Shown here one piece after another: positions 1-64,000 of a stretch of DNA of 64,000 bases. The notes below the pieces were generated by a model. The model did no database searches. It was not told the origin of the DNA and saw only the letters and a list, made by a program, of their open reading frames with translations. How positions within the stretch are numbered: the first letter of the stretch is position 1; each line of letters starts with the position of its first letter. Source of the stretch: Flavobacterium sp. N2038 (GTDB lineage Bacteria; Bacteroidota; Bacteroidia; Flavobacteriales; Flavobacteriaceae); NCBI RefSeq assembly GCF_025947185.1, contig NZ_CP110001.1:2232001-2296000 (forward strand), in the 5' to 3' direction. The position numbers were made by a program, and so were the translations under genes.

Positions 1-2
1 TG

Positions 3-530
3 GGAAGTTCAAATCCTGATTTTATGTTAGGTTTTTCAAACTCATTCAAATACAAAAAAGCATACTTAAACATTCTTATCGATGGTAGATTTGGAGGTCA
101 CGTAATGAGTATGACTGAAGCAATGATGGATGCTTATGGTGTATCTAAAGCAACAGGTGATGCAAGAGCTGCTGGTGGAGTTAAAATTGATGCAGTTGAT
201 TCTAATGGAAATGCAGTTACTACAATGAGTGCTCAAGATTATTATAGTTCAGTTGGAGATAGAGCAGGTGCTACAGGAGAGTATATGTACAAAGCTACAA
301 ACGTTAAGTTAGGCGAACTTTCTTTAGGATATACATTTGACTTTAGCAAAAGCACAATTTTCAATGCAGTGAATGTTTCTCTTGTTGGTAAAAACTTATT
401 TTTCTTCTACAAAGACGCTCCGTTTGATCCAAACGTAACGTTAAGTTCTGGAGAAGGATTACAAGGTGTTGATATTTTTGGAATGCCTTCAACTAGAAGT
501 ATAGGTGTTAATTTAAATTTAACTTTCTAA
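3..530 (+). CDS. SusC-like TonB-dependent transporter, C-terminal part
   Basis: This is the last 175 residues of a SusC-family outer-membrane TonB-dependent receptor; the reading frame is open from base 3 and runs in from outside the window. The SusC-typical ending is visible: [10 protein letters not shown], then LIDGRFGG, then a closing strand VNLNLTF with the terminal phenylalanine usual for barrel proteins. It is followed by a SusD lipoprotein, so the two should form the import pore and lid for one glycan. The genes behind it make chitin oligosaccharides the likely substrate. The plug domain and TonB box lie outside the window. Confidence 0.92.
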
Positions 531-686
531 AATAATATAATATAAAGGACAAAACCTTTTGGTTGTTGTAAGAGGATTGGTTTATTGATTGAATGCAGAA
601 GAGGTAAAACAATAAACAATTTAACCCGAAATGGGTTGGCTTATAAGTCAATAAAAATGATTTTAATTAACGATAAAAATTCACAG

Positions 687-2273
687 ATGAAAAATAAATT
701 ATTAATGTTTAGTGCAGTTTTAGCTCTTTCACTAGGTAGCTGTACAGGTGATTTTGAGGATATAAATACCAATGAGACTGGTTTTAGTAATACTCAATTA
801 GAACAAGACTTTAATCAGGTAAAGGCACCTATTAAGACCATGCAAAGAGGTATGTATATCCTGGTTGCAGATGATTGGCAAGGGGATATTCAATTCAATT
901 TAAATGCAGATATTTTCTCCGGATATATGGGAACGCCTCATGATTTTGAAGGAAATACAAACAATTCAACTTATGCTCTTTTAGATGGTTGGAATGGGGC
1001 CGAATGGGTTCAGAAATACCAAAGAGAGATGGTTAATGCCTATAACCTTGAGAAATTAACAAAAGATAAATACCCTCAGTTTTATGCCTGGTCTTTGATC
1101 TTAAAAGTATATGCAATGCATAAAACTACAGATTATTATGGACCAATTGTATACTCTGGTTTTGGAAATACTGACGGATCAACTCCGTACGATTCTCAAC
1201 AAGCAGTTTATAATCAGTTTTTTGCAGAGTTAAAAACTGCGATTGATATTTTGACTCCTATAGCGACAGCAGATAAAACTGCGACTTTCTTTCCTGATAA
1301 AACTGATAAAACAGACGGAACTACAGCTAAAGGGAAAGTGTTAAATTGGGTAAAGTTTGCTAACTCTTTAAGATTGCGTTTAGCGATGCGTATTTCTAAT
1401 GTTGATCCTGCAAAAGCAAAAACTGAAGGAGAAGCTGCACTAGCAGGTTTAGGAGTTATTACTGCTAACACTGAGAATATGGCTTACTTAGCAGAGCATC
1501 CGGTTAAAACCTATACAGGTCCATGGGCAGATATTAATGCAGGAGGAGCGATTGTTTCTATAATGAATGGTTACAATGATCCAAGAAGAGCTACTTTCTT
1601 TAAAACTACTAAAACTGGAACTTATCAAGGTATCAGAATGGGAAGTTTGGTTGATGCTGATTATAGAACGGCAAAACAAGATCAGTTTTCTCAGGTTGGT
1701 GCAATTGTAGAAAATGATATGATTCCTTGGTTTAATGCTTCAGAATCTTATTTCTTAATGGCAGAAGCAGCTTTAAAAGGATGGAATGTTGGTGGAGGAA
1801 GTGCTCAGTCATTCTACGAAAATGGAATCGCAATTTCATTTGCTCAGCTTGGTGCAGGAAGTGCAGCAGACTATACTAGTGATGATGTTGCTTTACCAGC
1901 TGCCTTTACAGATCCATTAAATCCTGGTAATAATATTGCTGCACAAAACCTGGTAACTGTTAAATGGTCTGATGCAGCTTCTAATGAAGTGAAATTACAA
2001 AAAATCATCACTCAAAAATGGATTGCTGGTTTCCCTGACGGTCAGGAAGCTTGGGCTGAGACAAGAAGAACTGGTTACCCAAAATTATTCTTACCTGTAC
2101 ATAACTATTCAGGAGGAAAAATCCCTGAGGGAACTTTTGTAAGAAGGTTGAATTTCTTCGTAAACGAGAAAACTTCAAATCCAACTGGTTATGCGCAAGG
2201 TGTTAGCCTTTTAGGAGGTGTTGATACTGGAGCAACTAGACTTTGGTGGGATACTGGAGTGAATAAATTCTAA
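687..2273 (+). CDS. SusD/RagB-family surface glycan-binding lipoprotein (chitin locus)
   Basis: A 528-residue SusD-family protein. The start at 687 is chosen because it begins a lipoprotein signal, MKNKLLMFSAVLALSLGSC, with the lipobox LGSC; a longer frame from 585 would add 34 unlikely residues. Family features include DDWQGDIQFN early on, the TDYYGP segment, and the C-terminal part with WFNASESYFLMAEAALKGW and a QKWIAGF motif. SusD proteins sit on the outer surface, cap the SusC pore and bind the glycan. The neighbours (SusC before; deaminase, hexosaminidase and chitinase after) point to chitin oligomers. It matches the SusD-like (CusD) position of the chitin locus described in Flavobacterium johnsoniae. 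Confidence 0.94.
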   Translation: MKNKLLMFSAVLALSLGSCTGDFEDINTNETGFSNTQLEQDFNQVKAPIKTMQRGMYILVADDWQGDIQFNLNADIFSGYMGTPHDFEGNTNNSTYALLDGWNGAEWVQKYQREMVNAYNLEKLTKDKYPQFYAWSLILKVYAMHKTTDYYGPIVYSGFGNTDGSTPYDSQQAVYNQFFAELKTAIDILTPIATADKTATFFPDKTDKTDGTTAKGKVLNWVKFANSLRLRLAMRISNVDPAKAKTEGEAALAGLGVITANTENMAYLAEHPVKTYTGPWADINAGGAIVSIMNGYNDPRRATFFKTTKTGTYQGIRMGSLVDADYRTAKQDQFSQVGAIVENDMIPWFNASESYFLMAEAALKGWNVGGGSAQSFYENGIAISFAQLGAGSAADYTSDDVALPAAFTDPLNPGNNIAAQNLVTVKWSDAASNEVKLQKIITQKWIAGFPDGQEAWAETRRTGYPKLFLPVHNYSGGKIPEGTFVRRLNFFVNEKTSNPTGYAQGVSLLGGVDTGATRLWWDTGVNKF

Positions 2274-2388
2274 GAAAGTTTTAAGATTACAAGAATATTT
2301 AAGTTTGGTTAGTAAATGGTATAAGCAGTGCAAATTGCTTATACCATTTTAAAAAGCCAAAATTGTACATACCAAAAAAAGAAAAGAA

Positions 2389-4326
2389 ATGAAAAGTGCT
2401 TTAGATATAAAACCTGATATTAGTTATAAGAGCGCTGGAAAATTTGAAGAGACCAGATTTGAAAAAATTCATAACGAAATCTTCAAAAGCTCTGCCGAAG
2501 CTTCGGTAATTGTAGCACAGGAAATTGCTCAATTGATCAGATCTAAACAAGAGAAAAACAAATCTTGCGTATTAGGTTTAGCAACAGGTTCTTCGCCAAT
2601 AAAAGTATACGAAGAATTAGTTAGAATGCACAAAGAAGAAGGGTTGAGTTTTAGCAATGTAATCACTTTTAATTTGGATGAGTATTATCCAATGTCAAAA
2701 GAAAACAATCAGAGCTATCATTATTTCATGCATCAGCATCTTTTTAATCATATTGATATTAAACCTGAAAATGTTAATATTCCTGATGGTACAGTTTCTA
2801 TTGATGAATTGAATCAATATTGTATCGATTACGAAATGAATATTAAAAGTGCAGGAGGATTAGATTTTCAATTATTAGGAATCGGTCGTACAGGTCACGT
2901 AGGTTTCAACGAACCTGGATCACACATTAACTCAGGGACTCGTATTATTACATTGGATCATATTACCAGAGTAGATGCTTCATCAGATTTTAATGGTATA
3001 GATAACGTTCCTAAAAGAGCTATTACCATGGGAGTTTCTACCATTATGAGATCTAAAAGGATTGTATTGATGGCTTGGGGACAGAATAAAGCAGAAATTA
3101 TTAAAAGAACAGTTCAGGGAGATATAAGTTCAGAAGTTCCTGCAACATTTTTACAAAATCATCCTAATGCAACTTTTGTTTTAGACCAGTCTGCAGCGTC
3201 AGAGTTAACACGTTTTAAAACACCCTGGTTAGTAGGAGAATGTATCTGGACACAAGAATTAAAAAGTAAAGCGATTGTTTGGTTATGCCAAAAAACAAAA
3301 CAAGCGATATTAAAATTAACAGACAGAGATTACAACAACAACGGAATGTCTGATCTTTTGGCACAAGAAGGTTCTGCTTATGATTTGAACATTAATATGT
3401 TTAATGTCTTGCAGCATACCATAACAGGATGGCCGGGTGGAAAACCAAATACAGATGATTCGCATCGTCCGGAAAGAGCCAATCCTGCTAAAAAAAGAAT
3501 TATTCTTTTTAGTCCGCACCCAGATGATGATGTTATTTCTATGGGAGGAACTTTTTCAAAATTGATAAAACAAGGGCATGATGTACATGTAGTATATCAA
3601 ACCTCCGGAAATATAGCGGTTACAGATGATGAAGCATTAAAATTTGCAGAAGTAAGCAACGATTTTGTTGGTGAAGCTGCAGCTGATATTAACTTCAAAT
3701 CAGTAATTAAATTTTTAAATAATAAGTCAGGAAATCAAATAGACTCTTTGGAAGTTCGAAAATTAAAAGGACTTATAAGAAGAAGAGAATCTTATGCAGC
3801 AACCCGATACATTGGATTGAAAGATGAAAATACACACTTTTTAGATCTTCCGTTTTATGAAACCGGACAGGTTAAGAAAAATCCTTTGGGTCCGGAAGAT
3901 ATTGCAATCGTAAAAGATATTATTGCTAAAATAAAACCACATCAGGTATTTGCGGCAGGAGATCTTGCAGATCCGCATGGAACTCATGAAGTTTGTCTGA
4001 ATGCAATTTTCGCAGCAATGGGAGAGTTAAAGTCAGAAAAATATATGGATGATTGCTGGTTATGGTTGTACCGCGGAGCATGGCAGGAATGGGATATTAA
4101 TGAAATTGATATGGCAGTACCACTTTCTCCATCAGAAGTATTATTAAAACGTCACGCAATTTTATACCACCAGTCTCAAAAAGACAGAGTGATGTTTCAA
4201 GGAAACGATTCTAGAGAATTCTGGGTACGTGCAGAAGACCGAAATAAAAATACTGCAATTCTGTATGATGAATTAGGTCTGGCAGAATACGAAGCAATCG
4301 AAGCTTTTAAACGTTTTGATTACTAA
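2389..4326 (+). CDS. nagB: Glucosamine-6-phosphate deaminase-like protein fused to PIG-L/LmbE deacetylase domain
   Basis: A 645-residue two-domain cytoplasmic protein. Residues 30-310 are a NagB/6-phosphogluconolactonase-type domain with the phosphate loop LATGSSP (64-70), the NLDEYY motif (Asp97, matching E. coli Asp72) and GIGRTGHVGFNEPG (164-177). His170 and Glu175 match catalytic His143 and Glu148, but Thr168 stands where E. coli has Asp141. Residues 368-645 are a PIG-L domain with the zinc motif HPDDD (377-381) and DPHGTH (528-533). Known NagB converts GlcN-6-P to fructose-6-P and ammonia; PIG-L enzymes remove N-acetyl groups from GlcNAc compounds. The inferred role is deacetylation plus deamination of chitin-derived GlcNAc (phosphate). 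Such fusions are usual in Bacteroidetes; no separate nagA is in the window. Confidence 0.88.
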   Translation: MKSALDIKPDISYKSAGKFEETRFEKIHNEIFKSSAEASVIVAQEIAQLIRSKQEKNKSCVLGLATGSSPIKVYEELVRMHKEEGLSFSNVITFNLDEYYPMSKENNQSYHYFMHQHLFNHIDIKPENVNIPDGTVSIDELNQYCIDYEMNIKSAGGLDFQLLGIGRTGHVGFNEPGSHINSGTRIITLDHITRVDASSDFNGIDNVPKRAITMGVSTIMRSKRIVLMAWGQNKAEIIKRTVQGDISSEVPATFLQNHPNATFVLDQSAASELTRFKTPWLVGECIWTQELKSKAIVWLCQKTKQAILKLTDRDYNNNGMSDLLAQEGSAYDLNINMFNVLQHTITGWPGGKPNTDDSHRPERANPAKKRIILFSPHPDDDVISMGGTFSKLIKQGHDVHVVYQTSGNIAVTDDEALKFAEVSNDFVGEAAADINFKSVIKFLNNKSGNQIDSLEVRKLKGLIRRRESYAATRYIGLKDENTHFLDLPFYETGQVKKNPLGPEDIAIVKDIIAKIKPHQVFAAGDLADPHGTHEVCLNAIFAAMGELKSEKYMDDCWLWLYRGAWQEWDINEIDMAVPLSPSEVLLKRHAILYHQSQKDRVMFQGNDSREFWVRAEDRNKNTAILYDELGLAEYEAIEAFKRFDY

Positions 4327-4479
4327 AATAATTTGATTCGGGGTTAGAGCGAATCATGTGCAAAATTCAGATTGATTTTACAGCGATTAGTGAGGGATCA
4401 ATAGTGATCATTCTGAGTTTTGTTTCCTTTATCTATTTATTAATGTTGTCTCAGGATAACATCTTTACAAAAAATTAAA

Positions 4480-6546
4480 ATGAAATATTTATTTGTCCTA
4501 CTATTAGCGGGTTTAACATCTAATGCTCAAATTCAAAAAGAGCAATTAAATCTTATGCCCTGGCCTCAAAGTGTTGTTTTAAACGATGGGAATTTTACTT
4601 TAACTAAAAATTTTAAAGTAAACATTACCGGAACCCCTAATCCAAGAATTTATGGAGGAGTAACTCGTTTTTTACGTCGCTTAGATGGAAGGACAGGTAT
4701 ATTTTTTGAACAAGGTTTTATTACCAAGCTAAATGAAGTACCAACAGCAGAACTTCAGATAAACTGTACTAAAAGTGGGAAAATTGGTTTGTATGAAGAC
4801 GAAAGTTATCATTTAGATATCAAACAAAACAAAATTACAATAAATGCAACAAGTGATTTAGGTGCTTTACACGGCCTTGAAACCTTATTGCAAATGTTGC
4901 AGAATAATAATACATCTTTTTATTTTCCAGTTTCGCAAATTTCAGATTTTCCAAGATTTACCTGGAGAGGATTGATGATTGATGCTTCAAGACATTTTCA
5001 GCCAATTGATGTTATTAAAAGAAATATCGATGGACTGGCAGCAATGAAAATGAATGTTTTTCACTGGCATTTAGTGGATGATCAGGGATGGAGAATTGAA
5101 ATGAAAAAGCATCCGAAACTAATTGAATTAGCATCAGATGGATTGTATTATACACAAGAGGAAATTAAAAATATCGTAAAGTATGCCGATGAGCGTGGTA
5201 TTTTAATAGTTCCCGAAATAGATGTTCCTGGTCACGGTTCTGCAATACTTACTGCTTATCCTGAAATTGGAAGCAAGGTAATTACATTGACTGGTGGAAC
5301 TTCCGAAAAAAATATTCAGGGTACAGCAATCTCTACCTATGGAATTGAAAGAAATGCTGGTATTTTTTCACCAACATTAGATCCTTCAAATCCTAAAACA
5401 TATCAATTGCTAAGCGAACTTTTTGATGAGGTTTGTCCATTATTCACCGGAGCATATTTCCATATTGGAGGAGATGAAAACGAAGGGAAAGACTGGGATG
5501 CAAATCCAAAAATTCAGGAGTTTAAAAAGAAAAATAATTTAACCACAAACCACGAATTGCAGACTTATTTTACGATGCAGTTAGTGCCGATGCTTAAAAA
5601 ACACGGAAAACAATTAATGGGATGGGAAGAGATCATGACAAAAAACATGTCAAAAGATGCGATTATACATTCCTGGAGAGGACCAAATGAAGGCGTTGTG
5701 GCAGGACAATCATTGGTTGATGCAGTAAAAAAAGGTTACAAAACTGTATTATCAAATGGTTTTTACATCGATTTGATGTATCCGGTTGAAAGTCATTATT
5801 TAAATGATCCGATGCCAAAAGGAGCTAATTTATCAGCTGAAGAAAAAGCGAGAATTTTGGGTGGAGAAGCAACAATGTGGACAGAGCTTGCGTCATCAAC
5901 TACAATAGATTCACGAGTTTGGCCAAGAACTGCTGCGATTGCAGAAAGACTTTGGTCGGCAGAAGATATTACCGATGTTGCTAACATGCGTAAACGTATG
6001 GATTTTATCTCTTTCAGACTAGAAGAATTAGGATTAACACATATTCGCAATAAAGGAGTTATCTTAAGAAATGTAGCAAACAATCAAAGTATAGTAGCAT
6101 TAAATGAATTGACGAATGTTTGTGAGCCATTAAAAGGATATACTCGTAACAAAGGAGGAACAGAGTATCAAATGTACTCTCCGTTGACTCTTTTTGCAGA
6201 TGCCTGCGGACCAGATGCGAAAGATGCACTTGCTTTTGATGATTCAGTAGCTCAATATTTAGGAAATAAAACGCCGGAAAATAAAGCAAAAGTTTCAGCA
6301 TTTTTCAATAAGTGGATTGCTTTAAACAAAGAATTAAGTGATTTAAGTGCAAACGCACCGCTTGTACAACCTGTTCTTCCGTTAGCAAAAAAATTAAGTA
6401 AAGCCTCTGAACAGATGTTGTTGGTTTTAGATAATAAATCAACTCTAAAAGCAGAAGATTTGAAAAACTTAATTGAAGAATGCAATACAAAAGAGCATGC
6501 AGATGTTGAGTTGGCAGTTTACAAAAGCTTGAAAAAATTATTATAA
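4480..6546 (+). CDS. GH20 beta-N-acetylhexosaminidase, exported
   Basis: A 688-residue glycoside hydrolase family 20 enzyme that releases GlcNAc from the non-reducing end of chitobiose and longer oligomers. A signal peptide (MKYLFVLLLAGLTSNAQ) sends it to the periplasm. An N-terminal GH20b domain (about 25-155) is followed by the TIM barrel: RGLMIDASRHF, HWHLVDDQGWR, and the catalytic Asp-Glu pair in HIGGDE (328-333), which acts by the substrate-assisted mechanism known for the family. There is no T9SS sorting domain, so a periplasmic place behind the SusCD importer is likely. It lies 153 bases after the deaminase fusion, probably in the same operon. Confidence 0.94.
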   Translation: MKYLFVLLLAGLTSNAQIQKEQLNLMPWPQSVVLNDGNFTLTKNFKVNITGTPNPRIYGGVTRFLRRLDGRTGIFFEQGFITKLNEVPTAELQINCTKSGKIGLYEDESYHLDIKQNKITINATSDLGALHGLETLLQMLQNNNTSFYFPVSQISDFPRFTWRGLMIDASRHFQPIDVIKRNIDGLAAMKMNVFHWHLVDDQGWRIEMKKHPKLIELASDGLYYTQEEIKNIVKYADERGILIVPEIDVPGHGSAILTAYPEIGSKVITLTGGTSEKNIQGTAISTYGIERNAGIFSPTLDPSNPKTYQLLSELFDEVCPLFTGAYFHIGGDENEGKDWDANPKIQEFKKKNNLTTNHELQTYFTMQLVPMLKKHGKQLMGWEEIMTKNMSKDAIIHSWRGPNEGVVAGQSLVDAVKKGYKTVLSNGFYIDLMYPVESHYLNDPMPKGANLSAEEKARILGGEATMWTELASSTTIDSRVWPRTAAIAERLWSAEDITDVANMRKRMDFISFRLEELGLTHIRNKGVILRNVANNQSIVALNELTNVCEPLKGYTRNKGGTEYQMYSPLTLFADACGPDAKDALAFDDSVAQYLGNKTPENKAKVSAFFNKWIALNKELSDLSANAPLVQPVLPLAKKLSKASEQMLLVLDNKSTLKAEDLKNLIEECNTKEHADVELAVYKSLKKLL

Positions 6547-6606
6547 AGTTTGGTTTGAGTTAGTGATGTTTAGTAAGTTTTGTTATTTGAATATCTGAAT
6601 TTAATT

Positions 6607-6641
6607 TATCTCTACCAGAGATTTTTGGTAGAGATAATTTT
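6607..6641 (+). terminator. Hairpin terminator after the hexosaminidase gene
   Basis: Perfect 11-base stem, TTATCTCTACC at 6607-6617 pairing with GGTAGAGATAA at 6627-6637, loop of nine bases, followed by TTTT. It should end or weaken read-through from the SusCD-deaminase-hexosaminidase unit before the chitinase gene. Confidence 0.7.
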
Positions 6642-7032
6642 AACAAAACGGCTAAAAAAGTTAAACCTTATTTTAAAAGAAAAAATATTTTAGAACACAA
6701 ATAACCATAATAGTAACCCTTTAAAACCAAATAGAAAGAATAAGAGAATAAAAAGAAACATGACAAACAAAAGTATCTTAGATTGATGAGTTATCCCCAA
6801 ATTTATCTGCCTGTATATTTTATATTAATTTTTTAAAAATTATAAATAAATATTTAACCAAGACTATTTGCTATTGATTATGGACTAGTTAGTAATAGTA
6901 ATATTTATCTATAGAATGTAATTTGAGTTTATTTCCAGTCGATTGCAAAATTCCAATTTGCGATTGAGCGAAACCCGGCTTTATAAGCTGTGGCCCAAGT
7001 ATTTATTTTCTATTAACCAATATTTATTAATT
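6642..7032 (+). other. 391-base leader region upstream of the chitinase gene, no gene seen
   Basis: AT-rich and non-coding on both strands. It separates the terminator at 6607-6641 from the chitinase start, so the chitinase probably has its own promoter here. A short match to the -7 element (TAATTTG, 6919-6925) is one base short of the consensus and lacks a clear TTG partner, so no promoter is called. A longer in-frame start at a TTG (6943) was not used because the signal peptide begins at 7033. Confidence 0.5.
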
Positions 7033-10000
7033 ATGAAACATTATTACAGATTGCTCTTTTTGTTACTGTTTCCCTTACTCGCGTTAGCCCAACCGGCTCA
7101 CGGAAAAAAAGTAGTGGGGTATTATGCGCAATGGTCTATTTATGCCCGGGACTTCAATGTTCCGAAGATAGATGGAAGTAAATTGACGCATTTAAATTAT
7201 TCTTTTTATGGGACAACTTATGATCCTGCCCATCCGGAGAATACAAAATTAAAATGTTTGGATACTTATGCTGATTTTGAGCATATGGAAGGCGGAATCC
7301 CTTGGGATGCTCCGGTAAAAGGAAACTTTTATGACTTGAAAAAGTTAAAAGAAAAGTATCCTCATTTAAAAGTCTTAATTTCTGTTGGAGGCTGGACAAA
7401 AGGTCAGGATCTTTCTCCAATTGCCGCTAGTCCTGTGGCAAGAGCTGCTCTGGCTGCAGATATGGCAAACTTTATTACTACTTATCCATTTATTGATGGT
7501 TTCGACATTGATTGGGAATATCCTCTTTCTGGTGGAACTGATGGAACTGAGATCGTAAATGGTGCACCGGTTCCTCCACAAAAATATAGCCCTGATGATA
7601 ATAAAAATTTAGTGCTTTTATTGAAAGCAATGCGTCAGGCAATGCCAAATAAACTTATTACAATTGCAGCCGGAAATAATGTTAGAAATGTTTCTAAACA
7701 GTATTTGGGCCCAAACAACAGATCACAATACGGAATGACAGAAGATATTTCGACATATTGCGATTATATTACTTACTTCGGATATGATTTTGGAGGAAAC
7801 TGGTATGATAAAACATGCTATAATGCGCCTTTGTATGCAAGCGGAAATACAAATGATCCATTGTATGGTGCTACGCAATCAGAATCACTTGATGAATTAA
7901 CAAATCAATATTTAAACGTAATTGGTTTCCCTGCCAACAAATTAATCATGGGATTACCATTTTACGGAAAAAAATTCGATAACGTTGCTGCAAATTCAAC
8001 AAATGGATTGTTTGTTGCAGCACCAAGATATGTAGTTCCTGGATGTACAAATCCGCAAAACCCAACCGGAACATGGGATGGTTCTGGAGCTTGTGAAAAA
8101 TCAGGAAGTATCGAAATTTGCGATTTGGTTGGAAATCCGGTTACAAATTCACATGCCTATTTAGATCCAAATACTATGCAGGTTACTGCAAGTGCAGCTT
8201 CGGCAGGATGGGTAAGATATTTTGATAATACTACAAAAGTTCCTTATTTATACAACTCGACTTTAAAGCAGTTTATCAGTTATGAAGATAAACAGTCAAT
8301 GGACTTAAAAGTGCAGTATATAAAATCAAAAAACTTAGCCGGAGGGATGATTTGGGAATTATCTCAGGATACAAGAGGTTCAATTCCAAATTCATTATTA
8401 ACACAGGTTGATACTTCGTTTGGAAGTGTTGTTCCGGGAACAGTAAGTATTTCAGGTTCTGTAAAAAATGGCTCAGCTTTAGTTACAGACGTTACTGTTG
8501 AATTGCGTGACGCAGCAAATACGGTAATACAAACTGTGGTTTCAGCAACCGGTAACTTTACTTTCAACAACTTAACTTCCGGGCAAAATTATGGTCTTAC
8601 AGCTGCAAAAGCGAGCTATACTTTTACTCCGGTAACGTTAATAAATGTTACTCAAAACCAAACAGCAGTTATTATTAACGGATCACAGCCAACTTATACG
8701 GTGAGCGGAACTGTTCTTGACGGATCTGCAGCAGTATCTGGAGTTACAGTTTCTGCAACTTCTGGTGCAACTGTTCTTACTGCGGTTTCCAATGCAAGTG
8801 GTGCTTATAGCGTTGCAGGATTAACAGCAGGTTTAAATTTTACCGTTACAGCTGCAAAAACAGGATTCTCTTATACACCAACTTCAACAGTTTATAATGC
8901 AATCAGCGCAAATAAAACGTTGAATTTTACTCAGGGTGCAGCGGTAGTTTATTATACAGTAAACGGAACAATTTTGAATAATGCAACTCCGGTTTCTGGT
9001 GTAACGGTTACAGCGTCTTCTACAGGAGGGAACTTTACGGCAGTTACAAATGCAAGCGGTACTTATTCATTAAGTTTACCAGCTGCAGGAAATTATACAG
9101 TAACAGCAGCTTTAAGCGGACAAACTTATACACCGGCTTCTACAGTATATTCTAATCTGAATGCTAATAAAACATTAAACTTCACACAGGATGTTGTTGT
9201 AACTACAAGTAAAATTAGCGGAACGGTTAAAAACGGAACTACTCCGGTTTCGGGTGCAAAAGTAGAATTGGTTTTACCATGGACAGATAATGCACATCCG
9301 TGGAAAAGTGTTCTGGCAACAACAGATGCGCAAGGAAAATACAGTTTTGATAATTCAGTTATAGACGGTTATACAACCATTACAAGTTTAAAACTAAATA
9401 CTTGGTCAAACGGAGAAGTTAATTATTATCCAAATAATCTAGCCAACTTTGCAGTTCCTGCAAGTCCAACAATATACAATTTTAATACTAGCGCTACCGG
9501 CAAAATGGCATTGGCAGCAGCTACAAACTTAATCAGCGGAACTGTAAAAAATGGTTCAACGCCAGTAGCCAATGCAAAAGTAGAAATTGTTTTACCGTGG
9601 ACAGATAACACACACAACTGGAAAAGCGTTTTGGCAACAACAGATGCATCAGGAAATTATACTTTCGATAATTCAATTGTAGCAGGTTATACGCAAATAT
9701 TAAGCTTGAAATTAAATTCATGGCAAAACGGAGAAGTAGCTTATTTTCCAAATAACCTGGCAAACTTTGCTGTTCCGACAACGCCAACAGTTTATAATTT
9801 CAATACACAAACAACAGTTGTGACTAAGCCAGTGGTTGCTATTACAGCACCGACAGCTTCGGCGATTGCTATAAACTTAGGATCAGCAATTAATTTCGTT
9901 GCAAGTGTTGGATTAAGTGCTGCCGATGCCACTACAATCTCGTCTGTTGTATTTAGTTTAGATGGACAAAGCATAAGCGCTACCAATTCTTCTGGAACTT

Positions 10001-11775
10001 ACACAGCAGTTTGGACACCAGTTGCAAATCAGTTTTCGCAAAGTCACACTTTAGCCGTTACAGCTACTGCATCAAATGGAACAACAGATTCAAAAACATA
10101 TAGTTTTACATTAAATTGTTCTGGTGCAAACTGTCCAAATACATTACCTGTAATTACTTGGAATACACCATCAAACACTACTGTATACCAAAGTACTTTC
10201 CAGGCTGTGCCAATTTCAGTTACAGCTGTTGATAGTGACGGATCAGTTTCAGGTGTTACGATTACAATAAATGGAGGCACATTTAACATGACAGCAGGTA
10301 CAAATAATACTTATACGTATAATTTTACACCAACCGCAACCGCTTATCAGGATTATCCAATTGTAATTAAAGCAACTGATAATAAAGCTGCTGTAACTAC
10401 ATTAAACAATACTATTAAAATCGCTACAATAAGTGGTAATAGATTTATTCCGCTTCCATCTAAAATTATTTTAGGATATGCGCATTCTTGGGAAAATACT
10501 TCTGCTCCATTCTTATATTTTTCTCAAATAAAAGGAAGTAAGTTTAACGTAGTGGATTATTCTTTCGTAGAAACCGTTAATCGTGATGGTTATACGCCAA
10601 TACTAACCACAAACGATGCTAGATATTTGACCAATGGTGTTTTCGATAAGCAATTGTTGAAAAATGATATCAAATCTTTAAGAGATAGCGGTGTTCCAGT
10701 TATCGTCTCTATTGGAGGTCAAAATGGTCATGTCGTTTTAGATAATGTAACTCAGAAAAATATTTTTGTTAATGGTCTAAAAGCTATTATTGATGAGTAT
10801 CAATTTGATGGAGTTGATATTGATTTTGAAGGCGGATCGATGAATTTTAGTGCAGGAGGTTTAAGAGATATTTCTTATTCAGGTATTTCTGCTTATCCAA
10901 GATTAAAAAACGTAGTAGATGCTTTCAAAGAGTTAAAAGCCTACTATGGCCCTGGATTTTTATTAACTGCAGCTCCGGAAACACAATACGTACAAGGAGG
11001 ATATTCTACTTATACGGATACTTTTGGTTCTTTCCTGCCAATCATTCAAAACTTACGTAACGAATTAGATTTGTTAGCCGTACAATTGTATAATACAGGA
11101 GGAGAAAACGGATTAGATGGCCAATATTATGGTACAGCTAAGAAAGCAAACATGGTAACAGCCCTAACAGATATGGTGATAAAAGGGTATAACATTGGTA
11201 CAACAGGAATGCATTTTGATGGTTTACCAGCTTCAAAAGTTCTTATTGCATTACCAGCTTGTCCAAGTGCAGCAGGTAGCGGTTATTTAACACCGACTGA
11301 AGGAATCAATGCGATGGATTATTTAAGAAACGGAACCACTTTTTCAGGAAGAACATACACTATGCAGCCAGGCGGACCATATCCTTCTTTAAGAGGTTTA
11401 ATGACTTGGTCTGTAAACTGGGATGCCTCTTCTTGTGGTAATTCATCTGAATTATCTAAAGCGTATGCCGCTTATTTTGCATCACAGTCTGCAGCAAAAA
11501 CGTTAGCGCTTGATGATATTTCTTCAAAAAGCAGTGCTACGATAGCTACTTTTAAAGGTAGTTCACTATCGGTAGTAAATGAATCTGAAGATATTGCTCA
11601 GGTGGATGTGTTCAATACCATTGGGCAATCAATCGTAAGTCACAGAAATGTTCAGAATAACAAAGAAATACTGCTTTACAATCAAAGTTTTTCAACTAAA
11701 CAATTGTTTTTGGTTATTGTAACAGATAGAGCAGGAAACAAAAAATCATTTAAAGTGATGAACTTTTTGAACTAA
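7033..11775 (+). CDS. chiA: Secreted chitinase ChiA with two GH18 domains, T9SS cargo
   Basis: A 1580-residue protein with a signal peptide ending LLALAQ. GH18 domain 1 spans about 24-480 with the catalytic DIDWE (158-162); GH18 domain 2 spans about 1140-1490 with DIDFE (1262-1266). Between them lie three short CarboxypepD_reg/Fn3-like repeats (about 470-720), two 106-residue-spaced copies beginning ISGTVKNG (728 and 834) that share PWTDN and NNLANFAVP and may bind chitin, and two Ig-like modules (about 937-1135). The last ~90 residues (from LALDD, ending VMNFLN) resemble a T9SS C-terminal sorting domain. Length, order and locus match F. johnsoniae ChiA, which is secreted by the T9SS and needed for growth on chitin. 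The start at 7033 is fixed by the signal peptide. Confidence 0.95.
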   Translation: MKHYYRLLFLLLFPLLALAQPAHGKKVVGYYAQWSIYARDFNVPKIDGSKLTHLNYSFYGTTYDPAHPENTKLKCLDTYADFEHMEGGIPWDAPVKGNFYDLKKLKEKYPHLKVLISVGGWTKGQDLSPIAASPVARAALAADMANFITTYPFIDGFDIDWEYPLSGGTDGTEIVNGAPVPPQKYSPDDNKNLVLLLKAMRQAMPNKLITIAAGNNVRNVSKQYLGPNNRSQYGMTEDISTYCDYITYFGYDFGGNWYDKTCYNAPLYASGNTNDPLYGATQSESLDELTNQYLNVIGFPANKLIMGLPFYGKKFDNVAANSTNGLFVAAPRYVVPGCTNPQNPTGTWDGSGACEKSGSIEICDLVGNPVTNSHAYLDPNTMQVTASAASAGWVRYFDNTTKVPYLYNSTLKQFISYEDKQSMDLKVQYIKSKNLAGGMIWELSQDTRGSIPNSLLTQVDTSFGSVVPGTVSISGSVKNGSALVTDVTVELRDAANTVIQTVVSATGNFTFNNLTSGQNYGLTAAKASYTFTPVTLINVTQNQTAVIINGSQPTYTVSGTVLDGSAAVSGVTVSATSGATVLTAVSNASGAYSVAGLTAGLNFTVTAAKTGFSYTPTSTVYNAISANKTLNFTQGAAVVYYTVNGTILNNATPVSGVTVTASSTGGNFTAVTNASGTYSLSLPAAGNYTVTAALSGQTYTPASTVYSNLNANKTLNFTQDVVVTTSKISGTVKNGTTPVSGAKVELVLPWTDNAHPWKSVLATTDAQGKYSFDNSVIDGYTTITSLKLNTWSNGEVNYYPNNLANFAVPASPTIYNFNTSATGKMALAAATNLISGTVKNGSTPVANAKVEIVLPWTDNTHNWKSVLATTDASGNYTFDNSIVAGYTQILSLKLNSWQNGEVAYFPNNLANFAVPTTPTVYNFNTQTTVVTKPVVAITAPTASAIAINLGSAINFVASVGLSAADATTISSVVFSLDGQSISATNSSGTYTAVWTPVANQFSQSHTLAVTATASNGTTDSKTYSFTLNCSGANCPNTLPVITWNTPSNTTVYQSTFQAVPISVTAVDSDGSVSGVTITINGGTFNMTAGTNNTYTYNFTPTATAYQDYPIVIKATDNKAAVTTLNNTIKIATISGNRFIPLPSKIILGYAHSWENTSAPFLYFSQIKGSKFNVVDYSFVETVNRDGYTPILTTNDARYLTNGVFDKQLLKNDIKSLRDSGVPVIVSIGGQNGHVVLDNVTQKNIFVNGLKAIIDEYQFDGVDIDFEGGSMNFSAGGLRDISYSGISAYPRLKNVVDAFKELKAYYGPGFLLTAAPETQYVQGGYSTYTDTFGSFLPIIQNLRNELDLLAVQLYNTGGENGLDGQYYGTAKKANMVTALTDMVIKGYNIGTTGMHFDGLPASKVLIALPACPSAAGSGYLTPTEGINAMDYLRNGTTFSGRTYTMQPGGPYPSLRGLMTWSVNWDASSCGNSSELSKAYAAYFASQSAAKTLALDDISSKSSATIATFKGSSLSVVNESEDIAQVDVFNTIGQSIVSHRNVQNNKEILLYNQSFSTKQLFLVIVTDRAGNKKSFKVMNFLN

Positions 11776-11875
11776 AATGAATACAAAATTTAGAAATAAA
11801 AAATTGGGGAGGTTAAAATTGAGTTTGGTTATTTATTTTTTAATCTGATTTTATATTTCGAATAAATGTGGCAAA

Positions 11876-11951
11876 TTAAGGTGATTTGTTATTTGGTTTT
11901 CACCTTAAGGAGCTCATTATAAGCCCGGCAATTTTATTGTCGGGTTTTTTT
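11876..11951 (+). terminator. Double hairpin terminator after chiA
   Basis: First hairpin TTAAGGTGA (11876-11884) with TCACCTTAA (11900-11908). The second, CCCGGCAAT (11924-11932) with ATTGTCGGG (11936-11944, one G-T pair), is followed by seven T. The second is a standard rho-independent terminator on the + strand and sits directly before the stop codon of the converging gene. Confidence 0.85.
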
Positions 11952-11952
11952 A

Positions 11953-12147
11953 TTAATGGTCTCCAATTTTGACATTAGAAACAAAGAAACCAAAGCCAAT
12001 TGCAAAAGCTACAAGGGCACACAATATAATTTTTGCCGAAGTTTGTCTATCGCGAGAAATGAATATCAGACGAAGTATTCCCACAAAAAAAGCAATTAGA
12101 CTAACAAAGGCAAGCAAAGCGCCAAGTATAACCAGAGGATTGTTCAT
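11953..12147 (-). CDS. Small two-helix membrane protein
   Basis: A 64-residue protein of unknown function. Two hydrophobic helices are clear: about 4-30 (VILGALLAFVSLIAFFVGIL) and 40-58 (IILCALVAFAIGFGFFVS), joined by a basic loop (RDRQTS). The opposite strand also has an open frame over the same bases, but only this strand gives a membrane-protein pattern and an AT-rich upstream region usual for the phylum. It converges with chiA. Function cannot be assigned. Confidence 0.6.
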   Translation of the reverse strand: MNNPLVILGALLAFVSLIAFFVGILRLIFISRDRQTSAKIILCALVAFAIGFGFFVSNVKIGDH

Positions 12148-12386
12148 GTTTTTAAATTTAAAGTGTTTTTAGTTTGTTAATTATAATTTTTAGATGTTAA
12201 ACCTGCAACAGGAGATTTTTAACTACAAACCCTGTATTTTAGTAGTTAAAAAGCCTGCTTCATAGGTGAAGAAAGATTCTTTATACCGGAATTTCAGCTA
12301 ATTTAGTTATTTATTTCATGAGGTTTTATAATTCTGATAAGTACAACAAATTTGTTTAATCTGTGAGATATTTGGTATTATCAGAT

Positions 12387-12418
12387 TTGATTTTTTAGTA
12401 TTATAAATCTTATATTTG
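12387..12418 (+). promoter_or_regulatory. Bacteroidetes-type promoter for the first DUF3592 gene
   Basis: TTG at 12387-12389, 21-base spacer, TATATTTG at 12411-12418, matching TTG-N17-23-TAnnTTTG. The start codon follows 24 bases later. Confidence 0.75.
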
Positions 12419-12442
12419 CACGCGTTATACATAATCTAAAAC

Positions 12443-13138
12443 ATGAAAGCTATATCTATAATTAAATACGTGTTCCTTACAATTGGAGTGCTTATGCTTG
12501 CAGGAGCTTTTTATCTTTATCAGGATAAACAGGCCTTTTTAAAAAGAGCAGAAACTGTTCAGGGAACAGTTGTTGAATTAATTAGTAAAAGATCTGATAA
12601 ATCTACTACTTATGCGCCCGTAGTTGCTTTTGCAACAAAAGCCGGAAATAAAATTGAATTTACTTCATCTGTCAGCAGTAATCCTCCAAGTTATAACGAA
12701 GGAGAAAGTGTTGAAGTTTTGTACGATCCCGCTAATCCAAATGATGCTGATATTAACGGATTTGCTTCGTTGTGGCTTGGAACGTTAATACTTGGAATTT
12801 TAGGAACAGTTTTCTTTTTGATAGGTTTTGGTATTATTTGGTTCGGTATTTTAAAACAAAAAAAGTTCCAGTATCTTCGCAATAATGGCAAACGTATCGA
12901 TACAAAATTTATTCAGGTACACCTAAATTATAGTATGACGGAAAACGGAAGAAATCCGTTTCAGATATCAAGTCAGTGGCTTGATCCAAAAACGAATGAA
13001 ATGTATGTTTTTGAAAGCGAAAATATTTGGTTTGATCCAACAGAGTTTATAAAAACAGATGATATTAAGGTTTTGATTAATCCGGATAATCCAAAGAAAT
13101 ATATGATGGATATTTCATTTTTACCTGTTATGAAATAA
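12443..13138 (+). CDS. DUF3592 family membrane protein (paralogue 1)
   Basis: A 231-residue protein with one transmembrane helix near 7-26 and a second near 112-135. Between them is the extracytoplasmic DUF3592 domain (about 37-105): VQGTVVEL early, then the family signature YNEGESVEVLYDPANPNDADI. The C-terminal third (about 140-231) is soluble, with FESENIWFDPTEFI. Function of the family is unknown. It has its own promoter and terminator. The next gene is a clear paralogue with the same layout, so this is a tandem duplication. Confidence 0.85.
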   Translation: MKAISIIKYVFLTIGVLMLAGAFYLYQDKQAFLKRAETVQGTVVELISKRSDKSTTYAPVVAFATKAGNKIEFTSSVSSNPPSYNEGESVEVLYDPANPNDADINGFASLWLGTLILGILGTVFFLIGFGIIWFGILKQKKFQYLRNNGKRIDTKFIQVHLNYSMTENGRNPFQISSQWLDPKTNEMYVFESENIWFDPTEFIKTDDIKVLINPDNPKKYMMDISFLPVMK

Positions 13139-13176
13139 TAATTTTTAAAAATCTCTTTGATTAATACATTATAAAC

Positions 13177-13204
13177 CCGGCAATTTTTGTTGCCGGTTTT
13201 TTTT
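13177..13204 (+). terminator. Hairpin terminator after DUF3592 paralogue 1
   Basis: CCGGCAA (13177-13183) pairs with TTGCCGG (13190-13196), loop TTTTTG, then eight T. Confidence 0.85.
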
Positions 13205-13285
13205 ATTAATAAAAAAAACAAAATATATAATACTTGTAATTTCTTTTAGAAGTATTTTGCATTAAAAAATAATTATTTATAAAAG

Positions 13286-13966
13286 ATGAAAAATAGCTTT
13301 TCTATAATGAAATATATTTTCTGTACAATTGGTTTGCTAATATTTGCACAAGCCTTTTATATTTATCAGGAAAAAAGGACTTTTGTAGAAAAGGCAGATG
13401 CTGTACAGGGTATTGTTTTAGGTAATTCTACAAATGAGAAAACTATTGTGTCTTTTATCACAAAAGCAGGTAAACCAATTCAATTTATTTCTGATAACAG
13501 TAACAATCTAACAAACTATAATGAAGGAGAAAATGTCGAAGTTTTGTATGATCCTGAAAATCCTAACAAAGCTAAAATCAATAGTTTTAGTACTTTGTAT
13601 ACAGGTGTATCAATTTTAGGCTTTTTTGGAGCCGTTTTCTTTTTGACAGGTTTCTCATTTTTTTTATCTGATAATTCTAAACAAAAGAAAATGCATTTTT
13701 TGCAGCAAAACGGAAAACAAATTGTTACAAAATTTATTGATGTACAGATTGATTTAAACACAACAGTAAACGGTAGTAATCCTTATTTTATTTGCAGTGA
13801 GTGGCTGGATCCAAAAAACAATGAACTATATTTTTTTGAAAGCGACAATATTTGGTTTGACCCCACAGATTCTATAAAAAAAGATGAAATAAAGGTTGTA
13901 ATTAACCCATTGAATCCAAAAGAATATTTTATGGATATTTCTTTTTTACCTGTCATAAGTAAATAA
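13286..13966 (+). CDS. DUF3592 family membrane protein (paralogue 2)
   Basis: A 226-residue tandem paralogue of the preceding gene: same N-terminal helix (MKYIFCTIGLLIFAQAFYIY), same YNEGENVEVLYDPENPNKAKI signature, second helix at about 108-130, and the same C-terminal FESDNIWFDPTDSI. The two have diverged mainly in the first loop and in the linker after helix 2. A weak promoter (TTG at 13234-13236, TATTTTG at 13253-13259) lies upstream, so each copy seems to be transcribed on its own. Function unknown. Confidence 0.85.
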   Translation: MKNSFSIMKYIFCTIGLLIFAQAFYIYQEKRTFVEKADAVQGIVLGNSTNEKTIVSFITKAGKPIQFISDNSNNLTNYNEGENVEVLYDPENPNKAKINSFSTLYTGVSILGFFGAVFFLTGFSFFLSDNSKQKKMHFLQQNGKQIVTKFIDVQIDLNTTVNGSNPYFICSEWLDPKNNELYFFESDNIWFDPTDSIKKDEIKVVINPLNPKEYFMDISFLPVISK

Positions 13967-13996
13967 TTAAAGTTTTTAATAATCTCTTTTGTACAT

Positions 13997-14031
13997 AAAA
14001 AAAACTGGCAGTTTTTACTACCAGTTTTTTT
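13997..14031. terminator. Bidirectional terminator between paralogue 2 and the converging small gene
   Basis: AAAAAACTGG (13999-14008) pairs with CCAGTTTTTT (14021-14030). A-rich on the left and T-rich on the right, so it can serve both the + gene before it and the - gene after it. Confidence 0.8.
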
Positions 14032-14059
14032 ATGCTTAAAACAATTTGGAGTGCTTATT

Positions 14060-14290
14060 TTAAGCTTCTAAATAAGGATCTAAAACTTCGGCAAGTTTAT
14101 TAAGCCAGTAAAAATTATCATCGACATTTTTTATTTCCGCTTCTATAGTTTCACATTTCCTCATAACGCATATCGAAAGTGCATTATTTACTTCTCGTAT
14201 CAGTTTTGCCATCTCTTTACAATCAATTTTGTCAGTAAAGAAATCGTTTAATCTGGTTTCCATTTCGTGTGTAAAGTTGTTTGTAGTCAT
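14060..14290 (-). CDS. Hypothetical 76-residue protein
   Basis: A small acidic, mostly helical protein with no signal peptide or membrane helix. It starts MTTNNFTHEMETRLNDFF and ends EVLDPYLEA; two cysteines lie in the middle (SICVMRKC). No family is recognised. The codon use looks normal for the window, and the shared terminator at 13997-14031 supports a real transcript. The roughly 290 bases upstream are non-coding and contain CCGCGT/TTCGCG words common in the intergenic repeats of this genome. Confidence 0.55.
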   Translation of the reverse strand: MTTNNFTHEMETRLNDFFTDKIDCKEMAKLIREVNNALSICVMRKCETIEAEIKNVDDNFYWLNKLAEVLDPYLEA

Positions 14291-14544
14291 AGTTTTATGT
14301 TTTTCTGTAAATTTAAATAATAACTATTTTTAGTTTGATACAAATTTGTGTCATCACGAATATTTTGTAAGAAATTTAACATATGGTATTTTTTAATGAA
14401 GTTATTCGTGTAGTTAGTGTTTTCTAAAAAAAAATAAGAAAGCTTTATAAAAATCTGTTTTAATCCGCGTCTTCGCGTTAGCGAATCCGTATCATCCGCG
14501 TACCATTTCTTCACCGTTAAATCCAGATTACAAACTATTTTAAT

Positions 14545-14552
14545 TACTTTTG
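14545..14552 (+). promoter_or_regulatory. -7 promoter element for the thioredoxin-like gene
   Basis: TACTTTTG matches TAnnTTTG and lies 27 bases before the ATG. No TTG at the expected -33 distance. Confidence 0.45.
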
Positions 14553-14579
14553 ACTTCCAGAATTATCCCATAAAACTTC

Positions 14580-15353
14580 ATGAAGAAATCAATTTATATT
14601 ATAATAGCATTTTTAATTTTCACTACTTCTTTCAGTCAAAATAAATTCGAAAACCTGGAAGTTGATCCCATTCAAATTCAAAAAACATATACAGGCTGGT
14701 CCGTTTATCAAAGTAAAAACATAATGCTTTCCAGAGATTTTACAGCGCTGGATTCCTCTTCAAAAGAAATTTCAAAAGAATCTTTTTTAGATCAATTGGC
14801 AAACGGAAACGTTATCCCAATTCGATTAAAATCTGAGGCGAATGTTTATGTCTATAAACTATTCAAAATTCAGCCAAAAACAGATACAAGTATAAAAGCA
14901 ACAATCAATCAAATTGGTTTTGATGCTCTCAAGAATTATAAAATGGAAGGAACGGTTTTTCCTTCGTTTTCATTTAAAGATTTAGATGGAAATCTGGTTA
15001 CCAACGAATCCATGAAAGGAAAAATCATTGTGATAAAATGCTGGTACATTCATTGTACGCCTTGTATTAGAGAATTTCCTCAGGTTAATAAGCTTGTTTC
15101 AGCTTATAAAGACAGAAAAGATATACTTTTTGTAAGTTTAGCCGAAGATTCACCGGAACAATTAAAAACATTCCTGGCCAGAAAACCGTTATCGTATTCG
15201 GTTATTCCAAATATGAAAGACTATATGAATGAAGCTTTACAGTTAAATTCATTTCCAACACATTTTATTCTCAATAAAGAAGGAATGATTTCTAAAGTCT
15301 TACCCAATTTTGAGAGTTTGGAAGTGGCTTTAGCGAAAGAAAGTAAACAGTAG
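14580..15353 (+). CDS. TlpA-like thioredoxin-fold protein, exported
   Basis: A 257-residue protein. It has an N-terminal signal peptide (ending TTSFSQ), then about 100 residues of unassigned N-domain, then a TlpA/ResA-type redoxin domain (about 124-255). The active site is C159-T-P-C162 inside KCWYIHCTPCIREFP, and a cis-proline candidate sits at NSFPTHF. Family members act in the periplasm as thiol reductants, for example in cytochrome maturation. It stands alone between two minus-strand genes, so the partner is not evident. Confidence 0.85.
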   Translation: MKKSIYIIIAFLIFTTSFSQNKFENLEVDPIQIQKTYTGWSVYQSKNIMLSRDFTALDSSSKEISKESFLDQLANGNVIPIRLKSEANVYVYKLFKIQPKTDTSIKATINQIGFDALKNYKMEGTVFPSFSFKDLDGNLVTNESMKGKIIVIKCWYIHCTPCIREFPQVNKLVSAYKDRKDILFVSLAEDSPEQLKTFLARKPLSYSVIPNMKDYMNEALQLNSFPTHFILNKEGMISKVLPNFESLEVALAKESKQ

Positions 15354-15429
15354 TTTTTTAAACCATATAAGTTCATGTAAGAGATTATAAGCTAATTAAT
15401 ATGAACTTATTTTACTTACATGGTGAAAA

Positions 15430-16422
15430 TTATTCTTTTTTTAATTTCATTATTTCTTTGTCAAAGTCAGATAAATATTCTCTATCCTGAATAATTCGAT
15501 ATTTATCGAACTCCATCTCAGCTTTAATTTTTGCTTCCAAATGAGAAATTTTTCCTTTATCAGTCAAAATAGGATAACTTGAAAGCTGTAGAAAATTGTT
15601 TAGAAAAACGGTCCAATCTTCCATTTGCATAATGATTTGGCGTTTAGCATAATTTTCTGCCAGATCTAAATAAGCTGAAACAATTCTGTTGAGTTCTTGA
15701 AGATGCGCATCGTTTAAATAATTTTTCGCAATAGTTACATCGCTTTTTTGAATTTTTCCATCGGGAGCATCTTTCCATGTTGAAAGTCCCATATAGATTT
15801 TTGTGGCATCTGCTTCTGTATAAATAATTTCGGAAGCAGTTTTGCCTGTTATAGCCCAATGAAGTTTGTTTTGCACGGTTGCAAAAAATGCTTTTGTTTC
15901 AATATTGTCTTTTTCATAATTTGCCGAAAGCGCATAGATATCAGTGATTTTTTGATAAAAACGTCTTTCAGAAGAACGAATTTCTCTTATTCGCTCCAAT
16001 AATTCCTCAAAATAATCTTTCCCGAAAGCTTTTCCATTTTTAAGCATTTCATCATTTAAAACAAACCCTTTGATAATAAATTCTTTTAAAGTCTGAGTTG
16101 CCCAAATTCTGAATTGAGTAGCTTGCTTAGAATTTACTCTATAACCCACAGCAATAATTGCGTCGAGATTGTAAAAATCAATTTCTCTGCTTACTTCTCT
16201 TTTTCCTTCAGTTTGAACTGCTCGAATTTTTCGAGTAGTTGAAATAGGATCTAATTCTAAGCTTTTATAAATTTCTTTTAAGTGATAAGTTATCGTGTGA
16301 GATTCGACTCCAAATAGTAAAGCCATAGCCTTTTGCGAAAGCCAGAAATTTTCATCCAAAAAAGTAACTTCAATATTAATGTTAGCTTCAGAAGTTTGAT
16401 ATAATAAGATGGGAGCTTGCAT
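15430..16422 (-). CDS. RhuM family protein
   Basis: A 330-residue member of the RhuM family (named after a Salmonella pathogenicity island gene). Visible features are the N-terminal DNA-binding-like segment FWLSQKAMALLFGVESHTIT, then REIDFYNLDAIIAVGYRVNSKQATQFRIWA, a core shared with phage antirepressor/KilA-N-type proteins, and a long helical C-terminal half. The biochemical function is not known. No phage, toxin or Fic partner gene lies next to it, so it looks like a solitary accessory gene. The family's scattered distribution suggests it moves between genomes, but base composition here does not stand out. Confidence 0.88.
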   Translation of the reverse strand: MQAPILLYQTSEANINIEVTFLDENFWLSQKAMALLFGVESHTITYHLKEIYKSLELDPISTTRKIRAVQTEGKREVSREIDFYNLDAIIAVGYRVNSKQATQFRIWATQTLKEFIIKGFVLNDEMLKNGKAFGKDYFEELLERIREIRSSERRFYQKITDIYALSANYEKDNIETKAFFATVQNKLHWAITGKTASEIIYTEADATKIYMGLSTWKDAPDGKIQKSDVTIAKNYLNDAHLQELNRIVSAYLDLAENYAKRQIIMQMEDWTVFLNNFLQLSSYPILTDKGKISHLEAKIKAEMEFDKYRIIQDREYLSDFDKEIMKLKKE

Positions 16423-16534
16423 AAGTTTAACTAAAATAAAAAGTGAAGATAAGTAAAATGTAATTTTAAATCATATAATTAATGAGAGAAAGTGTAAGTT
16501 TAGCTTTAATAAACTTATATCACTTTTATGGTGA

Positions 16535-18208
<1,674 letters not shown>

Positions 18209-18227
18209 TTTTTCAAATTCCAATATT

Positions 18228-18272
18228 AAAAATCCCAAATTTCAAATTAAACCTGGAGTTTGGGATTTTTTT
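18228..18272 (+). terminator. Terminator after the ABC-F gene
   Basis: AAAAATCCCAAA (18228-18239) pairs perfectly with TTTGGGATTTTT (18259-18270), followed by more T. Confidence 0.8.
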
Positions 18273-18284
18273 GTATTTAAAAAA

Positions 18285-18348
18285 TATGGCCACGAATTGC
18301 ACGAATTTCCACGAATTAAATTTGTGCTAATTTGTGTAATTAGTGGCA
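18285..18348. repeat. Imperfect inverted repeat of the GCCACGAATT family
   Basis: Left arm GCCACGAATTGCACGAATTT and right arm ending AATTAGTGGC. The arm differences are mostly G versus A, which keep G-U pairs in RNA. A related element with perfect arms lies at 43224-43305 and a GCCACAGATT variant at 61568-61784. Confidence 0.6.
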
Positions 18349-18392
18349 AAAAAATAAATCCCCGCTATGAAAATAACGGGAATTTTCATGTC

Positions 18393-18566
18393 TTATTTGC
18401 CTCCGAACATTTTGGCGAAAATGAAAATAATAATCGCAACAACAAAAATTACGAGAAATATCCCGAATCCCATTCCGGCTTTAAAAATGTCTCCAATAAC
18501 TTCGCAGCTTGTAAATGAAAATAGTACTACAAATACCATTAACAATCTTAGTATTTTATTTTGCAT
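18393..18566 (-). CDS. 57-residue lipoprotein-like membrane peptide
   Basis: A short gene easily missed. It reads MQNKILRLLMVFVVLFSF, then TSC (lipobox-like, Cys21), EVIGDIFKAGMGFGIF, then a strongly hydrophobic helix (about 36-51), ending AKMFGGK. The pattern of lipoprotein signal plus one membrane helix is recalled from many small Bacteroidetes proteins with a C-E-V-x-G-x-I-F-K-A-G-M-G core. Function unknown; membrane or envelope location inferred. The opposite strand frame over the same bases has no such pattern. Confidence 0.7.
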   Translation of the reverse strand: MQNKILRLLMVFVVLFSFTSCEVIGDIFKAGMGFGIFLVIFVVAIIIFIFAKMFGGK

Positions 18567-18606
18567 GATTCTGATGTTTTAAATTGATACTTAAAATTAC
18601 CCCATG

Positions 18607-18634
18607 AATCAGCGAAATGTGTTATAGAATTTTT
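18607..18634. repeat. 28-base direct repeat, copy 1
   Basis: Starts AATCAGCGAAATGTGTTATA and ends GAATTTTT. An identical 28-base copy lies at 22319-22346, on the other side of the phosphatase gene and the small minus-strand gene. Confidence 0.7.
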
Positions 18635-18798
18635 GAGAAATGTTTTAGGATTTGGATTAGATAGAAGCCACGTTGGTTTTTGTTTTTTAGGATTAACTTT
18701 ACAATAAAGAGAAGTAAAAATAAGAGAAAGGTAATATTCTCTTAAAAGCTATTGATCTCTCGTACAATACTTTTGTTTGATCTAAACAAAAAAAACGT

Positions 18799-21543
18799 AT
18801 GAAAAAACTTTACTTTCTATTTTTGCTTCTGGTAATAAGTTATGCTTCAAAAGCGCAAAACTTATTTCCGTATTTGCAAAATGCAACACCGACCTCTATT
18901 TATGTAAACTGGAAAACAGAGAGTAATCCGGAGTCTATTGTAGAATATGGAACAACAGCATCCAGCCTTAATGTTACCGTTACAGGTAATACAAATGTTT
19001 TTACAGATTCTGGTTACCCGGGAAACTATTTTTATCACAGTGCTAAGCTGATTAATCTTTCTGCCAACACCAAGTATTATTACAGAATAAAGACAGGAGC
19101 AAATGTATCTTCAGTTTATTCTTTTAAAACATTGCCAAATCCGGGGCAAGCAGCTACGGCAGATGGGCATATCCGATTTTTGATTATGGGTGACAACCAG
19201 TTAAAGGCTGTCCCTCGTTATGATTCCTTGGTTTCGGCAGCCAAAAGAAAAATAAAACAAAAATGGGGGAAGACTTTATCTCCGGATGATAATATTTCTA
19301 TGACTTTTATGGTTGGAGATCAGGTTGATGTAGGAACTTTAGATCATTACGAGAATGTACATTTTAAAAAGAACAGAGGTTTATCCGGTAATATTCCGAT
19401 CCAGACCACAGTAGGAAATCATGAAACTTATGGAACTCTTGGAATGAATTCTTATTACGATCATTTCTACATTAGTGAACTTTCGTATAAAGGAATTTCA
19501 TCTGGAACAGAGAATTATTATGCACAGCAGGCAGGTAATGTTTTGTTTATCAGTTTAAGTTCAGAACATACAGGTGCAGCACAATTAACATGGCTGCAAC
19601 AGGTTCTCGCTACAGCCAATGCAGATAATACTGTAGAATGGATTTTTTCTTTAAGTCATAGACCGTACCAGGCAGAGCAATATGTTGGCGATATTTCTAC
19701 ATGGGTTCGTAATACGGCGGTTCCTTTATTGGTAACTTCTCCAAAATATTCAATGCATATTGGTGCGCATCACCATCTTTATCATAGAGGACAATTAAAA
19801 AACACCCCAACTTATAATATTATTTCGGGAGGAACTGCCTGGGATCAATATTGGGGATCGTCTACAGAACAGGATTTTGAAGATGTACAGAAAACAATCT
19901 GCAATTGGATTTATCAAATTGTAGATATTGACGTGATAAATGGAAAAATGGATATCGAGAGTTATTCTATTGGGAGTGTAGATAAATGGAAGAACAACCA
20001 GTTAATGGATGAATTTCATAGATACAAAAACAAAGCAGCACCTGTTAAACCTGCTATTACCAATACTTTTACGACAACAAATACTTTACCGTTAACAATT
20101 TCCGGATCGGCTTATAGTACGACAACAAATGAGCTTTTAAATACCAGTCAGTTTTTAATTTCTCAGACTCCTACATTCGATATTGTAAAGAAAGAGGTAT
20201 ATCGCGACTTCGAAAATTTATACGGAAAGTACGGTACCAAAAAAGATTCGACAGTTAATATCAATCTTGGCGTTGATATTACCAAGATGAATTTAGCTTC
20301 TAATTCGCTTCCAAATGGTAAATACTATGTAAAGTTAAGGTATAGAGATAGAAACCTGGAATGGTCTCCTTGGAGTGATGTTCAAACCTTTACTGTTACA
20401 GGAAGTAATACCGTTAATACGGAGATACAAACAGACGCTTTGACTTATTCGCAAAGCACGCCTATTAAAGTTAATTTTACAGATGCTCCGGCCAGTACTT
20501 CGACTTGGATAGGATTGTACAAAGACGGGCAGACACCGGGGGCTTCTACACCATCGCAAACATGGAAGTATACAGACGGAAGTGCGAGTGGTTTTATTAA
20601 TTTCCCAAGCGGACTGGCAAATAAAGGACGTTATTATGCCGCAATATTTTCTAATGGAGGTTATACAGAAGTTGCTGCCCGAAAGTATTTTTATGTAGGT
20701 CCTGTTCCGGTATTAACTACAGATAAAACCGAATACTCAGTAGGTACTCCGGTAATTGTTAGTTATAGTAATGGTCCGCAGCTTGCAAAAGATTGGATTG
20801 GAATTTATAAAATGGGTGTAAATCCGGGTTCAGGAGTAGCATCGACTAGCTGGCAGTACGTTACAACGGTTGCAGATGCTAAATCTTTTACCGGATTACC
20901 AAAAGGATATTATTATGCCGAGTATTATCTGCAAGATGGTTTTAACTCTATTGGAAACAAAGTGTTCTTTAAAATTGGTGCAGTAGTTACAGAATTATGG
21001 ATTAATAAACCGGTTTATGATCTTGGAGAACAAATTACGGCATCATGGACAGATGCTCCCGGAATTGTAAAAGACTGGTTAGGGGTTTACCACGAAGGGG
21101 ATGATCCTAATGCGAAGCCATTAGTTAGTTACACTTACTTTGAAGGACTTTCTGAAGGGACTAAAAACATTGCAGCCGCAGAATTACCAAAAGAAAAAGG
21201 AAACTACTTTTTAGTAATGTTTACGAATGATTCTTATAACGAAGTATCAAACAGGGTTTCTTTTGAAGTAATTGAACCTCATTTGGGTAATGACGAGTTT
21301 AAAATCGATAATGGTTTAAGAGTATATCCAAATCCGACTAATAGCAATATGGAAACTTTTATTCAGTCAGAGTATCCTATTGATGAAATAGAAATTTACA
21401 GTATGGAAGGAAAATTATTGTATGCTACAAAAAATGTAAATAACAATAAGTTTTCTTTAATAAATCAAGATTTACCAAAAGGAGTTTATATTCTTAAAAT
21501 ACATTCTCGCAAATTATTTACAGCTAAATTAATTGTAAAATAG
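18799..21543 (+). CDS. T9SS-secreted purple acid phosphatase-like metallophosphoesterase
   Basis: A 914-residue secreted protein. A signal peptide ends ASKAQ (about 20). An Fn3-like purple-acid-phosphatase N-domain (22-115) precedes the metallophosphoesterase core with GDNQ (131-134), GDQVD (173-177), GNHE (206-209) and HIGAHHH (320-326). After an Fn3-like part come three related modules of about 90-95 residues (roughly 540-830), each with D/T-W-I/L-G-x-Y. The last ~75 residues are a T9SS type A sorting domain (LRVYPNPTNSN, then GKLLY, ending KLIVK). It likely releases phosphate from organic phosphates outside the cell; the substrate is not evident. A -7 element TACTTTTG lies at 18768-18775. 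Confidence 0.9.
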   Translation: MKKLYFLFLLLVISYASKAQNLFPYLQNATPTSIYVNWKTESNPESIVEYGTTASSLNVTVTGNTNVFTDSGYPGNYFYHSAKLINLSANTKYYYRIKTGANVSSVYSFKTLPNPGQAATADGHIRFLIMGDNQLKAVPRYDSLVSAAKRKIKQKWGKTLSPDDNISMTFMVGDQVDVGTLDHYENVHFKKNRGLSGNIPIQTTVGNHETYGTLGMNSYYDHFYISELSYKGISSGTENYYAQQAGNVLFISLSSEHTGAAQLTWLQQVLATANADNTVEWIFSLSHRPYQAEQYVGDISTWVRNTAVPLLVTSPKYSMHIGAHHHLYHRGQLKNTPTYNIISGGTAWDQYWGSSTEQDFEDVQKTICNWIYQIVDIDVINGKMDIESYSIGSVDKWKNNQLMDEFHRYKNKAAPVKPAITNTFTTTNTLPLTISGSAYSTTTNELLNTSQFLISQTPTFDIVKKEVYRDFENLYGKYGTKKDSTVNINLGVDITKMNLASNSLPNGKYYVKLRYRDRNLEWSPWSDVQTFTVTGSNTVNTEIQTDALTYSQSTPIKVNFTDAPASTSTWIGLYKDGQTPGASTPSQTWKYTDGSASGFINFPSGLANKGRYYAAIFSNGGYTEVAARKYFYVGPVPVLTTDKTEYSVGTPVIVSYSNGPQLAKDWIGIYKMGVNPGSGVASTSWQYVTTVADAKSFTGLPKGYYYAEYYLQDGFNSIGNKVFFKIGAVVTELWINKPVYDLGEQITASWTDAPGIVKDWLGVYHEGDDPNAKPLVSYTYFEGLSEGTKNIAAAELPKEKGNYFLVMFTNDSYNEVSNRVSFEVIEPHLGNDEFKIDNGLRVYPNPTNSNMETFIQSEYPIDEIEIYSMEGKLLYATKNVNNNKFSLINQDLPKGVYILKIHSRKLFTAKLIVK

Positions 21544-21573
21544 TAAGTCAACTTTATTTTTTTTTATTTTTTC

Positions 21574-21610
21574 AAAATCCTATTTGCCATCGCAGATAGG
21601 GTTTTGTTTT
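21574..21610 (+). terminator. Terminator after the phosphatase gene
   Basis: AAAATCCTAT (21574-21583) pairs with ATAGGGTTTT (21596-21605, one G-T pair), followed by GTTTT. Confidence 0.75.
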
Positions 21611-21735
21611 TAGTTGTATTTTAATAATGTGTTTTTTAAAAGAAGATCTCTCCAATTATACTTTTCAACGGAGGAGGTAGCCGGGAAAGATTTTGTTTTT
21701 AAAGTTCTAACAGAGACTTTAATTTATAAGTAAAT

Positions 21736-22158
21736 CTAACTGGTAATCTTTCTGTCGAATACTAATTTTCTATTTATTGTTTTCTCAATTGCTTCCAGAT
21801 GAATAATTTCATATAATGGTTCTGAATCTTCATAATGCCTCCAGGGAGGAGTATTGTTAAAATTAACACTCAAGTATTTAGTGATATTATGCAATAGAAA
21901 TTCGCGATTTAAAATGGGTTCATAAAAATGTTCAAGACGATCATTTTCTTCTTTGTTGAGTAAAATATTATAGAGTTTTTCTAAGTTAATTTTGAAATTA
22001 TTTTTGCCTAATACTTCAATCGTATATTCTATATCTGATAAATCCGGATCAATCGATAAATTAAAAATTGGTGTTATGTCATCATACGGTTCTCCCCACT
22101 CAAATTTTTTTTCTTCAACAAAACAGTATGGGAATGTGTTTTTATTAATGTATATCAT
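21736..22158 (-). CDS. Hypothetical 140-residue protein
   Basis: No family recognised. Soluble, acidic, no signal peptide; starts MIYINKNTFPYCFVEEKKFE and ends LVFDRKITS. It has aromatic-rich segments (FEWGEPYDD, TPPWRHYED) and an alternating strand-helix pattern. The large non-coding repeat region upstream (22159-22886) and the isolated position suggest an accessory gene. It could be an immunity-type or small regulatory protein, but nothing here shows that. Confidence 0.55.
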   Translation of the reverse strand: MIYINKNTFPYCFVEEKKFEWGEPYDDITPIFNLSIDPDLSDIEYTIEVLGKNNFKINLEKLYNILLNKEENDRLEHFYEPILNREFLLHNITKYLSVNFNNTPPWRHYEDSEPLYEIIHLEAIEKTINRKLVFDRKITS

Positions 22159-22318
22159 TTTATTGTTTGTATTTGAATACTTATCCTGTGCGAAGTCTTC
22201 CGATTTTGGACCTGTTATAATATTCTTTTTAATTTTCTTAGCGTCTTATTGTTGTCGTCACGAAGTTAGGAGGTTTTGCGGAGTGGGGTTTTTAGTTCAA
22301 TATTAAAACTACTTCAAC

Positions 22319-22346
22319 AATCAGCGAAATGTGTTATAGAATTTTT
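22319..22346. repeat. 28-base direct repeat, copy 2
   Basis: Identical over 28 bases to 18607-18634, same orientation. Confidence 0.7.
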
Positions 22347-22404
22347 TGGCATGATTATAAAATTTATCAAATATATCAATTATTGGTATGTTTTTAAAAA
22401 GAAT

Positions 22405-22607
22405 AAAGAAACGTAGGTTCGGTCAATATTGTAGGGCCGGATTTTAATCCGGTTTATATAAAATATTAAAGGAAAGTAAGAACCATAGGTTCGGCACATT
22501 TTGCATATTGTAATATGAATCGTTCCGATGGAACTTTTGTTTGACGTTCTATAATTACAACGGATTAAAATCCGTTGCTACAGAATAATTCATTCCTACG
22601 GAATTTG
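22405..22607. repeat. 203-base REP-like composite repeat, copy 1
   Basis: The unit contains several palindromes: CCGGATTTTAATCCGG, CGGATTAAAATCCG, and shorter ones around CCATAGGTTCGG, CCGATGGAAC and CCTACGGAAT. Such clusters of short GC-tipped palindromes in AT-rich spacer resemble REP/REPIN elements. Copy 2 begins exactly 210 bases downstream and differs at 6 of 203 positions. Confidence 0.85.
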
Positions 22608-22614
22608 CAAATAT

Positions 22615-22817
22615 AAAGAACCGTAGGTTCGGTCAGTATTGTAGGGCCGGATTTTAATCCGGTTTATATAAAAGATTAAAGGAAAGCAAGAACCATAGGT
22701 TCGGCACATTTTACATATTGTAATATGAATCGTTCCGATGGAACTTTTGTTTTACGTTCTATAATTACAACGGATTAAAATCCGTTGCTACAGAATAATT
22801 CATTCCTACGGAATTTG
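22615..22817. repeat. 203-base REP-like composite repeat, copy 2
   Basis: Same length and palindrome order as copy 1, six substitutions and no gaps by eye. A seven-base spacer (CAAATAT) separates the copies. Confidence 0.85.
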
Positions 22818-22886
22818 AAAAAAAATACATTAATTCAAATAAAATATTTCCCCACCCAACACCCCAACAAATAAATTCTGATTTTG

Positions 22887-22894
22887 TATATTTG
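22887..22894 (+). promoter_or_regulatory. -7 promoter element for pyrR
   Basis: TATATTTG matches TAnnTTTG. A possible longer pyrR start (TTG at 22892) lies inside this element, so the ATG at 22919 is the true start and the leader is short. Confidence 0.6.
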
Positions 22895-22918
22895 CCCAAC
22901 CAAACATTACAATCACTT

Positions 22919-23458
22919 ATGAGTCAAAAAGTATTACTTAATTCTAAAGAAGTTACTATCATACTCCATCGTTTGGCTTGTCAGTTAATCGAAAAACATC
23001 TTGATTTCTCTGAAACTATTTTAGTGGGAATTCAGCCGAGAGGCGTTTTTTTAGCTGAACGTTTAAAACAAATATTAGAAAACGAATACAAGGTTCCTGA
23101 AATTTCTTTGGGATATCTGGACATCACTTTTTTTAGAGATGATTTCCGTCGTACGGATAAACCGCTTGAAGCCAATAAAACCCAAATCAATTTTATAGTA
23201 GAAAACAAAAAAGTCATTTTTATTGATGACGTTTTGTTTACGGGAAGAAGTATTCGTTCTGCCTTAACCGCTATTCAATCTTTCGGAAGACCTTCAGAAA
23301 TTGAATTATTGGTTTTAATAGACAGACGTTTCAGTCGTCATTTACCAATTCAGCCCGATTACAGAGGTCGTCAGGTAGATGCTATAAACGGTGAAAAAGT
23401 AATTGTAAGCTGGAAAGAAAATGATGGTGAAGATGTTGTTCACTTAGTGACAAATTAG
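22919..23458 (+). CDS. pyrR: PyrR: pyrimidine regulator / uracil phosphoribosyltransferase
   Basis: A 179-residue type I phosphoribosyltransferase. The PRPP-binding signature VIFIDDVLFTGRSIRSAL (Asp-Asp at 103-104, TGRS 108-111) and the PyrR-type segments GIQPRGVFLA and YLDITFFRDDF are present. The known role is uracil + PRPP to UMP and, in many bacteria, RNA-binding control of pyr genes. It precedes pyrB by 152 bases, as expected for a pyrimidine operon. No Bacillus-type PyrR binding loop was recognised upstream, so its regulatory role here is inferred from the family only. Confidence 0.93.
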   Translation: MSQKVLLNSKEVTIILHRLACQLIEKHLDFSETILVGIQPRGVFLAERLKQILENEYKVPEISLGYLDITFFRDDFRRTDKPLEANKTQINFIVENKKVIFIDDVLFTGRSIRSALTAIQSFGRPSEIELLVLIDRRFSRHLPIQPDYRGRQVDAINGEKVIVSWKENDGEDVVHLVTN

Positions 23459-23610
23459 TTTAATCGGTTAACCGGTTAATTGTTTAATCGGAAAAACCAA
23501 TGATTAAACGATTAAAGAAATTAAAAAAGTTGAACCGTTAAATCGGTTAACTGTTTTATCGCAAAGCAAACGATTAAACGATTAGACAAATAAACAGTTA
23601 AACATTAAAC
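23459..23610. repeat. Hairpin-rich spacer between pyrR and pyrB
   Basis: Built from words GTTTAATCGG, AATCGGTTAACCGGTT and their complements CGATTAAACGATT; the left half can pair with the right half. The same words form the spacer at 25017-25102. It could be an mRNA structure within the operon or only an intergenic repeat. Confidence 0.6.
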
Positions 23611-24537
23611 ATGAAAGAATTAAGCGTAAATCATTTATTAGGAATCAAATATATCAACGAGAATGATATTAACCTGATTTTTGAAACGGCAGATCATTTT
23701 AAAGAAGTCATTAACCGACCGATTAAAAAAGTTCCTTCATTACGAGATATTACGATTGCCAATATTTTCTTCGAAAACAGTACCAGAACCAAACTCTCTT
23801 TTGAATTAGCGCAGAAACGTTTATCTGCTGATGTAATCAGTTTTTCTGCAGCTCAGTCATCGGTTAAAAAAGGAGAGACCCTGATTGATACTGTAAATAA
23901 TATCCTTTCGATGAAAGTTGATATGGTTGTAATGCGCCACTCCAATCCCGGAGCGGCTTATTTTTTATCTAAAAATGTCAAAGCCAGTATCGTAAACGCC
24001 GGAGACGGAGCACACGAACATCCAACTCAGGCTTTGTTAGACAGTTATTCAATCAGAGAAAAATTGGGTGATGTTGCCGGTAAAAAAGTAGTTATTGTAG
24101 GTGATATTCTGCATTCGAGAGTTGCCTTATCAAATATATATGCTTTGCAGATGCAAGGCGCAGAAGTAAAAGTTTGCGGACCAAAAACATTGATTCCGAG
24201 ATATATTGAATCACTTGGTGTTACGGTAGAACCAAATTTGCGCAAAGCTTTAGAATGGTGTGACGTAGCAAATATGCTTCGCGTACAAAATGAACGTATG
24301 GATGTGAATTTCTTTCCATCAACACGTGAATATGCACAACAATACGGAGTAGATAAACCGCTTTTGGATTCTCTTGGAAAAGAAATCGTAATCATGCACC
24401 CGGGACCAATCAACAGAGGAGTAGAGATTACTTCTGAAGTGGCTGATTCTGATCATTCTGTGATTTTAAATCAGGTAGAGAATGGTGTAGCGATTAGAAT
24501 GGCAGTAATTTATTTATTGGCTTCTAAGATTCAATAA
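23611..24537 (+). CDS. pyrB: Aspartate carbamoyltransferase catalytic subunit
   Basis: A 308-residue enzyme of de novo pyrimidine synthesis: carbamoyl phosphate + aspartate to carbamoyl-aspartate. The carbamoyl-phosphate motif STRT (57-60, in FENSTRTKLSFE) and HPGPINRG (263-270) are present, as are Ser-Val-Lys-Lys-Gly-Glu (SSVKKGET) and the HPTQALLD loop. Length is normal for the catalytic chain. No pyrI regulatory subunit follows. Its place directly after pyrR supports a pyr operon. Confidence 0.96.
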   Translation: MKELSVNHLLGIKYINENDINLIFETADHFKEVINRPIKKVPSLRDITIANIFFENSTRTKLSFELAQKRLSADVISFSAAQSSVKKGETLIDTVNNILSMKVDMVVMRHSNPGAAYFLSKNVKASIVNAGDGAHEHPTQALLDSYSIREKLGDVAGKKVVIVGDILHSRVALSNIYALQMQGAEVKVCGPKTLIPRYIESLGVTVEPNLRKALEWCDVANMLRVQNERMDVNFFPSTREYAQQYGVDKPLLDSLGKEIVIMHPGPINRGVEITSEVADSDHSVILNQVENGVAIRMAVIYLLASKIQ

Positions 24538-24550
24538 TAAATTGTTTCAA

Positions 24551-24601
24551 GTTTCAGGTTTCAAGTTGGTTAAAGAACGTCCAAAACTTGAAAGCTGAAA
24601 C
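24551..24601 (+). terminator. Imperfect hairpin after pyrB
   Basis: GTTTCAGGTTTCAAGT (24551-24566) pairs imperfectly with ACTTGAAAGCTGAAAC (24586-24601). No long T run follows, so it may be a weak terminator or a transcript-end stabiliser. Confidence 0.45.
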
Positions 24602-24674
24602 AACTAAGAACAAAAAACTTCGTACCTTAGCGTTCAGAAAAATCAATTTTTATATAAGCCCCACTAATTATAAA

Positions 24675-25007
24675 ATGAAAGTAGATCAAAAAGGACATAC
24701 CGTTACTATTAAAGATACACAAGGAGATGTAAATGCTTTCTTGGAAAAAGTAACGCAACAAATTAAAACCTTTGAAAAACACAATATTATAATCGATTTG
24801 TCTTCGGATTCTGCATTAACAGAAAAGGATTTGAAACTTTTTCTTCCTCTTTCTAAAACACAGAAAAAAGCAAAAAAGTCGTTTGTAATTGTTGTTTCTG
24901 ATCTTGATTTTAATGCTATTTCAGATAAATTACTGGTGGTTCCGTCACTTTTGGAAGCACACGATATTATCGAAATGGAAGAAATAGAAAGAGACCTCGG
25001 ATTTTAA
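24675..25007 (+). CDS. Small conserved protein paired with RNase Z
   Basis: A 110-residue soluble protein. The start at 24675 (MKVDQKGHTVTIKDTQGD) is preferred over a longer frame from 24588 that would overlap the hairpin after pyrB. The strand-helix pattern, with a hydrophobic strand IIIDLSSD followed by FVIVVSD, resembles a STAS-like fold, but no motif proves it. In related genomes this gene sits before rnz and is sometimes given the RNase Z name by position alone; it lacks every metal-binding histidine motif of RNase Z. Confidence 0.7.
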   Translation: MKVDQKGHTVTIKDTQGDVNAFLEKVTQQIKTFEKHNIIIDLSSDSALTEKDLKLFLPLSKTQKKAKKSFVIVVSDLDFNAISDKLLVVPSLLEAHDIIEMEEIERDLGF

Positions 25008-25016
25008 AATTGGTTT

Positions 25017-25102
25017 AATTGTTTTATTCGTTCAACCGTTTAATCGATTTGATTTAATTTTAGACGATTAAACGATTTGCCAGATAAACGAATAAACAAT
25101 AA
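25017..25102 (+). repeat. Large hairpin directly upstream of rnz
   Basis: Outer arms TTGTTTTATTCGTT and AACGAATAAACAA (one bulged T) and inner arms CGTTTAATCG and CGATTAAACG can form one long stem that ends just before the TTG start codon of rnz. Its words match the spacer at 23459-23610. It might affect rnz translation. Confidence 0.6.
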
Positions 25103-25104
25103 AA

Positions 25105-26010
25105 TTGAAATTAACGATACTTGGCTGTTATGCCGCTACTCCCAGAACCATTACCAACCCTACTGCGCAGGTTTTAGAAATTAAGAGCCGATTGTTTTTA
25201 ATTGACTGCGGTGAAGGTACACAGGTTCAGCTTCGAAAGAATAAAATTAAATTCTCAAAGATCAACCATATTTTTATTTCCCATCTTCATGGGGATCATT
25301 TGTATGGATTAATTGGGACTATTTCGACTTTTTCTCTTTTGGGAAGAACTACCGATTTACATATTTACGGTCCAAAAGGGATTAAAGAACTTATCCTTCT
25401 TCAGTTAAAACTAACGGAATCCTGGACGACCTATAATTTGTTTTTCCATGAATTAGAGTCTAAAGAAAGTGAAGTTATTTTTGAAGATAAACGTGTTATT
25501 GTCAGGACGATTCCGCTTAAACATCGCGTTTATACAAACGGATATCTATTTGAGGAAAAACCGGATGAAAGAAAGCTTAATGTTGAAGCTGTTCAAAATT
25601 ACGGCATTCACATTGCTTATTATCAAAAGATAAAAAACGGAAGTGATATCACGCTTGATAATGGAACTGTAGTTGAAAACGAAAAGCTAACTTTTGACCC
25701 TGTAAAGCCTCAAAGTTATGCGTTTTGTTCTGATACTGTTTATCACGAAGATATACTTCCAATAATCAAAAATGTTGATGTTCTGTATCATGAATCTACT
25801 TTTTTGGAATCTGAAGCCGCATTGGCACAAAAAACATTGCATTCAACAGCAAAAGAAGCAGCAAGAATTGCCTTAAAAGCAAATGTAAAACAATTGGTTT
25901 TGGGGCATTATTCTACACGATATGACGGTATTGAACGTTTTAAAGAAGAAGCTCAAGAAATTTTCCCAAATGTGCTTTTGGCAGATGACGGGCTGAGTTT
26001 TGAGTTTTAA
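25105..26010 (+). CDS. rnz: Ribonuclease Z
   Basis: A 301-residue metallo-beta-lactamase-fold endonuclease that trims tRNA 3' ends. The Zn motif SHLHGDH (His60, His62, Asp64, His65) is intact. Later ligands are in SDTVYHED and GHYSTRY, and the exosite-type flexible arm is around 160-190. The start is TTG: the protein begins MKLTILGCYAATPRT as in other Bacteroidetes, and no ATG or GTG is in frame between the start and the upstream hairpin. That hairpin (25017-25102) reaches to within 3 bases of the TTG. Confidence 0.95.
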   Translation: MKLTILGCYAATPRTITNPTAQVLEIKSRLFLIDCGEGTQVQLRKNKIKFSKINHIFISHLHGDHLYGLIGTISTFSLLGRTTDLHIYGPKGIKELILLQLKLTESWTTYNLFFHELESKESEVIFEDKRVIVRTIPLKHRVYTNGYLFEEKPDERKLNVEAVQNYGIHIAYYQKIKNGSDITLDNGTVVENEKLTFDPVKPQSYAFCSDTVYHEDILPIIKNVDVLYHESTFLESEAALAQKTLHSTAKEAARIALKANVKQLVLGHYSTRYDGIERFKEEAQEIFPNVLLADDGLSFEF

Positions 26011-26104
26011 ATAAGTCTTAAAGTCATAAAGTCGAAAGTCATAAAGTTAGCTTCAATGACAATCTAAGAAGTCTAATATCTAAGAAGTCTAAAAATCTAA
26101 AAAA

Positions 26105-26749
26105 ATGAATGATTTAAGTAATTATAGAAAGTCTTATGAGAAAAGTGAATTATTGGAAACCAATATTCCGGAAGATCCAATTAATCTTTTTAACCGCTGG
26201 TTTCATGAGGTAGAAGATTTTGGCGGAAGCGGAGAAGTAAATGCCATGACGGTTTCGACTATTGGATTGGATGGATTCCCGAAATCACGTGTTGTTTTAC
26301 TGAAGAAATTTTCTGAGGAAGGTTTTATATTCTATACCAATTATAACTCAGAAAAAGGAAAAGCGATTGCTAATAATCCAAATGTATGCTTGTCTTTCTT
26401 TTGGCAGGAAATGGAACGTCAGGTAATTATTAAGGGAATTGCACAAAAGACTTCTGAGAATATTTCAGATGGTTATTTTGATTCCCGTCCGGATGGGAGT
26501 AAGTTGGGGGCAATTGTTTCACATCAGAGTGAAGTAATTCCGTCAAGAACTTTTCTGGAAGAAAACTTAAAAAAGCTGGAAGCAGAATTTGAAGGAAAAC
26601 CAATTCCAAGACCTGAAAATTGGGGTGGTTATTTAGTTACGCCGCTTCAGGTAGAATTCTGGCAGGGAAGACCCAACAGGCTGCATGACAGAATTCGTTA
26701 TACCAGCCAATCTGACTTTTCATGGAAGATTGAGCGCTTATCTTCTTAA
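26105..26749 (+). CDS. pdxH: Pyridoxamine 5'-phosphate oxidase
   Basis: A 214-residue FMN enzyme that oxidises pyridoxamine/pyridoxine phosphate to PLP. Typical segments: RVVLLKKF and FYTNYNSEKGKAI (FMN/phosphate binding), WQEMERQVIIKG, SHQSEVIPSR, and the C-terminal WQGRPNRLHDRIRY. Length fits the family (E. coli 218). The 94 bases before it carry short direct repeats (AAGTCATAAAGT and CTAAGAAGTCTAA, each twice) but no clear promoter. It probably belongs to the same + strand run as rnz. Confidence 0.95.
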   Translation: MNDLSNYRKSYEKSELLETNIPEDPINLFNRWFHEVEDFGGSGEVNAMTVSTIGLDGFPKSRVVLLKKFSEEGFIFYTNYNSEKGKAIANNPNVCLSFFWQEMERQVIIKGIAQKTSENISDGYFDSRPDGSKLGAIVSHQSEVIPSRTFLEENLKKLEAEFEGKPIPRPENWGGYLVTPLQVEFWQGRPNRLHDRIRYTSQSDFSWKIERLSS

Positions 26750-26799
26750 AATGTAAGAATATTATATGTTAAAACAAAAAAGTAATGTATTTCGTCGAT

Positions 26800-26807
26800 T
26801 AATTTTG
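26800..26807 (+). promoter_or_regulatory. -7 promoter element before the CAP lipoprotein gene
   Basis: TAATTTTG matches TAnnTTTG; it would give a leader of about 110 bases. No TTG at the right spacing. Confidence 0.35.
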
Positions 26808-26923
26808 TAGTTTAACGGTAAAATGAATATGTTTGAAATAGAAAAACAAAAACTATTCATTTAAAAATAAATTTAAAGGATTTGCCCCAACATTTACTTT
26901 AAACCGCTAAAATGCTGTTGATT

Positions 26924-27427
26924 ATGAGAAAGATTATGCGCACCATGTTGTTCATTGCGATTTTAGTCGCAATGAACGCATGTTCTGCTGACACCGCCGA
27001 AGGTTCTACCGACAATACTTCTACTGAAGCTCTGATAACGGACTATACTTATAATGATTCAGAGTTAGAAACCATGAAATTAATAAATGATTATCGTGTG
27101 AGCATTGGTCTTAATGCATTGCAAAGAATAAATCATATTTCTTTTAAATGTGAGGAGCACAATGATTATATGATTGAGAAGAGTGTTGTAGATCATAACG
27201 ATTTTGTTTCGCGTTCTGATAATATGATTAAAGTTCTTGGAGCTAAAAAAGTAGGTGAGAATGTTGCGTACAATTACAAAACATCTGAAGCTGCTCTGAA
27301 AGCGTGGCTGGAAAGCCCGGGACACAAAGAAAATATCGAGGGAAATTTTACGCATTTCGGATTATCTGTAAAGGTTGATGCTAAAACAGGTAAAAAATAC
27401 TATACGAATATATTTGTCAAAATTTAA
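26924..27427 (+). CDS. CAP/SCP domain lipoprotein
   Basis: A 167-residue lipoprotein with signal MRKIMRTMLFIAILVAMNAC (lipobox MNAC) and a CAP domain (about 45-167). CAP features: LINDYRVSIGLNAL, HNDYMIEK, GENVAY and WLESPGHKENIEG, with candidate cavity histidines. Bacterial CAP proteins are secreted or cell-surface proteins of varied, mostly unknown function; some bind lipids or act in the cell wall. Start codons at 26912, 26924 and 26936 are all possible; 26924 leaves a normal signal length. Confidence 0.88.
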   Translation: MRKIMRTMLFIAILVAMNACSADTAEGSTDNTSTEALITDYTYNDSELETMKLINDYRVSIGLNALQRINHISFKCEEHNDYMIEKSVVDHNDFVSRSDNMIKVLGAKKVGENVAYNYKTSEAALKAWLESPGHKENIEGNFTHFGLSVKVDAKTGKKYYTNIFVKI

Positions 27428-27460
27428 GATAATAATTTAAAGACTGGTTGGTTTTTAGTG

Positions 27461-27495
27461 ATCGTTGTAACTCTTAGTAGTGCAACGATTTTTTT
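27461..27495 (+). terminator. Terminator after the CAP gene
   Basis: ATCGTTG (27461-27467) pairs with CAACGAT (27483-27489), then seven T. Confidence 0.75.
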
Positions 27496-27500
27496 GTATA

Positions 27501-27530
27501 AAAAAAGCTGTCTTTCGGGACAGCTTTTTT
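27501..27530. terminator. Bidirectional terminator between CAP gene and adhesin cluster
   Basis: Perfect 12-base stem AAAAAAGCTGTC (27501-27512) with GACAGCTTTTTT (27519-27530), loop TTTCGG. It ends the minus-strand adhesin operon and backs up the preceding + terminator. Confidence 0.9.
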
Positions 27531-27555
27531 AGGTATAATGATTAAGTGTAATTAA

Positions 27556-29493
27556 CTAAAGCGCAGTGATTATAAATTCACTTCGTCTGTTCATTTGATG
27601 TTCTTCTTCGGTACATGGTACATCGTCAGAACATCTGTTTACAAGTTGTGTTTCGCCGTATCCTTTTCCTGTTAATCTATTTGGAGCAATACCGTTACTA
27701 ATTAACCATTTTATAGTAGATTTTGCTCTTCTGTCAGATAAAGCTTCATTGTATTGGTGTGTTGCTCTACTGTCTGTGTGTGAACGGATATCAAGTTTCA
27801 TTCCCGGATAATCATTCATTACTGCCAGTATTTTTTCTAAGTCTAGTGCTGCTTCACGTCTGATGTTTGATTTATCAAGATCAAAGTAGATCATTTTTAT
27901 GCCGAAGCATTTTCCTAAATCATCACCAACTGTTACACGACATTTGCTTTTAGCCAGTGCAAGAGACTGAGTTGTTTTTCCGGAAGTTTTATCTATGGTA
28001 ACGCTTACTTCTTTGGTTTCATAATTTTCTTTTTCAGCTCTTACATTATAGGTTTTACCACATTCTACAGGCAGAACATAATTTCCTGAAGCATCAGCGA
28101 GAGTGGTACTTAAGACTTCCTGATTTTCATACAGAGAAACTTTTGCTCCCGGTAGAGGTTCTTTGGTCTCAATATCGGTTATTGTTCCGTTTAGCTCCTG
28201 AATACATTTCAGACGTCTTGTCTCCAGAAAGGTGTAAATATCATCAGAACCTAATCCGCCATCTTTATTTGAACTGAAATAGCCTTGTCGCGTAGTCGGA
28301 TCAATAATGTAGGCAAAATCATCTTTAGGAGAATTGATGTCTGCACCAAGATTTTGAATATTTCCTATTTTACCATTACGATCAAACTCTGCCACAAAAA
28401 CGTCCAGACCTCCAAGTCCCGGATGACCATCTGATGCGAAGTAAATTTCGCCATCGTTGGTAACATAAGGAAATGTTTCTTTTCCTTCGGTATTAATACC
28501 TGCACCTAAATTTTCGGGAGTTCCAAAACTTCCGTCAGGATTTATAGCTACCTTATAAAGATCAGATTGTCCGATACTTCCTGGCATATCTGAAGCGAAG
28601 TAAAGCGTTTTTTCATCAGCACTAAGTGCGGGATGTGCTGTACTGTAATTATCACTGGTAAATGGCAGAGCCGTTATATTGGTCCATTTGCCATTTTCAT
28701 TGGTGGCTTTGTATATTTTTACTAAAGTAGTTTTATTATCATCTTTTCCTTTTTTTCCATCTATAAAATTATTTCTTGTAAAGTAGATTGTTTTACCATC
28801 TTTTGTAAAAACCGGAGATGCATCATGAAATTTGGTGTTAATGGCATTCTTAATTTTATTTACTTTAGAAGGAGTATTGGTACTTTGATCAATATCGGCA
28901 AAGTAAAGATTTGTAAAATATTCGCCGGTCCATTTGTGTTTTCTTTGCGAGAAATTACCAGTATCTCTTGCAGAGGCAAAATATAGTTTATTGTCGTGCA
29001 CAAAAGTACCATAGTCTGAATATTTGGAGTTAATGCCAGCATTCTGAATTTTATATCGTCCTGAATTGGCTTTAATCTGATCCAGATAGTTTACATCTTC
29101 TTTATACAGTTTTGCTCTATTGTCGTTTTTGTATTTGGCATTAAATTCATCCAGAATTTTATTTGCTTTAGAAGTTTCGCCAATTGATTTTAGCGATTGA
29201 GCATATCTGTAATAATATTCAGGTTCTACTTCGGTATTCATGGCAAATAATTCATTGTACCATTTTGCAGCACCTTCAAAATTAGAATTAAAATAGTACG
29301 AATTTCCAAGTTTTTTGAACATGTCCTCAGATTTATACCCTTTTTCTGCTACTTTTTCGTACGTTTTTATCGCGTCAACATAAGCGTAGTTGTCATATTT
29401 TTTATCGGCAGCATTTATTTTTGATTGCTGCGAATAACTTTTAAATGAAAAGACACTTATAAATGTTAGGCAAAGGAAAATACAATTTTTCAT
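27556..29493 (-). CDS. OmpA-family protein with TPR and PD40 repeats (adhesin cluster)
   Basis: A 645-residue envelope protein. Order: signal peptide (ends SYSQ), TPR-like helices (about 25-130), PD40/WD40-like beta-propeller repeats (about 185-420, with ASPVFTKDGKTIYFTRN, TLYFASDMPG, EIYFASDGHPGLGGLDVF), a CarboxypepD_reg Ig-like domain (about 432-510) and a C-terminal OmpA domain (535-645, FDLDKSNIRREA, SHTDSRA, NRRSEF) that binds peptidoglycan. Such proteins pair with PorP/SprF next to T9SS type B adhesins and would anchor the export or attachment complex to the cell wall. It is last in the operon, 11 bases after PorP/SprF. Confidence 0.93.
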   Translation of the reverse strand: MKNCIFLCLTFISVFSFKSYSQQSKINAADKKYDNYAYVDAIKTYEKVAEKGYKSEDMFKKLGNSYYFNSNFEGAAKWYNELFAMNTEVEPEYYYRYAQSLKSIGETSKANKILDEFNAKYKNDNRAKLYKEDVNYLDQIKANSGRYKIQNAGINSKYSDYGTFVHDNKLYFASARDTGNFSQRKHKWTGEYFTNLYFADIDQSTNTPSKVNKIKNAINTKFHDASPVFTKDGKTIYFTRNNFIDGKKGKDDNKTTLVKIYKATNENGKWTNITALPFTSDNYSTAHPALSADEKTLYFASDMPGSIGQSDLYKVAINPDGSFGTPENLGAGINTEGKETFPYVTNDGEIYFASDGHPGLGGLDVFVAEFDRNGKIGNIQNLGADINSPKDDFAYIIDPTTRQGYFSSNKDGGLGSDDIYTFLETRRLKCIQELNGTITDIETKEPLPGAKVSLYENQEVLSTTLADASGNYVLPVECGKTYNVRAEKENYETKEVSVTIDKTSGKTTQSLALAKSKCRVTVGDDLGKCFGIKMIYFDLDKSNIRREAALDLEKILAVMNDYPGMKLDIRSHTDSRATHQYNEALSDRRAKSTIKWLISNGIAPNRLTGKGYGETQLVNRCSDDVPCTEEEHQMNRRSEFIITAL

Positions 29494-29504
29494 AATAATT
29501 ATTT

Positions 29505-30422
29505 TTAGAAGAAACGAGGAGTAGTAATTTTACCATTGTTTTTGAAGAACTCATAGCGCAGGAATATCTCGTGAGATCCTGAGTTATAATTATTTAAGTT
29601 TGTGGTTTCACGATCATAACCGTAACCTAAATAAAGACCGTCTGTGATTTGAAATCCAACCATAGCACTCAAAGAAGCGCTCCATCTGTAAGCTACACCA
29701 ACCATAAATTTATCGTAGAACATAAAATTGGCAGAAAGGTCAACTTGTAATGGTGCTCCTTCGACCATTTTAGTTAAAATAGCAGGTTTGAATTTATAGT
29801 ATTGATATTTATCAAGATCAAACACATAACCAGCCATTAAATAGTAATTGATTTTATCTTTGTAAATGGCTATGTCGTTGTCGTCGTAGCGATTTGTTTC
29901 GATAAAATTAGGTACAGATAAACCAACATAAGCTTTGTCTGAGTGCCAGTAAACCCCGGCTCCGACATTTGGAGTAAACTTATTATCCAGATCCTGAAAT
30001 TGTGGATCTCCCTGATCTGAAGGATTTAATTTGCTTACATCTAAATTGAATATATTGGCCGTTCCCTTAATACCAAATGACAGTTTGAAATCTGCTGATG
30101 TTTGTACTGTATATGAAACGTCTACAGATATATTATTCTCATTTGTTGGGCCTATTTTGTCATTTACTAATGAAGCTCCTATACCCAGATTACTATTGTT
30201 TATTGGTGTATTTACAGAGAAACTGCTTGTTTCTGGCGCACCATCAAGTCCAACCCACTGTGTACGGTATAAACCAAATACACTTAAAACTCCACGAGAA
30301 CCTGCGTAGGCAGGATTTATGTTTATTGTGTTGTACATGTATTGGGTATACTGTGCATCTTGCTGCGCATGACCTGCAATAGTTACAAACAGAATGACGA
30401 AGTAAAATAATTTTGTTCTCAT
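29505..30422 (-). CDS. PorP/SprF family T9SS outer-membrane protein
   Basis: A 305-residue beta-barrel of the PorP/SprF family. Signal peptide ends AGHAQ. The family start QDAQYTQYMYNTININPAYAGSRG is clear, and the chain ends in barrel strands (HEIFLRYEFF). In F. johnsoniae, SprF is needed for secretion or surface attachment of the adhesin SprB encoded next to it. Here the gene stands directly behind a giant adhesin with a type B sorting domain, so it is the likely dedicated partner. A minus-strand -7 element (CAAATTTA on the + strand, 30505-30512) could give it a promoter of its own. Confidence 0.93.
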   Translation of the reverse strand: MRTKLFYFVILFVTIAGHAQQDAQYTQYMYNTININPAYAGSRGVLSVFGLYRTQWVGLDGAPETSSFSVNTPINNSNLGIGASLVNDKIGPTNENNISVDVSYTVQTSADFKLSFGIKGTANIFNLDVSKLNPSDQGDPQFQDLDNKFTPNVGAGVYWHSDKAYVGLSVPNFIETNRYDDNDIAIYKDKINYYLMAGYVFDLDKYQYYKFKPAILTKMVEGAPLQVDLSANFMFYDKFMVGVAYRWSASLSAMVGFQITDGLYLGYGYDRETTNLNNYNSGSHEIFLRYEFFKNNGKITTPRFF

Positions 30423-30540
30423 AGTAGATATTTATTATTTCAATTATTACTATTGATTATTTATTAATGAAAGCCTCTAAAAATCTTACAAATTTGTGTT
30501 TTCTCAAATTTACGGATTTTTCTTGTTCTTTTTCTGTAAT

Positions 30541-30570
30541 AGGCTGATATGTCGGTTTTTATATCAGCCT
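30541..30570. terminator. Hairpin between the adhesin gene and porP/sprF
   Basis: AGGCTGATAT (30541-30550) pairs perfectly with ATATCAGCCT (30561-30570). No strong T run follows on the minus strand, so it may attenuate or stabilise the mRNA rather than end it. Confidence 0.5.
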
Positions 30571-30583
30571 TTACAGCTTTTAC

Positions 30584-33500
30584 TTATTTTGAAAGATAGA
30601 GGTATCCGTCTTTTTTGTTTTCGTGAATTACATTATTTCCGTCTAAAGATTTGTAAGTAACAATGTAGAAGTACGTTCCTGTAGGCAATCCGTCAGATTG
30701 TTTAACAGTAGTTCTGCCTCTTGAAGTTCCGTCGAAAGCATTCGTTGTATTGTTGTAATCAGTAGTTTCAAATACTAATATTCCCCAACGATTGTAGATT
30801 TCAACAGTGTTACCAGGGTAGCAGGTAAGGTCATCGATGCTGTCAATTACGAATACATCGTTTATACCGTCTCCATTAGGAGAGAAAGCATTATGTACTA
30901 CAACATTTCCGCATTCTAATACTTTACAGTCATTATTTACAGTCATGTTTACAGCTACAGTTCTTGGGCAATTTTCATCACTTATTCTGTATTCGAATAC
31001 ATAATTACCAAGAGCAAGTCCAAATGGATTTAAAATATTTCCTTGTAATGCATTTGTATTATTGGTATCAATCCAGGTACCGGTTCTTGGGGTATCTGCA
31101 GGCAATAGCGTAAGTAAGTCTACCAGTGTTGAGTCGTCTGTACAGGATGTACTTTGAACTCTGGTAATTGCATTTGGTACTACTACTATTGTAATGGTAC
31201 CGGTATCGCAGCTTTCCGGACTTAACTTGTCGCAGATTTGATAGGTATAAGTATAAGTCCCCGCAGGTGTTAAACTTGGTACTCTAACATTTCCTGATGC
31301 ATCTACAGTAATATTCGGATCTGTTTTGGTAGTACTGTTTTCAGTTGTTGGCAACAATGTAAAGTTTACTAGTTCTAGTGTTGCCGGAACGTTACCTTTA
31401 AAATCATTACTTAAAACATTTCCAACCAATCCAAATTTTCCACATCCTATATCATTATAAGTATCATCTGCGGCAATAATAGGATCAGATACAATTACAG
31501 TTACTATTGCAGTGTCACAGTTTCCTGCGTCGGCATTTTCACAAATTTGGTAAGTAAGTGTGTAAGTACCATTTGGTGTATTTGGCGCTACTGTAACAGT
31601 TCCGTCAGGGTTCAGAGTAAGAGCTCCTTTTGGATCTGGTGTAACTGTAGTCAATGTTAAATCACTTGGATTTACCGGACTGCCATTTAATGTATCATTA
31701 GTATATACGCTTATTACATTTGGTATTCCCGGAATTCCTGAAACCGGACCTGCATTATCGTCATTTGCTAAAATTTCGAAAGTTGGTCTTGCGATACAGA
31801 AAGGATCAGCAGGTGGATAATTTACTGTTATAGTTTCACTTGGATTAACAGAGATTGTTACGTTGGCTGTTGGACGAAGTCCTTCAAATCCATCCGGTGC
31901 CTGAATCCATTTGTTATCCTGGAATACCCATCCTGGCCAGTCGATACCGTTTCCAGCCTGATCTACTTCAGCTCCCGGCCATAATACTCGGCCGCTTAAA
32001 GGTAAATCTGTCATTGTAGTTACCACATTGTTGTTGCTGTCTGCCCAGGCAATTGTTACACCGTTTATAGGAGTAAAGTTTCCGGGAGTTACAACATAAT
32101 CAAGGTAAGGCACATCGTTAACACAAATTGATGTTGCAGTAACGGTCATTACCGGAGCTTCAATTGTGATTGTCACTGTTGCAGTGTCACAATTTGAAGT
32201 TTGATCTGCTTCACAAATTTGATATACCATTGTTAATGTTCCTGTAGGAGCATTTGGTAAAATATCTACAGAACCATCAGGATTTAATTGTAAGAACTCA
32301 TTTGGTGTTACGGTTGTAATAACCACATCAGATGCTGTTACTACTACACCTTCAAGTGTATCATTTACTAACACATTTAATACATTTGGTGTTGTGTGAT
32401 TCACTCCAGGGAATGGTCCGGCACTATCATCATTGGCCACAATATCCTGGAATTCTTTACAAGCTACTCCAAAGTCAATATCTAAATGTACCAGATCTTC
32501 TGGTGTTACATTAACGACATATCCATCGGCACTAGTAACAGTACAAACCGTATGCATTTGTGTTTTGCCTGTTTTAGATTTAATTTTCTTATCTGTAATT
32601 GATGGTAATACCTTAACCAATCCCGTAGCGCCCAGAGCAGCTGCAGCATTATCAAAGTTTGCATCTTTAATAAGTTTTACTTTGTATTCTCCATAAGGAT
32701 TTTCGCTTTCCGGTCTGTTTCTCCAGTATCCCTGAATTCCAACAATCATTTCAGCATGATATCCGTTTGGACCATCAACAAAGACATTAGGGCTCAATGC
32801 ATTTCCGAATCCGCCGGCATTTAATTCACCTGCGTTTTGCGGACCTGTATAACTTCCGTCTCCATTTAGATCAAGCCATTCCCATTGACTGTAATCAATT
32901 GCTCCTTCGCTGTCTGGAATATTTTTAGTTACAACGCCATCATTGTTGGCATCATACCATTCGTCCTGAATTCCGTTACTATTGGTGTCATACCAAACAT
33001 AATCTCCTAAAACCGGAAGGTCTGATTTTCCATATAAGAAATCGTGTACCTGGAATTTACATTCTTCAAGTGTAGTAAAGAATAAACTTGAGTCTACAGG
33101 ATATAATTGATATGCGCTGTTTAAATTGGCATCCTGAACCTGAACTAAGTAGCTTCCTGCAACCATTCCAGAGAAGCTGTATGCTCCATCTGCGCCAGTT
33201 ATACGAATTAAAATAGGACCAGGTGTTGTACCTTGTGGTATTAATGTAACCGGAACATTGGCAATAGGTGTATTAGTGTCTACATTAATAATGTGTCCGG
33301 ATATTTTAACTTTATAATCTGGTTGTGTTATAGTTACTGTTGCAGTTGCGGTACAAGTTTGATCATTAGCATTTACTGGGGATGTTGCAGTAAGTGTATA
33401 AGTTCCTGCTGGTAAATTTGTGTTTCCAACAACTTCATTATTGGCATTTGTGATCACAACGGTAGAACCAGGACTGCTGGTCACTAAAATTGAACCATCT

Positions 33501-36500
33501 GTTCCATCCAGACAAGTTACGTTTGTTGGTACTCCAGATACAGATACTTTATTTTCTACAGTAAAGGTTTGTACAAGTTGAGTTTTGTTACCTGCGCAAT
33601 CTGTTAATGTATAAGTTCTGGTTAAGATATAAGCATCTCCTTCGCAACCGCTGGCTCCGTTGTTAGAGTCGCTCACTGTTACTGTTACAGTTCCGCCACA
33701 ATTATCGGCTTCATCAATTATGTCTGCCGGATTTGCCGCTGGAATATCAGCTATGCTTTGTAGATCTGCCACATCAGCCGGAGCAGTTCCAGTTGGAGGA
33801 GTTGTGTCTCTCACTATAATAACCTGAGTATGTGTAGTCGTATTTCCTCCACAATCGCTGGTTGTCCATTTACGAGTTAAAGTATATTCTGTTCCACATT
33901 CGTTTTTGATATCACTTTTAACTTCAGAATATACAATTGGTAAATTTTCATTGCAATTGTCAGAAACTTGTAATGTAGCTGCTACAGGAACAGCATCGCA
34001 TGAAACTGTAATATCTGTTGGCAGGGTTCCTGTAAATACCGGAGCAGTAGTATCCTGAATTGTAATTACTTGTGTAAAAGTTTGTGAAGTATTTCCGCAA
34101 TCGTCTTTTACTGTCCATGTATTCGTATAAGTTCCTGCATTTGTACAATCTTCAGAAGCTATGAACTGACCACTAATTTTTACAATATTTGTAACATTAG
34201 TGTCGCATAAGTCTGATGCAACTGGAGCTAAAGCTTGTGCTGCTGCCAGAGCTTGTGTGTTGCTACATTCTACGGTTTTATTTAAAGAACCAGTTTGTGT
34301 TGTCCAGGTTGGAGCAGTGGTGTCTTCAATAGTTATAACCTGAGTAAAAGATGTAGTGGTATTTCCGCAGTCGTCTTTTGCAATCCAACTGTTGGTATAG
34401 GTTCCTGCGTTGGCACAAGTTTGTGAAGGTACAAATGGACCGCTTGTTTTAGTATAAGTTACTACAGTACAATTTGCAGTTGCAGTTGGTGCCAGATTTT
34501 GTGCAGCATTTAATCCTGCAGTATCACTACATTCTAGTTTTCTATTCAAAGAGCCAGCCTGAGTTACCCATTGTGGAGCAGCACTATCCTGAATTGTAAT
34601 TACTTGTGTAAATACAGTTGAAGTGTTGTTACAACGATCTTTAGCCACCCATGTATTGGTGTAAGTTCCTGTGCTTCCGCAAGCACCTCTTTGTAACTGA
34701 CCGCTAGTTTTGGTGTAAGTAACAGTTCCTCCGCAATTATCAGTTGCAACCGGTGTTTGAGATTGAGCTGTATTTAATCCTTCTGTGTCACTACATTGTA
34801 GAGTTACATTAAGTGCACCTGCAGCTGTTGTCCAATTTGGAGCAGTTTTGTCCTGAATAGTAATTACCTGAGTAAAGGTTGTAGAAGTATTGTTACAACG
34901 ATCTTTAGCTACCCATGTATTAGTATATGTTCCCGCATTGGCACAATTGGCATTTACTACAAATGAGCCGCTGGTTTTAGTGTAAGTAACAGTTCCACCA
35001 CAGTTATCAGTTGCAACCGGAGCATTTCCTTGTGCAGTATTCAATCCGTTTGTATCACTGCATTCTAAAGTTACATTAAGGGCATTTGCACTAGTTGTCC
35101 ATGTTGGAGCAGTTTTATCTTCGATGGTAATTACCTGAGTAAAAGTTGTAGAAGTGTTGTTGCAACGATCTTTAGCTACCCATGTATTAGTATACGTTCC
35201 TGCATTTGCACAATTGGCATCAACCTGGAATGTTCCACTAGATTTAGTGTAGGTAACAGTTCCGCCACAAGCATCTGTAGCAACCGGAGCATTTGCTTGT
35301 GCAGTATTCAGTCCGTTTGTATCACTGCATGATAATGTTACGTTAAGTGCATTGGCGCTAGTTGTCCAAGTAGGAGCAGTTTTGTCTTCAATCGTAATTA
35401 CCTGAGTAAAAGTGGTAGAAGAGTTGTTGCAACGATCTTTGGCGACCCATGTATTAGTATACGTTCCCGCATTTGCACAATTAGCATTTGCCTGAAATGT
35501 ACCACTGGTTTTAGTATAAGTAACAGTTCCACCGCAATTATCAGTTGCAACCGGAGCATTTGCTTGTGCAGCATTCAATCCGTTTGTGTCACTGCACTCT
35601 AAAGTTACATTAAGATCACCTGCGATTGTTGTCCAGGTTGGAGCAGTTTTATCCTCGATTGTAATTATCTGAGTGAAAGTTGTAGAAGAGTTATTGCAAC
35701 GATCTTTCGCCACCCATGTATTAGTATACGTTCCTGCATTTGCACAATTAGCATTTGCCTGAAATGTACCACTGGTTTTAGTATAAGTAACAGTTCCTCC
35801 ACAGTTATCGGTTGCAACAGGAGCATTTCCTTGTGCGGTATTTAATCCGTCTGTATCGCTGCATGATAAGGTTACATTAAGCGCATTTGCACTAGTTGTC
35901 CATGTAGGAGCAGTTTTATCCTGAATAGTAATTACTTGAGTAAAAGTGGTAGAAGTGTTGTTGCAACGATCTTTCGCCACCCATGTATTAGTATAAGTTC
36001 CTGCATTTGCACAATTAGCGTCAACCTGGAATGTTCCACTAGATTTAGTGTAAGTAACAGTTCCGCCGCAGCCATCAGTTGCAACCGGAGCATTTGCTTG
36101 TGCAGTATTTAAGCCATTAGTATCGCTGCATTCTAATGTTACATTAAGAGCATTAGCAGCTGTTGTCCAATTTGGCCCGGTTTTATCTTCAATTGTAATT
36201 ACCTGAGTAAAAATGGAAGAAGAGTTGTTACAACGATCTTTAGCTATCCAGGTATTAGTATAAGTTCCTGCATTTGCACAATTGGCATCGGCCTGAAACG
36301 AACCACTGGATTTAGTGTAGGTAACAGTTCCGCCACAAGCATCTGTTGCGACTGGAGCATTTCCTTGCGCTGCATTTAAACCTGCAGAATCAGTACACTC
36401 TAAAGTTACATTAAGAGCACCTGCAGCTGTTGTCCAATTTGGCGCAGTTTTATCCTGAATGGTAATTACCTGTGTGAAAGTTGTAGAAGAGTTGTTGCAA

Positions 36501-38638
36501 CGATCTTTAGCTACCCAAGTATTAGTATATGTTCCGGCATTTGCGCAGTTGGCATCAACCTGGAATGTTCCACTGGATTTAGTGTAGGTAACAGTTCCGC
36601 CACAAGCATCGGTCGCAATCGGAGCACTTGCCTGAGCAGTTGTTAACCCTGCAGAATCAGTACACTCTAAAGTTATATTAAGATCATTAGCAGCTGTTGT
36701 CCATGTAGGAGCAGTTTTATCCTGAATTGTAATTACTTGTGTAAAAACTGCAGAAGTGTTAAGACAAACATCTTTTGCTATCCAGGTATTGGTATACGTT
36801 CCCGCACTTGCGCAATTGGCATCAACCTGGAATGTTCCACTGGTTTTAGTGTAAGTCACAGTTCCTCCGCAATTATCAGTTCCTACCGGAGCACTTGCTT
36901 GAGCAGCTGTTAATCCATTAGAATCACTGCATTCTAAAGTTACATTTAGCGCATTTGCACTAGTTGTCCAGGTAGGAGCAGTTTTATCCTGAATTGTTAT
37001 GGTCTGTGATTTTGTTATGGTGCCACAGCTTGTAACAACTTTAAAAGTTCGGGTTACTACTATTGGGCACGTGCCTGTGGCAACATCACTGTAAGAAAGT
37101 GTGTAACTGCCTATACTGCCACTATTGGAAATAGAACCTCCGGCAGTAGTTAATTGGGCAAGCGAAATAGTTGTATCTGTAGCTTTAAAGACTAAACCCG
37201 TTATTGCTGCAGTGCTGCATCCTTCGATGGTTGCATCTTGTGGAGCAACAAGTGCGGCTGCAGGACTTATGGTAACATCTACTGGTACTGAAGTTAATTC
37301 GCAGTTAGTAGTGCCATTTTTAACCTTTACTTTATAAGCACCACTTACTGTAACAACCAATGTTGAATTTGTTTCACCATTTATCACAGCATTATCTTTG
37401 TACCAAACATAAGTTGGAGAAGTGGCATTTGTATTTGCAGTCAATGTTGTAGAACCACAAGCATTTAATACTCCGGTAATTGTTGGAGCACATGGTACAA
37501 AATAAGATGGTTGAGGTACTGCTTTTGATTCATCGCTGCAGGATGAGTTTTTATAGTTTAAGGTTGAGGTACTTACGGTCTGTGTTCCGCAAGCACTTCC
37601 AGTTGGAGTTAATTGATACGTTAAGGTAATTTTCTCCGCATTTAAAAAGTCAGTGTTCCATGTGATCACCTGACCAACTGCTGATGCAGTTCCTTTGGTT
37701 GTAGTGATTCCGCTAATAGTAAAACCGGCAATAACTGTTTCTTTTTCGATCAGACTTTGAGCGACCCAGGATAATTGAGTAGCAATCTGATTGTAAATCG
37801 CAGTTAAATTGGCTCCGCTGTTGGTGATGTAAGCGGCACTTCCCTGAATATTATCCAAAGTATATTTGGCGACATTTCTGTCACTTCCTTCTGTATTTAT
37901 ATTTCCGGAGATTCCTCCAAATAAACCAACTGCAAAAACCTGATTGTTGTATACAACACTCGATTTGGTAGTTGTTTTGGCGTCTGTTGCTGCATTTATG
38001 GCATCAACAACACATTGAGAGTTTTTAGCAACATCACAATCTGTGTTTCCGTTGGTACCAGTTACATTTGTAACCCCGTCTGTTAAAAGAATTATACTTC
38101 GTCCGGTGCTGCAATCAAATCTTCCATTGGCTTCCAGTTCAGTTTCTGCTCTTTTAATACCTGCATAAATATTGGTCGAGTTTGTTGCCTGCAAAGAATT
38201 TATCTGTGCTTTTACTGCAGTTACACCAGCGTTATCCAGATAGGTAAGCCCTATTTTTAGAGAAGCCGTTGTACTATAGGCAACAATTGCGATTCTGTTT
38301 TGTGGATTTGTTTTAGCCTGATCTACAAAAGCGATGGCCGCTTCTTTGGCATAATCCATAGATGTTTTCATATCACCAGAAATGGTATATCCCATACTAC
38401 CGGAGATATCAATTGATAATATTACATCTGAATTTCGTGTCGAAGGGTTCGCTCCGGTTATATCTACTTTTACGTCTAAAACTCCACAATTGGTAGCGTT
38501 GGCTGTAATTGTTTTACTTGTTGTAATGCTTGGAGCCTGACCTAAAACGAAAGATGTCGAAAATAAAAACAATACCGCAAAGTATAATTTTTTTATGTCT
38601 CGTAAATTATTGCTGAAAGAGAGTAATAGTTTTTCCAT
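30584..38638 (-). CDS. Giant VWA/repeat adhesin with T9SS type B sorting domain
   Basis: A 2684-residue surface protein. Signal peptide ends FVLGQ (34). A von Willebrand A domain (about 70-290) has an intact MIDAS DISGS (77-81) and LLTDGVTN. Ig-like segments follow, then eleven tandem repeats (551-1528; 89 residues each, DNA 34055-36988) starting D-K-T-A-P with four conserved cysteines, and two diverged copies. A CarboxypepD_reg-like module and an SdrD-B-like domain (about 1873-1990, GDYVWYDTNSNGIQDEW) come next, followed by cadherin-like modules with NPDGSV. The end (2583-2684, NAFSPNGDGINDVF, VEIYNRWG, DGTSRGR) is the gliding-motility/CHU_C type B T9SS domain. Inferred role: adhesion, possibly gliding-related, exported with the following PorP/SprF. 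Confidence 0.93.
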   Translation of the reverse strand: MEKLLLSFSNNLRDIKKLYFAVLFLFSTSFVLGQAPSITTSKTITANATNCGVLDVKVDITGANPSTRNSDVILSIDISGSMGYTISGDMKTSMDYAKEAAIAFVDQAKTNPQNRIAIVAYSTTASLKIGLTYLDNAGVTAVKAQINSLQATNSTNIYAGIKRAETELEANGRFDCSTGRSIILLTDGVTNVTGTNGNTDCDVAKNSQCVVDAINAATDAKTTTKSSVVYNNQVFAVGLFGGISGNINTEGSDRNVAKYTLDNIQGSAAYITNSGANLTAIYNQIATQLSWVAQSLIEKETVIAGFTISGITTTKGTASAVGQVITWNTDFLNAEKITLTYQLTPTGSACGTQTVSTSTLNYKNSSCSDESKAVPQPSYFVPCAPTITGVLNACGSTTLTANTNATSPTYVWYKDNAVINGETNSTLVVTVSGAYKVKVKNGTTNCELTSVPVDVTISPAAALVAPQDATIEGCSTAAITGLVFKATDTTISLAQLTTAGGSISNSGSIGSYTLSYSDVATGTCPIVVTRTFKVVTSCGTITKSQTITIQDKTAPTWTTSANALNVTLECSDSNGLTAAQASAPVGTDNCGGTVTYTKTSGTFQVDANCASAGTYTNTWIAKDVCLNTSAVFTQVITIQDKTAPTWTTAANDLNITLECTDSAGLTTAQASAPIATDACGGTVTYTKSSGTFQVDANCANAGTYTNTWVAKDRCNNSSTTFTQVITIQDKTAPNWTTAAGALNVTLECTDSAGLNAAQGNAPVATDACGGTVTYTKSSGSFQADANCANAGTYTNTWIAKDRCNNSSSIFTQVITIEDKTGPNWTTAANALNVTLECSDTNGLNTAQANAPVATDGCGGTVTYTKSSGTFQVDANCANAGTYTNTWVAKDRCNNTSTTFTQVITIQDKTAPTWTTSANALNVTLSCSDTDGLNTAQGNAPVATDNCGGTVTYTKTSGTFQANANCANAGTYTNTWVAKDRCNNSSTTFTQIITIEDKTAPTWTTIAGDLNVTLECSDTNGLNAAQANAPVATDNCGGTVTYTKTSGTFQANANCANAGTYTNTWVAKDRCNNSSTTFTQVITIEDKTAPTWTTSANALNVTLSCSDTNGLNTAQANAPVATDACGGTVTYTKSSGTFQVDANCANAGTYTNTWVAKDRCNNTSTTFTQVITIEDKTAPTWTTSANALNVTLECSDTNGLNTAQGNAPVATDNCGGTVTYTKTSGSFVVNANCANAGTYTNTWVAKDRCNNTSTTFTQVITIQDKTAPNWTTAAGALNVTLQCSDTEGLNTAQSQTPVATDNCGGTVTYTKTSGQLQRGACGSTGTYTNTWVAKDRCNNTSTVFTQVITIQDSAAPQWVTQAGSLNRKLECSDTAGLNAAQNLAPTATANCTVVTYTKTSGPFVPSQTCANAGTYTNSWIAKDDCGNTTTSFTQVITIEDTTAPTWTTQTGSLNKTVECSNTQALAAAQALAPVASDLCDTNVTNIVKISGQFIASEDCTNAGTYTNTWTVKDDCGNTSQTFTQVITIQDTTAPVFTGTLPTDITVSCDAVPVAATLQVSDNCNENLPIVYSEVKSDIKNECGTEYTLTRKWTTSDCGGNTTTHTQVIIVRDTTPPTGTAPADVADLQSIADIPAANPADIIDEADNCGGTVTVTVSDSNNGASGCEGDAYILTRTYTLTDCAGNKTQLVQTFTVENKVSVSGVPTNVTCLDGTDGSILVTSSPGSTVVITNANNEVVGNTNLPAGTYTLTATSPVNANDQTCTATATVTITQPDYKVKISGHIINVDTNTPIANVPVTLIPQGTTPGPILIRITGADGAYSFSGMVAGSYLVQVQDANLNSAYQLYPVDSSLFFTTLEECKFQVHDFLYGKSDLPVLGDYVWYDTNSNGIQDEWYDANNDGVVTKNIPDSEGAIDYSQWEWLDLNGDGSYTGPQNAGELNAGGFGNALSPNVFVDGPNGYHAEMIVGIQGYWRNRPESENPYGEYKVKLIKDANFDNAAAALGATGLVKVLPSITDKKIKSKTGKTQMHTVCTVTSADGYVVNVTPEDLVHLDIDFGVACKEFQDIVANDDSAGPFPGVNHTTPNVLNVLVNDTLEGVVVTASDVVITTVTPNEFLQLNPDGSVDILPNAPTGTLTMVYQICEADQTSNCDTATVTITIEAPVMTVTATSICVNDVPYLDYVVTPGNFTPINGVTIAWADSNNNVVTTMTDLPLSGRVLWPGAEVDQAGNGIDWPGWVFQDNKWIQAPDGFEGLRPTANVTISVNPSETITVNYPPADPFCIARPTFEILANDDNAGPVSGIPGIPNVISVYTNDTLNGSPVNPSDLTLTTVTPDPKGALTLNPDGTVTVAPNTPNGTYTLTYQICENADAGNCDTAIVTVIVSDPIIAADDTYNDIGCGKFGLVGNVLSNDFKGNVPATLELVNFTLLPTTENSTTKTDPNITVDASGNVRVPSLTPAGTYTYTYQICDKLSPESCDTGTITIVVVPNAITRVQSTSCTDDSTLVDLLTLLPADTPRTGTWIDTNNTNALQGNILNPFGLALGNYVFEYRISDENCPRTVAVNMTVNNDCKVLECGNVVVHNAFSPNGDGINDVFVIDSIDDLTCYPGNTVEIYNRWGILVFETTDYNNTTNAFDGTSRGRTTVKQSDGLPTGTYFYIVTYKSLDGNNVIHENKKDGYLYLSK
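34055..36988 (-). repeat. Eleven tandem 267-base coding repeats in the adhesin
   Basis: Counted in the protein: eight units of 89 residues, two of 88 and one of 90, which sums to 2934 bases, exactly the distance between the first D-K-T-A-P codon (36988) and the start of the first diverged unit (34054). Each has cysteines near positions 20, 40, 59 and 75. Some neighbours (around 35473-35525 and 35738-35790) are identical over more than 40 bases, which suggests recent duplication or gene conversion. Confidence 0.9.
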
Positions 38639-38672
38639 TTTAAATTATTTTAAGGGAATACTTAATCCGTTT

Positions 38673-39224
38673 TTAATCATTAGCCGGGTTAATGACGAAA
38701 GTGTGTAAAAGACTGTCAACAGAATAGTTGGTACAGCTTTTTGAGGTTGCAGTAATTTGATTACAAGACCATTTTTCTACAGGAGTGCCGGCAGGAATGG
38801 TAATGTGAATGAAAAAATTCACAGATTCACCTGCATTTAAGGTAATCTCGCTAATAGTACTTTTGGTTGAATCGATAAAATCGGTGCCAACAACGATATT
38901 TCTCGAGGTGCTGCTTCCGTCTGTATTACTGCAAGTACTGTTAACATTCTTTGCAGATAAAACGTAAGTGTCGGTCGATGAACCATTATTGGTCAGAATC
39001 ATGGAATAGTAAGTTCCGTCTGGTGGAGTATTTCTAATGTTTCCATTATTTTCTACAACCAAAATAGCCTTACAGGAACCAGATTGAGCAAATGAAATAG
39101 TTGTAAGCAAGCAAAACAGTATTGTGAAAATGCTTTTTTGAAAGATATTTTTTCTGAGTAAGAAAATATACTTACAATTGTTTACAAATTTTACCGCTTT
39201 TTCAAGAGTAGATTTAGTTTTCAT
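38673..39224 (-). CDS. Secreted hypothetical protein, first gene of the adhesin operon
   Basis: A 183-residue protein. A long n-region precedes a hydrophobic signal core (SIFTILFCLLTTISFAQ, about 31-47). The mature part has five cysteines and beta-rich sequence (YYSMILTNNGSSTDTYVLSAKN, ITLNAGESVNFFIHITIPAG), which looks like a single Ig/Fn3-like domain. No T9SS sorting domain. It lies 34 bases before the giant adhesin gene, so it is co-transcribed and may be an accessory subunit or chaperone; no family is recognised. Confidence 0.75.
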   Translation of the reverse strand: MKTKSTLEKAVKFVNNCKYIFLLRKNIFQKSIFTILFCLLTTISFAQSGSCKAILVVENNGNIRNTPPDGTYYSMILTNNGSSTDTYVLSAKNVNSTCSNTDGSSTSRNIVVGTDFIDSTKSTISEITLNAGESVNFFIHITIPAGTPVEKWSCNQITATSKSCTNYSVDSLLHTFVINPAND

Positions 39225-39661
39225 AACTTAAGATTTAGTTTTGTAGTATTTATGAAATTTTAACAGAATCAAAATTATATTAGAGTTTTTGTATTTAAAT
39301 TTTTTTGTCTGTAACTAACCTAAAAACTCGTTTAACTACTCTTTTTTTACTAAATATTGCCTCAAAAAAAACTTTTTTTGACCGATTTTAACAAAATTGA
39401 ATAAGCATTTTTCTTCCTTTTTTGATCAAATTCGTAGTTTTTAATCGGGTGTAAATAATTAATAATCAAGTATTTAGTTAAAATTTTACAAATTTGCAAA
39501 ATATCGACAAACTGACAGTTTTAATAGATGAAGTACACAATTTGTTAAAATGAATTTTGGCTTTTTTTGATTTTGTTAAAGTTTTGATGATTCTGTATTC
39601 TTGTTAAAATTTTCATATAATGTTAACAGAACTAAAAAATAGGGGAGTATTAGAAATTCTT
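39225..39661. other. Divergent intergenic region between adhesin operon and sixA
   Basis: 437 bases, very AT-rich, no gene seen. On the minus strand a -7-like element (CAAAATTA on the + strand, 39270-39277) could start the adhesin operon, but its -33 partner is not visible. The sixA promoter follows at 39662-39691. Confidence 0.5.
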
Positions 39662-39691
39662 TTGTAAATTAGAACTTAGAAAATATTTTTG
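39662..39691 (+). promoter_or_regulatory. Bacteroidetes-type promoter for the polyphosphate genes
   Basis: TTG (39662-39664), 19-base spacer, TATTTTTG (39684-39691): a full consensus match. A longer sixA frame would begin at a TTG (39689) inside this element, so the ATG at 39725 is preferred. Confidence 0.8.
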
Positions 39692-39724
39692 GCTAGTGTA
39701 CTTATTTTTAAATCATCTCTTTTT

Positions 39725-40210
39725 ATGAAAAACTTAATTTTAATACGACACGCAAAATCAAGTTGGGAAGCTCCTTTGAAAGATTTTGACAGACCTTTAA
39801 TGAAAAGAGGTATTCTGGATGCACATGAAGTTTCTTCAAATATTTCGAAATATCTTCCAAAAACTTATATTATATGGAGCAGTTCTGCAGCAAGAGCCTC
39901 AGAAACTGCACTTATTTTTGCCCAAAATATTTCATACCCCATTGAAAGCATCGTTTACAAAGACGATCTTTATACGTTTGATGACAAACAACTCGAAAAA
40001 GTTATTAAATCATGTGATAATAGTTTCGAAAGCGTTATTCTTTTTGGACATAACGAGGCTATTACAAATTTTGTTAATAAATTTGGGGATGTTTTTATAG
40101 AAAACGTCCCGACTTCAGGTTTTGTATCTCTGCAATTTGATTCGGAGAGTTGGGACACATTAAATAAAGGCAAAACACATAAAACAATTTTCCCCAAAGA
40201 TTTAAAATAA
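39725..40210 (+). CDS. sixA: SixA-type histidine phosphatase
   Basis: A 161-residue histidine-phosphatase-superfamily protein. The catalytic LIRHAKSSW stands near the N-terminus (RHxK variant typical of SixA), with SSAARASETA and the second histidine in ILFGHNEAIT. SixA acts on phosphohistidine in E. coli phosphorelays; here its tie to ppk1 and ppx (5-base gap to ppk1) suggests a role connected to phosphate or polyphosphate, but the substrate is not shown by sequence. Confidence 0.88.
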   Translation: MKNLILIRHAKSSWEAPLKDFDRPLMKRGILDAHEVSSNISKYLPKTYIIWSSSAARASETALIFAQNISYPIESIVYKDDLYTFDDKQLEKVIKSCDNSFESVILFGHNEAITNFVNKFGDVFIENVPTSGFVSLQFDSESWDTLNKGKTHKTIFPKDLK

Positions 40211-40215
40211 ATAAA

Positions 40216-42297
40216 GTGTACGAACAGAAATATATCGATAGAGAAAAAAGTTGGTTAGCGTTTAATGCAAGAGTGCTTCAGGAAGCAGCAGACAACACAG
40301 TTCCACTTTTAGACAGACTGCGTTTTGTTGGAATTTTTTCAAACAATTTAGATGAGTTTTTCAGAGTTCGATACGCCGCGATTCGAAGATTAAGCCTCTC
40401 TGGTATTTCTGGCGAAAAATATTTAGGTGGTATTTCTGCCCATCAATTAATCAAGGATATTACCGAAATCGTTATTCAGCAGCAATCTGAAAGTTTACGA
40501 ATTTTAGGGAATATTGAGGCTGAACTGGAAGCCGAGAATATCTTTATTATAAACGAGGATCAAATTACAAAAAGTCAGGAAAATTTCCTTAAGGACTTTT
40601 TTATGCAAAAGTTAAGTCCGGAATTAGTGACTATCATTCTGAATGATCTGGCAGTTTTTCCTGTTTTAAAAGATACTTTAGGATATTTGGCAGTTCGTCT
40701 GGAACTGGCAAATGATGAGGTTCGTTATGCATTAATCGAGATTCCTAAAACAATTAACAGATTTGTAGTACTTCCATCAGAAGATGATAAACAGTATGTT
40801 ATTTTAATTGATGATGTAATTCGTTACAAACTAAAAAACATCTTCAATATTTTTGATTATAAAAGTGTTTCGGCACACATGATCAAAATTACAAGAGATG
40901 CACAATTAGATATTGATAGTGATTTAAGTAAAAGTATGCTGGAGAAAATCTCTTCATCTGTAAAAGATCGAAGAATTGGAGAACCGGTTCGTTTTATTTA
41001 TGACAATTTAATTGAAGAAGATACTTTACAATTCTTTCTGGATAAAATGAAAATTGTAGAAACAGACAGTATAATCCCGGGAGGAAGATATCATAACCGA
41101 CGTGATTATATGAGTTTCCCTAATTTAGGACGTTACGATTTGCTGTATAAGCCAAATGAACCTTTACCGGTTCCGGGACTAAGTATGGACGGAAGCATTT
41201 TGGAAAAAATCAGTAAAAAAGATTATTTACTACATGCACCATACCAGTCGTTTGCTTATCTAACTAAGTTTTTGCGTGAAGCTGCTTTAGATCCAAAAGT
41301 TACCAGTATTAAAATTACATTGTATCGTCTTGCAAAGAACTCACAGATTATCAGCTCATTGATTAATGCAGCTAAAAATGGTAAAAGAGTAGTGGTACAG
41401 ATTGAACTTCAGGCACGCTTTGATGAAGCTTCAAATATTTCGTATGCAGAGCAAATGCAAACGGAAGGAATTGAACTGATTTTTGGAATTAAAGGTCTTA
41501 AAGTCCATAGTAAAATATGTGTTATCGAAAGACTTGAAGAAGGTAAGAATCGCCGTTACGGATTTGTTTCAACAGGAAATTTCAACGAAGCAACAGCAAA
41601 AATTTATACAGACGTTACTCTTTTTACGTGTAATCAGGGAATTTTAAAAGATGTTTCTAAAATATTTGAATTTTTTGATATCAATTACAGAGTTCACAGA
41701 TACAAGCATTTAATTGTTTCGCCACATTATACAAGAACTAAGTTCATCAAGCTTATTGATCGTGAAATTCTTCATGCATTGGCAGGTAGAAAAACACATA
41801 TTAAGCTTAAAATGAATAGCTTGTCGGATTTTAAAATGATCGATAAATTATACGAAGCAAGTAATGCCGGTGTAAAAATTCAGCTTCAGGTAAGAGGAAT
41901 TTGTTCTCTAATTCCGGGAATACCGGGAATGAGCGAAAACATCGAAGCAATTAGTATTGTAGATAATTATCTGGAACACTCGAGAGTTTATATTTTTGGA
42001 AATGCAGGTTTAACCGAAGTTTACATTTCATCTGCCGATTTTATGACACGCAATCTTGATGGAAGAGTCGAAGTAACCTGCCCGATATATGATCTTGAAA
42101 TTAAAAAAGAATTAATAGATAATTTTAATATTGCATGGAAAGGGAATGTTAAAGTGAGATACCATTCTTATAAATTAGACAATAAATATAAGCCTCGAAA
42201 TCATCATGCCCCATTTAGAGCGCAGTTTGAAACCTACAAATATTATCTAAATAAGATCGAGGTAATGGAGCAGGTTCCACAAAAAGTAAATAATTAA
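40216..42297 (+). CDS. ppk1: Polyphosphate kinase 1
   Basis: A 693-residue PPK1 that reversibly builds polyphosphate from ATP. It begins YIDREKSWLAFNARVLQEA and NNLDEFFRVR, as the family does. The autophosphorylated histidine is His431 in GLKVHSKICVIER (E. coli His435), followed by GFVSTGNFNEATAKIYTD, and the second phospholipase-D-like motif lies around HSRVYIFGN. The start codon is GTG, 5 bases after sixA stops, so translation is probably coupled. ppx follows 21 bases later. Confidence 0.95.
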   Translation: MYEQKYIDREKSWLAFNARVLQEAADNTVPLLDRLRFVGIFSNNLDEFFRVRYAAIRRLSLSGISGEKYLGGISAHQLIKDITEIVIQQQSESLRILGNIEAELEAENIFIINEDQITKSQENFLKDFFMQKLSPELVTIILNDLAVFPVLKDTLGYLAVRLELANDEVRYALIEIPKTINRFVVLPSEDDKQYVILIDDVIRYKLKNIFNIFDYKSVSAHMIKITRDAQLDIDSDLSKSMLEKISSSVKDRRIGEPVRFIYDNLIEEDTLQFFLDKMKIVETDSIIPGGRYHNRRDYMSFPNLGRYDLLYKPNEPLPVPGLSMDGSILEKISKKDYLLHAPYQSFAYLTKFLREAALDPKVTSIKITLYRLAKNSQIISSLINAAKNGKRVVVQIELQARFDEASNISYAEQMQTEGIELIFGIKGLKVHSKICVIERLEEGKNRRYGFVSTGNFNEATAKIYTDVTLFTCNQGILKDVSKIFEFFDINYRVHRYKHLIVSPHYTRTKFIKLIDREILHALAGRKTHIKLKMNSLSDFKMIDKLYEASNAGVKIQLQVRGICSLIPGIPGMSENIEAISIVDNYLEHSRVYIFGNAGLTEVYISSADFMTRNLDGRVEVTCPIYDLEIKKELIDNFNIAWKGNVKVRYHSYKLDNKYKPRNHHAPFRAQFETYKYYLNKIEVMEQVPQKVNN

Positions 42298-42318
42298 AAA
42301 ACCAATTTCAAATCATAA

Positions 42319-43215
42319 GTGAGCATGATTAATATTAGGAAGTTTGCAGCAATAGATATCGGTTCAAATGCCATGAGGCTTTTGATATCAAATGTTGTAG
42401 AACAAGAAGGGAAAGAACCGCAGTTTAATAAAAGTTCACTTGTTCGTGTGCCAATTCGTTTGGGGCAGGATGCCTTTACAGTAGGCGAAATTTCAGCAGA
42501 AAATACAGATCGAATGGTAGATGCAATGAAAGCATTTAATCTTTTGATGAAAGTACATAAAGTAGAGCGTTATATGGCATTTGCAACTTCGGCAATGCGT
42601 GAAGCTTATAATGCAAAAGAAGTAGTGGCTCTGATTAAGAAAAAAGCCGACATTAAAATAGAGATCATTGACGGTAAAAAAGAAGCCGCTATTATTGCTT
42701 CTACAGATTTACATCATTTATTAAAAACAGACGAAACGTATCTTTTTGTAGATGTGGGTGGTGGAAGTACAGAATTTACGCTCTTTTCTGATGGAAAAAT
42801 GATTAACTCAAGATCATTCAAAGCCGGAACCGTTCGTCTGCTTAATAATATGGTTTGCGATGTGGTTTGGGATGAAATTGAAAAATGGATTAAAACCAAC
42901 ACAGCAGATTATGATGAGGTTACGCTGATTGGTTCTGGAGGAAACATCAATAAGTTGTTTAAGATGTCCGGAAAACAGCAGGAAAAGCCACTTTCATACA
43001 TTTATATTAATTCACAATATGCGTTCTTAAATTCATTGAGTTACGAGCAAAGAATCGCCGAATTAGGATTAAACTCTGACCGTGCCGACGTTATTATTCA
43101 TGCCACCCGTATTTATCTGAATGCAATGAAGTGGAGTGGAGCACGCCAGATTTATGTTCCTAAAATCGGACTTTCTGATGGTATTGTAAAAGCAATGTAT
43201 TACGGTAAAATATAA
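42319..43215 (+). CDS. ppx: Exopolyphosphatase (Ppx/GppA family)
   Basis: A 298-residue ASKHA-fold phosphatase: AAIDIGSNAMRLLI (phosphate-1 loop), VDVGGGSTEFTLF (phosphate-2 loop) and IGSGGNINKLF. It degrades polyphosphate or pppGpp; with ppk1 directly upstream, polyphosphate turnover is likely. It is the short form without the extra C-terminal domains of E. coli Ppx. The start is GTG at 42319 or, six bases later, ATG at 42325. Confidence 0.92.
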   Translation: MSMINIRKFAAIDIGSNAMRLLISNVVEQEGKEPQFNKSSLVRVPIRLGQDAFTVGEISAENTDRMVDAMKAFNLLMKVHKVERYMAFATSAMREAYNAKEVVALIKKKADIKIEIIDGKKEAAIIASTDLHHLLKTDETYLFVDVGGGSTEFTLFSDGKMINSRSFKAGTVRLLNNMVCDVVWDEIEKWIKTNTADYDEVTLIGSGGNINKLFKMSGKQQEKPLSYIYINSQYAFLNSLSYEQRIAELGLNSDRADVIIHATRIYLNAMKWSGARQIYVPKIGLSDGIVKAMYYGKI

Positions 43216-43223
43216 AATTAGTT

Positions 43224-43310
43224 TTGCCACGAATTCCAAAAATTCTCGCGAATTAACACTTTAAAAAGTTTAAGATTTCGTGCTAGTTTATGGAATTCGT
43301 GGCAATTTTT
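43224..43310. repeat. GCCACGAATT-family inverted repeat after ppx
   Basis: Perfect 15-base arms TTGCCACGAATTCCA (43224-43238) and TGGAATTCGTGGCAA (43291-43305), then TTTTT. It is a repeat element that could also end the ppx transcript. Confidence 0.8.
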
Positions 43311-43340
43311 TATAAAATATAATTTTTTAAAATTAAATAA

Positions 43341-43922
43341 ATGAACAAAACCAGACTCGAAGCCTTTAGTGATGGTGTTTTAGCAATCATAATTACCATC
43401 ATGATTTTAGAAATAAAAGTGCCTCACGGACACGAGTTTGCTGACTTGAAACCGCTTATCCCTAAGTTTTTAAGTTATGTTTTAAGTTTTATTTATGTTG
43501 GGATTTACTGGAATAATCATCATTATTTAATTCACAGTTTAACCAAAATCAACGGAAAAATTCTTTGGGCAAATCTGCATTTGCTATTTTGGTTGTCTTT
43601 AATTCCTGTTGCGACTGGCTGGATGGGTGAGCATAATTTCGCAAAAGCATCCATGGCTTTATACGGTTTTGTATTGCTCTTATCCTCAATTGCATACTTT
43701 ATTCTGCAGAGAACAATCATTATTAGTGAAGGGAAAAACTCAGTTATTGCCAAAGCAATTGGCAAAGATGTAAAAGGGAATGCTTCTTCTGTTTTGTATA
43801 TAGTAGGAATATTTTTTTCGTTTTACAACGTCTGGGTTTCGGGTGCAGCCTATTTTATTGTAGCAATGCTATGGCTTATTCCTGATAAAAGAATTGAACG
43901 GGTTTTTGCTTCAAAAGAATAA
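43341..43922 (+). CDS. TMEM175-family potassium channel-like protein
   Basis: A 193-residue inner-membrane protein of the DUF1211/TMEM175 family. The hallmark RLEAFSDGVLAIIIT (5-19, FSDG) opens helix 1, whose residues line the pore in known bacterial TMEM175 channels. Six hydrophobic segments are visible, including FWLSLIPVATGWMG and ALYGFVLLLSSIAYFIL. Bacterial members conduct K+ weakly selectively as tetramers of six-helix subunits. It is followed by a Crp/Fnr regulator gene. Confidence 0.9.
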   Translation: MNKTRLEAFSDGVLAIIITIMILEIKVPHGHEFADLKPLIPKFLSYVLSFIYVGIYWNNHHYLIHSLTKINGKILWANLHLLFWLSLIPVATGWMGEHNFAKASMALYGFVLLLSSIAYFILQRTIIISEGKNSVIAKAIGKDVKGNASSVLYIVGIFFSFYNVWVSGAAYFIVAMLWLIPDKRIERVFASKE

Positions 43923-43933
43923 TTTTGTCTAAA

Positions 43934-44515
43934 ATGAAATCCGTTTTTCAGTCCATTCAGATTATACCACAGAAGGAATTAGATCAGTTAGATGATTTAA
44001 TTACAACACGCAAGCTAAAAAAAGGAGAGCTCTTATTAAAAGAAAATCAGGTCAGTAAAGAAATCTATTTTATTAAAAAAGGTATTTTACGCTCTTACTT
44101 TTTTAATCATCTGGGAGATGAAATCACGAATTGTTTTGCTTTCGAAAACGAATTTATGGCATCATTTTCAAGTTTTATAACTCAGAATGTTGCCGAAGAA
44201 AATATTCAGGCTCTGGCCGATACAGAATTAGAAGTTTTAAGTCGTGAAAATTTACAGAAGCTTTATGAATTGGGCTCGCATTGGCAGGAAATTGGACGTA
44301 AACTAACCGAAATGGAATATGTAACACTTCAGAAACGTCTCATTTCCTTTCAGAAATTATCAGGAACACAGCGTTACGAAGAACTCTATAAAAATCATCA
44401 AAAGTATTTACAGTTAATTCCGTTGCAATATTTAGCATCTTATCTAGGCGTCTCACCAAGACATTTAAGCCGAATCCGAAAAGCGGTTTTTCAGGACATT
44501 TGTCCAGTAAAATAG
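43934..44515 (+). CDS. Crp/Fnr-family transcription regulator
   Basis: A 193-residue protein with an N-terminal cyclic-nucleotide-binding-like beta roll (about 15-115: LKKGELLLKENQVSKEIYFIKKG) and a C-terminal helix-turn-helix (LASYLGVSPRHLSRIRKAV). The cAMP-contact residues of Crp are not conserved, so the ligand is unknown; there is no Fnr cysteine cluster. ATG at 43934 is preferred to a TTG nine bases earlier. It stands between a channel gene and a flavoprotein gene and might control the latter. Confidence 0.88.
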   Translation: MKSVFQSIQIIPQKELDQLDDLITTRKLKKGELLLKENQVSKEIYFIKKGILRSYFFNHLGDEITNCFAFENEFMASFSSFITQNVAEENIQALADTELEVLSRENLQKLYELGSHWQEIGRKLTEMEYVTLQKRLISFQKLSGTQRYEELYKNHQKYLQLIPLQYLASYLGVSPRHLSRIRKAVFQDICPVK

Positions 44516-44549
44516 ATAAGCCGATTAGTATTTTTGAAAAAAGACTGAT

Positions 44550-45128
44550 ATGAAAAAAATACTGATTATAAATGGACATCCAAACGCGGCAAGTTTTAAT
44601 TTCGGAATAGCAGAATCGTATAAAGACGGTGCAATTGCTTCGGGAGCACAAGTTGAAACCATTATTATAGCCAATTTAAAATTTAATCCGAATTTACAGT
44701 TTGGATATCAAAAGCGAACGGAATTAGAGCAGGATTTGGTTGAATCCTGGCAAAAAATCAAAAGCGCTGATCACTTAGTGTGGATTCATCCGGTTTGGTG
44801 GGGAGGACTTCCCGCAATTACAAAAGGATTTATTGATCGTTTGTTTTTACCCGGAATGGCTTTTCAATACAAAGAAAACTCAGTTTGGTGGGATAAATTA
44901 CTAAAAGGAAAAACAGCACATATTATTACTACTTTAGATCAGCCGGGCTGGTACTACAGAATGTTTTTTGGAAGACCAAGTGTAAATCAGTTAAAGAAAT
45001 CAACTTTGGAATTTTGTGGTATAAAGCCAGTAAAAGTGAGTTATGTGGGGATTGTAAAAGGCTCTAATGAAGAACAAAGAAAAAAATGGCTGGAAAAAGT
45101 CTATAATTACGGATTGCGAAATAAATAG
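44550..45128 (+). CDS. NAD(P)H-dependent flavodoxin-fold oxidoreductase
   Basis: A 192-residue Flavodoxin_2 protein related to NAD(P)H quinone reductases. Features: ILIINGHPNAASFN (FMN phosphate loop), HPVWWGGLPAITKGFIDRLFLPG (family signature) and TTLDQPGWYYR. It likely reduces quinones or xenobiotics with two electrons in the cytoplasm. It begins 35 bases after the Crp/Fnr gene. Confidence 0.9.
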   Translation: MKKILIINGHPNAASFNFGIAESYKDGAIASGAQVETIIIANLKFNPNLQFGYQKRTELEQDLVESWQKIKSADHLVWIHPVWWGGLPAITKGFIDRLFLPGMAFQYKENSVWWDKLLKGKTAHIITTLDQPGWYYRMFFGRPSVNQLKKSTLEFCGIKPVKVSYVGIVKGSNEEQRKKWLEKVYNYGLRNK

Positions 45129-45247
45129 GGTGCAATTTAACAAATAACGAATAAAGAGGCAATTTTACGAATTTACAGAAATTATTTAGCAGTATTAATA
45201 AAGACAAAGAATAAGTAAAAGCTAGTGTAATTCGTGGTAAAAAAATA

Positions 45248-47004
45248 TTAAGAAGGAAGATCCAATCCAAATGTAGAACGTAAAAGTTCAATATTTGGAT
45301 TGATTTCTAAGAAACGATTGTATCGATCTTGATCGTTAAGGGCTCTTACTGCTTTAATCTCTTCGTTTACAATTACTTCAATTGTAATGTCATGATTATG
45401 TAAGTGACCTTTTAAATGTCCTAATAAACCATTCATCTGACTCTCAAAATCCAATTTGGAACCTTCATTTGGCAGTTCATATGAAATCGTTGTGCCGTTC
45501 AAAGTAGGATCGCTAATCAATAGAATCGATTCCATAATCTTAAGACCTTTTTGACCTAAACGTTCCGCATATTTGTTCCAATGAAGACGCATATCGGTTT
45601 CGTTAAATTCTTCAGTTAGAAAAACAGTAGTAGGTTTAACGTACGATTTACTATTTGCTTCCATTTCTTTTTTCTTGCGGATACTGGCAAGAGAAAAAGC
45701 AGAAACTTTAGGGCCATTATTTGCTTCTGTTTTTGGAGCTTCTGGAGTTTGAACTTTTGGAGTTTCAACAATTTTTTCGGGCTGAGAAACGGAAGTCTGA
45801 TTTTGAGTTACAGCTTGAGAAGTTTGATTCTCATTTACTGCAGTATTTTCGACTTTGGGCTTTGGACTTTGGACTTCAACAATAGAAAAACTTCCATTTT
45901 TAAAGTAAACGGGCGGAATTATGAATTGCTCAGCTTTTTTTTTTCTCCATCAAAGTTGATAGAGGCCAATTGCATCAAACATAATTCTACCAAAAGACGT
46001 TGATTCTGACTTAATTTATACTTTAAATCACAGTCATTTGCAATGTCAATTCCTTTTAATAAAAAATCCTGAGAGCACTTTTGAGATTGCACACCGTACA
46101 TTTGTTGTGCTTGTTCTCCAACTTCAAGCAAAGCAAGGGTTGCCGGAGTTTTACTTACTAATAAATCTCTAAAGTGAGAAGCCAGTCCGGCAATAAAATG
46201 ATGTCCGTCAAAACCTTTTGCTAGAATATCATTGTAAGCCAGTAGAAGTTCCGGGATTTTATTCTCCAGAAGTAAATCAGTAATGGCTATATAAGTTTCG
46301 TAATCTAAAACGTTAAGATTTTCGGTTACGGCCTGACGTGTCAGGTTAGTTCCGCAATACGAAACCACACGATCAAAAATAGACAATGCATCACGCATTG
46401 CACCATCTGCTTTTTGAGCAATAATGTGCAGCGCATCGTCTTCAAAATTGATTCCCTGACTTTGAGCAACATCAGCCAAATGTTCTTTAGCGTCTTTTAC
46501 TGTAATTCTTTTGAAATCAAAAATTTGACAACGTGATAAAATCGTCGGAATAATTTTGTGTTTTTCTGTTGTTGCTAATATAAAAATAGCATGTTTTGGC
46601 GGTTCTTCTAATGTTTTCAGGAACGCATTAAAAGCGGCTGAAGACAACATATGAACCTCGTCAATGATATATACTTTATATTGTCCTGTTTGTGGAGGGA
46701 TTCGAACCTGATCAATCAGGTTACGGATATCATCAACTGAATTGTTTGAAGCAGCATCCAACTCAAAAACGTTAAAAGCAAAATCTTCATTTGGATCATC
46801 ATATCCAGGCTGATTAATCTTTCTGGCCAGAATACGTGCACAGGTCGTTTTACCAACTCCACGCGGTCCGGTGAATAAAAGTGCAGAAGCAAGATGATTA
46901 CTGTCAATAGCATTCAACAATGTGTTGGTAATGGCTTTTTGCCCCACAACATCCTTAAAGGTCTGCGGGCGATACTTACGAGCCGATACTACAAATTGTT
47001 CCAT
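45248..47004 (-). CDS. dnaX: DNA polymerase III tau subunit, made by a -1 frameshift
   Basis: The clamp-loader ATPase. Frame 0 runs from 47004: RKYRPQTFKDVVGQ, Walker A GPRGVGKT (46-53), DEVHMLS and the SRC motif LSRCQIFDF. The zinc cysteines of many DnaX proteins are replaced by KINQPGYDDPNEDF, as recalled for flavobacteria. At ten A plus G (45935-45944) frame 0 stops within four codons, but the -1 frame is open without a break for 228 codons: AEQFIIPPVYF, a Gln/Pro/Thr-rich linker, then the C-terminal tau domain (NKYAERLGQKGLKIMESIL). Joined length is 585 residues, normal for the phylum. The alternatives are a sequencing error in the A run or a true mutation. Confidence 0.85.
45919..47004 (-). 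CDS. dnaX: DnaX zero-frame product, gamma-like
   Basis: If no frameshift occurs, translation ends as GEKKKLSNS and stop, giving 361 residues: the ATPase domains I-II and the collar domain III, without the tau domains that bind DnaB and the polymerase. That is the same cut made by E. coli gamma. Overlaps the tau entry. Confidence 0.65.
   Translation of the reverse strand: MEQFVVSARKYRPQTFKDVVGQKAITNTLLNAIDSNHLASALLFTGPRGVGKTTCARILARKINQPGYDDPNEDFAFNVFELDAASNNSVDDIRNLIDQVRIPPQTGQYKVYIIDEVHMLSSAAFNAFLKTLEEPPKHAIFILATTEKHKIIPTILSRCQIFDFKRITVKDAKEHLADVAQSQGINFEDDALHIIAQKADGAMRDALSIFDRVVSYCGTNLTRQAVTENLNVLDYETYIAITDLLLENKIPELLLAYNDILAKGFDGHHFIAGLASHFRDLLVSKTPATLALLEVGEQAQQMYGVQSQKCSQDFLLKGIDIANDCDLKYKLSQNQRLLVELCLMQLASINFDGEKKKLSNS
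45935..45944 (-). promoter_or_regulatory. Candidate dnaX slippery sequence, A10-G
   Basis: On the minus strand the zero-frame codons read GAA AAA AAA AAG. The last seven bases of the run plus G form A-AAA-AAG, the E. coli dnaX slippery heptamer. GATGGAG, containing the SD-like GGAG, lies directly upstream. No strong downstream stem was seen, so transcript slippage on ten A (as reported for Thermus dnaX) is at least as likely as ribosomal slippage. Confidence 0.65.
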
Positions 47005-47023
47005 ATTCTGTTTTATTCGATAG

Positions 47024-47031
47024 CAAATATA
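47024..47031 (-). promoter_or_regulatory. -7 promoter element for dnaX
   Basis: CAAATATA on the + strand, i.e. TATATTTG on the minus strand, 20 bases before the ATG. No TTG at the expected spacing. Confidence 0.5.
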
Positions 47032-47173
47032 GAGTATAATTTAATGATTTAAAAATTAAAAAAATGAAAGATTTTTAACTGGTTGAATTGTAGAAAGAAA
47101 AAAATATTTTTGATTGGATTGCGAAAAAAAGTAGTAGTTTTATTGCAGAATCATTAATAAAAAATTACAGAAA

Positions 47174-47968
47174 ATGAATGCAAAACAAATTGTCAGATTA
47201 AGTAATATTATCGGAATTACGTCTATACTTTTATTGCTTTATTGGGTTTTTACATTTATTGTAATTGAGGTTTTCGGACTAAAAGTATTTAGACAAAATA
47301 TGACCGAAAGTTTTTATTTAAGCATTCTCGGTATTCTTGCTCTTATGGCAGGATCTCTCATTGTCAATCTGATGTTTAATTTGACAAGAATTGCTGAAAG
47401 AAAAAATGAAGACGAAGTAAATACCAAATCAACTAGACGTAAGGTTGCAACTTTGCTTTTAATTTTTCCCTTAATTCTAATTATACTTTTTGGGGGCAAT
47501 TATCTGACTTCTGCTAAAAAAGAAAACATGCTGATTAATTCTGCAAAATCTATTATAGAATCGAACAAATCGAATAGTGATAAACTTCTAAATTATACTT
47601 TTTCTAAAGCGTATATCAAGGAAACAACTGGAATTTTAAGAGTGTTGTCTGCAACAGATAAAAACTTTCCAAGTGTTACATTAATTGTAAAAGATTCTAT
47701 TAAAGGTTCGCCTGTTTTTCTTGGTTTTAATGCGTATTATAATGAAAGTTTAGACTCAAATGATAGCATACAGCCGCAAAAGGTAAATTATATCTATCAA
47801 ACAACTAAAGAAGAAAGAGCTTACCTGAATGAGATTTTTAATAAAAATAGTGACGAGTTAAGATATAGCTCGAGTAAAGGAGTTTATGAATTATTTTATC
47901 CATATAGAAAAAATGGAAAAACGATTATCATATATTTTTCTGAACAACAGCGATACGGTAAAATGTAA
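47174..47968 (+). CDS. Hypothetical membrane protein with soluble C-terminal domain
   Basis: A 264-residue protein of unknown family. Three hydrophobic helices: about 11-36, 46-68 and 90-110 (TLLLIFPLILIILFGGNYLTS). The remaining ~150 residues are hydrophilic and probably extracytoplasmic or cytoplasmic (ESLDSNDSIQPQKVNYIYQ, ending EQQRYGKM). No catalytic motif is visible. It precedes the NIPSNAP gene by 19 bases and may share its transcript. Confidence 0.7.
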   Translation: MNAKQIVRLSNIIGITSILLLLYWVFTFIVIEVFGLKVFRQNMTESFYLSILGILALMAGSLIVNLMFNLTRIAERKNEDEVNTKSTRRKVATLLLIFPLILIILFGGNYLTSAKKENMLINSAKSIIESNKSNSDKLLNYTFSKAYIKETTGILRVLSATDKNFPSVTLIVKDSIKGSPVFLGFNAYYNESLDSNDSIQPQKVNYIYQTTKEERAYLNEIFNKNSDELRYSSSKGVYELFYPYRKNGKTIIIYFSEQQRYGKM

Positions 47969-47987
47969 AGCTGATAAATTTTAATTT

Positions 47988-48383
47988 ATGAAGCGATATT
48001 TTCTAATAGCAGTTTTATTTACAGTATTTACTGCAAAAGCCCAAAAAGCTCAAACGAGTCCAGTCTTTCAATTGCGTATCTATGAGATTTTTGAAAACAA
48101 TAAAAAAGAATTTCACGAACGTTTTAAGGATCATGCTATGCGTATCATGAAGAAATACAACTTTAAGATTCTTTCGATTTATGAATCAAAATCAGATAAG
48201 AAAACTGAGTTTGTATATTTTCTGCAATGGCCGGACGAAATAACGATGAAAAAAGCCTGGGAAGATTTTAAAAAAGATCAGGAATGGATTGAGATTAAAA
48301 AACAATACACGGCAAAATATGGTGATGTAGTAGGGAATATTGAAGATCGGGTTTTGACTAAAGTTGATTATTCGCCTAATTAA
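47988..48383 (+). CDS. Exported NIPSNAP-family protein
   Basis: A 131-residue protein with a signal peptide (ends TAKAQ) and one NIPSNAP ferredoxin-like alpha/beta domain: FQLRIYEIFENNKKEFHERF, then VYFLQWPDEITMKKAWEDFK. The family is found in bacteria and mitochondria; the molecular function in bacteria is not settled. Its export here is worth noting, as many family members are cytoplasmic. Confidence 0.82.
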   Translation: MKRYFLIAVLFTVFTAKAQKAQTSPVFQLRIYEIFENNKKEFHERFKDHAMRIMKKYNFKILSIYESKSDKKTEFVYFLQWPDEITMKKAWEDFKKDQEWIEIKKQYTAKYGDVVGNIEDRVLTKVDYSPN

Positions 48384-48424
48384 GGATAACGATTAGAGAA
48401 GTTCAAGAGTTAACTCAAATTTAT

Positions 48425-48907
48425 ATGCAACAATATCATTATCAAAATAATATTTTAAATCTGAAAGTCAAGAAATCACCGTTTTTAGTGCGAACAGTAA
48501 TGTTTGTATTGGCTTTTTCTTTATTTATTTTACCTACAGGAGGAGCGATGTTTGGGATTGCACTTGGGAGCGGTCTACATATTGGCTATTTTATTGCAAT
48601 CGGAATTTGTTCCCTGATTGGGTTTTATACACTACGAGTTTCTTTATGGAACACTTATGGTGAAGAAGTTATTCAAATTTTTGAAAACAGAATTATTTAC
48701 GAAGCCAATTACGGATGGTTTAAAGATGGAAAAAAGGAAACTTTAATCATAAATCCCCATTTTTATGCTGTGTCTGCAGGTTATGAAGAAGATAATGAAG
48801 GTGTTTTAGTTATTGCTTCTGAAGATGTTATGGTTGAATCAGTTGTTAAAATGCCTATAAGTCAATTAGAGCAATTAGTGGATAAATTATCTGAAAAAGA
48901 TAAATAA
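48425..48907 (+). CDS. Hypothetical membrane protein, two helices
   Basis: A 160-residue protein with two adjacent membrane helices (about 22-45, TVMFVLAFSLFILPTGGAMF, and 50-72, IGYFIAIGICSLIGFYTL). A cytoplasmic PH-like beta domain follows (IQIFENRIIYEANYGWFKDGKKETLI), a pattern seen in small bacterial PH-domain membrane proteins. That fold is inferred. No known function. Confidence 0.7.
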   Translation: MQQYHYQNNILNLKVKKSPFLVRTVMFVLAFSLFILPTGGAMFGIALGSGLHIGYFIAIGICSLIGFYTLRVSLWNTYGEEVIQIFENRIIYEANYGWFKDGKKETLIINPHFYAVSAGYEEDNEGVLVIASEDVMVESVVKMPISQLEQLVDKLSEKDK

Positions 48908-49235
48908 TAAACCTATTAACATTTTTGAAAAAGTAATCAAAGATGGTAGTTAAAGGGGAAGAGCAGAAAACTATAATCTAGAAAAGCATCTTAGAAACAT
49001 GAAGATGCATAGGAATGTTATTAAATAAACCAAAATCAAGATTCTACAGGAAAACATATAAATCTCATCACAACATCTCATTTGAATCATAGAAGTTTTG
49101 AATTTTATAATTCAAAACTTTTTTTATGAGCTAATTTTAAGAAATCAATAATATTTAAAACTGTAGGATTATTTTGTAATATTTGATTAATTTATTCGTT
49201 AAATTAGAGGATTAATTAATTTAAAAAATATCATT
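48908..49235. other. 328-base intergenic region
   Basis: No gene seen. It contains a small hairpin (GCATCTT at 48986-48992 with AAGATGC at 49002-49008) and the strong terminator at 49094-49125. The last ~110 bases lead into the BON lipoprotein gene; no clean TAnnTTTG was found there. Confidence 0.5.
49094..49125 (+). terminator. Terminator downstream of the membrane protein gene
   Basis: Perfect 11-base stem AGTTTTGAATT (49094-49104) with AATTCAAAACT (49109-49119), loop TTAT, then TTTTTT. Confidence 0.85.
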
Positions 49236-49715
49236 ATGAAAATCAAATCAATTTTATTAGGAATGTGCCTTGCTTTGTCATTAGTAGCTTGTGGTCCTAA
49301 AGATGCAGATATTCAAAAAGAAATTGCTGCAAAAATGGGTGATATGCCCGGAATGGAAGTTACGGTGAAGGATGGTGTTGCTACTATTTCTGGTATTTGT
49401 AAAGATGCTGCTTGCAAAGAAAGTTGTGAGAACATCGCTAAAGGAATTAAAGGTGTAAAATCGGTGGTAAATAACTGCGAAATTAAGGCTCCGGAACCTG
49501 TTGCAACAGCTGCTCCGGTTGAAATTAATGCCGATAGTGTTTTAAATACTTCTGTAAGCGAGGTTGTAAAAACATACAGCGGTGTAACTGCTTCTGTTAA
49601 AGATGGAGTGGTAACACTTACCGGAGATATCAAAAAAAGCCAATTGCCTAATTTGATTAAAAGCGTACAGGAATTAAAGCCTAAAAAAGTTGAAAACAAA
49701 TTAACTATTAAATAA
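49236..49715 (+). CDS. Double BON-domain lipoprotein
   Basis: A 159-residue lipoprotein: signal MKIKSILLGMCLALSLVAC with lipobox LVAC (Cys19), then two BON domains (about 24-85 and 98-158), each with the V-x-D-G-V-x-x-x-x-G pattern (VKDGVATISG; VKDGVVTLTG). BON domains bind membranes or phospholipids in OsmY- and DolP-type proteins. The first copy carries four extra cysteines (CKDAACKESC and NNC), so it may be disulfide-linked. It is followed after 6 bases by a BON-LysM gene, which suggests they work together in the envelope. Confidence 0.88.
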   Translation: MKIKSILLGMCLALSLVACGPKDADIQKEIAAKMGDMPGMEVTVKDGVATISGICKDAACKESCENIAKGIKGVKSVVNNCEIKAPEPVATAAPVEINADSVLNTSVSEVVKTYSGVTASVKDGVVTLTGDIKKSQLPNLIKSVQELKPKKVENKLTIK

Positions 49716-49721
49716 GAAGCT

Positions 49722-50093
49722 ATGACTTTACAAGATAAATACAACGAGTTAACCAATACAGCTGCTAGTTTAGGCGTTGCTAATTTGCAAGTAAGAGAGC
49801 AGGATAATGTATTGTATATTGATGGTACAGCAAAATCTGCAGAGGATAAAGAGAAACTTTGGGATGTGTACGGAAAGTTAGATCCTGATTTTAGATCTGC
49901 TGATGTTGTGATGAATATTGAAGTTGCAGAAGGTGTTACGACAGATTATACTGTTGTAAGTGGCGATTCATTATCAAAAATAGGAAAGGCACATGGTGTT
50001 TCGTGGCAGGCAATTTACGAAGCTAATAAAGATGTGATCAAAAACCCTGATTTGATTCAGCCGGGTTGGAAATTGAAAATACCTACAGCATAA
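49722..50093 (+). CDS. BON-LysM protein (Kbp/YgaU-like)
   Basis: A 123-residue protein with an N-terminal BON domain (about 5-70, VLYIDGTAKSAEDKEKLWD) and a C-terminal LysM domain (about 76-121, YTVVSGDSLSKIGKAHGVSW, ending GWKLKIP). The layout equals E. coli Kbp (YgaU), a potassium-binding stress protein. There is no signal peptide, as in Kbp. The upstream BON lipoprotein is 6 bases away. K+ binding is inferred from the family only. Confidence 0.88.
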   Translation: MTLQDKYNELTNTAASLGVANLQVREQDNVLYIDGTAKSAEDKEKLWDVYGKLDPDFRSADVVMNIEVAEGVTTDYTVVSGDSLSKIGKAHGVSWQAIYEANKDVIKNPDLIQPGWKLKIPTA

Positions 50094-50113
50094 TCTATTT
50101 TATGTTGTTTTAT

Positions 50114-50143
50114 AAAGTCCATTTTTTAATGGGCTTTTTTTTT
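50114..50143 (+). terminator. Terminator after the BON-LysM gene
   Basis: AAAGTCCATT (50114-50123) pairs with AATGGGCTTT (50128-50137, one G-T pair), then T run. Confidence 0.85.
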
Positions 50144-50196
50144 GAGGGGATACAAACAGAGAAGGGTGTAAAGATTAAGAATAGAGCTAGTATTGT

Positions 50197-50266
50197 ATGT
50201 CATTTCAACAAATAAATTACATTATTGTTTGACTTCTAAATTAGATTTAATTTATTGAAATGACAT
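50197..50266. repeat. Long inverted repeat of unknown role
   Basis: Left arm starts ATGTCATTTCAA (50197-50208) and continues CAAATAAATTA to 50219; right arm TAATTTATTGAAATGACAT (50248-50266). Arms match over 19 bases except for a three-base insertion in the left arm. The 28-base centre is unpaired. Not followed by a T run. Confidence 0.7.
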
Positions 50267-50361
50267 AGATTACAGAATAGTTTTTTGTTCTCATTTTGTT
50301 TTTACCTGATTGTAGAAAAGATTATTTTTTATGAAACCAATAATGGGATTAGTTCATGAAA

Positions 50362-50655
50362 TTATCTTCCTCTAATGCTTAAATCAAATAAAAACTTTGC
50401 TGTTTCCTGATCTGAATCGGCTGAAAAGCCAGCAACATAAACTCCTTTCTTGCCAGAAGTCGATTTAATTCCGTATACAACTGCCTCATCGCCCGGGTCC
50501 GAATCCCCTTCGTATCGATACACATGAACAATTTCAAATTTCTCAGGATTCTTTTTAATCACATCTGCATTTCGATTAAAATCGCACGTAAATCCTTTTT
50601 CATTCAATTGATCTAAAGCCTTTGAAACAGTTGCGTAATGATACATTCTTTTCAT
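50362..50655 (-). CDS. Small conserved Bacteroidetes protein
   Basis: A 97-residue soluble protein: [20 protein letters not shown], then [19 protein letters not shown] and [15 protein letters not shown]. Proteins of this kind are common in Bacteroidetes and are sometimes labelled phosphoribosylpyrophosphate synthetase, but they are far too short and lack the PRPP-binding motif, so that name should not be used. Function unknown. The start may be the first ATG (50655) or the one nine bases further in (50646). Confidence 0.75.
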
Positions 50656-50753
50656 GATAAACTGAATTTAATAATTATCGAATTTTAAAGATAACTATTT
50701 TAAAATTAAAATGTTATGATAAAACTCATAAAATAGGAAATTTAAAACCAATA

Positions 50754-50780
50754 TTGTTAAGTGATAAAATTGTACTTTTG
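50754..50780 (+). promoter_or_regulatory. Promoter of rnpB
   Basis: TTG (50754-50756), 16-base spacer, TACTTTTG (50773-50780), directly before the RNA 5' end. Confidence 0.75.
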
Positions 50781-50784
50781 CCCC

Positions 50785-51098
50785 GCAGACCGCCTTATCG
50801 TCGTCCGCCGTGGCGGAGGGAGGAAAGTCCGGACACCATAGAGAAGCATAGCGGGTAACACCCGTCGGTCTCGGTCTCGATCGGGATTAGGACAAGTGCA
50901 GCAGAAAGTATGTACAGGTAATGCTGTAGTGAAACCAGGTAAACTCTATGCGGTGAAATACCAAGTATATCAGCATTTAAGGGCTTCTCGTCCGTTGTTG
51001 AAGGGTAGGTAGCTTGAGTTCCGCAGTAATGCGGAATCTAGATAAATGATAAGGTATTGTTAGCAATAACAAGAACAGAATCCGGCTTACAGGTCTGC
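50785..51098 (+). ncRNA. rnpB: RNase P RNA, bacterial type A
   Basis: The catalytic RNA that cuts tRNA leaders. The conserved GAGGAAAGTCCGGAC lies near the 5' end, AAACTCTATG and GGTGAAATACC in the middle, and CAGAATCCGGCTTACAGG at the 3' end. Helix P1 closes between GCAGACC (50785-50791) and GGTCTGC (51092-51098), followed by seven T that end transcription. Length of about 314 bases is normal for Bacteroidetes. Confidence 0.96.
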
Positions 51099-51254
51099 TT
51101 TTTTTATATATTTGTGAAACGTATTTACTTGTTTCATAAAATTCTTTCACTTCAATTTTTATGGAACTAGTTAGCAGGCAATTTGTCTTGACAAAGGCAC
51201 ATAATTGTATATCTGAACTTCGATGTATTTACGAGGCTGGTAAAATAAAAGATC

Positions 51255-52175
51255 ATGAAAACAAAAATTGGAATTTTAGGACTTGGAGGTGTAGGTGGAT
51301 ATTTTGGTGGACTTTTGGCGAAAGCCTACTCTGATTCTAAAGATGTTGAAATAGTATTTATTGCTCGTGGTGAAACTAAAAAAGCCATTGCCGAAAACGG
51401 ATTGAAGATTATAACGGATGATTTTGAAACGATTGTTCATCCGGATTTAGTATCAAATGATCCGCAAGAAATTGGAGTACTGGATTATTTAATTTGCGCT
51501 ACAAAAACATACGATATAGAAGAGAGTTTAAGTGCTCTTAAAAACTGTATTACTGGGAAAACGATAATTCTTCCCTTGTATAATGGAGTAGACGCACAGG
51601 AAAGAATTCAGGAAATATTTCCGGAGAATGAAGTCTTACAAGGTTGTGTTTATATTATTTCAATGATTTTTGCGCCCGGAACCATTCGTAAAATGGGGTT
51701 TTATGAGAAACTTTTTTTTGGTTCTAAAACTGCTCCGGCTTCAAAACTCCAAGAATTACAGGCTATTTTGCAACATGCAAAAATAGAAAGTTATCTGGTT
51801 AAGAATATTGATGAAACAGTTTGGGAAAAATTCATTTTTATTTCGGCTCTCGCTACTACAACATCTTATCTGAATCAGAATATTGGTGAGGTTTTAACCA
51901 ATTTAGAATCAAAAGTAGTTTATATCGAATTGCTTCATGAAATTGAAGATGTAGCCAATGCAAAAGGTTTAAAATTGCCGGAAGATATTGTAGCGCAAAC
52001 TATTGTTAAACTGGAAAAATCGCCCAGAGAAGCTACTTCATCAATGCACAGGGACTTACTGGCGGGTAAAAACACAGAGGTTTATTCTCTCACTAAATTT
52101 GTTGTTAACGAAGGAAAAAAACACGGCATAAAAACGCCTCTTTACGAAAAGATCGCCAATGTCTTAATGAAGTAA
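51255..52175 (+). CDS. panE: Ketopantoate reductase family protein
   Basis: A 306-residue ApbA/PanE-type NADPH-dependent reductase. The Rossmann motif GLGGVGGYFGG (8-18) is at the start, a C-A-T-K-T-Y-D segment follows, and the C-terminal helical domain carries LVKNIDETVWEKFIFISA, HRDLLAGKNTEV and the catalytic-lysine region. The known reaction is 2-dehydropantoate to pantoate in CoA synthesis. Some family members act on other 2-keto acids; the match here is at family level. It ends 3 bases before the stop codon of the converging small gene. Confidence 0.88.
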   Translation: MKTKIGILGLGGVGGYFGGLLAKAYSDSKDVEIVFIARGETKKAIAENGLKIITDDFETIVHPDLVSNDPQEIGVLDYLICATKTYDIEESLSALKNCITGKTIILPLYNGVDAQERIQEIFPENEVLQGCVYIISMIFAPGTIRKMGFYEKLFFGSKTAPASKLQELQAILQHAKIESYLVKNIDETVWEKFIFISALATTTSYLNQNIGEVLTNLESKVVYIELLHEIEDVANAKGLKLPEDIVAQTIVKLEKSPREATSSMHRDLLAGKNTEVYSLTKFVVNEGKKHGIKTPLYEKIANVLMK

Positions 52176-52178
52176 GTT

Positions 52179-52373
52179 TTAAGATTCGTCTTTTGTTGTT
52201 CGTACCAGACTTATTCCGGACATAAAGAATACAATTCCTAAAATACCATAAATAATTAGGGATTTAATATCTCTTGTTTCCCCTGATGTACCGGCAAAAA
52301 TAACGGCTGTATAAATAAGTCCTGCTATTCCGAGAATAGTAAGTAATCCTCCGAAAAATCTTTTTAGGTTCAT
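52179..52373 (-). CDS. Small two-helix membrane protein
   Basis: A 64-residue protein with helices at about 8-28 (GGLLTILGIAGLIYTAVIFA) and 38-57 (SLIIYGILGIVFFMSGISLV), short loop GTSGETRD. Unknown function; small proteins with this layout are frequent in flavobacteria. Converges with panE. Confidence 0.72.
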   Translation of the reverse strand: MNLKRFFGGLLTILGIAGLIYTAVIFAGTSGETRDIKSLIIYGILGIVFFMSGISLVRTTKDES

Positions 52374-52519
52374 GACTGTTAGATTTAATGTTCATAACAA
52401 ATTTAGGTTTATAAGGCTTAAGTGTTGTTATACAATTGTTTACTGAAATTATATGATTTCAAGGAAGAAAAAGCAGTCTTATGTAAATTTATTTTGTAAG
52501 AAAATAGTTTTGTTTTTGA

Positions 52520-52549
52520 TTGTGTGATATAGTTTAAATGCTATTTTTG
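52520..52549 (+). promoter_or_regulatory. Bacteroidetes-type promoter before a beta-barrel gene
   Basis: TTG (52520-52522), 19-base spacer, TATTTTTG (52542-52549). An upstream ATG at 52538 overlaps this element, so the gene starts at 52574. Confidence 0.78.
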
Positions 52550-52573
52550 CCACCAACTAAACCAAAACAAAAT

Positions 52574-53122
52574 ATGAAAAAAAACTGCCTTCTGTTGTTA
52601 CTATTACTTGCAACGATCCCTTCAGTTTATGCGCAAGACGAAGCTCCGGTTTCGGTTGTGAAAAATCAATTTAAAATAAACATGTTATTTCCAGGATTTG
52701 TCTATGAACATGGATTTTCAGAAAAAAATACACTTTATTCTGAAGCAGCTTTTGGACTAGGTTATAGTTATAGTGATTTTTATGGAGAATCAAATGTTTA
52801 TGTTGCTCCGTTAATTACAGAGCAACTTCGTCATTATTATAACTTACAAAAAAGATCAACTAAAGGAAAAAGAACAGAGCGGAATTCTGGGAATTATTTA
52901 GCACTAAATGCTTCCTATTACTTCAAACCTATTTCAGGCAATTCAGAGCATTTTAGTTACGTTCCCTCGTCTACGGTTGCCGTGCTTTGGGGATTGCAAC
53001 GCACTTACAAAGGAAGATTAAATTTAGAATTTAATGTTGGTCCGGGAGTGAATTTTAGTGAAATTGAGACAAAATTTGCACTTCCCATTAATTTTACTTT
53101 AGGTTGGGTTATTGGAAAATAA
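52574..53122 (+). CDS. Exported outer-membrane beta-barrel-like protein
   Basis: A 182-residue protein with signal peptide MKKNCLLLLLLLATIPSVYA. The mature chain alternates in the way of small outer-membrane barrels (FKINMLFPGFVYEHGFS, LYSEAAFGLGYSYSDFYG, LNLEFNVGPGVNF) and ends INFTLGWVIGK. No family name is certain. The start at 52574 is set by the signal peptide and by the promoter that covers the earlier ATG. Confidence 0.75.
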   Translation: MKKNCLLLLLLLATIPSVYAQDEAPVSVVKNQFKINMLFPGFVYEHGFSEKNTLYSEAAFGLGYSYSDFYGESNVYVAPLITEQLRHYYNLQKRSTKGKRTERNSGNYLALNASYYFKPISGNSEHFSYVPSSTVAVLWGLQRTYKGRLNLEFNVGPGVNFSEIETKFALPINFTLGWVIGK

Positions 53123-53133
53123 ATCAGAAACAT

Positions 53134-53173
53134 AAAATAGAAAAACCTTGAGAAATCAAGGTTTTTCTATTTT
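53134..53173. terminator. Bidirectional terminator that overlaps the end of the response regulator gene
   Basis: Perfect 18-base stem (53134-53151 with 53156-53173), loop GAAA. Its right arm contains the stop codon and last five codons of the converging response-regulator gene. Confidence 0.9.
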
Positions 53174-53845
53174 AAATTCTAAGCCAATATTCCGAACACT
53201 TTCTATTTTGATTTTCGGATCAGAATTAAAATATTTTCTGAGTCTGCTGATAAATACATCCATGCTTCGTCCGGAGAAATAATCGTCTTTTTTCCATACC
53301 GACATTAAAATCTGATCTCTTTTTAATAACTGATTATGATTTAGATACAAGTATTCTATAAGAGATGCTTCCATTTCTGTAAGTTGCTGCACGTGATTTT
53401 TATTATTGAGTGTTAGTCTTTCATTGTCAAAAATATACGAACCAATTTCAATTATATTATTTCCGTCTAGACTTCTTTTTTGTTCGATTCTTTTTAAAAT
53501 ATTCTGCAAACGCAAAACCAGTTCATCGACTTCAAAAGGTTTGACAATATAATCGTCGGCACCAAGTTTTAAACCTATAATTTTGTCTTCTTTTAACTTT
53601 CTTGCCGTTAGAAAAATAAATGGAATTTCGGGATTGATTGTAATTATTTTTTCGGCCAATGAAAATCCGTCCAATTTGGGCATCATTACATCAAACACAC
53701 AGATATCAAATGTCTGGTTTTGAAAATAGTCTAAAGCTATTTCGCCATTTTCTGCCCAGATTACATCAAATTGATGTAGTTCTAGGTATTGTTTTAAAAT
53801 CGTAGCAAAATCAAAATCGTCTTCGGCTAAAAGTAATCTTTTCAA
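53156..53845 (-). CDS. OmpR-family response regulator
   Basis: A 229-residue two-domain regulator. Receiver domain 1-120: acidic pocket Glu8-Asp9-Asp10 (AEDD), phospho-acceptor Asp52 (CVFDVMMPKLDG), Thr80 and Lys102 (VKPFE). The winged-helix DNA-binding domain (about 130-229) has LTEMEASLIEYLYLNHNQL, KRDQILMSVW and the recognition helix FSGRSMDVFISRLRKYF. It follows its kinase gene by 10 bases. Likely DNA sites are the TTAAC boxes at 55379-55405. Confidence 0.94.
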   Translation of the reverse strand: MKRLLLAEDDFDFATILKQYLELHQFDVIWAENGEIALDYFQNQTFDICVFDVMMPKLDGFSLAEKIITINPEIPFIFLTARKLKEDKIIGLKLGADDYIVKPFEVDELVLRLQNILKRIEQKRSLDGNNIIEIGSYIFDNERLTLNNKNHVQQLTEMEASLIEYLYLNHNQLLKRDQILMSVWKKDDYFSGRSMDVFISRLRKYFNSDPKIKIESVRNIGLEFKIEKP

Positions 53846-53855
53846 AATATGGTAA

Positions 53856-55214
53856 TTAAACTTTTAATAAAATAGTAAACTGAGTTCCTTTTCCTAAATC
53901 ACTCACGACGTTAACAGTGCCATGATGCGCTTTTACAATTTGATTTACATAATAAAGACCTAAACCTAAGCCTTTTGTATTATGAAGATTTCCTTGTTGC
54001 ACACGATAAAACTTATCAAAAAGGAAGGATTGTTTGTTTTTAGGAATGCCAATTCCGTCATCTTCAATACTAATAGAAAATTGATTCTCTACAATGCTGG
54101 TTCTGATTGTAATGGCTTTGGAGCCATATTTTACAGCATTTTCCAATACATTCAAAAAAGCCGTTGTCAGATGGAATTTATCCAGTGCTAAAATGGTTTT
54201 CGAGGTTTGAAAATCAGTTTTTAGATCAATTTTTGGAAAAGTAATTTTAAAATCGTTTACAATTGAAAGAAGAAAATCTTCAGTTTCTATCTTTTCTTTC
54301 TGCAATTCTAATTCATTTTCAGCCAAAGAATTTGCCATAACCTGATCAATCAAATTCTGAAGACGATTGTTCTGGCGTGAAATAGTATTTATAATAGCAT
54401 TGAAATTATCGTCGTTGTCCCGAATATTTTTCTGTTCTAAAATCTTGGTTGAAATACTTAAAGTTGCTAAAGGCGTTTTGAGTTCGTGTGTGATATTATT
54501 AATAAAATCGGTTTTGACATCACTTACTTTTTTCTGTTTTATCAGGGCTTTAATAGCAATGATAAAGAGACTGATTAAAGTTGCGATCGAGAATAACGAA
54601 AGAATTAAAATAAAGGTCATTCGTCTTAAGATAATCATTTCCCAATCGATAACCGAGACGTACATCGAATCTTCGGTTAGTAATTTATAATCCTGATTTT
54701 CAAAAGTTCCGTTTGTGGTCCCAACATAATTCCGAACCAAAAAAGCATGGTTTAATGAAGCCAGATTGCCGTATAATTTGTTTTGAATAAAAGGCTTTTC
54801 TGAGAAAATCGTATCGGCTTTTTTAGCGTTTTTATAAAGAATGAATTTATTAAGTACAATAGCAAAATCAATTTTGAAGTTGGGCAAATCGCGCTCAAAT
54901 TTTCGTTGAATTGCTGTAGTTAATGCGCTTTGGTATTCACTTTCTAAAATTCTTTGTTTTATATCTATTTTAGAACTTTTTCCTTTAATGTATTTTTCCG
55001 ATAAATTCTTATATAGTGCTTCTTTTTTGGAAACTAAAGCCGAATCAATATCGCTGTAATTATTTGTAATCTGGGCAATTTCATTTTTGATCTGTGTATG
55101 AAACTGTGCCACTTTATAATCGTAGGCAGTTTTTACTAAATAGCATTGTACGGTCGACAAAACAAATAGTGCGACGACAGAAAGTGCTATTAATAAATTG
55201 ATTCTTTGTTTCAT
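53856..55214 (-). CDS. Membrane sensor histidine kinase
   Basis: A 452-residue kinase: TM1 (about 5-28), an extracytoplasmic sensor of about 170 residues without a known domain, TM2 (about 200-222), HisKA with phospho-accepting His243 (INNITHELKTPLATL), and HATPase_c with N-box NVLENAVKYGS, G1 EDDGIGIPKNKQ and G2 GLGLGLYYV. ATG at 55214 is preferred to a GTG 30 bases upstream because it gives a normal membrane N-terminus. It is divergent from an outer-membrane barrel gene that it probably controls. Confidence 0.93.
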   Translation of the reverse strand: MKQRINLLIALSVVALFVLSTVQCYLVKTAYDYKVAQFHTQIKNEIAQITNNYSDIDSALVSKKEALYKNLSEKYIKGKSSKIDIKQRILESEYQSALTTAIQRKFERDLPNFKIDFAIVLNKFILYKNAKKADTIFSEKPFIQNKLYGNLASLNHAFLVRNYVGTTNGTFENQDYKLLTEDSMYVSVIDWEMIILRRMTFILILSLFSIATLISLFIIAIKALIKQKKVSDVKTDFINNITHELKTPLATLSISTKILEQKNIRDNDDNFNAIINTISRQNNRLQNLIDQVMANSLAENELELQKEKIETEDFLLSIVNDFKITFPKIDLKTDFQTSKTILALDKFHLTTAFLNVLENAVKYGSKAITIRTSIVENQFSISIEDDGIGIPKNKQSFLFDKFYRVQQGNLHNTKGLGLGLYYVNQIVKAHHGTVNVVSDLGKGTQFTILLKV

Positions 55215-55378
55215 TTTTTTGAAATTATGGCCCGTTGATGACACGGATTGATCGGTTTTGGACAGATTTATATTAAGTTAACTTCTAAAAAATAAACGAG
55301 CATAAACCCGTTTAATCCGTAAAATCAGTGATCCATTTCTCGAATCAAAAATAATGCTTTTATGGAACAAAAATGACG

Positions 55379-55405
55379 TTAACTCCGCATTAACCTTCAA
55401 TTAAC
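55379..55405 (+). promoter_or_regulatory. Three TTAAC direct repeats, candidate response-regulator operator
   Basis: TTAAC at 55379-55383, 55390-55394 and 55401-55405: exactly 11 bases apart, one helical turn. OmpR/PhoB-type regulators bind such in-phase repeats. The last box lies where a -33 element would be for the near-consensus -7 element CATTTTTG (55428-55435), as for activators. Confidence 0.6.
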
Positions 55406-55467
55406 TTTCGGAATTGGTTTTTCAAAGCATTTTTGCAGGATTGTTAATCAAAACTTTATTTAAGAAT

Positions 55468-57579
55468 ATGAACTATCTGCCTTTTAAACTTTTTCTTGCG
55501 GTACTATTTTTTTTCTTGTCCTTTATAGCAAACGCTCAAAATGAAACTTCAAAAGATTCGATCTCAAATCAATTAAATGAAATTGTTATTAATCAGGATA
55601 AAAAGACTTTTACCAATTCAAATGGAAATATTAAAGTCGATGTGGCTAATTCTGTTTACAATACCATTCCAAATCCTGTTGATTTGCTTGCGAAATTGCC
55701 AACGATTCAAATAAGTCCCGATCGAGAAAAAATATCAATTGTAGGAAAGGGGAATCCGTTAATCTATATCGATAATCAAAAAGCCGAAATGAATGATTTG
55801 AATGCTTTGGCTGTTGCCGATATTAAAACAATTGAAATCATTCAGAATCCATCTTCTAAATATGAAGCTGAAGGTCGGGCTGTGATTTTAATTACTAGAA
55901 AATTAAGCAGGAAAGACAGTTTTAGAACTGAAATTTCTGAGGTAGCTTCTTTTAAAAAGAATTATAATAATTACCTGGGGTTTAATTCTAGCTTTAAAAA
56001 AAATAAATTGGAGTGGAAAGTCAATTTTAACTACAATCGTCTTAATCCCTGGGAGAATCATAGTATTGATTATCAGATTCCGGAGGCTTCAATCGAGTCT
56101 AATTATGATGTTAGCGCTACTACCAAAAGAAATAAATATGTTTTTGGCGGCGGTTTGTTTTATAAAATTAATGACGAGGATTATTTCTCTGTAAATGTGA
56201 GCGGAAGATTGCAAAGTGATACTTTTGATATTAATACATTTACATACAATAAAAATCAAAACGAGGTCAACAATGTTTTTACTTTTAGTGAAAATTCCAG
56301 CAGTAAGAATTTTGTGAATTCATTTCTGAATTATTCAAAAAAAATAAAGTCTATAAATACAGTTTTGTTTACTGGTTTTCAATATTCTAATTTTAATCAG
56401 AATTTATCGAGTCTGGTTGAAAATAACTTTAATGAAACTGAATTTGAACTTTCACAAAATAGAGATCAGAAATTTAATGTTGATGTTTTTTCCGGAAGAA
56501 TCGATTTAGAAAAAAAGTTTAAAAACGAAATGAATCTGGAATATGGCGGACTTTATTTAATGGCCAACTCTAAATCGGATACTGATATTTTTGATTTTGA
56601 AAAAGGTGAAAATACAGGTTTTAATTATGACTTTAAAGAATCAAATTCGGCAGTATATACACAGTTTTCCGGAAAGATTAAAAAAGTTGATTTTTCTGTT
56701 GGATTAAGACTTGAAAATACCAAAGCAAAAGGAAAGTTTAAATCAGATTTTCTGCCTTCAATCGATAAAAATTACACCAATTTTTTTCCGAAAGCTCAGT
56801 TTACGTTTCCAATAGACAGCACAAAAAGTATTAATGTAAATTATGCTAAAAGTATCATAAGGCCAAATTATTCATCGTTAAGTCAAATTGCGACCTATAT
56901 AAATCCATATTTTATTTACGGCAGTAATATTAATCTAAACCCAACATTTACCGATGAGATTTCGACGGCTTTTCAGTACCATGATAAATCAGTAAAAATA
57001 ACTTTTTATCGAAACAGAAATCCGGTTTATGGTGATTTTGTATTTAATGATCAAACTAATGTTCTAACTTTTACTGAGCTTAACTTTGATAAAGAAACTG
57101 GTTTTAATATTGATTTTACTTTGCCTTTTACCTATAAATTCTGGACAACAACCAATTCTTTAATCTTTATAAAAAATAAAATTGAAGATGATACGGCATT
57201 GTATAATTCCTCTAAGCCGTATTTGTATTATTACTCAAACAATACTTTTAAGCTTCCTAAAGATTTTACATTTGCTTTTTCATTTTGGGGAATGACTAAA
57301 CAAAAAGAAGGTGTTTTTGAGCGTAGAGCCAATTTTATTTTTGATATGTCTCTTGCAAAATCTTTCGGTAAGAACTGGAACTGTACTTTAAATTATAATG
57401 ATGTTTTTAAAAATACGATTTATGCCGAAAAATTTACAGTAAGCGGTATAAGCTCAAAATCCAGATATTTGGTAGATGCCAATGAAATTTCGATTGCAAT
57501 ACGTTATACTTTTGGAAAAATAAAAGAAAGCGAATTCAAAGAAAAAAATATTGATGAAAATGAAAGCAGAATTCGATAA
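55468..57579 (+). CDS. TonB-receptor-like outer-membrane beta-barrel protein
   Basis: A 703-residue protein with signal peptide (ends SFIANAQ) and a plug-like domain (about 35-145: LLAKLPTIQISPDREKISIV, IYIDNQKAEMNDLNAL, IKTIEIIQNPSSKYEAEG). A long beta-barrel of the outer membrane beta-barrel family that resembles TonB-dependent receptors follows. No clear TonB box and no N-terminal carboxypeptidase-like domain. It does not end in the usual aromatic residue but in a charged tail (ENESRIR). It is divergent from the two-component system and carries the TTAAC boxes upstream, so its expression is probably under that system. The start at 55468 is set by the signal peptide. Confidence 0.85.
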   Translation: MNYLPFKLFLAVLFFFLSFIANAQNETSKDSISNQLNEIVINQDKKTFTNSNGNIKVDVANSVYNTIPNPVDLLAKLPTIQISPDREKISIVGKGNPLIYIDNQKAEMNDLNALAVADIKTIEIIQNPSSKYEAEGRAVILITRKLSRKDSFRTEISEVASFKKNYNNYLGFNSSFKKNKLEWKVNFNYNRLNPWENHSIDYQIPEASIESNYDVSATTKRNKYVFGGGLFYKINDEDYFSVNVSGRLQSDTFDINTFTYNKNQNEVNNVFTFSENSSSKNFVNSFLNYSKKIKSINTVLFTGFQYSNFNQNLSSLVENNFNETEFELSQNRDQKFNVDVFSGRIDLEKKFKNEMNLEYGGLYLMANSKSDTDIFDFEKGENTGFNYDFKESNSAVYTQFSGKIKKVDFSVGLRLENTKAKGKFKSDFLPSIDKNYTNFFPKAQFTFPIDSTKSINVNYAKSIIRPNYSSLSQIATYINPYFIYGSNINLNPTFTDEISTAFQYHDKSVKITFYRNRNPVYGDFVFNDQTNVLTFTELNFDKETGFNIDFTLPFTYKFWTTTNSLIFIKNKIEDDTALYNSSKPYLYYYSNNTFKLPKDFTFAFSFWGMTKQKEGVFERRANFIFDMSLAKSFGKNWNCTLNYNDVFKNTIYAEKFTVSGISSKSRYLVDANEISIAIRYTFGKIKESEFKEKNIDENESRIR

Positions 57580-57677
57580 AATTTAAAAACCATTTTTTTA
57601 AGCTTATTCTTATAGATTCTAAAAAAAAGTAACGTTCTTTAGATTATAATTAAAAGAATAGAAATTTAAAAAAGAAT

Positions 57678-58328
57678 ATGAATAAAAGAGTACTTGTTGT
57701 TTTGTTTTTATTGAGTTTTGTTTTCGCTAACGCCCAAATTGTGAAGCCTTTTGTTGGCGGCGGCGTTTATATACATTCTGACTTTGAGAAAACAGGCTTT
57801 TTAAGCTTAAGATCGGGGGCAGAGTTTAATGTGAGTAAATACATAAAACCTGAAATTGAAATTAGCGGTTTGCTAGGGAGTTTGGAATCCAGTAGTAAGC
57901 TTGATGCTAATAATGTAATGATTGCTGAAATTTCAAGATCTGTATCTGCGGTTAATTTTAGTTTTTGTCCAAAGATTATTCTAGGGAATGAATTGGTTTC
58001 TTATTTTGAAATTCTTCCAAAGTATTCTATTTCGACAATTGAAGCACATAAAAATTCATATAGTTATAACAATACGACTGGTAATTTGACCTCAGGTAAA
58101 TATGAAATTGCAAAAGAATGGAGCCAGTCTTTTGGTATCGGAATAGGTTATAGTTTTAATTTTTCTGATGAATATTCAGATTCAATGAGTCTTATTTTAG
58201 ATCTTCAGAATGTTGATCTCGGAAAACCATTAAATAAATTAAGTCCTAACGCCAATCGGGTTGATACAAAATGGACTTTTGGTTTGGGACTTAATTATTA
58301 CTTCAATTTTAAGAGTAAAAAAGTTTAA
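57678..58328 (+). CDS. Small outer-membrane beta-barrel protein
   Basis: A 216-residue protein with signal peptide (MNKRVLVVLFLLSFVFANAQ) and an OmpW/OmpA-like barrel pattern: FVGGGVYIHSDFEKTGFLSLRSGAEF, FGIGIGYSFNFSDEY and KWTFGLGLNYYFNFKSKKV at the end. It lies 98 bases after the large barrel gene and may belong to the same regulated unit. Substrate unknown. Confidence 0.78.
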   Translation: MNKRVLVVLFLLSFVFANAQIVKPFVGGGVYIHSDFEKTGFLSLRSGAEFNVSKYIKPEIEISGLLGSLESSSKLDANNVMIAEISRSVSAVNFSFCPKIILGNELVSYFEILPKYSISTIEAHKNSYSYNNTTGNLTSGKYEIAKEWSQSFGIGIGYSFNFSDEYSDSMSLILDLQNVDLGKPLNKLSPNANRVDTKWTFGLGLNYYFNFKSKKV

Positions 58329-58336
58329 AATCCAAA

Positions 58337-58378
58337 ATTAAAGTCCCAAATTCCAATATTGGAATTTGGGACTTTAAT
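58337..58378. terminator. 42-base perfect palindrome, bidirectional terminator
   Basis: Both 21-base arms match completely (ATTAAAGTCCCAAATTCCAA to its complement, centre AATATT). It sits between converging genes. The core TCCCAAA/TTTGGGA recurs in the terminator at 18228-18272. Confidence 0.85.
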
Positions 58379-58397
58379 ATTTAAAAATTGAAGTAAA

Positions 58398-59003
58398 CTA
58401 TCCTTCGTCTTCTTCGGTTTCTTTTTTAGAGATATCATGTGGTAATTCTTCATCGTCATCTGTCGAGTTTAATTCGAAGAAAGTAAAATACGAACCTCCA
58501 TAGCTTTTCTGGAATGAAAAGTTGCTTAAATGATCCAGTTTGGTATATTTTGAATGTTCGATAATCATCATTCCGTCATCTTCGAGAAGATCTCTTTCAA
58601 AAACAGTCAGAACAATTTTTTCAAATGTTGCCTGATCTAATCCGTAAGGCGGATCGGCAAAAATAATATCGTATGTTGTTTTGCAGTTTTCCAAAAATTT
58701 AAAAACATCACTTTTGGTTGCTGCAATGTCAAAATCATATTCTGATGAAACTTGTTTGATGAATTTCACACATCCAAAATCGCCATCTACAGAAGTAATA
58801 GGAGCACTTCCGCGTGAAGCGAATTCAAAACTAATATTGCCGGTTCCTGAAAATAAATCCAGAACCTTTAAGCTGTCAAAACTAAAATGATTATTCAAAA
58901 CATTAAATAATGCCTCTTTGCTCATATCAGTTGTGGGTCTAACAGGAAGGTTTTTTGGTGGAAAAATGCGACGTCCTTTGTGTTTTCCTGAAATGATTCT
59001 CAT
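58398..59003 (-). CDS. rsmD: 16S rRNA (guanine966-N2)-methyltransferase
   Basis: A 201-residue RsmD: MRIISGKHKGRRI at the N-terminus, VRPTTDMSKEALFNVL, the SAM motif LDLFSGTG (48-55) and the catalytic DPPY (117-120). It methylates G966 of 16S rRNA in the 30S subunit. An acidic tail (TDDDEELPHDISKKETEEDEG) extends past the core. Overlaps the upstream gene by four bases (ATGA), so the pair is translationally coupled. Confidence 0.95.
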   Translation of the reverse strand: MRIISGKHKGRRIFPPKNLPVRPTTDMSKEALFNVLNNHFSFDSLKVLDLFSGTGNISFEFASRGSAPITSVDGDFGCVKFIKQVSSEYDFDIAATKSDVFKFLENCKTTYDIIFADPPYGLDQATFEKIVLTVFERDLLEDDGMMIIEHSKYTKLDHLSNFSFQKSYGGSYFTFFELNSTDDDEELPHDISKKETEEDEG

Positions 59004-59821
59004 GATTGAAATAAGATATAATGTTTTTGGTTTTCTGCAGTAGAGAAGCTGTTTTTTTGCTGTAAAGTGCTTACATCCATAAAGGATATATTACGAACGT
59101 ATTTGTATGCAATGGCATAGAACGGATCGTTTTGGTCTATTGTGCCTAATAATTCGAGTTGAAAAACCTCAGGATTTAAATTCGATTGTTCGGCAGTAAA
59201 TAGTAGGTAATAAATAAAATCTTCAGGGGTTTGATATTCAAAAGAATTGAAAAATAATAGCTTTTGATTTTGAACAACAATAATTTCGAAGTGATCTGAA
59301 TTAAAGTTGACAACCATTTTCTTTTCGTCAATATTTCTGGAGTTGTCCAGAATTTTTTCTACTAAAATACTATTGGCATGTTTGTAATCAAAAGAACCAA
59401 CATTATCGATCAAAAAATTATTAATGTTTACATACGGAATGTAAACAGAATTCATTTGATAATTCGAAATATGATCAAAAGTAAAAAAGTCTGTTTCAAA
59501 GACTTTTGTGTTATATTGTAAGTAACTTCCAAGGTAATCTTCATCAAATAGAGCCGTTGGGACAAAAGTAGAAAGATTATTGTCGTGAATAACCAATACT
59601 TCATCGTAAGTACTTTTTAATTCAGCATTGTTTTTGAAAGCATCATTAAATAAATCTTCAATTTTATGGGTTTTGTTTGAGGTGTCAAACTTTATTTCTT
59701 TATACGAAGTGATAATATTATTTAAAGTATCAAAACAACAAAATGAAAATCCGGTCAGGGAAACCTGAATAGAAAGCTTTTTGTAATTTTTGGAAGTGAT
59801 GTTAGTATTTTGCAATGACAT
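59000..59821 (-). CDS. DUF3822 family protein
   Basis: A 273-residue protein of the Bacteroidetes family DUF3822, which has an ASKHA/actin-like look: KKLSIQVSLTGFSFCCFDT near the start, VLVIHDNNLSTFVPTALFDE, and MVVNFNSDHFEIIVVQNQKLLFFNSF, as in the duplicated strands of that fold. It is regularly found before rsmD, as here with a four-base overlap. Function unknown; a role near ribosome assembly is a guess from the neighbour only. Confidence 0.88.
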   Translation of the reverse strand: MSLQNTNITSKNYKKLSIQVSLTGFSFCCFDTLNNIITSYKEIKFDTSNKTHKIEDLFNDAFKNNAELKSTYDEVLVIHDNNLSTFVPTALFDEDYLGSYLQYNTKVFETDFFTFDHISNYQMNSVYIPYVNINNFLIDNVGSFDYKHANSILVEKILDNSRNIDEKKMVVNFNSDHFEIIVVQNQKLLFFNSFEYQTPEDFIYYLLFTAEQSNLNPEVFQLELLGTIDQNDPFYAIAYKYVRNISFMDVSTLQQKNSFSTAENQKHYILFQS

Positions 59822-60150
59822 ATTTGATTTACAATTCGTTACCTGTTTTTTGAATCAAGAAAAGAATTTAAGGCGACCACAAACTTACAAATTAAAAAGC
59901 AACAAATATAATTGCAATTTCAAAAAACAATTTTAGAGTGAAGTTAACAAGAAGTTGTGTTAGCGTTAATTTTTTTGACATACAAGTTTAGTAACTTCAT
60001 TTAGTACGCAGATCCGACTTTAGTTACTTATTATCAATTACGTGGTTTCATTTGATTTTTGAAACTTTCGTCGTTATTGGAATTTGATATTGACATTATG
60101 AATTGTAATTGCCATTTAAAAAGCCGAACTTTGTATTCCAATTTTATCCT
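59822..60150. other. 329-base divergent intergenic region
   Basis: No gene seen. The left half holds the promoter of the DUF3822-rsmD pair (59903-59930), and a second minus-strand -7 match lies at 59880-59887. The right half should start the helicase gene; a near match GAACTTTG (60126-60133) lies 17 bases before its ATG. Confidence 0.5.
59903..59930 (-). promoter_or_regulatory. Promoter of the DUF3822-rsmD pair
   Basis: Read on the minus strand: TTG (59928-59930), 17-base spacer, TATATTTG (59903-59910). Full consensus, about 80 bases before the start codon. Confidence 0.7.
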
Positions 60151-61560
60151 ATGAATTCAGCATCGTTTTACGGCACTTTACAAAAAAGATTTCCTTTTGC
60201 ACCTACTTACAAACAAGATATTTTTTTTCAAAAAATTGCTATTTTCTTAACCGAACCTCAAAACGATACCATTTTTGTATTAAAAGGATATGCAGGAACA
60301 GGAAAGACAACCGTGATTTCGACCATTGTAAATAATCTTGGAGAGATTAATAAAAAGTTTGTTTTGCTGGCGCCAACAGGGCGAGCTGCTAAAGTAATTG
60401 CTAATTATTCTAATACACCGGCATTTACAATTCATAAAAAAATATACTTTCCTAAAAAGTCATCGGGTGGAGGAGTGGCTTTTACCAAACAGGTTAATAA
60501 GCATAAAAACACGGTGTTTATCGTCGATGAAGCTTCGATGATTTCAGATAGCACCTTAGATAGTGGTTCTTTATTGGATGATTTGATTAATTATGTGTAT
60601 TCAGGAACCAATTGTAAAATGATACTTTTAGGGGATACGGCTCAGTTGCCGCCTGTAAATTTAGACATAAGTCCGGCGTTGGATATTCAAACATTGGGTG
60701 TTCATTACGATAAAGAAATTGAACATATAGAATTAGACGAAGTAATGCGTCAGGAAGAAAGTTCCGGAATTTTATTTAATGCGACAGAATTACGTGAATT
60801 ATTGAAAGAAAGTTTTATTACAGAATTTAAATTCAATGTAAAAAAGTTTAAAGATATTGTTCGTTTAACAGATGGATATGATATTCAGGATGCCATAAAC
60901 ACAGCTTACAGTAATTATAGTATTGAAGATACCGCTTTTATTGTGCGATCAAATAAAAGGGCAAATCAGTATAATGAACAAATCAGAACCCGAATTTTGT
61001 TTAAAGAAAGTGAACTTTCGGTTGGAGATTTTTTGATGGTTGTAAAAAACAATTATTTCTGGCTTAAAGAAACAGATGAGGCAGGGTTTATTGCCAACGG
61101 AGATATTATAGAGGTTCTGGAGATGTTTGGAATCAAAGAATTATACGGATTTACTTTTGCGAAAGTAAAAATAAGAATGGTTGATTATCCGGATCAAAAG
61201 CCTTTTGAAACAGTTTTGCTTTTGAATACCATAAAAAGTGAATCTCCGTCGTTAACCTACGAAGAATCGAATCGTTTGTACGAAGAGGTGATGAAAGATT
61301 ACGAAGATGAAACCACGAAATACAAGAAATTTCAAAAAGTAAAAGAGAATGAATATTTCAATGGTTTGCAAGTTAAATTCTCTTATGCTATAACATGTCA
61401 TAAATCGCAGGGTGGCCAATGGAATACTGTTTTTATTGAGCAGCCTTATCTTCCAAATGGAATCGATCGTGATTACATCAGATGGCTTTATACCGCTATG
61501 ACACGTGCTAAAAATAAGTTATATTTGATAGGATTTAAAGACGAGAGTTTTGAGGAATAG
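60151..61560 (+). CDS. RecD-like ATP-dependent DNA helicase, single-domain type
   Basis: A 469-residue superfamily 1 helicase. Walker A GYAGTGKT (46-53), motif Ia LLAPTGRAAKV, Walker B VDEASM (125-130), QLPPV (motif III), and the C-terminal UvrD_C_2 with TCHKSQGGQWNTV and YTAMTRAKNKLYLI. Without RecBC-type partners or the N-terminal extension of RecD2, it is the short AAA_30 type often called RecD-like or Dda-like. It likely unwinds DNA in repair or recombination. ATG at 60151 replaces a TTG 42 bases earlier. Confidence 0.92.
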   Translation: MNSASFYGTLQKRFPFAPTYKQDIFFQKIAIFLTEPQNDTIFVLKGYAGTGKTTVISTIVNNLGEINKKFVLLAPTGRAAKVIANYSNTPAFTIHKKIYFPKKSSGGGVAFTKQVNKHKNTVFIVDEASMISDSTLDSGSLLDDLINYVYSGTNCKMILLGDTAQLPPVNLDISPALDIQTLGVHYDKEIEHIELDEVMRQEESSGILFNATELRELLKESFITEFKFNVKKFKDIVRLTDGYDIQDAINTAYSNYSIEDTAFIVRSNKRANQYNEQIRTRILFKESELSVGDFLMVVKNNYFWLKETDEAGFIANGDIIEVLEMFGIKELYGFTFAKVKIRMVDYPDQKPFETVLLLNTIKSESPSLTYEESNRLYEEVMKDYEDETTKYKKFQKVKENEYFNGLQVKFSYAITCHKSQGGQWNTVFIEQPYLPNGIDRDYIRWLYTAMTRAKNKLYLIGFKDESFEE

Positions 61561-61567
61561 TTTTCTT

Positions 61568-61784
61568 GCCACAGATTAAAATGATTAGCACAGATTTTTT
61601 ACCTAAAGTTAAACGGTTTACTCGGTCAAAAAAATAGATGCTAAAGTTTTGATTCACAAAGATTTTGCAGTTTAGACTGATTACGCTTTTGTGCTTCAAA
61701 AAAAAAATCTGCTGAATCTGCGAAATCTGCGTGAAAAATTTCAACGTTTCTTTAGAAATCTCTCCAATCCTTTTAATCTGTGGC
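61568..61784. repeat. 217-base element with GCCACAGATT inverted ends
   Basis: Perfect 14-base arms GCCACAGATTAAAA (61568-61581) and TTTTAATCTGTGGC (61771-61784). Inside are AATCTGC words in direct order. It fills the space between the helicase and dioxygenase genes; no gene inside. Confidence 0.7.
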
Positions 61785-61804
61785 GAAAGAAAAAAACTTT
61801 TACA

Positions 61805-62635
61805 ATGACAACACTAAACGACTTACATTCGATTTCGTCTACGTTTTCGAATACAGATAAAATGCCGGTTTTGTTTTTAGGACACGGCAGCCCAATGAAC
61901 GCAATCGAAGAAAATCAGTTTGTGACAGGTTTTCGTGATTTGGCCAAAACTTTACCCCAGCCAAATGCCATTTTATGTGTTTCGGCACATTGGTTTACAA
62001 ATGGTACAAAAGTAACTTCTATGGCGATGCCAAGGACTATTCATGATTTTGGAGGTTTCCCGCAAGCCCTTTTTGATGTGCAATATCCGGCAAAAGGAAG
62101 TCCTGAGCTGGCTCTGGAAACCAAAAAAATACTAGATCCTGTATTAGTAGATTTAGATGAACATTGGGGTCTGGATCATGGCGCGTGGAGTGTAATTAAA
62201 CATTTGTATCCAAATGCAGATGTTCCCGTAATTCAGTTGAGTATTGACTATACCAAATCAGGGCAATATCATTTTGAATTGGCACAGAAATTACAAGCTT
62301 TAAGATATAAAGGTGTTTTGATTATTGGGAGTGGAAACATTGTGCATAATCTTAGAATGGTAGATTTTAGAAATTTTGATAAAGATAATTATGGTTACGA
62401 TTGGGCAATTGAAGCACGAGAAACAGTCAATAATTATTTGTTAGACGGAAATTTCCAGCCTTTGATTGATTTTGAAAAACTAAATAAAGCCGTTCAATTA
62501 GCAATTCCAACTCCGGATCATTATTTGCCTCTGTTGTATACTTTAGGTCTAAAAGATAAAAACGATGAATTGGAATTGTTTAATGATAAACTTTTGGCGG
62601 GTTCTTTAAGTATGACTTCAGTAAAAATATTGTAA
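61805..62635 (+). CDS. 4,5-DOPA extradiol dioxygenase-like (YgiD/LigB) protein
   Basis: A 276-residue class III extradiol ring-cleaving dioxygenase. Metal ligand candidates are His27 (LGHGSPMNAI), His62 (SAHWF) and His125 (LDHGAWSV), with PDHYLPLLY near the end. Bacterial YgiD opens L-DOPA in vitro; the natural substrate here is unknown. ATG at 61805 is preferred, since the longer frame upstream runs through the repeat at 61568-61784. A diverged copy of its last 24 codons lies at 63772-63846. Confidence 0.9.
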   Translation: MTTLNDLHSISSTFSNTDKMPVLFLGHGSPMNAIEENQFVTGFRDLAKTLPQPNAILCVSAHWFTNGTKVTSMAMPRTIHDFGGFPQALFDVQYPAKGSPELALETKKILDPVLVDLDEHWGLDHGAWSVIKHLYPNADVPVIQLSIDYTKSGQYHFELAQKLQALRYKGVLIIGSGNIVHNLRMVDFRNFDKDNYGYDWAIEARETVNNYLLDGNFQPLIDFEKLNKAVQLAIPTPDHYLPLLYTLGLKDKNDELELFNDKLLAGSLSMTSVKIL

Positions 62636-62921
62636 TAGTTTTTTTAATAGTTTTCCATTTTTATGATAATGATCTACAAGTTATAATCGACACAATTTGT
62701 TTAAAAAATAAATTGATGAGATAGTAAAATGGTTCATGTAAATTTGTTTATTTTTACATAAGTAATTGTTTGTCAGTTGATTATTTAGTCTGTATCTTCT
62801 TTTAAAGTAGTTTTTTAAATGCCTTTTGTGATTAACTGGTGATAATTTAAAAAATGATAGAAGATGTTTACAAATTAAGTAAAAGTGCGGCATCAGCACT
62901 ATAATCACTGATAAAACTAAG

Positions 62922-63734
62922 ATGAATCCAAACAAAGCATTATGGGAAAAGGGCGATTTTACACGCGTTGCAGAATCTATGAGAGAAAGTGGTGCGGAAT
63001 TGGTTGCCAAAATTGGAATTAAAGAAAATAGTAACGTTTTAGATCTCGGCTGTGGCGATGGTACTACCGCAATACCTTCGGCGAAATTAGGAGCCAATGT
63101 TTTAGGCGTTGATATAGCAAGAAATTTAGTTGAAGCGGGTAATCTTCGAGCAAAAAAAGAAGGATTGGTTAATATAGTATTTAAAGAAGGTGACGCAACC
63201 GATTTGAATGAATTGAAAAATCAATCTTACGATGTTACAATGAGCATTTTTGGAGCAATGTTTGCACCAAAACCGTTTGATGTTGCTAAAGAAATGGTTC
63301 GTGTCACACGACCTGGAGGTAAAATTATTATGGGGAATTGGATACCAGGAGATCCAACGTTGGTTGCACAAATTTTGAAGATTAGCTCTGAATTTACGCC
63401 GCCACCTCCTGAGGGTTTTATAAGTCCAATGCTTTGGGGTATTGAGGATAACGTAATCGATAGATTCACAAATGCGGGTATTCTTAAAGAAAATATTTCT
63501 TTTGATAGAGATACCTTTACATTTAAAGCAGCATTCCCACCATCGGAGTGGCTGGATCGATTAAAAAATTATTATGGTCCAACTATGAATGCTTTTGAAG
63601 CTGCAGAACAAAATGGGAAAACTTCTGATTTGTATGCTAAACTTGAAGGTTTAGTTAATAGCCAAAACAAAAGTGATGACGAAAATTCTACATTAATTCC
63701 CGCAACTTATCTTCGTGTCACAGTTTTGGTTTGA
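62922..63734 (+). CDS. Class I SAM-dependent methyltransferase
   Basis: A 270-residue Methyltransf_11/25-type enzyme. Motif I VLDLGCGDGT (39-48), acidic motif II (VLGVDIARN), motif post-I EGDATDL, and motif III region VRVTRPGGKIIMGNW. Similar proteins methylate small molecules such as quinone or arsenical precursors; the substrate is not readable here. It lies between an intact dioxygenase gene and a remnant of a related gene's 3' end, so it may have come in by insertion or duplication. Confidence 0.88.
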   Translation: MNPNKALWEKGDFTRVAESMRESGAELVAKIGIKENSNVLDLGCGDGTTAIPSAKLGANVLGVDIARNLVEAGNLRAKKEGLVNIVFKEGDATDLNELKNQSYDVTMSIFGAMFAPKPFDVAKEMVRVTRPGGKIIMGNWIPGDPTLVAQILKISSEFTPPPPEGFISPMLWGIEDNVIDRFTNAGILKENISFDRDTFTFKAAFPPSEWLDRLKNYYGPTMNAFEAAEQNGKTSDLYAKLEGLVNSQNKSDDENSTLIPATYLRVTVLV

Positions 63735-63771
63735 TTTTTTGTTTTAAAAAATAAAATAAGAAAGTTTTACC

Positions 63772-63846
63772 AATGAACTGGATTTGTTTAATGACAAATT
63801 ACTAGCGGGTTCATTAAGTTTTTACCTTAGTAAAAATAATGTAATT
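63772..63846 (+). pseudogene. Remnant of the 3' end of a second dioxygenase gene
   Basis: Reads NELDLFNDKLLAGSLS, compared with NDELELFNDKLLAGSLSMTS at the end of the dioxygenase gene (62562 onward); the DNA also aligns through to the stop region (AGTAAAAATA). The copy has diverged by roughly one base in five and has no upstream part of the gene before it; the bases before it are the methyltransferase tail and AT-rich spacer. Confidence 0.75.
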
Positions 63847-63945
63847 ATAACTTAGCGAATCTCTGCGAAAATCTTTGCGCGACTTTGTGTAATGATTCCG
63901 TCACAGAGATTCACTATGGTTCTCGCAGAGATTCTCGAAGTTTTT

Positions 63946-64000
63946 CTATTCTCCTTTTAAATTATAAGCATATATATAACCATCTGCGCTTCCAAAATAA
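63946..64000 (-). CDS. C-terminal tail of a PQQ-like beta-propeller protein (partial)
   Basis: The minus strand entering from the right edge reads YFGSADGYIYAYNLKGE and stop (TAG). Gly-Ser-x-Asp-Gly-x-I-Y-A is the typical blade of PQQ/YWTD-like propellers. Only 17 residues are present, so the call rests on that motif. About 95 bases with TCTGCG repeats separate it from the dioxygenase remnant. Confidence 0.45.
   Translation of the reverse strand, partial: YFGSADGYIYAYNLKGE

Follow-up and report, generated by a model that had tools for sequence, protein, structure and literature searches.

How does Flavobacterium sp. N2038 express dnaX, a gene whose reading frame is broken at a run of A? The gene lies on the reverse strand of the window, by which we mean the whole stretch of 64,000 nt analyzed here, taken from a genome of one contig (4.67 Mb); its best named matches (the best 80 of 589) come from Flavobacterium and are up to 98% identical. 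An earlier note, made from the sequence alone, had taken the break for a programmed site yielding a short and a long protein, gamma and tau, and had leaned towards slippage by RNA polymerase.

The two halves of dnaX and the run between them

The zero frame (45919-47004, reverse strand) encodes gamma, which by the ORF list and by profile and PDB matches comprises 361 aa with the AAA+ domains I-III. Its end reads GAA AAA AAA AAG CTG AGC AAT TCA TAA, placing the stop (TAA, 45919-45921) four codons past AAG, just as the earlier note had described. The run itself (45935-45944) holds exactly ten A, with GGAG before and G after it. Past the run, the -1 frame meets no stop before 45248, and this stretch (45248-45934) carries the tau-specific C-terminal part, consisting of linker and tau domain; adding one A joins both frames into a protein of 585 aa (by arithmetic, 1757+1 nt). 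The NCBIfam profile of DnaX gamma/tau, NF011531, aligns with the zero frame over profile positions 1-370 (616.5 bits) and with the -1 frame over positions 409-613 (80.6 bits, E 1.1e-22), each half singly staying below the curated cut-off of 685. TIGR02397, covering the N-terminal part of dnaX, matches the zero frame above its cut-off (6-346), PF12169, the Pfam domain III, matches it below cut-off, and the E. coli gamma/tau chains in the PDB match residues 4-290 of the gamma ORF with E about 7e-58. A Pfam search of the tau part returned no family, while NCBIfam did match there. Within the last 120 tau codons of 54 genus loci, substitutions number 1252, 619 and 2766 at codon positions 1, 2 and 3 (ungapped comparison, only genus loci with fewer than 110 differences), and this excess at third positions argues that the -1 frame is translated. 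The profile matches thus mark the two ORFs as two halves of one protein, and the tau content that the note had assigned to the -1 frame is borne out by both the profile and the third-position bias.

The relatives allow this arrangement to be followed through the phylum. Within the genus, 387 of 398 genomes carry dnaX, and a short open frame of 362-424 codons, stop to stop, is present in every genus match listed of these 387. For the counts below we used 393 distinct loci, divided into mutually exclusive levels by the kinship labels of the genome search (genus 112, rest of family 139, order 33, class 65, phylum 44); identical copies are excluded, and L274 and L291 were left out because of contig ends. 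The named loci, the best 80 of 589 found with six peptide patterns, one of which spans the site of the run, were placed by identity (L047-L121 in the genus, L122-L126 in the family). At class level, 40 stretches had been picked as 20 looking split and 20 looking single, and class proportions are therefore no estimates. Six metagenome records (L077, L079, L081, L086, L097, L098) are titled Sphingobacterium, Rhizobium, Chitinophaga or Bdellovibrio; their dnaX is 90-92% identical to that of Flavobacterium sp. N2038, and the titles look misassigned.

Homopolymers are prone to sequencing error, and a miscounted A would by itself split the gene; a single genus locus, L060, indeed reads A9. However, A10 is shared by 109 of the 112 distinct genus loci, the others being two A11 and the one A9, so that a sequencing or assembly error as the cause of the split is refuted by the run length of the relatives, its probability being practically negligible. 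The accuracy of the run, which the earlier note had put in question, is thus answered through other genomes. A run of A9-A12 stands at the same place in 361 of the 393 distinct loci sampled over the phylum, and at least nine A follow directly on domain III in all 112 genus loci, in 137 of 139 family and 31 of 33 order loci, and in 57 of 65 class and 24 of 44 phylum loci. Ten is the commonest length at the levels of genus, family, order and class, and shares the first place with nine at phylum level (12 loci each). The run is kept even where its flanks are G+C-rich or diverged.

Some individual loci depart from this pattern. In L060 (Flavobacterium sp. YO12) the A9 puts tau in the +1 frame, being either a real variant or an assembly error; L119 and L120 have A11, yet gamma is still their zero-frame product, so that making tau would take a net change of +1 or -2 relative to A11. 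Outside the class, the 13 loci of one family (f83; L393-L396, L398 and L400-L407) retain a run of nine or ten A; tau is in the -1 frame in 11 of them and in frame in 2, and L406 is the only one in which the two off-frame stops do not both fall within 6 codons.

Runs of this length are otherwise scarce in the window. The window has two A10, against 11.0 expected by a shuffling that ignores gene structure, and the genome has 149 positions (4.67 Mb, both strands, overlaps counted); this scarcity is consistent with selection against slippage-prone runs. Among the five places of A9 or longer in the window, only the dnaX run is clearly inside an ORF of at least 80 aa. The window's other A10 (61698-61707, forward strand) is ambiguous, standing at the beginning of an ORF with a GTG start (61691-62635), and is probably upstream of the true start.

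Stops, reading frames and a hairpin at the run

If the gene gave rise to mRNAs of several run lengths, both non-tau frames would be expected to end soon after the run, while a -1 ribosomal shift requires just one of the two off-frame stops. In this genome both frames do stop nearby, with the TAA at 45919-45921 and with a TGA (45930-45932) in the third (+1) frame just past the run, which is conserved in the genus and would end A9 and A12 transcripts. Both non-tau frames stop within 6 codons in 326 of the 361 run-bearing loci, the remaining 35 having an off-frame stop further away, and in 3 of the 30 runless loci (fewer than eight A), a comparison that ignores kinship. The control measure likewise ignores kinship and gives 327/361 at the run against 10261/59174 (17.3%) further along the tau codons of these genes, and 2989/18050 (16.6%) in a codon-shuffled control. 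A kinship-aware test of the run against double stops yields a median p of 0.125 from only 10 supported pairs. How the third-frame stop is kept can be seen from 104 genus loci: 99 of them have T as the last base of the first tau codon (Ala/Val codon background 46%), and in 98 the second codon begins with GA, AA or AG (background 29%), the stop being maintained through changing residues. The earlier note had named relatives with the same protein and no run as a finding that would speak against its reading. Such relatives exist as a minority (30/393), and in 27 of them the paired off-frame stops are missing too. Class members without run and without paired stops include L292, L295, L313, L346 and L353, which may have another way of making gamma or may lack it altogether.

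While the run is kept, the frame of the tau part is not. Among the 363 loci with a run of A8 or longer, tau lies in the frame of domain III in 180, in -1 in 173 and in +1 in 10. Flavobacterium loci have it in -1 in 106 of 112 cases, and in the rest of the family it is in frame in 112 of 138. The places of change can be narrowed down with a TAATTCC-like motif, counted only among loci where the pattern matched: its start is 14 nt past the run in the 67 family loci with tau in frame and 13 nt past it in the 91 split loci of the genus, the run being A10 in every one of them, so that the base lost or gained lay downstream of the run and not within it. Inside the genus, as judged by identity, five metagenome records (L081, L083, L086, L090, L097) have tau in frame with A10. 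A FastTree tree built from domains I-III requires at least 46 changes of the frame label by raw count, and 19 independent locus pairs on supported branches contrast in-frame with split genes. The frames flipped through indels beside the run while A10 stayed, and most of the relatives examined keep the run, whichever of gamma and tau their DNA encodes directly.

A further element directly adjoins the run. Shortly upstream of it, several silent sites are nearly frozen in the genus (GCC in 95/104, ATC in 100/104, GAT in 104/104 and GGA in 103/104 loci), which is likely explained by an RNA hairpin, CUCUAUCA-ACUU-UGAUGGAG (45945-45964, reverse strand), identified by stem score and covariation, whose 3' arm lies against the run and includes GGAG. 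No nucleotide separates arm and run in 108 of the 112 genus loci and in 90 of 137 from the family. Stems scoring at least 6 occur in 97.3% of the genus loci and 70.8% of the family loci, compared with 18.2% and 12.4% after recoding the same peptides with the gene's own synonymous codon usage. Among 95 distinct genus and family sequences, covariation amounts to 0.252 against 0.183 in shuffles (0/500 reach the observed value) and at most 0.139 with slid partners; cells changed on both sides number 45, against 22.4 shuffled and 15-30 slid. Against the hairpin, pairing cells make up 72.3%, compared with 67.2% in shuffles, which do not remove kinship, and two of the five covariation measures are not unusual, namely double-change pairs (6 against 5.3; 213/500) and further pair types (20 against 17.4; 54/500). 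In the window, a 55-nt fold including the hairpin, with a few outer pairs closing around the run, has a z of -2.03, and 8 of 200 shuffles fold equally well. Outside the family the hairpin is weak, with scarcely any enrichment in the remaining families of the order: a score of 6 is found in 9.7% of order, 21.1% of class and 12.5% of phylum loci, against 8.3%, 6.7% and 4.2% at other positions, and score 5 at order level in 32.3% against 19.0%. L239 and L190 have a hairpin in another register (CATCAC...GTGATG), in which the run is still touched.

The presence of GGAG directly upstream of the run, as remarked in the earlier note, holds; its role, however, is that of the hairpin's 3' arm and not of a stimulator at Shine-Dalgarno distance. 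As such a stimulator it was rejected, adjoining the run and pairing within the hairpin as it does. Words resembling a Shine-Dalgarno sequence are found 7-17 nt before the final heptamer in 0/112 genus loci, and outside the family their frequency near the run is close to that elsewhere, with 6/31 loci at order, 12/57 at class and 6/24 at phylum level (background 15%, 14% and 17%). Run, stops, toggling frames and covarying hairpin are all features that can be read from the DNA itself.

Probable slippage by RNA polymerase and its rivals

What do these features say about the way in which dnaX is decoded? We think it likely, on sequence grounds, that the gene is expressed via programmed transcriptional realignment at A10. 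RNA polymerase would slip on the run and produce a mixed pool of mRNAs. Unslipped A10 messages, together with A9, A12 and A13, would give gamma, the short clamp-loader subunit, because both non-tau frames stop within five codons; messages with a net +1 (A11) or -2 (A8) would give full-length tau, which joins clamp loader and polymerase. A hairpin in the nascent RNA, at the upstream edge of an all-A:T RNA-DNA hybrid of 9-10 bp, may promote the slip. With a hybrid of the 9-10 bp described in Atkins 2016 (PMC5009743), a run of ten and a hairpin at its 5' edge would fit once the polymerase has reached the end of the run. The slip, its direction, the ratio of the products and an action of the hairpin on RNA polymerase are what we infer from this arrangement. 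Toggling is informative on the mechanism because slippage tolerates any frame, while a directed ribosomal shift does not. According to Antonov 2013 (PMC3711429), genes with ribosomal frameshifting keep its direction among orthologs, while those with transcriptional realignment need not; with all three tau frames among its relatives, dnaX thus falls on the side of realignment. Such indifference to frame would fit slippage of the Thermus type better than -1 ribosomal frameshifting of the E. coli type. The two products proposed in the earlier note, gamma of 361 and tau of 585 aa, are well supported by conservation, and its leaning towards RNA polymerase is supported by the three frame arrangements, the stops in both non-tau frames and the lack of a conserved downstream stem.

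That tau arises instead by a -1 shift of the ribosome at A_AAA_AAG, as in E. coli, seems unlikely to us. The heptamer is in frame in this genome, as the note had stated, and in 129 of the 171 run-bearing loci with tau in -1; it is, however, no conserved element, being absent in frame from 193 of the 361 run-bearing loci. One pattern search of the genome found only tRNA-Lys(UUU), which together with the in-frame heptamer would permit an E. coli-type shift and counts against slippage; given this result, the two-tRNA-Lys argument made for Thermus would not apply. A reversed dnaX in Chlorobium is described as a candidate with potential E. coli-like stimulators (Atkins 2016; PMC5009743), and the window's own fold has a weak stem about 30-60 nt past the run. 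A conserved 3' stem was nevertheless rejected: over a 60-nt stretch beginning 3 nt past the run, 24 loci drawn from the 112 of the genus have a mean z of 0.27, and although the class mean is -0.93, against -0.19 in control stretches, downstream structure is absent on average. Tau in the +1 frame in 10/363 loci and a stop maintained in a frame that a -1 shift never uses likewise speak against this route. Bacteroidia ribosomes are described as failing to recognise the Shine-Dalgarno sequence, except for a bS21-less subpopulation (PMC9976891), and low prfB frameshifting in F. johnsoniae, reported second-hand (PMC12421855), argues against ribosomal routes.

Ribosomes sliding on poly(A) in any direction would be as indifferent to frame as the polymerase, and both the three frames and the double stops would follow from it; such movement has been documented for E. 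coli ribosomes (PMC4363877). In that system, however, it is slight at A9/A10 and robust at A11, while A10 dominates here, and a hairpin directly at the run would be unwound within the ribosome, which leaves sliding with a slim chance. It is very improbable that this reading gives only gamma, with the tau domain either a separate polypeptide made by internal initiation, for which a 138-aa ORF from an ATG at 45664 could be adduced, or decaying: the frame of linker and tau domain reaches the run without a stop in the genus loci read, many relatives encode one continuous protein, and the substitutions in the tau codons follow a purifying pattern.

Known systems and the meaning for Bacteroidota

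Transcriptional slippage at dnaX is known, as is the two-ORF A10 type, published in 2013. In Thermus thermophilus it takes place on A9 (PMC1088944, PMC5009743), and the Flavobacterium gene shares with that of Thermus the A run late in the gene, the stops in both non-tau frames and the two products, which for Flavobacterium are predicted. It differs in that the DNA encodes gamma and tau would need the slip, and in its A10; the hairpin touching the run may be a further difference. Reversed dnaX roles in a few bacteria are mentioned in Atkins 2016 (PMC5009743). Antonov 2013 (PMC3711429) describes 17 two-ORF dnaX fs-genes from 12 genera, nine of them with ten A, and favours realignment; these resemble the present gene in their adjacent ORFs, the -1 frameshift at the DNA level and the ten A, while the sections of that paper on two-ORF dnaX contain neither a hairpin nor a third-frame stop (PMC3711429). 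Its species list may include Flavobacterium. A search method built on frame breaks would miss the single-ORF members of dnaX, so that toggling would stay hidden from it. For toggling across Bacteroidota, the kept third-frame stop and the dnaX hairpin, we found no report in open-licence PubMed Central.

With dnaX of E. coli, the gene has in common an in-frame A_AAA_AAG and the making of gamma and tau from one gene. It differs in the reversed roles of the two, in a shift direction that is not conserved among orthologs, and in lacking both a conserved 3' stem and a Shine-Dalgarno-like stimulator at working distance; the E. coli-type stimulator lies about 10 nt upstream of the slippery site. A hairpin directly 5' of the slip motif is, in turn, shared with the IS630 of Roseiflexus, for which stem-loop-mediated slippage is described, the hairpin being 5' adjacent to the motif (PMC5009743). 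There, the motif is U5C5, while here it is a homopolymeric A10 in a chromosomal replication gene. The Roseiflexus hairpin drives base loss, while tau here needs +1 or -2, which counts against slippage.

To a wider scenario we give an even chance: in much of Bacteroidota, the subunit ratio of the replisome would be set by slippage at a run of hybrid length, primed in Flavobacteriaceae by a nascent hairpin of terminator-like geometry, with selection maintaining the run, the hairpin and the double stops while being indifferent to frame, and with gamma-first and tau-first genes interconverting repeatedly by single indels. The toggling of dnaX amounts to a natural experiment, spread over hundreds of genomes, which aids in telling transcriptional slippage from ribosomal frameshifting. 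It accounts for the broken look of dnaX in Flavobacterium and points to a hairpin-assisted slip, as we infer it, in an essential cellular gene of bacteria whose ribosomes normally do not use the Shine-Dalgarno stimulus of E. coli dnaX. The old question of why gamma is kept becomes testable in a tractable organism.
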